Positions 1 through 37,962 of a stretch of 37,962 nt of DNA are shown here, one piece after another. Each line of letters opens with the position of its first letter. Position 1 is the stretch's first letter. A program made the position numbers and the translations under genes. Location of the stretch: NCBI GenBank assembly GCA_025356475.1, contig JANXSX010000125.1, forward strand, positions 1-37,962, given 5' to 3'. This DNA is from Isosphaeraceae bacterium (lineage in GTDB: Bacteria; Planctomycetota; Planctomycetia; Isosphaerales; Isosphaeraceae). The notes below the pieces were generated by a model. That model was not told the DNA's origin and ran no database searches. It worked only from the letters and a program-made list of their open reading frames with translations.

Positions 1-1740
1 TCAGCGGCCGCCGACCACAGTATACTCAACCGACGAACCGGGAGCTTTAGTCACTTCGACTTTGAGCGGCCTGTCGCCTCGCATGGCGGTATCAACACGA
101 AGAGTCAGGACATGCCGACCTCTCGTGAGTGTCGTTGAGGCCAGGTCTTCCGACACATGATCATCAACCCATGCGGTGATACCGGCAAGATCGACGAGCT
201 TAAATGCCAACTGTCCTTCCTCGGTGATATTCACTTCGCCTTGTATGTAGACCACGGGACTTCCTGTCTGTTCTGCGACCTCTTTCAGAGGGATTGTCCC
301 CGGTACGAGAGCATAGGCGGGTAGCCAGCTCGCTCCAGGGGCTTTGAGGACCTCGACATCGAAGGAGTCGGGGTTGGGAACGCCTGCGACCAACCCTTCG
401 GAGACTGGCTTCAACACTCGGAGTCGCTGCAAGGTCGGGGTCGTGTGGATTGCCCATGGACCAGGCTTGCCGAGCACTGAGAGGAACTTCACCAGATCGA
501 TGAAATCATCTTTGGTCAACAAGTTCACCAGCCCCTTTGGCATCAACGAACCACCATCTTTCGTTTCGTCTATCTCACTTGCGGGTACGGTGCGGAGTTC
601 GCCGGTCGCCTCTCGGATGATCCAGCGATTATCATCCTTGTCGACCACGATCCCTTGAAAAATCTGCCCGTCGGTCGTCGCTACAACCTTGGTGTGGAAC
701 TCCTCTTTGATCGCTTGGTCGGGCAGCATGATCGAGTTGATCAAGTAATCCACAGGTGAGCTGCCCCCGATTGAACTCAGCTCGGGGCCAACTCCTCCCC
801 CCGCACCTGCCACAGCGTGGCACTTGAAGCAATTCAGGTCCGCCCGGCGGAAGATTTGTTCCCCGCGCTCAGGGTCACCTTTGGTCTCAACCTCCGTCAC
901 AAGCTTCGCCAGGGCTGCGGCGTCAAGCGGCTTGACCTCGGCATTGATCCCCGCCAGGGTCGTCAACACGGTCACGAGTTCTTCGTCGGATCTTCCCAAG
1001 GCATAAACCGCGCTCAATGCCCGCTTGGCGGGATCCGCCGGAATCTTGGCCCTGGAAAGTGCTTCGGATAATGGCTTAGCCGCTCCCCGACTCAAAAATG
1101 GGGCTAGCACTTCGACCAGATCCTGACTATTGGTCGCCTCCCGAACGATCGTCACTGCGGGTTCGATTGCGGATTGAAGATCAACTTTCGCGAGAGCGAT
1201 GACTGCCCCTCGACGTTGTTTGAACTCAACCTTGGGATCAACAAGTGAAGTAAGAATCGCTAACGAGGGCTTGCCGATCGTCGCGAGAGCCTCGAACGCT
1301 GCTAACCTTGTGGGCTCGGGCGTGTTTGCTCCGGTCGCAACGGTGGTGAGCGGCCCGATCAATTCCGCCACTTTCCAGAGACCGGCCAATGTAATCGCGC
1401 TTGTTCGTAAACCCGTTTCGGACTGGGGCGACTCAATCAATAGCGATAACTTGCTGAGATCACCGACAGGCAGCTTTTCACGCGTTAGCGCCGCCTCTGA
1501 GAGTGCAGATAACGCTTTCTGACGAACGATAGGTGTAAATCCCTGGGGATCAAGCACTTTTTCATAGACGAAGCCCAAGTCGTCGGGTGTACCCCGCCGA
1601 CCGAGCATCTCGATGATCGTCCCTTGACGATCCTCAGGAACTTTCCCCGACTTCAAGAGCTTGATCATCGGACTATCGTCACCGCACGCAGGCGAGACTA
1701 TCGAAAGGGCAAGCATGAACCGAACCAGGGTGATCCGCAT
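1..1740 (-). CDS. Secreted HEAT-repeat / c-type cytochrome protein (planctomycete type)
   Basis: The protein has 579 residues. A short signal peptide (about residues 1-20, ending near SPA) is followed by an alpha-helical HEAT-like region to about residue 280. A class I cytochrome c domain follows, with the haem motif CFKCH at 304-308, the GxGGGVGPEL turn after it, and a likely distal Met ligand at 400 in SLMPKG. The last 150 residues look like beta-rich domain material. This order is typical of the large planctomycete family of periplasmic haem-binding proteins; the substrate is unknown. The frame is open upstream to 1875, but I chose the ATG at 1740 because it gives the signal peptide and has AAGG nine bases before it. 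The stop codon is exactly at the window's first base, so the gene is complete. It is not next to the DUF1549/DUF1553 genes that often accompany such cytochromes. Confidence 0.88.
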   Translation of the reverse strand: MRITLVRFMLALSIVSPACGDDSPMIKLLKSGKVPEDRQGTIIEMLGRRGTPDDLGFVYEKVLDPQGFTPIVRQKALSALSEAALTREKLPVGDLSKLSLLIESPQSETGLRTSAITLAGLWKVAELIGPLTTVATGANTPEPTRLAAFEALATIGKPSLAILTSLVDPKVEFKQRRGAVIALAKVDLQSAIEPAVTIVREATNSQDLVEVLAPFLSRGAAKPLSEALSRAKIPADPAKRALSAVYALGRSDEELVTVLTTLAGINAEVKPLDAAALAKLVTEVETKGDPERGEQIFRRADLNCFKCHAVAGAGGGVGPELSSIGGSSPVDYLINSIMLPDQAIKEEFHTKVVATTDGQIFQGIVVDKDDNRWIIREATGELRTVPASEIDETKDGGSLMPKGLVNLLTKDDFIDLVKFLSVLGKPGPWAIHTTPTLQRLRVLKPVSEGLVAGVPNPDSFDVEVLKAPGASWLPAYALVPGTIPLKEVAEQTGSPVVYIQGEVNITEEGQLAFKLVDLAGITAWVDDHVSEDLASTTLTRGRHVLTLRVDTAMRGDRPLKVEVTKAPGSSVEYTVVGGR

Positions 1741-2063
1741 GGTGGGTAACCTTGAAGGCGGGCAGGGCAGGGCGGAGTGGCGCGGCGGACTGATTAGTGT
1801 CTGACGAAAGTTCTGCCGTCGCAGAACTTCGAAAGCCAGGAATGGAAGCAACGCCAAATGCCAAGTCTGCTCCACCTGGCATTTCTGCGACAGCAGAAGA
1901 GAAAAGCGTTAGGCGTTCTCAGCAGTTAATTTTACCCGACCATCCACGCTGGATTAAAGAGGGATCATCCCGCGTCGTCCTCATTCCATGGGACGACCGT
2001 ACTCGTCGCGACAATCCATTGGGCGTTCGACCGAGTTTTCTCCGCCGATCTCGAATCGATCAT
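1741..2063. other. Intergenic region holding an inverted REP-like pair
   Basis: This 323-bp gap lies between two leftward genes. It contains three small hairpins between 1808 and 1898, described in the next entry, and presumably the promoter of the cytochrome gene. The rightward frame across it runs on antisense to the lipoprotein gene and shows no protein-like features. Confidence 0.6.
1808..1898. repeat. REPIN-like pair of inverted palindromes
   Basis: A perfect hairpin has arms at 1808-1816 and 1821-1829 (core TTCTGCCGTCGCAGAA at 1811-1826). A second, TTCTGCGACAGCAGAA, lies at 1883-1898. The reverse complement of the second matches the first core at 15 of 16 bases, so the two palindromes form an inverted pair about 88 bp across. 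Between them is another perfect 8-bp inverted repeat, AAATGCCA at 1856-1863 with TGGCATTT at 1877-1884. Two palindromes in inverted orientation are the hallmark of a REP doublet (REPIN). A transcription terminator for the upstream lipoprotein gene is the alternative, but no T-run follows. Whether the element is repeated in the genome cannot be seen here. Confidence 0.5.
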
Positions 2064-2411
2064 TCACGGGTAGGGCACGGCCTTGGGCTGACCGACGAAG
2101 ATCTGTTTGATCTCGCCACCAATTCCCATCGGCACCCCAATGAACGCCCCGGCAGCCGTTTTGGTGAATTTGCCACCTTGCGTTGAGTCGTAAACCTCGC
2201 GAGGCTTCGAGATCACGGGGTGCCGATCTGCGAAGGCGAGCGTCTTCGACGCGGGTGGGTCCGCCGAGACAATCGTTGAGTCACCGAGGGATGGCTCACC
2301 CCTTGAGGCGATCGCCGGGCGACGTCCCATGCCCCCCGCACACCCGGTCAACATCACGGCTGCGGCGAGTAGCAGAGTCCAATTGATGCGATTCTGAATG
2401 CGACCAACCAT
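2064..2411 (-). CDS. Small predicted lipoprotein
   Basis: This protein of 115 residues has a lipoprotein signal: Arg near the N terminus, a hydrophobic stretch at 10-21, and the lipobox LTGC with Cys24. The mature part is short, polar and Ser/Pro-rich, ending in a hydrophobic Gly-rich stretch (about 88-103). I do not recognise a family. The frame is open to 2495, but the ATG at 2411 is chosen because AAGGA sits seven bases upstream and the lipobox then falls at the expected distance. It probably sits in the outer or inner membrane. No partner genes are evident. Confidence 0.75.
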   Translation of the reverse strand: MVGRIQNRINWTLLLAAAVMLTGCAGGMGRRPAIASRGEPSLGDSTIVSADPPASKTLAFADRHPVISKPREVYDSTQGGKFTKTAAGAFIGVPMGIGGEIKQIFVGQPKAVPYP

Positions 2412-2972
2412 GGCACAGTCCTTCGTGAGCCGAGCCCGCCGATTGCCAGCAGACTTTGCTTGGAACCCACAAGCATACCTCAAGAAATACAACACGTCAG
2501 GGGAACCGATTCGAGATCACCGAACGAGTCGTGGATTAATCGTCGCAATCCTCGTGTCTTCCCCATTGGTTAAGGTGTTTGGGTTGTTGACTGCTCGCGA
2601 TCATCCCAAGTTTCCAAACGCCCGCAAGTTGGTGCGTCCTTTGGGGCGGAACTGCGTCTCCTGCGGTACTCAACTGCTCTCTGTTTTCTGTTTTGAAGGA
2701 CATAGCGGTTTTTGCCCTTAGGAACGCTGACGAAATAACCTCCCTCTTTTTGAGCCGATCTGCTCACGAGTTTTGGTGTGTGATTCGTAAGGAAGAGTCA
2801 TTCGTGAATGGGCGAGAAATCGGGAAGTTGTTTCGTCAGCATTCCTCGGCATCCATCGTTCCGCCATCCGAACGGATCCCCTCAGGGCAATCCCGCATGC
2901 AAAATAATTGCATCCCTCTTGTAAATCCCGTTTGCGGTGGTATCTGTTAGATTGTGATGCGGAACCAAGGCT
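2412..2972. other. Gene-free region between divergent genes
   Basis: About 560 bp separate the leftward lipoprotein from the rightward 323-aa gene. The frames here are short, lack ribosome binding sites and do not look like proteins. The region is visibly less GC-rich than its neighbours between 2680 and 2960. Both genes' promoters should lie here; I cannot assign a convincing -35/-10 pair. Confidence 0.5.
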
Positions 2973-3944
2973 ATGGCACGGGGTCTCCTGACAATGTCAC
3001 TCGCGATTCCAACAGAACCTCATCCCCTGTATGTTGGGGGGAAATATGTGCCGCGCAAGCTGCCGATGGTCGGCCAGAACCTCTGCCATCCCTTGCACTG
3101 GCATTCGCAAAGCTTTGAAAAGAAACATCTTGAGCGCGAATCCCTGATCAACCTGATTGAGGAATGGGTAGCGAAGCTCGCCAAACACAATATGGTCCTC
3201 TGGTACGTGGACCGTAAACGTGACGCCACACGAGCCGTCAAGAGTTTGATGAAAACCCCGGACCTTGCTGTCCCGGAATTGCAATCAACCCCCTATGGCT
3301 GCCGATACCTGATCGATCAATGGGAATATCTTCGTGAGCAGACGTCGTCCATTTATTTCGTGGGTGCGTTCTGCTTGGAGGATCACATCCTCACCTTGAG
3401 CCTCGCCGGTGTTCCGTTCCACCAGCGCACCCGTTATCACCACTACAACCCACCTCCAAATCTCACCAAGGAGCAAGCAGGAGCCCACGTCCGGAACTTC
3501 ATCGATTCCCAGCTTGTCGAGCTTCGGACCTACGCTGAGGCCCATGCCCAGGAGGAGGCGACCGAACAGAGGCTCGCCGAGACCCACGCCACCCACTTCC
3601 CTGACAAGAAGCTCAAGAGTCTGAAACGCGACCTCCAGAAGCTGGAACGCGAACTCTTCGCGATGAATCGATTCGTGATGGAGTCGCTCGATGAGGAGTC
3701 AAAGTCGGAGCTGGAATCCGAAGTTCTCGCCCAAGCTGCGTCGGACGCAGTCGCCGAGGCAGAGAATCGACAGAACGAACCTGCATACATCCCGCCCCCA
3801 CCCAGCTTAGAAGAGCTTCCCAAACCCAGGATCGCTCGGCTTGCTCCGACTTGGACCGAGGATGAAGCCGACTGCCAAGATCACCATGCCGCCAGCAACT
3901 CCGAACTCCCGAACGACCCGTTCTCCGCTCCCCTGAAGTGCTGA
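2973..3944 (+). CDS. Unrecognised 323-aa soluble protein
   Basis: I do not recognise this protein. It has no signal peptide or membrane segment. Residues 30-180 look like a compact domain rich in His, Trp and Tyr (a CHPLHWH motif near 38-44 and an RTRYHHY motif around residue 155). Residues 180-250 are strongly charged and helical, probably a coiled coil (KKLKSLKRDLQKLERELF). The C-terminal 70 residues are Pro-rich and probably disordered. Base composition matches neighbouring coding genes. The start at 2973 has AAGG just upstream; an ATG at 2994 is an alternative. It stands alone, with a large gap before it and a strong inverted repeat after it. Confidence 0.7.
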   Translation: MARGLLTMSLAIPTEPHPLYVGGKYVPRKLPMVGQNLCHPLHWHSQSFEKKHLERESLINLIEEWVAKLAKHNMVLWYVDRKRDATRAVKSLMKTPDLAVPELQSTPYGCRYLIDQWEYLREQTSSIYFVGAFCLEDHILTLSLAGVPFHQRTRYHHYNPPPNLTKEQAGAHVRNFIDSQLVELRTYAEAHAQEEATEQRLAETHATHFPDKKLKSLKRDLQKLERELFAMNRFVMESLDEESKSELESEVLAQAASDAVAEAENRQNEPAYIPPPPSLEELPKPRIARLAPTWTEDEADCQDHHAASNSELPNDPFSAPLKC

Positions 3945-3950
3945 CTCTGC

Positions 3951-3993
3951 TGAGACGCGACTTCACCGAAATCTGCCTAGCCGTCGCGTCTCA
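3951..3993 (+). terminator. 11-bp inverted repeat after the 323-aa gene
   Basis: The arms TGAGACGCGAC (3951-3961) and GTCGCGTCTCA (3983-3993) are perfect complements around a 21-base loop, starting seven bases after the stop codon. The position, between convergent genes, suggests a terminator or 3'-end protecting hairpin, possibly acting in both directions. No T-run follows, so classical intrinsic termination is uncertain. A dyad operator is the alternative. Confidence 0.45.
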
Positions 3994-4189
3994 CGTCCAA
4001 TGGCTCTTTGACAATTCGGCCGCAACAGTTGCAACCGCCCCGCTCCAAGGTGCGTTCACGTTGCCTCGTGGGATCATCAAGACCAATGAGGTCAATGCAT
4101 GAGGTCGAACCGGATCGACTCATTCCGCATGTCTGAGACGTAAGCGCCGAGCGCCGGATGTACAAAGCTGCCGGGGAAAGGTGCCGAGA

Positions 4190-5269
4190 CTAATGGACCA
4201 TCGCCGATTTTTCGGCACGGATCGCCTCGACGATCGCTTCCATTTCAAACCGGTCGTGAAACCCTACCAGACTCGCCCGTACTTGAGACTTAGCGTCAAG
4301 AAACAGGGTGGTCGGGTAACCTTGAAAATCAACAATCGACTGCACGACGGAGCTATCGCCAATCAGGCACTTGTACGGCAACTTCAGACCTACCATGAAC
4401 TTAGCGACGAGCAATTGAACGTCTTTGGGTTCCCCATCCTCGAAATTTAGCCCAAAGATGACGAGTTTGGTCGCCTTCTGAGTCGTCGCAAGTGAAACGA
4501 GTTGGGGGATCTGTTGCCGACCTGGGCCACACCAGGTCCCCCACAAGTGAAGGATGGTCACATCCCCCTTCGCGTCGGCAAGATGGACTTCCTTACCGTC
4601 GGAATCGCTAAGAGTAAAGTCAAAATTGTAGGGCTGAGTCTCCGCAAGTATCTTCTTGGCCTGAGTTTGCGCCATTTTCCGCACGTTCTCGACCAAGCGA
4701 GCCGCAATTTTTGGAAATTCCGGGTCTCGGCGTATTGAGTTTAGATCGGTGTCGGACTCGAACAGGCTAAGATCGTCGAATCCGGCGTCAACCGATTCGC
4801 TCAAGGACGCAAGTCCTTTCTCTTGCTGTTTTTGTAGCGAGAAGGCACATGCCTCATTGTAGTAAATCGACCGGAAAATCACGAATTGCTTGGGTGATGG
4901 CTCGAATTTGTCCTTGAGGAGTGATCGAAGTCGGGCCGCAGCCTTGAGGTATTGTTCGATCGCGCCGGCCTTATCTCCACGACGCCCTGCGTCGTCCGCC
5001 AGGGCAACCTGGGCATCGAACAAAAGGGACTTCACCTCGTTTTGCCCAGGCTCAAGCTGAAGAGCTTCTTCAAGTTTTGCGATCGCGGAAGGCAGGTTGC
5101 CAGCCCGAATCAAGCGCTGGGCTTCACCAAGTCCACTAGTTGGATTCGTCGAGGACGGTTCCGCCCCTTTTGTGAAGGGGGTCTGTTGAGGCGAACCCTT
5201 GCGATTGCATCCTACAATCGTCACGACCCCTACCAGGATCATTGCAACCCAGCTTCGGACGCTCATCAT
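4190..5269 (-). CDS. TPR lipoprotein with TlpA-like thioredoxin domain (CxxC reduced to CxxG)
   Basis: The protein has 359 residues. The lipobox IVGC (Cys21) anchors it to a membrane. Residues 45-200 contain TPR-like helices (a repeat near AIAKLEEALQLEP and the common ending DTDLNSIRRDPEF). Residues 215-355 are a redoxin/TlpA-like thioredoxin fold with the strand VTILHLWGTWCGPG and the cis-Pro loop GYPTTLFLD. The active site is Cys247-Gly-Pro-Gly250: the second cysteine of the usual WCGPC motif is Gly, encoded by GGT at 4520-4522, one base away from the Cys codon TGT. A mono-thiol form could still form mixed disulfides or act as a peroxidase or chaperone. Three start codons lie in a row (GTG 5272, ATG 5269, ATG 5266) after a GGGAG site; I chose the first ATG. 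Confidence 0.85.
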   Translation of the reverse strand: MMSVRSWVAMILVGVVTIVGCNRKGSPQQTPFTKGAEPSSTNPTSGLGEAQRLIRAGNLPSAIAKLEEALQLEPGQNEVKSLLFDAQVALADDAGRRGDKAGAIEQYLKAAARLRSLLKDKFEPSPKQFVIFRSIYYNEACAFSLQKQQEKGLASLSESVDAGFDDLSLFESDTDLNSIRRDPEFPKIAARLVENVRKMAQTQAKKILAETQPYNFDFTLSDSDGKEVHLADAKGDVTILHLWGTWCGPGRQQIPQLVSLATTQKATKLVIFGLNFEDGEPKDVQLLVAKFMVGLKLPYKCLIGDSSVVQSIVDFQGYPTTLFLDAKSQVRASLVGFHDRFEMEAIVEAIRAEKSAMVH

Positions 5270-5477
5270 CACACAGCAGCTCCCGAATCTATGGTCACCT
5301 GGAAGATGGGGTTTTCGACTCCATCTTACGCATGATGAGGCCGGATGTCGCCGGTCTATGGTGATTTTCCGGCCTGGAGGGTCGGCTTCGCTTGACCATT
5401 GTGGCCCTCCGGGGTTACGATCCCTAATGAATAGTTAGGACGATGACGGTGAACTCGCAGGCTGGAACCGCACGACG

Positions 5478-6434
5478 ATGAACGACGAAAACCGCGTTGC
5501 CGAGCACGCACCAGCCCACCAGTTTGAGCACGCTGAGCCGACGGTCATCCATCATCCCGAGGAAGACCTGACGGTCCTGGCTCGATGGATCAAAGGGGCA
5601 GTGGAGAAAGGCCCGGGATTCTGGGGAGTGGGGCTCCTTCTTCTGATCGTCATCATTGGCGGTGCCTCGTATCTGGGGATGGCGGCTTCGGCACCATCGG
5701 CAACGTCGCAAGCCTGGACTGAAATGACCCAGGCCAAAGATGCACCCGACCTTGTCCGGATCGCCGAATCCCATCAAGGGACTCCCGCAGAGCGCTGGGG
5801 ATTGCTGCAGGCCGCCACCCGGTACTATTACCAAGGCTTCGGTGATCTACCCAACAATAAGGAAGGGGCTTTGGCCGTCCTCAAGAAGGCCCTCGACCTC
5901 TTCAGTCAGCTCGCGAAAGACTCCCCTCAGGAAGATCCCATCGCCCGATCGGCTGCGCTCGGTGTCGCCCGGACTCTTGAGGCTCGCAACGATCTCGCGG
6001 GAGCGATCGAGCAATATAAGAAGATCAGCTCGACCTGGCCCAAGTCTGCTGAGGCGGATCTGGCGGAAGCTCAGGCGAAACGCTTGGAACGTCCCGACGC
6101 AACGAGCTTCTATAAAGAACTTTACGCTTACACTAAGCCCGGAGTGCCCGGCCTTCCTCCCGAGCCGAGTGGGTTTGGAGGTTTCCCTGGACTCCCCGGT
6201 ACCGGTGTGAACTTCCCCGTGATGCCCGCCGACCATCCTTCGCTTGACGGACCAACGATCCCAGCGAAGGGCCTAACGACCCCTGCGTCGGGTATCCCCA
6301 AGGCGAGCGAGTTGCCAAACCCACTCGAAGAGCTAAAGCCCAAGGCGGAAGCTGCTCCTAAAGATGAGCTGCCCAGCCCGTTCGAAGAGTTGACGCCCAA
6401 GACTGAGACCCCCAAGGCTGCTCCCAAGTCCTGA
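5478..6434 (+). CDS. Membrane-anchored TPR protein with Pro-rich tail
   Basis: The protein has 318 residues. A cytoplasmic, His-rich N terminus (1-45) precedes one membrane helix at about 48-70. A periplasmic TPR-like region (about 75-215) resembles the YfgM/BamD type, with ALGVARTLEARNDLAGAIEQY as a recognisable repeat. The last 100 residues are rich in Pro, Gly and Lys and contain a duplicated block (NPLEELKPK and SPFEELTPK). YfgM-like proteins assist membrane insertion and periplasmic folding; that role here is inference from topology. The gene is followed after 61 bases by the pseudouridine synthase gene in the same direction and may be co-transcribed. It faces the thioredoxin lipoprotein across a 208-bp divergent gap. 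The ribosome binding site is weak. Confidence 0.75.
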   Translation: MNDENRVAEHAPAHQFEHAEPTVIHHPEEDLTVLARWIKGAVEKGPGFWGVGLLLLIVIIGGASYLGMAASAPSATSQAWTEMTQAKDAPDLVRIAESHQGTPAERWGLLQAATRYYYQGFGDLPNNKEGALAVLKKALDLFSQLAKDSPQEDPIARSAALGVARTLEARNDLAGAIEQYKKISSTWPKSAEADLAEAQAKRLERPDATSFYKELYAYTKPGVPGLPPEPSGFGGFPGLPGTGVNFPVMPADHPSLDGPTIPAKGLTTPASGIPKASELPNPLEELKPKAEAAPKDELPSPFEELTPKTETPKAAPKS

Positions 6435-6495
6435 GCCGGTCGAGTTCCAAACTCGCAGCCAGCCTGGATTCATGAGTTTGGAATGACTGCCGTTT

Positions 6496-7494
6496 ATGTC
6501 GTTTACGCAGCTCTCATCGACCCCGATCGACTTTCAGGTCAAAGGCCGCATGGCTGGTAAGCGGATCGACGCTTACCTTGCGAATCGGTATCCAGACTAT
6601 TCCCGAAGCGTGGTTCAGAAGGTCATCGGATCCGGGGCTGTGCTGGTCAACGGCCTCCCGACCAAGGCTTCTTATAAGGTCCGACCCGACGACCTGATCA
6701 CCGCCTGGCTTCCCGAACTCGCCGCCGATGAGTTCATCCCGGAAGATATCCCGATCGGCGTCATTTATGAAGATGAATGGCTAACGGTTGTTGATAAGCC
6801 TCCCGGCTTGGTCACTCACCCTGCCAAAGGGCACTGGAGCGGGACCTTGGTCAACGCCCTCCAGTTCCACTTTGATACCCTATCGACCGTGGCGGGTGAG
6901 AACCGACCTGGCATTGTCCATCGGCTCGATCGCGATACTTCAGGGCTCCTGATCGTCGCCAAAGATGACCAGGCGCACCGAGGGTTGGCCAAGCAGTTCG
7001 AGGAACGGACGATATCCAAAGAGTACCTCGCGCTGGTCAGTAACGTACCAAGCCGAGACCGTGACTGGGTTGAGAAGGCGATCGGCCCGCACCCAACCCA
7101 CCGTGAGAAGATGGCGATCCGAACCGTTGAAGACGGCGGCAAGACGGCTAGGACCTTTTATGAGGTTGTTGAACGCTTCAAGGCCCATGCATTCGTTCGT
7201 TGTAAGCCCGAGACTGGTCGCACCCATCAGATTCGCATCCACTTGACCCACTTGGGGCATCCGATTCTGGCCGACAAGATGTACTCAGGCCGGGATCATG
7301 TGACTCGGGGCGATCTCTTGGGGGCGACGGCAGAGAATCCAGAGTTGGTCTTGCTTGGGCGTCAGGCTCTGCACGCCTATAGTCTGAAGTTGACCCACCC
7401 GATGACCGGGGTCAAAATGGAGCTGACTTCGCCGTTGCCAACCGACATCGCACGAACCCTGGACACCCTACGGAGTCAGGGCGAAGCGAAATAG
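6496..7494 (+). CDS. rluD: RluA-family 23S rRNA pseudouridine synthase, RluD-like
   Basis: The protein has 332 residues, the usual length for RluD. An N-terminal S4 RNA-binding domain (about 18-80, KRIDAYLANRYPDYSRSVVQ) is followed by the RluA catalytic domain. The catalytic motif HRLDRDTSG begins at His142, with the nucleophilic Asp at 145. The later motifs KPETGRTHQIRIHL and HALKLTHP-like AYSLKLTHP are also present. It isomerises uridines, in RluD those of helix 69 of 23S rRNA; exact target sites here are inferred. It converges with the ABC exporter gene. Confidence 0.93.
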   Translation: MSFTQLSSTPIDFQVKGRMAGKRIDAYLANRYPDYSRSVVQKVIGSGAVLVNGLPTKASYKVRPDDLITAWLPELAADEFIPEDIPIGVIYEDEWLTVVDKPPGLVTHPAKGHWSGTLVNALQFHFDTLSTVAGENRPGIVHRLDRDTSGLLIVAKDDQAHRGLAKQFEERTISKEYLALVSNVPSRDRDWVEKAIGPHPTHREKMAIRTVEDGGKTARTFYEVVERFKAHAFVRCKPETGRTHQIRIHLTHLGHPILADKMYSGRDHVTRGDLLGATAENPELVLLGRQALHAYSLKLTHPMTGVKMELTSPLPTDIARTLDTLRSQGEAK

Positions 7495-7515
7495 CGGCAG
7501 GCGTCATGCCGCTAT
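7491..7515 (+). terminator. Stem-loop between convergent rluD and ABC exporter genes
   Basis: The arms ATAGCGGCA (7491-7499) and TGCCGCTAT (7507-7515) form a perfect 9-bp stem with a seven-base loop. The stem includes the rluD stop codon. Being symmetrical it could work in both directions, since only 63 bases separate the convergent genes. No clear T-run follows, so the call rests on position and stem. Confidence 0.45.
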
Positions 7516-7557
7516 AACGTGAAGCTTCTTTTCAAACTAGACTGAGTGAGATGGCGA

Positions 7558-9522
7558 TTAATGGTAGTGATAGGGTTCGGGCAGAGTGACTTTCGGAGGG
7601 GGCATATATTCCGCCACCGCCTGCCCCAGACTCTGAAGCTCGACCATCTCGCGATATCGCCCGCTTCGCTCCATTAGGTCTTCATGTGAGCCGCATTCAA
7701 TGATCTTGCCGGCTTCCAGCACCAGGATCCGGTCGGCGTCGCGAATCGTGCTCAGTCGGTGAGCGATCACAAACGAGGTCCGGCCACGGAGCAGTTGCTC
7801 CAGACCTTGCTGGATCATCCGTTCGCTCTCGCTATCCAGGTTCGAGGTCGCCTCGTCGAGGATGAAGATTGCCGGGTCCGCGAGGACTGCGCGGGCGATC
7901 GCCAACCGCTGCCGCTGACCCCCACTGAGTCGGACCCCACGCTCTCCGATGATCGTGTCGTAGCCGTCAGGCATCGCCTCAATGAAGTCGGCGGCATAGG
8001 CGAGTTTCGCAGCCCGTTCGACAGCTTCTCGATCCGCGAATCGGACGGCGTAGGCGATATTCTCGGCGATTGTTCCATCGAATAAGAATACGTCTTGTTC
8101 GACAACTCCGAGCAAACGTCGATAGCTTTCAACCTCCACATCACGAAGGTCGATCCCATCAAGTTTGATCGAGCCTTCGGTGGGGTCGTAGAAACGGGCG
8201 ATCAAGTTGCAAAGGGTCGTCTTGCCCGCCCCACTCCGCCCAACCAAGGCAATGGTCTCTCCTGGTTGCACATCTAAGTTGATTTTATCAAGGACAGGTT
8301 CACTTGTATTTGGATACGCGAAGACGACACCTTCGATCGTGATTCGACCTTTGACTTCAGCCTTCTTGATCGAGATCGCTCCCGGACGCGAGACCATTTC
8401 GGTCGGCTCGGCCAGGATATCGAGAACTCTGTCGAACCCAGAAAGGTTGTTCTGCCACTGGGTGATACTCGTCGCGAGCACGGCGACTGGCTCGAGTAAC
8501 ATGGCCAGATAGACCAAGAACATCATCAAATCACCAAGCGTCAACTTCCCTTCCAGGACTCGCAGGCCACCATAATACAGCAGTCCCGCCGAGGCCAGAG
8601 GCAGGGCGAGTTCCCAGACCACTTCAACGATCCGCGACCACCACCAGGCAAAAATCTCCTGCCGAACCATCATATGATTCTCACCGACAAATCTCACGGA
8701 TTCGCGCTTGCGCCGCCCGAAGGCACGGACGACCCTCATCCCGCCGAACGCTTCGGCGGCTTTGGCGTCAATGTCCTGACGCTGCTTCCGAACATCTCGG
8801 TAGATCGGTCTCAACCTGCGATTCCAAAGCCGGTCCGAAATCGCCACACCTGGTAGGAGCAGGAACGAACCAAGCACCAACCGCCAATCGACCCAGACCA
8901 AGACCGCCATCCCGCCCAGAAGCTGAATAATCGCGCGCCAGGGGTTATAAAGCATGCTAAACAGCAGCTCTCCGACTCCACCCGCATCCTCACGGAGTAG
9001 ACTTGCTGCCCCGCCAGCCTTGAGTTGATAGACCCGATGTAGTGGCAACTTCGACGCATGTTCAAATACGTCTCTGCGAACCCGTACCTGTAACCGCTTG
9101 GTTGCGCGAGTGACTCGCCACCGACTGGAGAGCCCGATCACCGTACTTATCGCCGAAACTGCCAAAACAACCCCGACAAGCACCCCAAGCCGGGCTTTGG
9201 GCTCGATGGGCAGGGGTAGCCAACCTGCCAGACCTTGGCTGGCTGTCTTCTGGATCAGAACTCCGTCGATCACAAGCTTGGTGGCCGCCGGAGGGACCAG
9301 CTTGAGCAGGGTCGTCACCGACAGCCCTGCCAAGGCAATGGCTACGCTCAATCGCTGCCCGGCAAGCAGCTTATAGAGTTCGGAATAGAGGGTTCCGAGC
9401 GACCGAGTCCGTGTCTTGGGGCCGTTGGGCTTCCCCGCTGGATCTTCGCCAGACTTCGGTCGAGTGCGACGGTAGGTCGCGAACCTCGTCTTGCTGGAAA
9501 TGCGTGGATGGATCGAGGACAA
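7558..9522 (-). CDS. ABC exporter, fused permease and ATPase (MsbA/LmrA type)
   Basis: The protein has 654 residues. An N-terminal basic, disordered stretch of about 55 residues precedes a six-helix exporter domain (about 60-345) and a nucleotide-binding domain (about 380-635). Walker A GRSGAGKTT is at 428-436, the signature LSGGQ at 532-536, Walker B IFILDE just after, and the H-loop in IAHRLSTI. This half-size transporter should act as a homodimer. Lipid A, other lipids or drugs are all possible substrates; MsbA function is plausible because the window has LPS genes, but the gene is not linked to them. The start is TTG at 9522, supported by a strong TGGAGGG eight bases upstream. Confidence 0.9.
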   Translation of the reverse strand: MSSIHPRISSKTRFATYRRTRPKSGEDPAGKPNGPKTRTRSLGTLYSELYKLLAGQRLSVAIALAGLSVTTLLKLVPPAATKLVIDGVLIQKTASQGLAGWLPLPIEPKARLGVLVGVVLAVSAISTVIGLSSRWRVTRATKRLQVRVRRDVFEHASKLPLHRVYQLKAGGAASLLREDAGGVGELLFSMLYNPWRAIIQLLGGMAVLVWVDWRLVLGSFLLLPGVAISDRLWNRRLRPIYRDVRKQRQDIDAKAAEAFGGMRVVRAFGRRKRESVRFVGENHMMVRQEIFAWWWSRIVEVVWELALPLASAGLLYYGGLRVLEGKLTLGDLMMFLVYLAMLLEPVAVLATSITQWQNNLSGFDRVLDILAEPTEMVSRPGAISIKKAEVKGRITIEGVVFAYPNTSEPVLDKINLDVQPGETIALVGRSGAGKTTLCNLIARFYDPTEGSIKLDGIDLRDVEVESYRRLLGVVEQDVFLFDGTIAENIAYAVRFADREAVERAAKLAYAADFIEAMPDGYDTIIGERGVRLSGGQRQRLAIARAVLADPAIFILDEATSNLDSESERMIQQGLEQLLRGRTSFVIAHRLSTIRDADRILVLEAGKIIECGSHEDLMERSGRYREMVELQSLGQAVAEYMPPPKVTLPEPYHYH

Positions 9523-9620
9523 GAGGTAAACCCTCCAGCGGGTGACACAGGTGGGTCGAGTTCCTACTCGACAGACTCCCTATCATATCGCGGGAGGGCA
9601 AGTTTTGACGAATTGGGCAC

Positions 9621-10523
9621 TCAGGCAAACGCGGGTGCATAGGGCCGTCGAGGCTTTCCACCGCCACCGATCGCGTTGGGTGCGTTGTTTCCGACAACCT
9701 TCAAGGCCTGAATAATCAGGGTCAGTTGATCATCCATCGTCGCGGGGACATTGCCCAGAGCGGCAGGTTCGGCCTGGAAGGTCATGTTATCCCCGGAGGA
9801 ATCGACGAGGTACGCCCCGTAATCCTGGAGTGCCTTGGCAACCTGATAGCCTGGTCCGGAACTGCCCACCCCGAGCTTGGTGATATCCGTGGTCGGGGGA
9901 ATGGCCAAGAGGCTACCCATAAACAGGTTTCCCAATGCGCCATATGTGGTCTGATAACCATCATCTTGAGAAGGAAGCAGGCCAGACGTAGGAATGGCCA
10001 CCAGTCGCATTTTGGTGATAGGCCGCGCGTTGGACCATGATCGCAACGGCGTGGGGAATGCTTCGGATCAACTCACCTTTACAAATCAATCCCTCGATCG
10101 TTGAGCCGCCTGGTATATCTCGACGACGTATGGATGGGTGTGATAGATGATATGAAGATAACTGTCGAATTCTGGGTCAGGCACGGCATTATCCAGGACA
10201 CGAATTGCGAACGAAGGGGCGGAATCGCCATTACGCCAAACATGCCTTATGGGGTTTTTGTTCGTCGAAACATAAATAGGGTTGCTTCAGTTGGTGACGT
10301 TCATATAAGCGCCACCCCCCGTGCTGAAACCTGGCGAATTGATCGCCTTATATGCAGCCGCCGATCCGATCGGCATGTTCCAGGGATCGTTGGCGGCGAA
10401 CGGCCAATAGGCTGCGTCGCGAGTCACTTCTGTGGCGAAAACCTGACTACCGAGCCCGGCGATACCGGCCAGTCCCGCAGCGACTTCCTTTGCCCAAACA
10501 CGCCTCGTCACGGGTCGCATCAT
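9621..10523 (-). pseudogene. Decayed gene for a secreted protein
   Basis: One ancestral gene can be followed leftward through several frames. It starts at ATG 10523 (GAGG seven bases upstream) with a Tat/Sec-like signal (RRVWAKEVAAGLAGIAGLG) and a NDPWNMPIGS motif. An in-frame TGA at 10287-10289 interrupts it, yet the same frame continues as protein (NPIYVSTNKNPIRHVW ... DPEFDSYLHIIYHTHPYVVEIYQ) to a second TGA at 10086-10088. The sequence resumes in another frame as GGSTIEGLICKGELIRSIP and HSYVWPAS. After a shift near 9968-9982 it continues as SQDDGYQTTYGALGNLFMGS to the stop at 9621. Three lesions, and probably an internal deletion near 10105, make it non-functional. The WNTPI-type motif is found in secreted proteins of unknown function; I cannot name an activity. 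Confidence 0.75.
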
Positions 10524-10652
10524 GGAAAAACCTCGCGTTCATCGAATCATCCCTGACCAAGCGATAGCCTGGTCGATGAAGGTGACGAATCCTACGCGAG
10601 GACATTCGCGAATGTGACACAGCTTCTTGGAAACGGAACAAAACCCTTGCGA

Positions 10653-11171
10653 TTAGATCTGTTCCGCTTGGTTCAGCCGAATCGAAATGACCGGCGGATT
10701 CTTGAGCGATTGAGCGATCACACAATAGCGTTCGGTGAGCATGGTCAGTGAATTGAGTTGATCGATCGTTGCATCAGCATCAAGTTGAAAGTTGACATGA
10801 ATGGTTGAGAATCCGATCGGGACTTCCTTGCTGACTCCAAGGGTGCCCCGGAAGTCGAGAGTTCCGATGGCGGTCACTTTGCCTCCCCGGAGGTTGATCT
10901 TCATCGCGGTCGCCACGGCGGTGAGGGTCACCCCTGCGCAGGCCACTAGGGCCTCAAGAAGCATATCCCCCGAACAAGCCCAGGTCCCAGTCCCACCTGC
11001 GGCAGAGTGCAAACCCGCTGTGACCGGCCCTGCAATGGTATCGAGCTGACAGGTCAGATCTGCAGGAGCGAGCGTGCCCACGACCTTCATCGTCTGGACC
11101 GCTGACGCTGGGTCCTCGCGATATCTGGCCTTCAGGGGAGTCTGGATGGCCTTCAATTCGTCGGCAGTCAA
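10653..11171 (-). CDS. OsmC-family protein (thiol-dependent peroxidase or related)
   Basis: The protein has 172 residues and no signal peptide. The two conserved OsmC/Ohr cysteines are visible: Cys78 in LLEALVACAG and Cys150 in LTERYCVIAQSL. These reduce organic hydroperoxides in characterised members; whether this copy is OsmC, Ohr or a YhfA-like relative cannot be settled by eye. The start is TTG at 11171 with GGAAGG eight bases upstream. It is divergent from the DUF1501 gene (105-bp gap, so the promoters are shared or adjacent). Downstream is the pseudogene. Confidence 0.85.
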   Translation of the reverse strand: MTADELKAIQTPLKARYREDPASAVQTMKVVGTLAPADLTCQLDTIAGPVTAGLHSAAGGTGTWACSGDMLLEALVACAGVTLTAVATAMKINLRGGKVTAIGTLDFRGTLGVSKEVPIGFSTIHVNFQLDADATIDQLNSLTMLTERYCVIAQSLKNPPVISIRLNQAEQI

Positions 11172-11276
11172 GGTGTTGACCTTCCTTGCATGAGGATGTT
11201 GAATTTTAGTTCTACACAGATTTCGACAATCTTGGTATGCTTTATTAGTCGAGTCTGGGGCTGAACGAGGATCTTT

Positions 11277-12710
11277 ATGTTACCAAACCATTGCCACCCG
11301 CACGCCTTCGGATCGTGGAATGCCCGCGACCTGGAGGGACTTGTGGTGTGTAGCCGCAGAGGGATGCTCAAGGCGGGCCTCGCAGGGCTCGCCGGCTTGA
11401 GCTTGCCCGACCTACTGAAGCGCAGGGCGAGCGGGGGGGTTTCATCGCATCGCAAGTCGGTGATTCTTTTATGGATGGCGGGCGGCCCCAGTCAAATCGA
11501 CACCTGGGACCCGAAACCAGATCGACCCCTCGAAAATCGCGGCCCGTTTGGCACGATCCCAACCAGGGTTCCAGGGGTCTTCCTGTGCGAGCACCTTCCC
11601 AAGCAAGCGGCGTTGCTCGACAAGTTCACAATCATCAGATCTGTCGATTGCAAGCATTCGAATCACGAACCTAACAAAGTTTTCCAGACGGGCAACCTGA
11701 CGGCGGAGGGGCGGACCAACCCCGAGGCTGAGAATTACCCGGCGATTGGTGCTCATATTGCCAAACTCACTGGCAGCAAGCAACCGGGGATACCCCCTTA
11801 TGTGACATTCCAGACCTCGCGATCCCACATTGCCCAGGGGGGATGGCTTGGGCGTCAGTTTGACCCTTTCCAGGCCGGCAACGCCAGTCGACTACCAATC
11901 TACAATAACGTGGGTGTCGACTCGGGAAAGGTGGCAGGGGCGAGCTTCTTTCAACTTCCGGGTGGACTGAGCCAGGAACGCCTCGCAACTCGACGCCACC
12001 TGCTCAGCGATCTCGACGCGATGAGATCCGCACTTGAACACTCGCCATCGGTGGAAGGTATGGACAAGTTTGGTCATCAGGCGATCGACCTGTTGACCGG
12101 TCGGCGCGCTCAAGAGGCGTTTGACATCGACCGCGAGCCCCAATCCGTCCGCGACCGGTACGGCAAGCATCTCTGGTGTCAGCAGGCCTTACTCGCGAGA
12201 CGCCTGGTGGAAGCGGGGTCGAGCTTTGTGACCCTGGATTTATCGTACCACACGGCCTCGGGGACCTGGGACACGCATGGCGATAATATCCCGCCTTATG
12301 GGGGCATTTCCAAGGGCTTGAAACCGCTCCTGCCGATTTTCGACCACCTGATCACGACCCTGGTCGCCGACTTGGAAGAGCGCGGGCTGCTCGATGATAC
12401 GCTCGTGATCGCCATGGGTGAATTTGGTCGAACGCCACAGATGGGAACTCAGGGGAGTACCGATGGCCGCAACCATTGGACGTCAGTCATGTCGATGTGT
12501 CTGGCAGGCGGAGGATTACGGCATGGGCAAGTGATCGGTTCCACCGAGCGCGATGGCGGGCATATCTCGGAACGACCGGTGACTCCGGGTGACCTGGCAG
12601 CCACGATCTATCAATATTTCGGCGTTCCGCTCGACTCAACGTATCTCGACCCAACGGGGCGACCCCGGTTCCTGGTTGAACATGGGGCACCGATCGACGA
12701 GCTCTTCTGA
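11277..12710 (+). CDS. DUF1501 protein with twin-arginine signal
   Basis: The protein has 477 residues. The N terminus carries a Tat-like signal, CSRRGMLKAGLAGLAGLSLPD (about 25-45). The rest is the DUF1501 domain, a sulfatase/alkaline phosphatase-like fold, with recognisable blocks ILLWMAGGPSQIDTWDPKP, NHEPNKVFQTG, WDTHGDN, AMGEFGRTPQ and GGHISERPVTPGDLAATIY. Planctomycetes have dozens of copies, usually beside a DUF1549/DUF1553 cytochrome gene; this one has no such partner. Substrates are unknown. The start ATG has GAGG six bases upstream. It ends facing the sigma factor gene with a 90-bp gap. Confidence 0.9.
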   Translation: MLPNHCHPHAFGSWNARDLEGLVVCSRRGMLKAGLAGLAGLSLPDLLKRRASGGVSSHRKSVILLWMAGGPSQIDTWDPKPDRPLENRGPFGTIPTRVPGVFLCEHLPKQAALLDKFTIIRSVDCKHSNHEPNKVFQTGNLTAEGRTNPEAENYPAIGAHIAKLTGSKQPGIPPYVTFQTSRSHIAQGGWLGRQFDPFQAGNASRLPIYNNVGVDSGKVAGASFFQLPGGLSQERLATRRHLLSDLDAMRSALEHSPSVEGMDKFGHQAIDLLTGRRAQEAFDIDREPQSVRDRYGKHLWCQQALLARRLVEAGSSFVTLDLSYHTASGTWDTHGDNIPPYGGISKGLKPLLPIFDHLITTLVADLEERGLLDDTLVIAMGEFGRTPQMGTQGSTDGRNHWTSVMSMCLAGGGLRHGQVIGSTERDGGHISERPVTPGDLAATIYQYFGVPLDSTYLDPTGRPRFLVEHGAPIDELF

Positions 12711-12800
12711 CTCATTTTTGGGGGCCTCGGAAAGGGGACAGGTACCGAGCGATGACACTCAGAGCCGGTCTCCAAATCCGAGCCGAGTCCCAGGTTGCTG

Positions 12801-13658
12801 TTAGTTCCCTACCCTGGCCGACTCTCCCCCTAGCGAGAGGACAAGCTTGCCGAGTGCTTGGGTTTCGAGCTGACGTACTCGCTCACGGGTCAGGTTAAGA
12901 TTCTCTCCAACTTCACGAAGCGTCATCGGCAGGTAGGGTTCTAGACCAAATCGCATCTTGATAACACTCGCTTCTCGATCCTCAAGTTGATCGATCCGGG
13001 CGAAGATCCTCTCGAGGTCGTCAGCCTCGATCATCATCATGTCGGGCGACTTGGATCTGTCATCGGTGAGGACATCATCAAGCATGAACCCCTCATTCTC
13101 AGCTCCTTCCGGGTGAGGGGTGAGGTTATGCACCTGAATGGCCTTGGCCACGATGCTAACCTTCTTCTTGGAGAGTCGAAGCGATTGGCCGATCTCATCA
13201 GGTGTAGGAGGCCGACCGAGCTTATCGGTCAGGAACGTGGTCACCCGCTTCCACTTGGAGAGCAAGCTAACCATGTAGGCTGGTAGCCGGATCGGCTTGC
13301 CATTGTTCATGACCGCGCGACGGATCGACTGCTTGATCCAGTAACTTGCATAGGTACTGAATCGGTTTTCGAGACGCCCATCGAAACCCTCGACCGCACG
13401 CATGAGTCCGAGGTTCCCTTCCTCGATCAGATCTTCGAGCGAGAGCCCTTTGTTGACGTAACCTCGTGCGATGTTGACCACCAACCGCAGATTTGCGCTG
13501 ACCATATGCTCACGCGCATAGGGGTCACCTTCCGCGATCCGAGCAGCCAACTTGCGTTCCTCATCATGGGTCAGAAGAGGAGTGTTGTTGATGTCCTGGA
13601 GGTAGATCTGAAGAGGTGAGTGGTTGTGATAATCACGACGCTCTTGACGCAAGCTCAT
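12801..13658 (-). CDS. Sigma-70 family RNA polymerase sigma factor (primary-like, group 2)
   Basis: The protein has 285 residues. Region 1.2 (SPLQIYLQDINNTPLLTHDEE) begins near residue 15. Region 2 (NLRLVVNIARGYVNKGLSLEDLI ... RFSTYASYWIKQSIRRA) contains the -10 recognition helix. Region 3 starts near KPIRLPAYM and region 4 near the end has TLREVGENLNLTRERVRQLE, the -35 helix-turn-helix. It lacks the long N-terminal region 1.1 and the insert of housekeeping RpoD, so it is likely an alternative primary-like factor (SigA/RpoS class); planctomycetes often have several. The frame is open to 13799, but ATG 13658 has a perfect AAGGAG eight bases upstream. Confidence 0.92.
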   Translation of the reverse strand: MSLRQERRDYHNHSPLQIYLQDINNTPLLTHDEERKLAARIAEGDPYAREHMVSANLRLVVNIARGYVNKGLSLEDLIEEGNLGLMRAVEGFDGRLENRFSTYASYWIKQSIRRAVMNNGKPIRLPAYMVSLLSKWKRVTTFLTDKLGRPPTPDEIGQSLRLSKKKVSIVAKAIQVHNLTPHPEGAENEGFMLDDVLTDDRSKSPDMMMIEADDLERIFARIDQLEDREASVIKMRFGLEPYLPMTLREVGENLNLTRERVRQLETQALGKLVLSLGGESARVGN

Positions 13659-13997
13659 CGGGTACACTCCTTGTGAAGCCAATGTCTCAACCGTCTGGCG
13701 CGGCATCGCGCGCCCAGAACTCCTCTCCACTCCGAACGCATCCGGATTCCTCCGGATCCGACCTATGAAGAGCAGACTTGGGTCACAGTCTTGACACAAG
13801 GAAGGTAGGGCGCGAATTCACCTTTCGCCAATTCCGTGCTCAGGAATTCTTAAGACCTCTCTCGATTTCGTGCGATTTGTGACCAATCTGATGCCAAAAA
13901 AAGTCGTCGATTCAGCCATCCCACAGGGCGATGCCCTGGGATGATTTGTGGCCGCCCTTTCAGGACGACAAAACTCCTGAGGACGTCGATTCGAGGG
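13659..13997. other. Gene-free region upstream of the sigma factor gene
   Basis: This 339-bp gap between two leftward genes holds the hairpin and T-run described separately and should contain the sigma factor promoter. No other open frame with a ribosome binding site is visible. Confidence 0.5.
13896..13940 (-). terminator. Hairpin plus T-run downstream of ftsY and its small partner
   Basis: Read leftward, a CAGGGC/GCCCTG stem with a three-base loop (13924-13938, extended by two more pairs past a bulge) is followed after about 22 bases by seven T (13902-13896). It lies about 60 bases after the stop of the small membrane protein gene, which fits the end of the ftsY transcript. The gap between stem and T-run is longer than usual. 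Confidence 0.4.
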
Positions 13998-14231
13998 TTA
14001 ATCCATGAAACGGAAGTCGCGGCCGAAAACAAATCCTGCGATCGGTCCAATGAGTGTCGCGAATTCGAACATGCGCAGGAACTTCGAAGGTCCACCCATC
14101 AAAAAATCTTGCGAGAATATGATCAAACACATGAGAAAAAACACGTGCATCACGATGATGCCGATCACTTTGAGCACCGTGACCATCGAAAGGCTCAAGC
14201 CTCCAACCAACCAACCAACCCGAATCGTCAC
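13998..14231 (-). CDS. Small two-helix membrane protein downstream of ftsY
   Basis: This frame of about 77 residues starts at GTG 14231 (TTG 14234 and ATG 14186 are alternatives) and encodes one clear membrane helix (VTVLKVIGIIVMHVFFLMCL, about residues 17-36). A second short hydrophobic stretch (FATLIGPIAGFVFG) lies near the C terminus, which ends RDFRFMD. The composition is far more protein-like than the other frames across the region. It begins about 40 bases after the ftsY stop in the same direction, so it is probably co-transcribed. No strong ribosome binding site decides the start. I do not recognise a family. Confidence 0.5.
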   Translation of the reverse strand: MTIRVGWLVGGLSLSMVTVLKVIGIIVMHVFFLMCLIIFSQDFLMGGPSKFLRMFEFATLIGPIAGFVFGRDFRFMD

Positions 14232-14272
14232 CAAGTGGGAGGGTCTTCGTAAATCGTCATCCTCTCCTCCAC

Positions 14273-15178
14273 TCAGGCGAACAAGGATTCCACAAAGGTA
14301 TCTGCGTCGAAAGGCTGCAAGTCGTCGAGGCCTTCACCCACTCCGATGAACTTGACGGGCAGGTTGATCGACTGCCGGACCGCCACGACGACCCCTCCCT
14401 TTGCGGTCCCATCGAGCTTGGTCAAAATGACCCCGGTGCATCCGATACTCTTGGTGAACACCTCCGCCTGGCGGATCGCGTTCTGGCCGTTGGTGGAGTC
14501 GAGGACAAGGAGGACCTCGTGGGGGGCCCCTGGAATCTTGCGCTGGAGGACACTTTTCACTTTTTCGAGTTCACGCATCAAGTGGGTCTGTGTATGGAGG
14601 CGACCGGCGGTATCAACGATCAGGACGTCGGGTTGGCGAGCCAAGGCGCGGTCGCAGGCGTCGTGAGCGACGCTGGCGGGATCGGCTCCAGGAGCGCCTC
14701 GAACAATGTCAGCGCCCGAGCGTTCGGCCCAGATGCTCAACTGATCCGCCGCAGCCGCACGAAAGGTATCGCAGGCGGCGAGGAGGATCGTCTTGCCCTC
14801 ATCTTTGAGGTGCTGGGCAAGCTTGGCAATCGAGGTTGTCTTGCCCGAGCCGTTGACACCCGCGATGAGATAAACGGTGGGCTTATGGGGGGCGACGTAG
14901 AGCGTGCCCGGTCGGGGATCAACCAGGAGCGCTTTGAGTTCCGACTTCACGAGAGAGATCAAGTCTTCATCTGCGGTTTTGTCGGCATAGGCTTCCCGGA
15001 CGCGATCGAGGATCTTCCGAGTCGAGACCACTCCGACATCTGCCTGGATCAGCTTTGACTCAAGCCGTTCCAGGAACGACGCGTCGACCGTTTGGCCGAA
15101 CCACGAGCGGACATCGAGCAACTTGGCCGTCTTGGCCAGGCCCTTCTTGAAGCGGTCGAACAGGTCTTTCACGGCCAT
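14273..15178 (-). CDS. ftsY: Signal recognition particle receptor FtsY
   Basis: The protein has 301 residues, the NG core without the long acidic A domain of E. coli FtsY. A helical N domain (1-85) precedes the GTPase G domain, with Walker A GVNGSGKTT at 107-115, DTFRAAAADQL at 137-147, DTAGR at 189-193 and TKLDG at 253-257. It receives SRP-bound nascent membrane proteins and passes them to SecYEG at the inner membrane. It starts at ATG 15178. A 67-bp gap separates it from the PHP gene upstream; the order nusB, PHP, ftsY, small membrane protein suggests one leftward transcript. Confidence 0.95.
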   Translation of the reverse strand: MAVKDLFDRFKKGLAKTAKLLDVRSWFGQTVDASFLERLESKLIQADVGVVSTRKILDRVREAYADKTADEDLISLVKSELKALLVDPRPGTLYVAPHKPTVYLIAGVNGSGKTTSIAKLAQHLKDEGKTILLAACDTFRAAAADQLSIWAERSGADIVRGAPGADPASVAHDACDRALARQPDVLIVDTAGRLHTQTHLMRELEKVKSVLQRKIPGAPHEVLLVLDSTNGQNAIRQAEVFTKSIGCTGVILTKLDGTAKGGVVVAVRQSINLPVKFIGVGEGLDDLQPFDADTFVESLFA

Positions 15179-15245
15179 CGGGCGTACTCGATCTAGGGAA
15201 CAAAGCCTGAACTCTCATCAATATACGGTGCGACCGGCGATTTGA

Positions 15246-16091
15246 TCACCCCGATCCTGCCTTGGCTCTCAGCCGCTCGACATCCTCGATCGGCATGGTG
15301 ACACTCCCTAACCACCGACCGAGCCGGTCATTGGAGTGGAAATCGCTTCCTGCAGTCGGGACCAGCCCCATCGCATCGGCCCAGGATCTCCACCTGGGAC
15401 CGAGCTTGGCATTGATCCCGGGGCCGGCGACCTCGATCGAGCCCAGGCCGCCATCTGCGTATTCGCGAAGGGTGACTTCTCGAAGGTCGAAGGGAGGGTG
15501 GGCCAACCCAGCAATTCCACCAGCCTGCCGGACAAGTTCGATGGCCTTCATCCACGGCAAACGAGGCTTGGGAACTTGGGCTGGTCCATTCTCGCCGAGA
15601 TACAGTGCGAACGCGTCGCGATTGGACTTCACCTGGCCTGTCCGGACCAACCAGTCGGCCAGATGCTTGCGACCGATTGTGGCTCTGGGAAAGGCGTTAC
15701 GAAGGGCAGTCAGATCGACTCGCAGGCCGAGTTCCTGCAAATTCTCGACCATCAACTCGATCCGTACCTTGCGGGCTGATCGCAGTTCGGCGCTCACTCG
15801 GAGCAATTCCGGGTGAAATTCGTTGATGAAATGGCCGAGGATATGGACCTCACGGCCTTCTCGCTCAGCGGTGATCTCGATCCCGCCGATCAGCTCGATC
15901 CCCAAGCGGATCGCCTCAGGCCGAGCGACCTCGATTGCGCTGACGGTGTCGTGGTCGGTGATTGCCAAAGCGGCCAGACCACGGTCGAAGGCGGTCCGGA
16001 CGACCTCGCCCGGCGAACACGCCCCGTCGGAGTGGGTCGTGTGGACGTGGAGATCAGCGGTGACCCTGGCAACTGGGGGCCTAGCCCTCAT
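15246..16091 (-). CDS. PHP-domain phosphoesterase (YciV/RNase AM-like)
   Basis: The protein has 281 residues. The PHP metal motif HVHTTHSDG begins at His15, and further ligands appear in ALAITDHDT, the Glu in GGIEITAE, the HILGHF strand, LAHPPF and the final GSDFHSND. This matches the stand-alone PHP family whose E. coli member (YciV/RnaAM) trims the 5' end of rRNAs and degrades 3',5'-bisphosphates; the exact substrate is inferred. Its ATG overlaps the end of nusB by 11 bases, implying translational coupling and suggesting a link to RNA metabolism. Confidence 0.85.
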   Translation of the reverse strand: MRARPPVARVTADLHVHTTHSDGACSPGEVVRTAFDRGLAALAITDHDTVSAIEVARPEAIRLGIELIGGIEITAEREGREVHILGHFINEFHPELLRVSAELRSARKVRIELMVENLQELGLRVDLTALRNAFPRATIGRKHLADWLVRTGQVKSNRDAFALYLGENGPAQVPKPRLPWMKAIELVRQAGGIAGLAHPPFDLREVTLREYADGGLGSIEVAGPGINAKLGPRWRSWADAMGLVPTAGSDFHSNDRLGRWLGSVTMPIEDVERLRAKAGSG

Positions 16092-16563
16092 TGATCGGTT
16101 TGTCAGCTTCGATCGGTTCCGGCCCGATCGGTGCTAGAGCGACCTCGACCTTGGCGACCGCTGCTGCGCTTGGCAGTCGGTCGAGGATTCCGTTGACGAA
16201 TCGGCTCGACTGCGCAGTGCTGTACCGCTTGGCGAGTTCTAGGGCCTCGTTGATCGCGACCTTGGTGGGGACTTCGGGAGAGTAGAGGATCTCGAATGCC
16301 CCGAGCCGCAAGATGTTACGGTCGATGGCAGCCATCCGATCCATCCGCCAGTTCTCCGCGACGCCGGAGATCAGCTCATCGATCCGAGGTTGATTGTCAC
16401 GAACGCCGGAGACCAGTTTGTGGGCGAACTCGCAGTGGGCAGATTCTCCGCGCAGCCTGCGTTCGATAAACCTCTGGACTTCTTTGTGGTCGAGTCCGGG
16501 GTTCTGTTCGGTCTGGTAAAGAACTTGGAGTGCGATTTCTCGGGCACGTGTACGTCGGGTCAT
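16081..16563 (-). CDS. nusB: Transcription antitermination factor NusB
   Basis: The protein has 160 residues. It has the all-helical NusB fold, with the typical N terminus RTRAREIALQVLYQ and the conserved C-terminal blocks MDRMAAIDRNILRLGAFEIL and VPTKVAINEALELAKRYS, then FVNGILD. A 20-residue acidic tail is extra. NusB binds boxA RNA with ribosomal protein S10 and prevents premature termination of rRNA operons. AAGG lies six bases before the ATG. It leads a likely operon with the PHP phosphoesterase and ftsY. Confidence 0.95.
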   Translation of the reverse strand: MTRRTRAREIALQVLYQTEQNPGLDHKEVQRFIERRLRGESAHCEFAHKLVSGVRDNQPRIDELISGVAENWRMDRMAAIDRNILRLGAFEILYSPEVPTKVAINEALELAKRYSTAQSSRFVNGILDRLPSAAAVAKVEVALAPIGPEPIEADKPINEG

Positions 16564-16695
16564 GACAGCCTTAAGCGCTTGGCTCGGTCGCTCACAAAAT
16601 CAGAAATCCGCCCGAGTCCATCAGGGCTTTCCATCATCTTACGTTAGCGATGGTCGAACCGGGAAGGGCAAGCGGACACAAGCCGCTGATCAAAC

Positions 16696-18204
16696 TTAGA
16701 GACTGCGGATTAGCTCGCGGAGTTCATCGGCGGGGAGACAGGCCAGTTCCCTGGGCTCGATCTTGTGTAGCCCTCCCCCATATACACGACCTTCCCTCGT
16801 CAAGCTCTCACGCGTCCGCGACTGGAGCCAAGCAAAAATTGCAGGGCTCAGCTCTGGTGAATCGATCATCCGTTGTCGAAGCGGCTCACGTGGGATCAGC
16901 ATCAGATACGTGTTGGCAGCGATGGCCTCAGACTTGTTCCAGAGGAACCGGAACGGGTTGCCACCGACTTGACCGCGTCCCATATAGGTACATAGGAACG
17001 GGGCCACCTCACGCTGCTCCTGGAGATACCAGGGACTCCGGCGACTCGTGAGATAACCTTGATGGATTGCAAGCGTTTGACCTTCGAAGAGGTAAGCCCG
17101 CAGAGCAGGGGACTCAACCTCTTCAAAGCGAACTCGGCAATCGAGTAAGGCCAACTGGCGAGCGATTGATGGATAACCATCGCTGTCGGATTCGATAATG
17201 TCGTGATGAAGGTTGCGAGCACCGGGCAAGATTGGTCGGAGAACTGAGCCTGGGATGCCCCGATCGAACGCGGCCGTGCGATCGAGGATGAAGAAACGAT
17301 TGGATCCGGTCGCAATGCCGCGCCGGATCGTGAAAAGGTCCCCTAGAGCCGTTTGGGATCGATCGTTCGTGACAATACGCTCATTTGACCATTTGTTAGC
17401 ATGTTTCAATTTACTTACATCAAGATAAATGTCATTCGTCGGCTTAAGGAGTGTCCCTCCCTCAGTGAATCGGATCGAGACCGGTGGCTTCCCGGACTTG
17501 GTGAAAATGACGACGGTGGATGTGACCAGTGCATCGGCGAACTGCGTGTCCGAAGGCAAAAAACGATGGATTCGTAACGTGTTGACATGATCGACAAGGT
17601 AGGTACGCAACGCAGAGCCATAGTTGACATCGAGGAACTCGGAGGGGATCAACCAGGCTGCAACCCCTTCAGGGGACAGCCAGGCATCGGCGAGCAAAAG
17701 GAAGGCGACGTAGAGGCCGGCCAGGCCACTGACGTGAATACTCAAGCGGTCCTGGACGAGCCCTTGCAACCGGGCTTTCTCGTCCTTATCGAGGTGGTGA
17801 TGTCGCACGTAAGGAGGGTTCGCCAGGATCAGGTCGAATCGATCTTTAGCTTCAGGAGGAGCGAGCCTCGTGAAGTCGGCTTCGATCACTTTGAGGCCGG
17901 AGTCACTCCAAAGTTGATCGGCAGCTTGAGCCAGCCGAGGGTCAAGTTCAACCCCGACCGCGACATCTATGGATTCAAAGACGTGTAGACATGATAAATA
18001 AAATGAACCTAAACCAAGTGATGGTTCCAGGAAACGCTTTGGGGTCTGCCCGCACAACTCAGCGACGGCGTGCGTGATTTCGATTGCCAGAGGCAGAGGA
18101 GTTGCGAACTGCCCGAGCTTGTTCCGCTCGGCTGCAGTCCGCTCCCCATCGAGCCGCTTTTGCTCATGGCTCTGGACGATCGATCGCGCTTCGAAGTCCA
18201 TCAT
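16696..18204 (-). CDS. Solitary N6-adenine DNA methyltransferase (TaqI/Eco57I-like)
   Basis: The protein has 502 residues. Motif X is GQFATP (31-36), the SAM-binding motif I EPSLGLGSF (60-68), the acidic loop GVELDPR (84-90) and the catalytic motif IV NPPY (129-132). The C-terminal 250 residues look like a TaqI-type target-recognition domain (RRGIATGSNRFFIL, WNKSEAIAANTYLMLIP). This class methylates adenine in DNA. No nuclease domain (PD-ExK) is seen in the protein or next door, so it may be an orphan epigenetic enzyme or the remnant of a restriction system. The frame extends to TTG 18237, but ATG 18204 lies one base after the stop of the receiver-like gene and is the more natural start. Confidence 0.85.
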   Translation of the reverse strand: MMDFEARSIVQSHEQKRLDGERTAAERNKLGQFATPLPLAIEITHAVAELCGQTPKRFLEPSLGLGSFYLSCLHVFESIDVAVGVELDPRLAQAADQLWSDSGLKVIEADFTRLAPPEAKDRFDLILANPPYVRHHHLDKDEKARLQGLVQDRLSIHVSGLAGLYVAFLLLADAWLSPEGVAAWLIPSEFLDVNYGSALRTYLVDHVNTLRIHRFLPSDTQFADALVTSTVVIFTKSGKPPVSIRFTEGGTLLKPTNDIYLDVSKLKHANKWSNERIVTNDRSQTALGDLFTIRRGIATGSNRFFILDRTAAFDRGIPGSVLRPILPGARNLHHDIIESDSDGYPSIARQLALLDCRVRFEEVESPALRAYLFEGQTLAIHQGYLTSRRSPWYLQEQREVAPFLCTYMGRGQVGGNPFRFLWNKSEAIAANTYLMLIPREPLRQRMIDSPELSPAIFAWLQSRTRESLTREGRVYGGGLHKIEPRELACLPADELRELIRSL

Positions 18205-18205
18205 G

Positions 18206-18607
18206 TCAGGCGAGCTTAGGCCTGAAATAGCGTTCAATCAATGCCGGCAGTTCTGCGGAGAACTTGCTACGGGGCATTACGGGATCGCAGCCTGCGTCCG
18301 CAGCGGCGGCAAGCGCAGCCGTATCGACATGTGAGCCGAAAGCCAGGAACGGAACCGAGTCCCCAGCAAGCTTGCGGTATGCCATGATTGCGGCAGGAGA
18401 AACCAGCTCGCCGGCTGCAAGATCAACGAAGACGATGATCGGGGTCCACTGTTCGATCATGGCCGAGGCCAACGCCACGTTCCCCGCGACCATGACGCGA
18501 TGCCCGAGCTCTCGCGCAGTCCCGGTGACCTTGGACGTAAAGATCATGTCGCGACTGAGCAAAAGCCCGGCAGGACCATCGGGCTTTGGGACCGCGTCGA
18601 ATGTCAT
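18206..18607 (-). CDS. Receiver-like (CheY-fold) protein, degenerate
   Basis: The protein has 133 residues and the alternating strand-helix pattern of a response-regulator receiver: a strand at LLLSRDMIF, a helix at TSKVTGTARELG, a strand ending at IIVFVDLAAGE with Asp62 in the phospho-acceptor position, and SVPFLAFGSHVD then AAADAGCDPVM like the conserved Thr/Lys region. The N-terminal acidic pair and the Lys are not obvious, so phosphorylation is doubtful. There is no output domain. Its ATG overlaps the HAD gene's stop by four bases (ATGA) and its stop is one base from the methyltransferase start, so the three should be co-translated. A non-phosphorylated scaffold or adaptor role is inference. 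Confidence 0.65.
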   Translation of the reverse strand: MTFDAVPKPDGPAGLLLSRDMIFTSKVTGTARELGHRVMVAGNVALASAMIEQWTPIIVFVDLAAGELVSPAAIMAYRKLAGDSVPFLAFGSHVDTAALAAAADAGCDPVMPRSKFSAELPALIERYFRPKLA

Positions 18608-19302
18608 CGGAACTCTCCGTCAAAGGTGCGAGCAATCCAGGCTTGGTCGAGTCCGACGAGACCATCGATCACCGCGTTGGCCCCGGAGTCGAGCAGCTCC
18701 TGTTTCGGGTAGGTATTGCTCACGCCGACAGCGAACATCCCTGCACCTCGTGCGGAAATCACCCCGGCCAGACTGTCTTCAAAGACCACGCATTCATTGG
18801 GTGCGAGATCGGCTAGACCAGGCTCCCTTCGCAGGGTCTCAAGTGCCAAGACGTAGCCTTGCGGATCGGGCTTACAGCGCTCGACCTCTTCGGCGGAGAC
18901 AATCTCGCGAACGAACTTGCGGCGATCGATCAGCTTGAGCGCGAACTCGATCTCAGGTCGAAGCGCACCACTATTGATCGCGATCGGCAGGGTCGAGCCT
19001 AAACGTTCGAGTGTCTCGGCGGCCTCGGGAAAAAACCGCAACTCTTTGGCGGCGTGCTCGGCGTAACGGACCGCCTTGCGTGCGATCAATTCCTCAAGAC
19101 GGACGTCGTTGGAAGTCTGGCCACCATCCATAAGTGCGGCCGCAAAGCAACCCTTATCATCAAGACCAAGGTACTTATTGTGATAGTCGTTTTCCGTGAT
19201 ATGCACGCCTTCTTCGTCGAGAACCTCTTGGAACATGGCAAAGTGGAGGTGCTCGTCATCGACGAGCACACCGTTGAAGTCGAAAATCACGGCGCGAATC
19301 AT
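18604..19302 (-). CDS. HAD-family phosphatase (beta-phosphoglucomutase-like)
   Basis: The protein has 232 residues. The HAD motif I is DFNGVLVD with nucleophile Asp8; the usual second Asp is Asn10, a variation seen in a known HAD subgroup. A helical cap (about 20-85) follows, then motif II (AINSG), the Lys of motif III in ERCKPDPQGY, and motif IV FEDSLAG. It should dephosphorylate a small sugar or nucleotide phosphate; the substrate is unknown. The frame opens at TTG 19305, but ATG 19302 has GAGG upstream at a good distance. It starts nine bases after the P-II gene and overlaps the next gene by four bases. Confidence 0.88.
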   Translation of the reverse strand: MIRAVIFDFNGVLVDDEHLHFAMFQEVLDEEGVHITENDYHNKYLGLDDKGCFAAALMDGGQTSNDVRLEELIARKAVRYAEHAAKELRFFPEAAETLERLGSTLPIAINSGALRPEIEFALKLIDRRKFVREIVSAEEVERCKPDPQGYVLALETLRREPGLADLAPNECVVFEDSLAGVISARGAGMFAVGVSNTYPKQELLDSGANAVIDGLVGLDQAWIARTFDGEFR

Positions 19303-19311
19303 CAAATTGCC

Positions 19312-19659
19312 TCAAATCGCCTCAGGACCGCGCTCACCGGTGCGGATGCGGATGCAGTCGTCCATTGGCAGGATAAAGATCTTACCGTCACCAATCTTTC
19401 CTTCCGGACCAGTTCGACCGGCCTGGATGATCGCGTTGACGGTCGGTTCCACAAAGTCTTCATTCACGGCAATCTGAAGCTCAATCTTCCGGAGCAGGTT
19501 GACGGTCACCTCGTGGCCACGGTAGACCTCAGTGTAGCCTTTTTGCCGACCGAAGCCTTGGACGTCCATCACGGTGAGCCGGAAGACCTCGACATGCGAG
19601 AGTGCTTCCTTGACCGCTTCCAGCTTAGTCGGCTGGATAATCGCAATGATGAGTTTCAC
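19312..19659 (-). CDS. P-II family nitrogen regulator with atypical T-loop
   Basis: The protein has 115 residues and full-length GlnB/GlnK homology: MKLIIAIIQPTKLEAVKEAL, GFGRQKGYTEVYRG, the B-loop GKIGDGKIF and the C-terminal RIRTGERG. It should be a trimer sensing ATP/ADP and 2-oxoglutarate. By alignment to E. coli GlnB, position 51 (uridylylated Tyr) is Val and position 49 (phospho-Ser in cyanobacteria) is His, so the known covalent T-loop switches are absent. There is also a three-residue insertion (PEG) before the B-loop. It is not next to amtB or glnA. It starts at GTG with a strong GGGAGGG seven bases upstream and leads a tight leftward cluster. Confidence 0.92.
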   Translation of the reverse strand: MKLIIAIIQPTKLEAVKEALSHVEVFRLTVMDVQGFGRQKGYTEVYRGHEVTVNLLRKIELQIAVNEDFVEPTVNAIIQAGRTGPEGKIGDGKIFILPMDDCIRIRTGERGPEAI

Positions 19660-19818
19660 TGTCCGACCCTCCCTGAATCAAGTCCAGTACCGAATTTTCC
19701 TACGATCGATAGCCGTACTGATCTGGGTGTCTCGGAACAAATTGGACCGCCCCGACCTGGATTGCACCAGTTCGCGGCGGCCCGTGAGAATGGCCGAGGA
19801 ACCGAGCTTCCTGGGCGA

Positions 19819-20112
19819 TCAGGGGTTGACGATCGGCAACTGCGGGGCTGGCGGTGTGGTGTCGGTCGCTGTATCCATCGAAGGACTTGCCTCGGCTGTG
19901 GGCGGAGCCGAGACCGAGGCATCGACCGGGCCGGTCGTGGGGGATGAGTACGACATCGGCGACGAGTTCATCGGGGAACCCATGTTTGCGGCGTACCCTG
20001 TCGGATGACCGGGGGAGGGGAAGTCGCCGCAAGTGGTGCAATGGGCACAACCGGTCGCGGCTGCGGACATTGCCAGCAGGCAAGCGGTCAGAGTCTGGCG
20101 AAGACGTGACAT
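19819..20112 (-). CDS. Small Ser/Pro/Thr-rich lipoprotein
   Basis: The protein has 97 residues. The signal MSRLRQTLTACLLAMSAAAT is followed by GC (Cys22), a good lipobox, then a short CAHCTTC cysteine cluster. The remainder is low-complexity, rich in Ser, Pro and Thr, as in many planctomycete surface lipoproteins. I do not recognise a family. The longer open frame reaches 20247, but ATG 20112 has AAGGAA about seven bases upstream and gives the signal peptide. A 159-bp gap separates it from the P-II gene, so it probably has its own transcript. Confidence 0.72.
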   Translation of the reverse strand: MSRLRQTLTACLLAMSAAATGCAHCTTCGDFPSPGHPTGYAANMGSPMNSSPMSYSSPTTGPVDASVSAPPTAEASPSMDTATDTTPPAPQLPIVNP

Positions 20113-20604
20113 GGCGGTTTCCTTAATTATCGGACGAGGCGGAACCCAGCGACCTGGTCGTGTCGGACCACCCGCTCGACCCGCCTTGAACATTCCATCC
20201 TGGACCGGAAGGCTCCGGACCCGGCCACAATCCCTTCGCGCCGGCACGGCATAAATCGCCGCGCTGCATTCGACAAGTTGAAAATCGGCAGATCACTGCC
20301 CACAAGATGAGTCGAAAAGGCCACAAAATCGCCCGGGCCTCTTATTCTGCGCAATTTAACAAGCCATTGAGGGAGCAGTCGGTCCTACTTAAGAGATCTT
20401 GGTGACAAGCACCGCCACCGGATCGTGCGATGTTCGCTGGATTCTATGCAAAGTGACGTGGTCGTTCAAAATCTCTCCATATTCACCATAATAGTGGCAG
20501 GGGAATGATGAGAAGCGGCAGTCGCGACACGCAAGCCGCCCCAAAGCCAACAGATGTGGCCTTAGGGCGGCGTGAGTCGGCATTCTCGGCGAAGTCGCAG
20601 GTTC
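20113..20604. other. Gene-free region
   Basis: In this stretch of about 490 bp, all open frames are short and unlike proteins. It should hold the promoter of the lipoprotein gene, and the 3' end of the DUF3309 transcript coming from the right. I see no convincing hairpin or repeat. Confidence 0.45.
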
Positions 20605-20763
20605 TCAGATGCGGCCCATGAGCACGAGGATCAGTACGATCAAGAGCACTGTCCCCAGACCACCGGTCGGGCCGTAGCCCCAATTCCGGCTATGGTTCCA
20701 GCCGGGGAACGCACCCACGAGTAGCAAGATCAAGACGATCAATAAAATCGTGCTGACAGTCAT
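20605..20763 (-). CDS. DUF3309-like small membrane protein
   Basis: This 52-residue peptide is encoded from ATG 20763, with AAAGGG seven bases upstream. It has two hydrophobic helices, STILLIVLILLLVGAFP and GLGTVLLIVLILVLMG, separated by the short aromatic turn RNWGYGP. This pattern matches the DUF3309 family of tiny bacterial inner-membrane proteins often found near stress genes. The function is unknown. The helical repeat protein gene lies 66 bp upstream in the same direction, so the two may be co-transcribed. Confidence 0.8.
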   Translation of the reverse strand: MTVSTILLIVLILLLVGAFPGWNHSRNWGYGPTGGLGTVLLIVLILVLMGRI

Positions 20764-20829
20764 AAATAACCCTTTCGTGGGTCTGGGACGAGTGAGGGGA
20801 TGTCGCCTTCAGAGCTTCGAGGATCGGAA

Positions 20830-21102
20830 TTAGCGCGTATCTTTCTCGACCTTGTGAGCGGCGTTGTGGACCGCATCCTTGGTCTTCTCGGCAACGTTGT
20901 GCGCAGTATCCTTCGTCGTTTCAGCAACATTATGCGCGGCATCTTTGGTCTTCTCCGCTGCGTTGTGAGCGGCGTTCCCGACCTTGGTCGCAACGTCGTG
21001 GCCGACCTCTTTGGCCTCAGCACCGATGTCGTGAGCAACTTCTTTGGCCTTCGCTGCAGCGTCGTGTATTCCTTCTTTGATCTTATCGCCGGTGTTTGAA
21101 AT
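20830..21102 (-). CDS. LEA-like protein of 11-residue amphipathic repeats, possible AUU start
   Basis: The protein of about 90 residues is almost entirely tandem 11-residue repeats of the type VAEKTKDAAHN, rich in Ala, Lys, Glu and His, with no aromatic residues. At DNA level these are visible as roughly 33-bp tandem repeats. It resembles group 3 LEA / apolipoprotein-like helices that protect membranes and proteins during drying or salt stress. No ATG or GTG precedes the repeats in frame. The best signal is AAGGGG at 21115-21110, seven bases before ATT at 21102, which would begin MSNTGDKIKEG if ATT initiates. The alternative TTG at 21153 lacks a ribosome binding site and adds 17 unlike residues. 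Confidence 0.72.
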   Translation of the reverse strand: MSNTGDKIKEGIHDAAAKAKEVAHDIGAEAKEVGHDVATKVGNAAHNAAEKTKDAAHNVAETTKDTAHNVAEKTKDAVHNAAHKVEKDTR

Positions 21103-21417
21103 GATCTGGCCCCTTCTCAGTAGGTGGAAATCCAAAGAAACGCTCTCGCACAAATGCTACCGCAATTCTTGGGCCAATCTGCTCGAAAAGTTCAAGGTCA
21201 AGCTCATTGGCGACTTCGTGTTCTGGGATTCACTCGACATCAAACCTTCCACCTGTTGCTTAGGAGTCTTTCCACTCCTACGGCAATACGTGTGGGCAGA
21301 TCACGCTTATCAGCCTAGTCAGCGATGGTGGCGGGGAGTATGAAGCCGGGTCCGGTGGTGATAACTTCGCCATCACTACCGGAGATCAACTGAAGATTGC
21401 CAGATATAATCTCCATG
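21103..21417. other. Mostly gene-free region with a short protein-like remnant
   Basis: About 315 bp lie between the leftward LEA-like gene and the leftward 72-aa gene. On the plus strand, 21264-21434 has an open frame of 56 codons without a start codon that reads like beta-strand protein (GQITLISLVSDGGGEYEAG, then NFAITTGDQLKIARYNLHV). It may be the end of a lost gene. Nothing else is recognisable. Confidence 0.35.
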
Positions 21418-21636
21418 TTAATGTGTGGCGATGAAAGGAGGATTCCAGAATTTTGGTTCGATCAGTTGCCGCAGGCCCTCAAGGTCTTCGGGATTGATAG
21501 CCATTTCGACCGCGTACCTTCCGTCGAAATGTTCTCCGGTAGGTGGATTAGCCGGGGCCCCTGTGTTGGTGCGGTAAAGGACCTTGCCCTGGAGTAGGGC
21601 GACAATATCGGAATGGTGCAATCTAGTGCTGGCCAT
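21418..21636 (-). CDS. Hypothetical 72-aa protein
   Basis: The protein has 72 residues, from ATG 21636 with GAGG five bases upstream. It is compact and soluble (HSDIVALLQGKVLYRTNTG, then HFDGRYAVEMAINPEDLEGL) and ends WNPPFIATH. The order 'gene product, G-K-V-L-Y, G-R-Y-x-V-x-x-x-I' vaguely recalls the start of phage single-stranded DNA-binding proteins, but the protein is far shorter than those and the resemblance is weak. The surrounding DNA is less GC-rich than the core genes. It could be a small real gene or a fragment of an old insertion. Confidence 0.55.
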   Translation of the reverse strand: MASTRLHHSDIVALLQGKVLYRTNTGAPANPPTGEHFDGRYAVEMAINPEDLEGLRQLIEPKFWNPPFIATH

Positions 21637-21867
21637 TTGAGCCTCTAATCTAAGTGCTTGTGTGCACGTAATCACTGAATACAATTAGTAACATAAACGC
21701 CATTTATTTCCTAGCGCTCGGCAGTTGTTGCGCGAATTTGGATAAAGATCGCTGTTTGGAAAGGCAATCTATGCCCTGAACTGGTAGTTCGGGGTGTCCT
21801 AGAGGCCTTGTGCAACCCCGGAAGAATCCGAACGCGTGCATCAACTGCCAATCGTTAGGCGAATTGA

Positions 21868-21897
21868 GAATGCGAGAGCTTGATTGCTCCCGCACTC
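21868..21897 (-). terminator. Stem-loop after pnp
   Basis: Read leftward as RNA, GAGUGCGGGAGC (21897-21886) pairs with GCUCUCGCAUUC (21879-21868) over 12 positions with two G-U pairs and a six-base loop. It begins 12 bases after the pnp stop. No strong T-run follows. It is likely the 3' end of the rpsO-pnp transcript or a stabilising hairpin. Confidence 0.5.
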
Positions 21898-21908
21898 TCC
21901 TGGTTCGC

Positions 21909-24170
21909 TTAGTCGCGTCGAGGTCCGCCAGGACCGCGCCGGGGGGGACCGCCGCGATCGCCCCCGCCACCTCCGCCGCCCATCGGGGGTCGGTCGCCAC
22001 CGCCACCACCTCCACCAGCAGGTCGAGAATTTGCAGCGTTCGGGTCGTCGATTCCTCGCTCGGCAAGCGCGGCCTTGCGAGAGAGTTTGACGCGATCTTG
22101 GTCATCGACGGCGATCACCTTGACGAGCATCATATCGCCGACACGGCAAATGTCGTTGACGGTGCCGACATACCCGTTGGATAGCTCGCTGATGTGGACC
22201 ATGCCATCCTTGCCAGGGAGGATCTCGACGAACGCGCCGAATTCCTTGATGGAGGTCACGCGACCTTCGTAGATCCGGCCAACCTGTGCTCCCTCGGTCA
22301 TCGCCTGGATCTTGTCGCGAGCCGACTCGGCTCCTTCGGCTGTGGGGCTCGACAGAGTGACGATGCCGGTATCCTCAATGTCGATCTTGGCCCCAGTCTC
22401 CTCCTGGAGGCGTCGGATCGTCTTTCCGCCCGGTCCAATGACCAGCCCGATTTTCTCAGGGTTGATCTGGATCTGGATGAGCCGAGGAGCACTCTCGGAG
22501 ATCTCTTCGCGAGGCCTCTTGATGGCCCGAAGCATGGTGCGAAGGATCTCAAGACGGGCTTCGCGAGCCTGTTCCAAGGTGTCTCGGACGATCGGCTCGG
22601 TAATCCCCAGGTTCTTGAGGTCGAGCTGGATGCCGGTGACACCGGTACCGGTGCCTGCAACCTTAAAGTCCATGTCGCCGTAATGATCCTCGTCACCGAT
22701 AATATCGGTCAGAAGGACATACTTACCGGTGACATCGTCCTGAACCATCCCGATCGAGATACCGCCGACGGGCTGGCTGATGGGCACGCCAGCGTCCATC
22801 AGACTCAAGGTTCCGCCGCAAACACTCGCCATTGAGCTCGAGCCGTTCGACTCAAGGATGTCCGAGATGACGCGGATCGTGTATGGGAAGACCTTACTGT
22901 TGGGGAGCACTGGGGCGAGCGAACGCTCGGCCAGGGCACCGTGGCCGATTTCGCGACGTCCCGGCCCGCGGATCGGACGAACTTCTCCAACCGCGAAGCT
23001 CGGCATGTTGTAATCGAGGTAGAACTTCTTCGAGAATTCCTTCTGGATACCGTCGACCCGTTGCTCGTCAGCGCCGGTGCCGAGCACGGTGGTCACCAGA
23101 GCCTGGGTCTCGCCGCGTTGGAAGACTGCGGAGCCGTGGGCCTTAGGCAGTAGCGAGACCTCGCAACTGATCGGGCGAAGGTCACGAGGTCCTCGACCGT
23201 CAGGGCGCTGGCCGGCGAGGATAAGTTCTCGGACGCATCGTTCGGTGATGGCCGAATACGCCCCTTTGACCTGGGCCGGCGTAACCACGCCCGAGCCATC
23301 AGCCGGGCAGTATTCGCTGAGGATATGGGCCAGGAGGTCTTTGACGGAGGCGTTGCGATCAACCTTGCCGTGGATCTGCTTACGGGCTTTGAGTTCTTGG
23401 CCGAACCGGTCGTAGAGGTTCTGGCGAAGCGGATCGGGAGTGACGACCGGCTTTTCGTACGGGGGAAGGCCCAAGGCAGCGACGAGTTCGTGCTGGAGTT
23501 GGATCACTTCCTGGTTGTAGCGATGGCAGGTCATGATCGCGTCATGCATTTCGGCTTCGGGGATCTCGGACCCGAACCCTTCGATCATGACGATGGTCTT
23601 ATCGGTACTGGCGACGATCAGGTCGAGGTCGCTGTGGGCCATTTCCTCGGTAGTCGGCAGGGGGACCAGCTTACCGTCGATCCGTGCGAGCCGCATCGAG
23701 CCGACAGGTCCCATGAACGGAACGCGTGCCAGGACGAGCGAGGCCGAAGCACCAATCATCGAGAGAATGTCAGCGTCGTTGATCCGGTCGGCTGAGATCG
23801 GCCCTGCCTGGATCTGAACTTCGTCGCGATATCCCTCGGGAAACAGGGGACGGATCGGGCGATCGATCAGCCGAGAGGTGAGGATTTCCTTGGTCGTTGG
23901 ACGACCTTCACGCTTGATGAAACCACCTGGGAACTTACCGGCCGCGTAGACTTTCTCACGGTAATCGACGGTAAGAGGGAAGAAGTCGAGTCCTTCTCGA
24001 CCTGGCCCTGCGACTGTGGCGACGAGTGTCATCGTATCGCCCACGCGCACAACGACTGCCCCACTTGCCTGCTTGGCAAGCTTGCCGGTCTCGATCGAAA
24101 TCGTTTTATCGCCGATGGTTCGTTCGACGATCACGGGCCGCTTGGCCCCGAAGCTTGTGCTACTCGACAT
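21909..24170 (-). CDS. pnp: Polyribonucleotide nucleotidyltransferase (PNPase)
   Basis: The protein has 753 residues. Two RNase PH-like domains are joined by a helical linker (first block TLVATVAGPGREGLDFFPLTVDYREK with the FFPLTV signature; second with ALVTTVLGTG and the catalytic DxxGDEDHYGDMDFK motif). A KH domain (about 565-625, IGLVIGPGGKTIRRLQEETG) and an S1 domain (about 640-705, EGRVTSIKEFGAFVEI) follow. It degrades RNA 3' to 5' by phosphorolysis. The tail from about 715 is Gly/Arg/Pro-rich and probably disordered, as in RGG RNA-binding tails. It lies 151 bases downstream of rpsO, the classical bacterial arrangement. Confidence 0.96.
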   Translation of the reverse strand: MSSSTSFGAKRPVIVERTIGDKTISIETGKLAKQASGAVVVRVGDTMTLVATVAGPGREGLDFFPLTVDYREKVYAAGKFPGGFIKREGRPTTKEILTSRLIDRPIRPLFPEGYRDEVQIQAGPISADRINDADILSMIGASASLVLARVPFMGPVGSMRLARIDGKLVPLPTTEEMAHSDLDLIVASTDKTIVMIEGFGSEIPEAEMHDAIMTCHRYNQEVIQLQHELVAALGLPPYEKPVVTPDPLRQNLYDRFGQELKARKQIHGKVDRNASVKDLLAHILSEYCPADGSGVVTPAQVKGAYSAITERCVRELILAGQRPDGRGPRDLRPISCEVSLLPKAHGSAVFQRGETQALVTTVLGTGADEQRVDGIQKEFSKKFYLDYNMPSFAVGEVRPIRGPGRREIGHGALAERSLAPVLPNSKVFPYTIRVISDILESNGSSSMASVCGGTLSLMDAGVPISQPVGGISIGMVQDDVTGKYVLLTDIIGDEDHYGDMDFKVAGTGTGVTGIQLDLKNLGITEPIVRDTLEQAREARLEILRTMLRAIKRPREEISESAPRLIQIQINPEKIGLVIGPGGKTIRRLQEETGAKIDIEDTGIVTLSSPTAEGAESARDKIQAMTEGAQVGRIYEGRVTSIKEFGAFVEILPGKDGMVHISELSNGYVGTVNDICRVGDMMLVKVIAVDDQDRVKLSRKAALAERGIDDPNAANSRPAGGGGGGGDRPPMGGGGGGGDRGGPPRRGPGGPRRD

Positions 24171-24267
24171 GGATAAAAATCACCTAACCCGGCCGGGTCG
24201 CGGCGAGTTGGGGATCGGAACGGTGGTGCCAACGCACAGGTGAAGATTCGAAAGACCGAAACGCGGA

Positions 24268-24301
24268 AGCGGCGCGGGTCTACCTAAAGACCTGCACCGC
24301 C
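24268..24301 (-). promoter_or_regulatory. Long hairpin between rpsO and pnp
   Basis: In the leftward RNA, GGCGGUGCAGGUCU (24301-24288) and AGACCCGCGCCGCU (24281-24268) pair at 13 of 14 positions around the six-base loop UUAGGU; the one mismatch is A-C. It starts 21 bases after the rpsO stop and about 100 bases before the pnp start. In E. coli the same interval holds the rpsO terminator and an RNase III-cut hairpin through which PNPase represses itself. This hairpin may serve one of those roles; that is inference from position. Confidence 0.5.
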
Positions 24302-24321
24302 CCGACCTACGTTGCCGATCG

Positions 24322-24591
24322 TTACTTACGAATACCAAGCCGGGAGATCACTTCAAGATAGCTCTTGCGGCTGTGGAGCCGTAGATACTTCAGCAGGCTG
24401 GACCGCTTTGAGACCATCATCAGCAGCCCGCGGCGGCTGGCGTGATCTTTAGCGTGGGTTTTGAAGTGCTCAGTCAGGTCTGTGATCCGCGCTGTAAGCA
24501 GCGCGATCTGCACTTCGGGAGAACCCGTGTCTTTGTCAGCTCGGCCGAACGATCCAATGATCTCCGACTTTTTCTCCTGCGTGATCGCCAT
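24322..24591 (-). CDS. rpsO: 30S ribosomal protein S15
   Basis: The protein has 89 residues, exactly the usual S15 length. Conserved blocks are [34 protein letters not shown] and the 16S rRNA-binding [22 protein letters not shown]. It binds early to the central domain of 16S rRNA. The frame extends ten codons upstream to 24621, but ATG 24591 starts the canonical sequence and a GGGG-type ribosome binding site precedes it. It is followed by pnp in the same direction. Confidence 0.97.
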
Positions 24592-24989
24592 CGCTCGCCC
24601 CACTGCCACCGGCCTTGTCAAAGCCGTTCTGAAAATTCGATACGACGCGTGAAGAGGATAAGGTTACTCGCTTGAACCCTGAGATGCAATCCCGATTGCC
24701 GCATCTTCTCGGATCAACAGACAAGAGGCTGAGAGAGGTGGACCAAATCCCCAGCCTTCCTTGAAACGCAGATTCGAGACATAACGACAAATACGCATTT
24801 ATTCGTATGCCGCATCATCCCACGAATCGGATAACCTGTGTCCATCCGGCAGATGTGCAAAAAGTGAGTCGTTCGTTGCCCGGCTGGTCGGTTGGGCAAC
24901 GGGCGCTGAGCGAGACGGTTGCGGCCGCTCGGGGACGGCGAGCAGAGCGAGTGCAAGGAGCTTCGTGATGCTCGGTAAATAGGCCTGAG
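24592..24989. other. Gene-free region upstream of rpsO
   Basis: This gap of about 400 bp should hold the rpsO promoter and leader, where S15 often represses its own translation in other bacteria, and the 3' end of the gene to the right. A weak candidate promoter reads TTGCAT, 17 bases, TAACCT on the minus strand near 24660-24690. The hairpin at 24874-24901 is listed separately. No protein-like frame is present. Confidence 0.45.
24874..24901 (-). terminator. 8-bp stem-loop after the 196-aa gene
   Basis: CGTTGCCC (24874-24881) and GGGCAACG (24894-24901) form a perfect stem with a 12-base loop, about 90 bases after the stop of the leftward helical protein gene. No T-run follows; it is a candidate 3' end only. 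Confidence 0.35.
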
Positions 24990-25580
24990 CTATTGTGACG
25001 TGGTCGCTTGGTGGTGACTCCGTAACGATTGAAGGGGCTCACTCGCGATGAAGCCGACCCGGTCTGCGTCGAGCATTGCCGAGCACCAGGCGATCACCTC
25101 GGCCGTGGGCAAGTCGCACGTCCTGAGTGCTGTGAGGACCACGGTCAAGCAGTCTTCGATCTCCTCGGTCATCAGCCCTTCGTCGCTCATCTCAACCTGA
25201 TAACTTCCTCGCTCCATGAGTTCCATCGCGAGCGGCAGGGCCTGCACCAACTGTCCCAATGCGATTAAGCGGTCCAGGTTTCGTTTCACCTCACCGTAGG
25301 CTTGGTCGTCGTAGGAGAAATTGCTGTTCTGGTCCCGCTTGTCGAATCGGGTCGCGTCGGCGATCGCCTGGCGCGTTGCGGCGATCAGTTCGTCGGGGGA
25401 CGTGGCCACGTCAAACCGGGTGATGAGCAGGCGGAGAATTCCACGGTCCGCCTGGGCGAGTTCCACCAGGACATCCACCAGTTCCGATTTTATTCGTCTG
25501 GCAAGCGCATGGCGCAACTCAGCCGCAGCCCCGGATTGCTGCGAGGATGGGAGCGCTTTCTTGGACGGACGCTTGGCCAT
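24990..25580 (-). CDS. Unrecognised helical protein (196 aa)
   Basis: The protein has 196 residues and no signal or membrane segment. The N-terminal 20 residues are Lys/Ser-rich. The rest is predicted all-helical with repeat-like helix pairs (LRHALARRIKSELVDVLVEL, then NLDRLIALGQLVQALPLAMEL) and a conserved-looking core MERGSYQVEMSDEGLMTEEI followed by CDLPTAEVIAWCSAML. I believe such proteins occur widely in planctomycetes, but I cannot name a function. A protein-interaction scaffold of TPR-like helices is plausible. ATG 25580 is preferred over TTG 25610, because the latter adds an unlike peptide. The LPS-related genes lie to its right. Confidence 0.7.
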   Translation of the reverse strand: MAKRPSKKALPSSQQSGAAAELRHALARRIKSELVDVLVELAQADRGILRLLITRFDVATSPDELIAATRQAIADATRFDKRDQNSNFSYDDQAYGEVKRNLDRLIALGQLVQALPLAMELMERGSYQVEMSDEGLMTEEIEDCLTVVLTALRTCDLPTAEVIAWCSAMLDADRVGFIASEPLQSLRSHHQATTSQ

Positions 25581-25930
25581 GGTTGGAATTCCGTGTGTCG
25601 TTGCCGTCAAAGGGAATCAACTCGGACTACGCTGCCCGAATCGTCAGCGCTCAGGTGCCAGTGCCTCGCGATAGTTCCAATAGCATCCTGAGCTAGGGGC
25701 TGGCCGCGAGCGCGCCGGCGTGCCGGAAGAACAGCGCAACCCGTTGTGGGATATCGATCCGCGAGGCACCCCGAGAAGCCTCGAAGCCCTTGCGTCCAAC
25801 CCTTGGAGCTCCCCACGGCGTCCGATTCATTGGATTCGTCTGTGTCCTCTTCGCCCTCAACGAACCCGAAATTGGCCACGGTGTCAGGCGGCGGATCGAC
25901 GTCGGGCTTCTTGGTTTTCAGTCCCGTTCC
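25581..25930. other. Region with an in-frame continuation of the Lpt-like protein
   Basis: This 350-bp stretch lies just after the stop (25931) of the 1186-aa gene. In the same frame, protein-like sequence continues for about 45 codons (LKTKKPDVDPPPDTVANFGF, then the acidic EGEEDTDESNESD) before turning unlike protein near 25790. It could be a lost C-terminal tail, or a tiny gene starting at GTG 25879. No ATG is available. Confidence 0.35.
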
Positions 25931-28900
25931 TTAGCGTCCGTTAAAGCCCTTGCGTTCCTTGTCGCTGGAAACAGGAAGCTTGAAGTTGGGGCGAGAGTTC
26001 TTCTTCTTGGTGATCTCGTCGGGCTTCGCCTTGAGGGGAAGCGGGCGAGAACCGACCTTTGTGTCCATCATCACCATCGAACCAGGCTCAACATTTTCGC
26101 CGTGGTGAGTGGTGCCGTTGTACAGAAGGGTCCGCCCATTAATTCTCGAGCCCGGCTGGCCGAAGGCAACCTGTTCGGCAATGACCGCATGCTGAGTGCT
26201 AGTACCGTACAAGTAGAACAGGTCGGTTGCCGAGTTATAGGTGATCCGGTCACCTTGCGCTGTGTGGGTGGCATCGCGGGCAACTGCGTTCGTGAAGGCG
26301 GCCATTGTGTAGTGGTTCGGGCCATCAGCCTTGTTCGCCGGCTCACTGATGACACGTAGTTCCTGGGAACTAATCGACATCATCTCACGGTTAACAGTGT
26401 CGGCATCGAGCTCCGCGTATTCATCGGCGACCTTTGCCCGTAGCACTTGGACATCGCCATAGAATTCGGCGTGCGATGGCAGGGCGCTGCCATCGTCGCC
26501 CTGGGCAAACTTGCCGACCATGCGGTCGCGGAAGTCGATCTGGGTCAGAACCATACTTGGCTCTGCGGCTTTCTTACCCTTGGGAGTCGGCTTGGGCTTG
26601 CCGTCTTTACCGAGTACTGCGGCTTCAAGGTCGAAGAGGTAGACCCGTCCCTGACCAATGACCAAGAAATCCCCAGTTCGCTTGTCGTACTGCAAGTCAT
26701 CGCAAACGATGACTTGTTTCTGGATCACCTGATTGGTCTTGGGGTCGCGCTTGACACTGATGGCATAGACGTTCTTCCGCGCGAAGACTTTGGCAAGTTC
26801 AGGCTGTTTCGGGGCTGGCACGTTCGGATCAGCCGGCTTCTTGTTCTTGCCCGCCTCGCTGAACTTGACTGGTCCATCGAGCCACGCATCGATTTCTTCG
26901 GCGTCGATCGTCTGGTACTCGGTCCGAACGCGAACTTGGCCCAGGAAGAAGGCTTTGGCAACGACCGGCCAGCCCTTGGCTCGGGCGTGAACGGTGTCCA
27001 TGCCGAAGAACTGCATCTCTTTCGACCAGCTAATCGTGACGGGAACTTTCTCCGAAGCGAGCTTCTCGATCTCTGGATCGTAATACTCATCGTCGGGCGG
27101 AGCGGCCTCTGCGTTCGCATCGGCGATCGGCTTCTTCCCCTTGGGCCCGAATCCACCGAGCTTGCCGCGCTCTGTCCACTGGGTCAGCCGACCAGGCCCA
27201 CGATCCCAGGCGTAGTTCTTTTCCTGGTCGAGCCCGATCACAGGGCCTTGGATGGCCAGGTCTTCGCTGATTACCTTCGCAGGGCGGGCCGCCGAGGCAT
27301 CTGCGGCGGGTGCGTTCGGGTTCGAGAGTCGCTTGATGGTGGTGATCGGTCTCGATACGCGAGCCCGATTGATGACGACCACGCTATTGGTACCCGAGGC
27401 TTGGCGGTTGACGTCCAGTGCCTCGCCAGTCACGTCGGTGCCGATCTCTTTGCCTTCTTCCGGGTCCTGATGGTAAACTACTTGTTTATCCATGCGGACT
27501 TTATCAATGTCGTAGGCGTTGTCGGTTCCCGCCTTGGGTGTCAGCCTTGCCCAGATCTTGGCGGCCCTGATTGTTGTGGGGGGTTCGACCTTGGGTTTAG
27601 CAGGCTCGGCTGGAGGTTGTTCCTCTGAGGTCGAGGCCGCGACGGTCGCCGGGGCCGGTTCCTGATTCGGTTCGGGCTTAGCCGTGACCTTGCCTGCGGG
27701 AGGGGTCGGGGCGAACTCCGCCGTCAGTTCTTCGTCGGCGTTCATGATCTTGCCAGGCGAGGTCAATACGACGTCGCGAACAGCGTGCAACTGCTTGAGT
27801 TCAAAGGCTTCAGGTGCTTTGGGCTGGCCGAGTTTGGGCTCTGGGGCGTTGGGATCGGCGGCCTTTGGAGTCAGCAAGATGGTGATTACGTCGGCGGCTT
27901 TGAGCTTAGTGGGCTCGGTGCTCTCAGTGGTCGGAGCCGGTGCCGTTTCGTTGAGGGCGGTGGCGACCGGGGCCTTGAGGTCGGACATCTCGGGGCGACC
28001 GTAGAGCCGAATCTCGCGCCAGGTGTTCGTGCCCTCTCCCTGAGTGATCATCGTCAGCCGGTCGTGCCACTCGGCGGTTCTCTGGACCGGCTGATCGCGA
28101 GCGGGGCGTGTTTCGAGCTTGCCGTAACCTTTAACCAGGACCGACTGGGGTCCGTTCATCAAGCCGGGAGTGTCGCGAATGGTAGCATCTGAAGCCCGAA
28201 TGGTGTTGATTGCTCGAGGGGTGTCCTTGGGCGCATCAGGACCTGGAACATCTTCCTTCTCGATCAGGAACGGAGCTGTGGGCGAGTTCGTCGTTAAGCG
28301 GGTCACATCGGGCTGGCCGTTCCCAAGTTTGGTGTGAACCAACCGGTTCACAGCGCGGCCCTTCATCCCTTGCGACTGCGAGTAGAGCAAGACGGCATGG
28401 CCAGTCGCGATCGCTTCCCGCAAGGTCAAGTCCGTAAGTGGTCCGCCGACCGACTCGTCACCATTCTCGGTCTTGGCCACCGTCTTGTCGGCGGGGATCA
28501 GTTCGAGGTCCAGGAAGTCGCAATCGAGGCGGTCGGGTGGCACCGCTGCGGTCAACACCCCACGCAGAACCACAACATTACGCATGAAATGGGCGAAGGT
28601 CGGCTTCGTTCGCTCGGGGGGCCCCTCGACCACGGTCAGCGTGGGAGGAGGGAGCTCAATTTTCATCTCACCAAGCGACTTCAGGTCGAGCGGAGTCTTA
28701 CCACCCTTCGCCTGCTGATCGGGCTTCGCCGTTCCGGACAAGATCCCAGTGTTGCCAACATCGCTGATGACCAGGTGGACGTTGCGATTGAGGAACGCAG
28801 TCTGGGCTCCGGTGAACCCGGACGGCTTACCCCCTGGGGCGACTGGCGGGTTGGGCCGGAGGACAAGTTTCAGACCATCGCCGGTCATCCACAAGTCGCG

Positions 28901-29491
28901 ATCCTGAATGATCACGTTACCGGTGGAAGTGATGAGCAGGGCATCATCATCGTAGATGATGGGATCTTGGGTCGTGACCATCAAGTCATCGGTGCCGTTT
29001 TGCGGAGTACCCTTATCGTCACGAAGCTGGACATGTCCTGCAATCTCGGCGCGAACGACGTGGGCATCGCCCGCGCCTGGCTTGACAATATCAATCGAAC
29101 GGTTGAAGTCCAGGGTCGCTTTATCGCTGGTCGCCGTCTTGAGACTCTTGCCATCCTTCGAGTGCCAGATGATCGCGAACGGCTCGAAGATGAGTTGCTT
29201 GCCATCTTCCGCACGTTTGTAACTTTCGGCATACATCCAGTAACCGCGTTCAGAGACGTAGTATCGAATCGGAGCCCTGACCGTCCAGTGGTCCTTGCCA
29301 AACGAGAGTTCCGCGAGAGCGGTGGCCTCACGCGCACTGGCCGAAAGCTGGTGCGAGCTTCGCGCCTGGATCGGCTTGACGTGCGACACCTGGACCCACG
29401 TCGACGCGACTGCGAAGGCGTGCGTATACCCCAGGTAGGTTCCTACCAGAAGGCTGAACGCGGTAATGGCTTTTACGAGAGTCTTTAACAC
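25931..29491 (-). CDS. Giant LptC/LptA (OstA)-like LPS-transport protein
   Basis: The protein has 1186 residues. A single N-terminal membrane anchor (about 1-30) precedes an LptC-like region (about 60-270: YWMYAESYKRAEDGKQLIF, then NVIIQDRDLWMTGDGLKLVL). A long middle follows, with Pro/Glu/Ala-rich linkers around 540-640 and repeated beta blocks. The last 200 residues look like an LptA/OstA beta-jellyroll (AEFYGDVQVLRA, AQGDRITYNSATDLFYLYG, GRTLLYNGTT). The gene follows kdsD and kdsC in the same direction, the order in which proteobacteria place lptC and lptA. It probably forms all or part of the periplasmic bridge carrying LPS to the outer membrane. It starts at GTG with GGGAG five bases upstream. 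No lptB or lptD is visible next to it. Confidence 0.72.
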   Translation of the reverse strand: MLKTLVKAITAFSLLVGTYLGYTHAFAVASTWVQVSHVKPIQARSSHQLSASAREATALAELSFGKDHWTVRAPIRYYVSERGYWMYAESYKRAEDGKQLIFEPFAIIWHSKDGKSLKTATSDKATLDFNRSIDIVKPGAGDAHVVRAEIAGHVQLRDDKGTPQNGTDDLMVTTQDPIIYDDDALLITSTGNVIIQDRDLWMTGDGLKLVLRPNPPVAPGGKPSGFTGAQTAFLNRNVHLVISDVGNTGILSGTAKPDQQAKGGKTPLDLKSLGEMKIELPPPTLTVVEGPPERTKPTFAHFMRNVVVLRGVLTAAVPPDRLDCDFLDLELIPADKTVAKTENGDESVGGPLTDLTLREAIATGHAVLLYSQSQGMKGRAVNRLVHTKLGNGQPDVTRLTTNSPTAPFLIEKEDVPGPDAPKDTPRAINTIRASDATIRDTPGLMNGPQSVLVKGYGKLETRPARDQPVQRTAEWHDRLTMITQGEGTNTWREIRLYGRPEMSDLKAPVATALNETAPAPTTESTEPTKLKAADVITILLTPKAADPNAPEPKLGQPKAPEAFELKQLHAVRDVVLTSPGKIMNADEELTAEFAPTPPAGKVTAKPEPNQEPAPATVAASTSEEQPPAEPAKPKVEPPTTIRAAKIWARLTPKAGTDNAYDIDKVRMDKQVVYHQDPEEGKEIGTDVTGEALDVNRQASGTNSVVVINRARVSRPITTIKRLSNPNAPAADASAARPAKVISEDLAIQGPVIGLDQEKNYAWDRGPGRLTQWTERGKLGGFGPKGKKPIADANAEAAPPDDEYYDPEIEKLASEKVPVTISWSKEMQFFGMDTVHARAKGWPVVAKAFFLGQVRVRTEYQTIDAEEIDAWLDGPVKFSEAGKNKKPADPNVPAPKQPELAKVFARKNVYAISVKRDPKTNQVIQKQVIVCDDLQYDKRTGDFLVIGQGRVYLFDLEAAVLGKDGKPKPTPKGKKAAEPSMVLTQIDFRDRMVGKFAQGDDGSALPSHAEFYGDVQVLRAKVADEYAELDADTVNREMMSISSQELRVISEPANKADGPNHYTMAAFTNAVARDATHTAQGDRITYNSATDLFYLYGTSTQHAVIAEQVAFGQPGSRINGRTLLYNGTTHHGENVEPGSMVMMDTKVGSRPLPLKAKPDEITKKKNSRPNFKLPVSSDKERKGFNGR

Positions 29492-29589
29492 GGCGGCTCC
29501 CGACGATGGGATCCGAAACTTGGGGGATGATGGGCCGAGCCCACCCTACGATACAAACGCACGAATCGAGCCGATCGTTCACAATGTTC

Positions 29590-30144
29590 TTAATCGGGCA
29601 CTAAAGCCAATCCGCATAATCGATTCACTTCGCCATCCCAGACTCCTTGATGTTTCAAAATCACTTCCACAAGCTCGCGAACGGCCCCATAACCGCCTTT
29701 AGCGACAGTCGTGAGGTGAGCTCGCTCGCGAACTTCGATCACTGCATCGCTCGGGCACGCCGAAAGACCGACCGAACCGAGCACGGGGAGGTCGGCCAGA
29801 TCGTCGCCCATGTAAGCGATACAATTCGGGTCGATACTCCACTCGCGGAGCAAGAACTTGAATGGGGCCGACTTCTCGGGGACTCCTTGAATCACGGGGG
29901 AGATCCCCAACTCGGCTGCGCGAACTTCAACCGCCTTGGCTCGCCGACCTGAGATGATGGCAACACGCTTACCAAGTCGCTTCCAGAGGGCAATCGCACT
30001 TCCATCCTTGACGTGGAAGTGCTTGGTCTCGACGCCGTTGTCGTCGACGGCGATCACACCATCGGTTAGGACACCGTCGACGTCGAGCAGCAGAAACTCA
30101 ATCCTTCGGCAGCGTTCGGCGAGTTGGTCGGGGGTCAGGGTCAT
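29590..30144 (-). CDS. kdsC: KDO-8-phosphate phosphatase KdsC
   Basis: The protein has 184 residues, typical for KdsC. The HAD motif is DVDGVLTDG with Asp21 and Asp23, then IISGRRAKAVEVRAAELGI, the motif-III Lys near GVPEKSAPF, and motif IV YMGDDLADLPVL. It has no cap domain, as expected for this tetrameric HAD. It removes phosphate from 3-deoxy-D-manno-octulosonate 8-phosphate, giving Kdo for the LPS inner core. Its ATG overlaps the kdsD stop by four bases (ATGA), and the giant Lpt-like gene follows after about 98 bases, so the three are probably one operon. Confidence 0.93.
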   Translation of the reverse strand: MTLTPDQLAERCRRIEFLLLDVDGVLTDGVIAVDDNGVETKHFHVKDGSAIALWKRLGKRVAIISGRRAKAVEVRAAELGISPVIQGVPEKSAPFKFLLREWSIDPNCIAYMGDDLADLPVLGSVGLSACPSDAVIEVRERAHLTTVAKGGYGAVRELVEVILKHQGVWDGEVNRLCGLALVPD

Positions 30145-31178
30145 ACGCGATCAGCCTCCAGATCCGCCGGAACCAGGCCGATCAGGTCGGTGAGATCCAC
30201 CAGTCCAACAGGGTTGCCGTCGCGATCGACCACGGGCAACTCGCTGAGCTTCCGCGATTGCAGAGCCTCGATCGCCTCTGCGATTGTTGCTCCCACGATC
30301 ACCTGGACCGGGTTTGCGGTCATGACCTCCGCGATCGGGCGGTCGAGCATCGCCTCGCGACGGGTCTCGAAGAGTCTCGCAAGATCGCCGTCGGTGAATA
30401 TCCCTGCGAGCCGACCAGCGGGATCGACGATGAGCACTGCCCCAGCGCGGCGACGAGGACCAGCCAGCCGGACGAACACCTCGCGGACCGTTTCCTCCGC
30501 CTGAGCCGTTCGCACATGCCGACCAGTGCGCATCACATCGTCAACCCGACCGAGCTTTCGACCGAGACTGCCCCCAGGATGGTAAAGAGCAAAATCCTCG
30601 GGCTTGAAGTCGCGAAGCCGACTCACCAGGAGTGCCAAGGCATCACCGACCGCCATCAGAGCGGTGGTACTCGCCGAAGGAGCGAGCTGAAGCGGGCACG
30701 CCTCTTCAATCGGACCAAGTTCGATGCACAGATCCGCCAAGCGCCCCAGCGAACTGCTCGCGCGCTCAGTGATCGCCACCAGCGAGGCTCCCAGCCGTTT
30801 CAAGGTCGGGATCAGCCGAAGCACCTCGTCGGTCTCGCCACTCTGCGAGAGGGCGATCACGATATCGCCCGCGCGAACTCGGCCGAGGTCGCCGTGGATG
30901 GCTTCGGCAGGGTGGAGCGGAAAGGCCCTGGTGCCGGTCGAGGCTAAGGTCGCGGCCAGTTTCTGCCCGACGATCCCTGCCTTACCCATCCCGGTGACAA
31001 TCACGTCTCCGGAAGACTCGAGAATCCACTCCGCAGCACGAACGATCGATTCATCGAGCCGAACGCGAACCCGGTCGAGGGCGTCGGCTTCAATTCGTAA
31101 CACGTCGCGAGCGAAGGCCAATCGCTCGGCCTCGGTCGAGGTTGCCGATACATCAACAGTCGCACTCATCGTTACCAT
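30141..31178 (-). CDS. kdsD: Arabinose-5-phosphate isomerase KdsD/KpsF
   Basis: The protein has 345 residues. The SIS domain (about 30-170) has VIVTGMGKAGIVGQKLAATL, the catalytic-site HPAEAIHGDLG and IALSQSGETDE. The family linker ALYHPGGSLGRKL follows, and then two CBS domains to the end (GIFTDGDLARL, LPVVDRDGNPVGLVDLTDL). It converts ribulose 5-phosphate to arabinose 5-phosphate, the first step towards Kdo. The open frame reaches 31355, but ATG 31178 has GGGAGG six bases upstream and the extra 59 residues do not resemble the family. It leads the kdsD-kdsC-Lpt cluster. Confidence 0.93.
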   Translation of the reverse strand: MVTMSATVDVSATSTEAERLAFARDVLRIEADALDRVRVRLDESIVRAAEWILESSGDVIVTGMGKAGIVGQKLAATLASTGTRAFPLHPAEAIHGDLGRVRAGDIVIALSQSGETDEVLRLIPTLKRLGASLVAITERASSSLGRLADLCIELGPIEEACPLQLAPSASTTALMAVGDALALLVSRLRDFKPEDFALYHPGGSLGRKLGRVDDVMRTGRHVRTAQAEETVREVFVRLAGPRRRAGAVLIVDPAGRLAGIFTDGDLARLFETRREAMLDRPIAEVMTANPVQVIVGATIAEAIEALQSRKLSELPVVDRDGNPVGLVDLTDLIGLVPADLEADRV

Positions 31179-31632
31179 CGGGTGCCTCCCTGCGCCTCGA
31201 CGGTCGGATTCCGCTACGGGTCCATCGACCCGCAAGCGAACTCCAGCCAAGCCTATTACGCGGGCACCATAGTCCATTCGGCCAATCCCGTCAACGCAGT
31301 CCGCGCGACCGAATACCCGAACGGGCGTCCGATCTCCCCGGATCCTGATTTCCAACCAGGGAATCTATCGGCCAGGGGTTATAGCTAGCTTGCGTGGATT
31401 CGCCTGAAATTGGAATGTAGGAAAGATGGGCCGACTCAGTAGCCCTGCCGCTCGTTAGGGAAGTTTCACATTCTCCAGGAGGCCCAAGTTTCGTCAGGGG
31501 ACAAATGTTCATAACGAGTGGAGCCGATTCTCTGCTCGACCGAGGTTCCGCACGATGACAGTCCGCTCCATCTCCTTGTACAATCCGGAGTAGCTGCACA
31601 CTCTCTTCCTGCTCCACCTTCAGGACCACCGA
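31179..31632. other. Divergent gene-free region
   Basis: This stretch of about 450 bp lies between kdsD (leftward) and the rhomboid gene (rightward), and must contain both promoters. Open frames here are short or antisense to neighbours. I see no strong hairpin, repeat or promoter pair. Confidence 0.45.
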
Positions 31633-32427
31633 ATGGTTTTCCCACTTGGCGACCTGGAAAAGACGCGAATCATACCGGTCGCGACTTACTTGCTGATCAC
31701 GCTCAACATCATGGCGTATTTCGTCGAACTCGACCGTGGCGAGACGTTCAAGGTCTCGTATGCGGCGACACCCTACGAGATCACCCATAACATTGATCTC
31801 GCAGAGCCGATCTACCAACTCGGAGACGACGAAAGTTCCCAGATGGCCAGGAAGCTCAGTGGGCTGAACGATCGGCCGTCGATCGAGCAAGGGCCGATCG
31901 CGATCCCGGTCTGGATGACGTTATTCACCTGCATGTTCCTTCACGGCAGTCCGCTCCACCTGGTCGGAAACATGCTGTACCTCTGGATTTTCGGGGATAA
32001 CGTCGAAGAAGTGCTAGGAACATTTCGTTATGTCATAATCTATCTGACTTGCGGAGTTGCGGGCTCTTTACTCCAAATTGCGGCGGCTCCCGATAGCATG
32101 ATCCCCACGTTAGGGGCTTCGGGAGCAATTGCAGGAGTCATGGGGATGTACCTCATCTGGTTCCCCCACAATCGGGTCCGCGTACTCGTGTTGCGATTCG
32201 TAACTGAGATGCCCGCATTCGTCGTGATCGGCTTATGGATTGCCATCCAGCTCTTCGAAGGCTACGGAGCATTGGGAAGCGTAGGAAGCTCCGGCGGCGT
32301 GGCCTATTTGGCCCACATCGGGGGAGCGCTGGCAGGTGTCGGTGCGGCGTTGATGTTTTTCGACCGGGCTCGAACCGTGATTCTGCAGCACTCAGCTTAC
32401 CGCTGGCAGGATAGGTCGCATTATTAA
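31633..32427 (+). CDS. Rhomboid-family intramembrane serine protease
   Basis: The protein has 264 residues and about six membrane helices. The hallmark blocks are all present: the first helix near ATYLLITLNIMAYF, an extended L1 loop, FLHGSPLHLVGNMLYLWIFG with the conserved HxxxN, the catalytic LGASGAIAG with Ser163, and the catalytic His228 in AHIGGALAG. The dyad is complete, so the enzyme should cut transmembrane substrates within the inner membrane. Substrates are unknown. The long 60-residue insert between the first and second helices is notable. It converges with the phosphatase gene. Confidence 0.92.
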   Translation: MVFPLGDLEKTRIIPVATYLLITLNIMAYFVELDRGETFKVSYAATPYEITHNIDLAEPIYQLGDDESSQMARKLSGLNDRPSIEQGPIAIPVWMTLFTCMFLHGSPLHLVGNMLYLWIFGDNVEEVLGTFRYVIIYLTCGVAGSLLQIAAAPDSMIPTLGASGAIAGVMGMYLIWFPHNRVRVLVLRFVTEMPAFVVIGLWIAIQLFEGYGALGSVGSSGGVAYLAHIGGALAGVGAALMFFDRARTVILQHSAYRWQDRSHY

Positions 32428-32503
32428 TCGATTGGCTCAAATCGTCGTTTGGGAGCACTGAGAACGCCCGATTTCTCTGCTGGCGGCTGCCCAGTTCGGA
32501 GGT

Positions 32504-32521
32504 GGACGATAGGAATCGTCC
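32504..32521 (+). terminator. Hairpin between convergent rhomboid and phosphatase genes
   Basis: GGACGAT (32504-32510) and ATCGTCC (32515-32521) form a perfect 7-bp stem with the tetraloop AGGA, in the 109-bp gap between converging genes. No T-run follows on either strand. A terminator is the simplest reading. Confidence 0.35.
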
Positions 32522-32536
32522 TGAATCTCACAACCC

Positions 32537-32863
32537 TTAAATTGGCAACAACGGAGTGACCTTGGCGACCAGAATCTGAACAAGGACGGGGTCCATGAAC
32601 TCATAATCGTCCGGAATATCAAGGCATACGACACGTTTCCCCTTGAGAAACTTACGGAAGATCGTTGAGAGCTTGTTTCGGTGACTTCGCTCCATGACAA
32701 AGATCAAGTCTGCCCACTCGATCAGTTCGGGGGTGGCTGGGTTGTCAGCGCCCCGGTTGAGGCCAGCCGACGCGACGTCAAGCCCATCGTATCCCGCGAA
32801 GACCTGCTCTGCGGTCGGACTCCGAAGACGATTCTGACTGCAAAGGAACAGAACATTCGCCAT
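32537..32863 (-). CDS. Low-molecular-weight protein-tyrosine-phosphatase-like protein
   Basis: The protein has 108 residues, shorter than classical low-molecular-weight phosphatases (about 150). The phosphate-binding loop is LCSQNRLRSP, with Cys8 and Arg14 in the CX5R spacing. The later EWADLIFVMERSHRNKL matches the family's 'DLILVM...H' helix, and the end has VVCLDIPDDYEFMDP in place of the usual DPY acid loop. It may dephosphorylate protein Tyr or a small substrate. ATG 32863 has GAGG five bases upstream; the longer frame to 32890 adds an unlike peptide. Confidence 0.85.
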   Translation of the reverse strand: MANVLFLCSQNRLRSPTAEQVFAGYDGLDVASAGLNRGADNPATPELIEWADLIFVMERSHRNKLSTIFRKFLKGKRVVCLDIPDDYEFMDPVLVQILVAKVTPLLPI

Positions 32864-32993
32864 AAGCACCTCGAAGCTTGAGATCGTCAAATAAGAAGCG
32901 AGACGTCGCCGGCATCAGTCTCTTGAGGCAATGGCCCTGGGGAGCGATTGCCCTCGGCCAATCCGGGTCGTATGCTTCCATTGTCGAGCCCCT

Positions 32994-34682
32994 TTACCTG
33001 GGGCTCAACTTTGGCCACTCGATCTCGACCCCTTGCGCCACGAGCTTGTTCTGGAACGACTTGAGCTTGGCAGGAGAGTTGCGGACCTCGCGAGGCACCT
33101 GCTTGGTATCGATACAGTGCGCCGCGAGTGCGCCGGCGGCTTCGCCGATCCCCCACTCGACGGGATGGAGTCGGTAACAACCATTGGTAATATGAGTGAC
33201 GCCTAGATTCTTGCACGCGGGCACAAGGTTCTCGACCCGCTGAGGGATCAGCGATCCGAGCGGAATCTGGAATGGGAGTGAGGAAACATCGATATAGTTA
33301 TCACTTCCCGATGAAGGATGGAGGTCAATTCGATAGCTTCCCACTCCGACCGAATCAGGAAACCGTTCCGCCTCGACATCGTCGCGTCCCAACTTGGCTC
33401 GACGAGCATCGGTGCCAACCATCGACTCGACGACAGTGAACTCAGCCTTGATCCGCCGTGACTCGCGAATATAAGGGTGTTTGGCCAGTCCGTCGGTCGT
33501 TCCAACGACGTCGGGACGGAGTCGCAAACCCTTGTAGCCGGTTCCGCCATCGAGCCGGGGAAACTCTGTCTGAAGCCAGTAGAGCAGGCAGAGCGAGAGT
33601 TGCTTGGCTCTGGCGATGTGCCTGTCGGCCTCTTCAGGAGTAACGCCAATCAGGTTACCCAGCCAGTAATCATTCTGGGGCCAGTTGATCAACGTCATCC
33701 CCCCGGCAAAGGCTCCCTCGGCAAAGTTCTTGGTGTCGAGGATCCGCCGGTAGACCCAGAATCCGGTTCCAGCTCCGGTGGGGTCGAAGGTGAATTTGCG
33801 AGCCCCTAGCGTCTTAGGGTCGGCGGCATCGCCGAACAGCTTGCCTGGCCAAGCAGGGTTGAGCTTGGGGACATACTTGCTCCAGAAATCCCACTCGGCG
33901 GGCTTGTCGATCGTGTGATCCTCGCCAGGAGCATAATCTGCCGCAAAGCAGCATGTGAACGATTGTTGGTTCTCGGGCTGATACACCTCCGGAGCGTTGC
34001 GATCCCCGGTTTCGGACTTGGGTTCGAAGCCGACCACATGTTCTACCCCGGCGAGTGGCAGAACATCCCCCATCTCAGTCGCATCGAGAAAATAGGGGGC
34101 GAGTATGGTTCGGCGATCACCCGAGCGAAGGTCGCGAATCGTGACCGAACGAACTTTGTCCCCGTCCATCTCGGCCCCAACGGGCGCGTGTTCGAGCAGG
34201 ACGAGGAGTTTGCCACTCGACGCATAAGGGGCGAGCATTGCCGTCAAGACGGCCAGGGCAACCTTGGGCTCGTGGCAGAGCTTGGAGACACTGCCGTTAC
34301 CAGGGTTGAGCTTCGGGTTACTTCGAGCTTGCGGGGTCATCGGATAGTGGTCGCGGTAGTACTGGCGAACCCCCCGCCGGAAGGCGAAGTAGGTGGCATT
34401 GGCCCCAAACATTTCGATCCAGGGATGCTCGTCGGGCGGTACCGCTTGTTGGGTGAGTTGGCCGCCGATCCAGTCGGTCGGTTCGGTCATGACGACCGTC
34501 TTTCCCGCCCGAAGCGCTGCCAACGCCGCCGCCACCCCACCGAGTCCTCCACCGAGAATCGCGACATCCGTCGTGATCTCCCTCGAGATGAGACGGGCGG
34601 AAGCCGACCCGAGTCCCGAACTCGCCAGCAAGAGGCTAGAGATTCCGTAGCCGCACCCTTCGAGAAATTGTCGGCGCTGCAT
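32994..34682 (-). CDS. Secreted FAD-dependent oxidoreductase
   Basis: The protein has 562 residues. The N terminus has a Tat-like signal (RRQFLEGCGYG, then SSLLLASSGLGSASA). The dinucleotide-binding motif follows at about 42-60 (DVAILGGGLGGVAAALAALRAGK), with TDWIGGQLTQQ and later PYFLDATEMGDVLPLAG, typical of the FAD_oxidored family (PF12831), common in planctomycetes and often tied to sugar catabolism. The C-terminal block ENLVPACKNLGVTHITNGCYRLHPVEWGIGE is the second conserved FAD segment. The physiological substrate is unknown. It starts at ATG 34682 and is divergent from the SAM methyltransferase. Confidence 0.88.
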   Translation of the reverse strand: MQRRQFLEGCGYGISSLLLASSGLGSASARLISREITTDVAILGGGLGGVAAALAALRAGKTVVMTEPTDWIGGQLTQQAVPPDEHPWIEMFGANATYFAFRRGVRQYYRDHYPMTPQARSNPKLNPGNGSVSKLCHEPKVALAVLTAMLAPYASSGKLLVLLEHAPVGAEMDGDKVRSVTIRDLRSGDRRTILAPYFLDATEMGDVLPLAGVEHVVGFEPKSETGDRNAPEVYQPENQQSFTCCFAADYAPGEDHTIDKPAEWDFWSKYVPKLNPAWPGKLFGDAADPKTLGARKFTFDPTGAGTGFWVYRRILDTKNFAEGAFAGGMTLINWPQNDYWLGNLIGVTPEEADRHIARAKQLSLCLLYWLQTEFPRLDGGTGYKGLRLRPDVVGTTDGLAKHPYIRESRRIKAEFTVVESMVGTDARRAKLGRDDVEAERFPDSVGVGSYRIDLHPSSGSDNYIDVSSLPFQIPLGSLIPQRVENLVPACKNLGVTHITNGCYRLHPVEWGIGEAAGALAAHCIDTKQVPREVRNSPAKLKSFQNKLVAQGVEIEWPKLSPR

Positions 34683-34786
34683 GGCAGAGTGAACCTCGAA
34701 TGGGGAGATTGTGTCAGGCCGATTGTAGCTGAGCGTTCATGCGCAGCCAGCCCCCACCGATCCTAACTCTGACTCAAGGCCACACC

Positions 34787-35533
34787 ATGAATGTCCCCAG
34801 CGATTGGTGGAGCAGTTTCTTCCAAGGGGTTGCCGTCGACATGTGGCTCTCGGCGACAACCCCGGAACTCAGTGAGAGCGAGGTCGAATTCCTGCTCAAG
34901 GTCATGAACTTACCGCCAGGTGCCAAGATTCTTGACGTCCCCTGCGGAGGAGGTCGGCACTCGGTCCCTCTGGCCAAACGCGGTTATGCGGTGACCGGAA
35001 TCGATTTCTCATCCGAATTCTTGAAGGCGGCACAAACACTCGATACCGACTCGAAAGTCGAGTGGGTCCAAGGCGACATGCGGACGCTCTCCTGGGCCGA
35101 CACGTTCGATGCGGCCTTCTCGTTGGGCAATAGCTTTCCCTACTTCGACGACGCAGGAAATCTCGCTTTTCTAGAGGGTGTTTGTCGCGTGCTCAAGTCA
35201 GGGGGCAAGTTCGTGATCGCTACGGGAGCAGTCGCGGAGTCGCTCCTGCCCAACTATCAGGAGCGACGCTGGTACGAGCTTGGCGACATCCTTTTTGCCG
35301 TCAAGAACGAGTACGACTGCGAACGCGGACAGCTCAACACAGCCTATACCTTTGTTCGGAACGGTCAGGTCGAGACCAGGTACGGATTTCAGCGGGTCTA
35401 TAGCTGTAGCGAACTGATCCGCATGTGCAAAACGGTCGGGTTCACCGATATTCAGATGTTTGGAGGAATCGCCAGCGAGCCTTACAAGCTCGGGTCGCAT
35501 TGGTTATGCCTCGTTGGAACCAAAGCCGGTTGA
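34787..35533 (+). CDS. Class I SAM-dependent methyltransferase
   Basis: The protein has 248 residues. The SAM-binding motif I ILDVPCGGG is at 48-56, motif II acidic end in VTGIDFSSEFL, QGDMRTL and the post-motif FDAAFSLGNSFPYFDD. The family is the Methyltransf_25/11 type, acting on a small molecule or protein. The upstream frame begins at ATG 34739, but ATG 34787 (MNVPSDWW) has AAGG seven bases upstream and starts the recognisable fold. It is divergent from the FAD oxidoreductase; two hairpins follow it. Confidence 0.87.
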   Translation: MNVPSDWWSSFFQGVAVDMWLSATTPELSESEVEFLLKVMNLPPGAKILDVPCGGGRHSVPLAKRGYAVTGIDFSSEFLKAAQTLDTDSKVEWVQGDMRTLSWADTFDAAFSLGNSFPYFDDAGNLAFLEGVCRVLKSGGKFVIATGAVAESLLPNYQERRWYELGDILFAVKNEYDCERGQLNTAYTFVRNGQVETRYGFQRVYSCSELIRMCKTVGFTDIQMFGGIASEPYKLGSHWLCLVGTKAG

Positions 35534-35666
35534 GTTCCGGGCGGGTTGATAAAGAGGATGAACTTATCCGAAATCGATCGTCCGAGCCCGGGCGGTCTGG
35601 TCGGCGTTGCGAAATCAAACGATCGGAAACTGAAGGAACTCCCGAGCCATCGCCGATATTCCTCGG

Positions 35667-35689
35667 GTCCGGCTGCGAATGAGCCGGAC
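35667..35689 (+). terminator. Stem-loop after the SAM methyltransferase gene
   Basis: GTCCGGCT (35667-35674) and AGCCGGAC (35682-35689) form a perfect 8-bp stem with a seven-base loop. Just upstream, CCCGAG (35641-35646) and CTCGGG (35662-35667) can form another stem that shares one base. It is a plausible terminator; the sharing could also allow two alternative structures. Confidence 0.4.
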
Positions 35690-35724
35690 TGCGAACCCCT
35701 ATTTCGATTGATGGAGTGATCGCA

Positions 35725-35928
35725 ATGGCTCGGCGAATCCAGTTTATTCTGGTCGGGATCGCCTTGGCAGTGGTGGGATGCCGTGGGCTCCAATTCCGTG
35801 ATGAGGACAAACCTCGCGTCACGGTAGCGAAGGCTATAGGTCGCGGGGTTTTGGCGGTGCCCACCTTCGGGATGTCGGAAATCGGCTACGGAGCCCGAGG
35901 GGCAATCGATCGAGGGCGGAAGGAATAA
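35725..35928 (+). CDS. Small lipoprotein
   Basis: The protein has 67 residues. The signal MARRIQFILVGIALAVVGC gives a lipobox VVGC with Cys19. The mature 48 residues are basic, with a hydrophobic segment RGVLAVPTFGMSEIGYGARG. I do not recognise a family. ATG 35725 has GGAG eight bases upstream, better than GTG 35716. Tiny lipoproteins of this kind are common in planctomycetes. Confidence 0.7.
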   Translation: MARRIQFILVGIALAVVGCRGLQFRDEDKPRVTVAKAIGRGVLAVPTFGMSEIGYGARGAIDRGRKE

Positions 35929-36102
35929 ACCGCAAGTCGCCGCGATCCGACCCCGGTTGGACTCGCTCAGCGCAATTCAACCAATGTGATGAGCATGGAG
36001 CGATCTCGTAAGAGCCGGGATTGGCGGGATTGAGGATCTAATGGGCGGCCTCGACATTTCGAAGATCATCACGAGGGAGTATCCATACAGGCTCGTTTTC
36101 GA

Positions 36103-36108
36103 TATATT
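36103..36108 (+). promoter_or_regulatory. Possible -10 element of the tRNA-Leu promoter
   Basis: TATATT lies 15 bases before the mature tRNA 5' end, a normal -10 distance for a tRNA with a short leader. I cannot find a good -35 at 16-18 bases upstream, so the call is tentative. Confidence 0.3.
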
Positions 36109-36123
36109 AAGAACCTGATCGGA

Positions 36124-36205
36124 GCGAGAGTGGCGGAACTGGCAGACGCACTGGATTTAGGTTCCAGCGCCGCAAGGCTTGAGGGTTCGACTCCCTCCTC
36201 TCGCA
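36124..36205 (+). tRNA. tRNA-Leu (anticodon UAG)
   Basis: The cloverleaf is complete. The acceptor stem GCGAGAG (36124-36130) pairs with CTCTCGC (36198-36204), and the discriminator base is A. The D arm is GCG/CGC. The anticodon stem CTGGA/TCCAG holds the loop TTTAGGT with anticodon TAG at 36158-36160. A class II variable arm (CGCC GCAA GGC) and the T arm GAGGG/CCCTC with loop TTCGACT follow. CCA is not encoded. The next base is the stop codon of a gene on the opposite strand, an unusually tight junction. It reads CUA and CUG leucine codons. Confidence 0.97.
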
Positions 36206-36857
36206 TTATTTCGACAGTCCAATCGATCGCAAGAATTTGTCGAGGCTCTTCGATCCCCGTTGCCCCTTGCGAGCTTCGGCAAAATTGACCTGGGCAAAGA
36301 GTTTGGGGCCGTGGAGGGTCTCTCGGTACGCTTCGCCAAGGTACGCGGAGAGCAATCCTTTCAGATCATTTCGACCCTCGAAGCAGTGAGGGTAATTCTT
36401 GGGTGACTGAGGCAGGTGCTTCCTACGGAGCCCTTCGGCATCGGCCAGGATCCAGGCTTCGAACATCCGGTCAGCCACGACCACGATGAGTTCGACATCG
36501 GTAAGCTCGTGCTTGGCGAGTTGTAGATCTTTTTGGATTCGAGCCAAAATCTTAGCGGCGAAATCACCCGGACATTCGGAACGTTCCTCACGATCGAGGC
36601 AGAGAATGATCTTCCGGTAGCCGCGTCCCAAGTGGATCTTGAATTTGCTGAGTGCTCGATTCGCAATCCCTTGAGGGCTCATGCATCCCCCGAAACCGCC
36701 GACATTCTCGGCATGTATGGGGGGACATTCACCCTTGAAAATAGTCGCGAGCTCGGGAAAGGGCGAAGAACTCGGCCTCACCTTCAACGATCAACCCGAT
36801 CTTCGGACCAGGCGGTTTTCTTCGGTTTCCGCTGCGGGTTGCCTTGATGTTGGTCAT
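36206..36857 (-). pseudogene. TOPRIM-like DUF4276 protein, frameshifted
   Basis: A start at ATG 36857 overlaps the upstream ATPase stop by four bases (ATGA). The N terminus reads KIGLIVEGEAEFFAL, the VEGxxE signature of TOPRIM domains (residues 24-29). A single extra T in the run near 36755-36763 then shifts the frame. After it, the sequence continues as PELATIFKGECPPI, GYRKIILCLDREER, then VVVADRMFEAWILADAE and the C-terminal NFAEARKGQRGSKSLDKFLR, as in DUF4276 proteins. Repaired, it would have about 216 residues. Uncorrected, the first frame stops at 36729-36731. TOPRIM partners of AAA ATPases act as nucleases in defence systems such as PARIS and Gabija; function here is inferred. A sequencing error must be excluded. 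Confidence 0.75.
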
Positions 36858-37962
36858 GGAAGCGGGCTCGGAATCCCTCCGAGACCACCCCCCATCCAAA
36901 CTTCGCCCAATCGTTCTCCAGAATCATTCAAAATCTGGCTGAGGGCCGTGTCACGCTCGACTGCCGGAGTGATGGTGGTCCCTCGCGTCAGGTCGTTCTC
37001 AACGATATAGAGCGATGCGGGATCACGGATTGCATTCACGACCACAGGCGAGTGCGTTGTAATGATGATGGGCTGAGATCGTTCCGAGAGTTTGTCTTGG
37101 ATCAGATTCATAATTTCATGAACGGCCCAAGGATGGAGTGCGTTTTCGGGTTCTTCAATCACCAAGATTGAGTCAGGAGAACTGGATTCGATCGCAATCA
37201 GAAGCGCAATCGCGTGCATCATCCCGTCAGATACGCTGGATTCGCCGAGGAGTGTCTTGACACCCTTGAGTCGAAAGAATAGAGCGACGCGACCGGCTGC
37301 CAAAGGCTCGGCCTTGATTTCCGAGATCTGAGGATAGATTGTTCCTAAGGCCACGGTAACATTCTTTAAGACCTCTGGACTTTCTGTTTGAAGTCTCCGC
37401 ACAGCGAGTGATAACCCAAGGCCATGCGAGTCAAAGAAGCCATGGATAGAACTCGGGGTGGGTCCAAATTCGTTGCGAAGTGACTGCAAGTCGAATCGAT
37501 ATCGGTTGGAGTATGGGAAAAATGATGAGTAAAAACGTCTTTCCAGATAAAAGTTGTCGACTCCCTGACTTGAGGATGGCAGTGTATTAAATAGCCTCCT
37601 GGTCTCCTCGCTCATTTCCGCCAGTCTCTCGAGATACTTCCCTTTCCCCGGAAAAATTTCGCGACCGCTCGTGTCAACCCACCTCAACTTCATCGAACCC
37701 CGAGATTGATCTGAAATTGAGATTTCTAGCGATGTGTTCAATGAACTTGGTTTATGGATGAGCCCCTTATAATGTCATTCTTATTCCAGCTTGAAGTTCG
37801 ACGCTCTCGCTCTCCCCTGGAAAGTTGATCTGTCCAGACGCTTTGGCGAAGAACTCAATTTGCGGTGTCCCATGGGACGAACCTCTGCGGACCACTTGCT
37901 CATAGTCGATCAAATCGGCTTCTGGCCCTTCCCATAGACTTTTGATCAGTTCCAAGTACAGT
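36854..37962 (-). pseudogene. AAA ATPase (AAA_21/OLD-like), frameshifted and cut by the window edge
   Basis: The visible part is the C-terminal two thirds of a P-loop ATPase; the Walker A end lies beyond the window. It enters in one frame (LYLELIKSLWEGPEADLIDY) that stops at 37767. The other frame opens only at 37774 and continues as HYKGLIHKPSSLNTSLEI to 36854, so the shift lies within about ten bases (37767-37777) and skipping one base restores a single protein. It has the signature-like SSVSDGMMHAIALLIAIE, Walker B DSILVIEEPENALHP and the switch IIITTHSPVVV, all typical of OLD/AAA_21 ATPases. It is translationally coupled to the TOPRIM gene. Frameshift, phase switch or sequence error are all possible. 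Confidence 0.78.

What the first reader, a model, noticed from the sequence alone, without database searches (positions are those of the whole stretch)
36124..37962. AAA ATPase plus TOPRIM cassette abutting the 3' end of a tRNA-Leu
The tRNA's last base (36205) is directly followed by the stop codon of the DUF4276/TOPRIM gene on the other strand. tRNA 3' ends are classic integration sites, and the cassette (ATPase with VIEEPENALHP and THSP motifs, coupled by ATGA to a protein with VEGEAE) has the split-gene logic of PARIS (AriA/AriB) and the fused logic of Gabija/OLD. A DUF4276 version of this pair is less well described and may be a distinct anti-phage module carried by an island at this tRNA.
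Basis: partly seen in the sequence, partly recalled or inferred. Interest (0 to 1): 0.65.

Follow-up and report, generated by a model that had tools for sequence, protein, structure and literature searches.

The report
Broken OLD-like defence pair beside tRNA-Leu
Next to a tRNA gene that serves as a docking site for mobile DNA in related bacteria lies a damaged copy of a two-gene ATPase-plus-nuclease module, of a type already catalogued as a candidate anti-virus system, so it is mostly ordinary although the docking site is nicely documented.

Summary
A tRNA-Leu(UAG) (36124-36205, +) is followed without a gap by the stop codon of a DUF4276 gene on the other strand, which overlaps by ATGA (36854-36857) with an ABC/AAA_21 ATPase. 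As assembled, each gene has one frameshift (about 36755-36763 and 37768-37777), and the contig ends before the ATPase's Walker A motif; 20 other window genes show no break. By homology the pair is a divergent HEC-01 (HEC-01A 3.7e-30, HEC-01B 4.3e-17 in PADLOC-DB), an already catalogued candidate defence pair, not PARIS or Gabija. In the window's own genome no second tRNA end exists in the assembly, no integrase is on the contig, and the far flank is missing, so the island itself is inferred. Relatives of the pair are not enriched next to known defence genes. Verdict: likely a decaying HEC-01 cargo at a recurrent island site; new member of a known kind.

The parts
36124..36205 (+). tRNA-Leu(UAG), recurrent island attachment site in the family
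   Evidence: ARAGORN; 3'-half copies, integrase and empty/occupied comparison in relatives
36153..36205 (+). part of the tRNA (positions 30-82, from the anticodon loop to the 3' end) that is duplicated as the direct repeat in relatives; no second copy in this assembly
36206..36857 (-). HEC-01B-like DUF4276 (TOPRIM-type) gene; stop 36206-36208, start ATG 36855-36857; one frameshift at about 36755-36763
36854..36857 (-). ATGA overlap of ATPase stop and DUF4276 start
   Evidence: sequence; same -4 overlap in 9 of 15 related pairs
36854..37962 (-). HEC-01A-like ABC/AAA_21 ATPase gene, N-terminus and Walker A beyond the contig end; signature, Walker B and H-loop present; one frameshift at 37768-37777
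32994..34682 (-). FAD-dependent oxidoreductase gene that lies 5' of the same tRNA in many relatives (conserved side of the site)

Best explanation
The cassette is a degraded, divergent HEC-01 module. An OLD/PARIS-type ABC ATPase sensor and a separate DUF4276 TOPRIM nuclease, translationally coupled, would in intact form be held inactive together until an infection signal releases metal-dependent nucleic-acid cleavage. It probably arrived as cargo of an element that integrated into the 3' half of tRNA-Leu(UAG), as in other genera of the family, and has since lost both reading frames. Shown: homology, gene order, frameshifts as assembled, use of this tRNA as an integration site in relatives, absence of the cassette from the site in relatives. 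Inferred: that this copy sits in an integrated element; that the frameshifts are real rather than contig-end errors; the trigger/nuclease mechanism, taken from OLD and PARIS.
For: HEC-01A/B matches. Related pairs have the -4 overlap in 9 of 15 loci, and profiles built without the window still find both genes (3.3e-24 and 3.8e-18). Retained active-site positions: E of VEGEAE, D65 and E110/W112 of DUF4276; signature, Walker B and H-loop of the ATPase. The modelled fold of an intact DUF4276 relative (pLDDT 91.9) matches OLD C-terminal domains at Z 7.4-8.0 over 162-170 residues. Twenty other window proteins scanned; none shows a family match broken by a frameshift. If two frameshifts fell at random over 17 uninterrupted window genes (21.4 kb) plus the cassette (1.76 kb), both would be in the cassette with p about 0.006. 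G+C 0.519 against a mean of 0.579, sd 0.018. tRNA as att site.
Against: No second tRNA 3' end in the own assembly even at E 10 and no integrase on the contig. Related pairs in 20-kb loci show no integrase and tRNA genes in only one of 17 loci, so HEC-01 here is not generally tRNA-island cargo. In relatives without a visible insertion, ordinary genes also end 1-11 bp after this tRNA, so the abutment alone proves nothing. The frameshifts lie near a contig end, where assembly errors are likelier. The TOPRIM fold match is tied with Argonaute MID domains.
Confidence: 0.6

Rival explanations
1. The pair is an intact, functional HEC-01 system; the two frameshifts and the truncation are errors at a poorly covered contig end.
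For: Conserved catalytic positions are kept in both proteins despite the frameshifts; both shifts lie in the last 1.2 kb of the contig.
Against: Two single-base shifts in 1.76 kb against none seen in about 21 kb of other genes; neither lies in a long homopolymer.
Confidence: 0.27
2. The pair is ordinary chromosomal sequence next to a tRNA, moved there by rearrangement, not cargo of an element integrated at this tRNA.
For: No second tRNA end and no integrase in reach; the 3' side of this tRNA differs between most genera anyway; other HEC-01 pairs sit among housekeeping genes.
Against: This tRNA demonstrably takes up islands in at least two other genera; the cassette is the most AT-rich stretch of the window; its 5' side is the conserved one.
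Confidence: 0.35
3. It is a PARIS (AriA/AriB) or Gabija/OLD system.
For: ABC ATPase plus TOPRIM, split as in PARIS; AriA profile hit at 1.2e-19.
Against: HEC-01A scores far better; no AriB profile matches the second gene, only HEC-01B; it is not fused as in OLD/GajA.
Confidence: 0.03

Closest known systems
HEC-01 (Hma-embedded candidate 01, HEC-01A + HEC-01B, PADLOC-DB 2.0)
   Same: Both components match, same order, same strand, translational overlap
   Different: Divergent (19-30% identity of the DUF4276 fragment to family relatives), frameshifted in both genes, ATPase truncated at the contig end
PARIS (AriA/AriB), proposed class 4 OLD
   Same: Split ABC ATPase and TOPRIM nuclease (PMC10568477; AriB is a two-metal TOPRIM tRNA nuclease, PMC12409363)
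   Different: Second gene is DUF4276/HEC-01B and matches no AriB model
OLD class 1 / GajA of Gabija (class 2 OLD)
   Same: ABC ATPase plus TOPRIM; ATPase profile hits GajA and OLD structures, TOPRIM fold resembles OLD C-terminal domains
   Different: Two genes, no fusion; no GajB helicase on the visible side
tRNA-anchored genomic islands with tyrosine integrases
   Same: tRNA 3' end; in relatives direct repeat from the anticodon loop to the 3' end, integrase abutting the tRNA, empty site
   Different: Second repeat and integrase not found for the window's own copy

Membership tests
HEC-01 | ATPase matching HEC-01A | tested here: met
   PDLC04182 3.7e-30; hit in the own-genome search 2.5e-29
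HEC-01 | DUF4276 protein matching HEC-01B | tested here: met
   PDLC04196 4.3e-17; Pfam DUF4276 7.6e-7, 0.2 bits under its cut-off
HEC-01 | the two genes adjacent, same strand, ATPase first | tested here: met
   ATGA overlap 36854-36857; same order in 15 of 16 related loci
functional HEC-01 system | both reading frames open | tested here: not met
   one frameshift in each gene as assembled; sequencing error not excluded
functional HEC-01 system | complete ATPase with Walker A | not testable with these tools
   the contig ends before it
functional HEC-01 system | protection from phage | not testable with these tools
   needs an assay
PARIS | AriB partner | tested here: not met
   only HEC-01B models match the second protein
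Gabija / fused OLD | ATPase and TOPRIM in one polypeptide | tested here: not met
   two genes with a stop/start overlap
tRNA-anchored island (own copy) | second copy of the tRNA 3' end at the far side | tested here: inconclusive
   none in the assembly, but the far side is beyond the contig end
tRNA-anchored island (own copy) | integrase | tested here: inconclusive
   none on this contig; six integrase genes elsewhere in the genome, linkage unknown
tRNA-anchored island (own copy) | atypical composition | tested here: met
   lowest G+C of all equal-length stretches of the window
tRNA-anchored island (own copy) | cassette absent from the site in relatives | tested here: met
   no hit within 10 kb of the orthologous tRNA in 18 family genomes, nor near the oxidoreductase orthologue in 80 public loci; no same-genus genome was available
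tRNA-anchored island (this tRNA in relatives) | direct repeat, integrase, empty versus occupied site | tested here: met
   G023, G033, G013 versus G036, G006
defence-island module | enrichment next to known defence genes | tested here: not met
   91 neighbours of pairs against 91 control proteins: no excess of PADLOC hits at 1e-15

The most novel reading that the evidence does not exclude
ATPase-DUF4276 pairs are an independently diversified split-OLD class in which the DUF4276 subunit is a releasable RNA (perhaps tRNA) nuclease, carried in planctomycetes both as stable chromosomal genes and, as here, as island cargo at tRNA-Leu(UAG).
Probability: 0.15. Interest if true: 0.5.

Novelty: new member of a known kind. 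Interest (0 to 1): 0.3.

Why it matters
It removes a claim of a new module (the pair is HEC-01), and it establishes from sequence comparison that tRNA-Leu(UAG) is a recurrent island attachment site in this planctomycete family, with an occupied/empty pair of genomes. That gives a concrete place to look for mobile cargo in a group with little defence work. HEC-01 itself is a computational candidate; several related HECs, including HEC-06, are reported to have shown antiviral activity (PMC12988326), so intact planctomycete copies are worth an assay.

Tried and rejected
Extending the contig: the window is the whole contig and no other contig was found to overlap it. Finding the missing ATPase N-terminus elsewhere: the own-genome HEC-01A search gave no N-terminal fragment that I could join to this gene. 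Finding the far flank by rsmD, which borders the islands in genus g6: in the own genome rsmD lies inside a large contig. Plasmids, phages and viral contigs: no match of the DUF4276 fragment. Fold of the frameshifted window fragment: pLDDT 70, no useful match. Foldseek with the intact relative gave nothing below 1e-3; VIA-align listed OLD TOPRIM domains among tied rows. PDB sequence search with the DUF4276 profile: nothing credible. Literature: no paper in the open library names DUF4276. No same-genus genome was held, so the direct empty-site test for the window itself could not be made.

Full report
1. What is there. The window is a complete 37,962-base contig (C181) of a 5.9-Mb, 232-contig genome; the closest public relatives of its oxidoreductase gene are Isosphaeraceae and other Planctomycetales MAGs. 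ARAGORN finds one tRNA, tRNA-Leu at 36124-36205. On the minus strand, the stop codon of a DUF4276 gene starts at 36206, and the ATPase gene overlaps the DUF4276 start by ATGA at 36854-36857.

2. State of the genes. No single frame reads through either gene. In the DUF4276 gene the frame changes between VEGEAEFFAL and PELATIF (about 36755-36763), in the ATPase between GIRMTL and KGLIHKP (37768-37777). The ATPase N-terminus, with Walker A, is off the contig. I scanned 20 other window proteins with Pfam: most have near-complete domain matches, four have no Pfam match, and none shows a family match broken between frames. With 17 uninterrupted window genes as background, both frameshifts falling in the cassette by chance has p about 0.006. 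Decay is therefore the favoured reading, but contig-end error cannot be excluded without reads.

3. What family. Pfam: AAA_21 7e-18; DUF4276 7.6e-7. PADLOC-DB: HEC-01A 3.7e-30 (best non-HEC model, AriA, 1.2e-19), and HEC-01B 4.3e-17 as the only kind of match for the second gene. NCBIfam: MAD3 7.2e-16, far below its cut-off. So the pair is a HEC-01 by homology and gene order. In the family, HEC-01B is patchy, 16 of 45 genomes. The own genome carries further HEC-01A-like genes, among them one with an excellent match on C142 (8.6e-129) beside a DUF4276 gene, and pairs on C1 and C229. The window's DUF4276 protein is divergent: six of 392 phylum genomes, the own one included, have a match, the others at 27-42% identity.

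4. Anatomy of related pairs. In 15 of 16 loci an ATPase ORF precedes DUF4276; in 9 of them the overlap is exactly 4 bases. Invariant DUF4276 positions include D65, E110 and W112 of the window fragment; the first TOPRIM glutamate is in VEGEAE. The window ATPase keeps SVSDG (signature), ILVIEEPENALHP (Walker B) and THSP (H-loop). The ATPase profile hits PtuA, OLD, GajA, retron ATPases and AriA among solved structures. An AlphaFold2 model of an intact DUF4276 relative (pLDDT 91.9) aligns with OLD C-terminal TOPRIM domains at Z 7.4-8.0 over 162-170 residues, but Argonaute MID domains score the same over shorter stretches, so this is supportive only.

5. The tRNA. In relatives the oxidoreductase at window 32994-34682 lies directly 5' of the same tRNA in 10 of 18 loci and about 7 kb away in one more, and public genomes L110, L112, L113, L115 and L116 show the same arrangement. 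The 3' side differs between most genera. Four family genomes carry a second copy of exactly the 3' part of this tRNA, positions 26/30 to 82. In G023 the copy is 57 bp, 98% identical to its own tRNA, 21 kb away, and a tyrosine integrase (Phage_integrase 1.9e-12) abuts the tRNA, with transposases between. In G033, of the same genus, the same flanks (oxidoreductase and tRNA on one side, PTS EIIA and rsmD on the other) enclose a different 4-kb insert with a 56-bp, 100% identical copy. In G013 the left flank and tRNA (C187) and the 3'-half copy with the right flank (C134) are together colinear with the uninterrupted site of G036 (80-90% identity over several kb on either side), an occupied/empty pair. 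So the site is genuine.

6. The own copy. The cassette is absent within 10 kb of this tRNA in all 18 relatives, has the lowest G+C of the window, and begins exactly where relatives' inserts begin. But no second tRNA end is in the own assembly and no integrase is on the contig. Island origin is thus likely, not shown.

7. Defence context. Of 91 proteins next to HEC-01 pairs and 91 control proteins near the tRNA, the numbers with PADLOC matches at 1e-15 are similarly few and partly generic kinases and helicases; neighbours are mostly housekeeping. No integrase was seen in the HEC-01 loci of relatives.

8. Mechanism. By analogy with OLD and PARIS (PMC10568477, PMC12409363, PMC12796447) the ATPase would sense infection and hold or license the TOPRIM nuclease, which cleaves nucleic acid by a two-metal mechanism. 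For HEC-01 neither trigger nor substrate is known to me; this step is inference. A caution from the same literature: an archaeal OLD-family protein, Cran1, works in the cell cycle and showed no antiviral effect (PMC12796447), so homology to OLD is not proof of defence.

9. Verdict. Observation confirmed; interpretation partly supported; new member of a known kind; interest 0.3, mainly for the well-documented attachment site.

Noticed in passing
G013:C187/C134 (L027, L222) versus G036 (L028): Occupied and empty versions of the tRNA-Leu(UAG) site in one genus, with a 54-bp direct repeat; island content only partly assembled and no HEC-01 pair in the visible parts.
   Followed up: partly
G023:C1:1910983-1932187 (L221, L041): A 21-kb island with tyrosine integrase, several transposases and an IrrE/M78-like peptidase gene followed by a 213-aa gene at the same tRNA.
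   Followed up: partly
window 16696-18237 (-): A solitary Eco57I-type N6 adenine methyltransferase next to nusB, with no restriction partner recognised.
   Followed up: no
window 25931-29491 (-): A 1186-aa ORF without any Pfam match.
   Followed up: no
G000:C142, C1, C229, C228, C55, C151: The genome carries several further HEC-01A-like ATPases, at least three of them paired with DUF4276/HEC-01B-like genes, a large set for one genome.
   Followed up: partly
window 32994-34682 and tRNA 36124-36205: Synteny of the FAD-dependent oxidoreductase and tRNA-Leu(UAG) is conserved across many genera of the family.
   Followed up: yes
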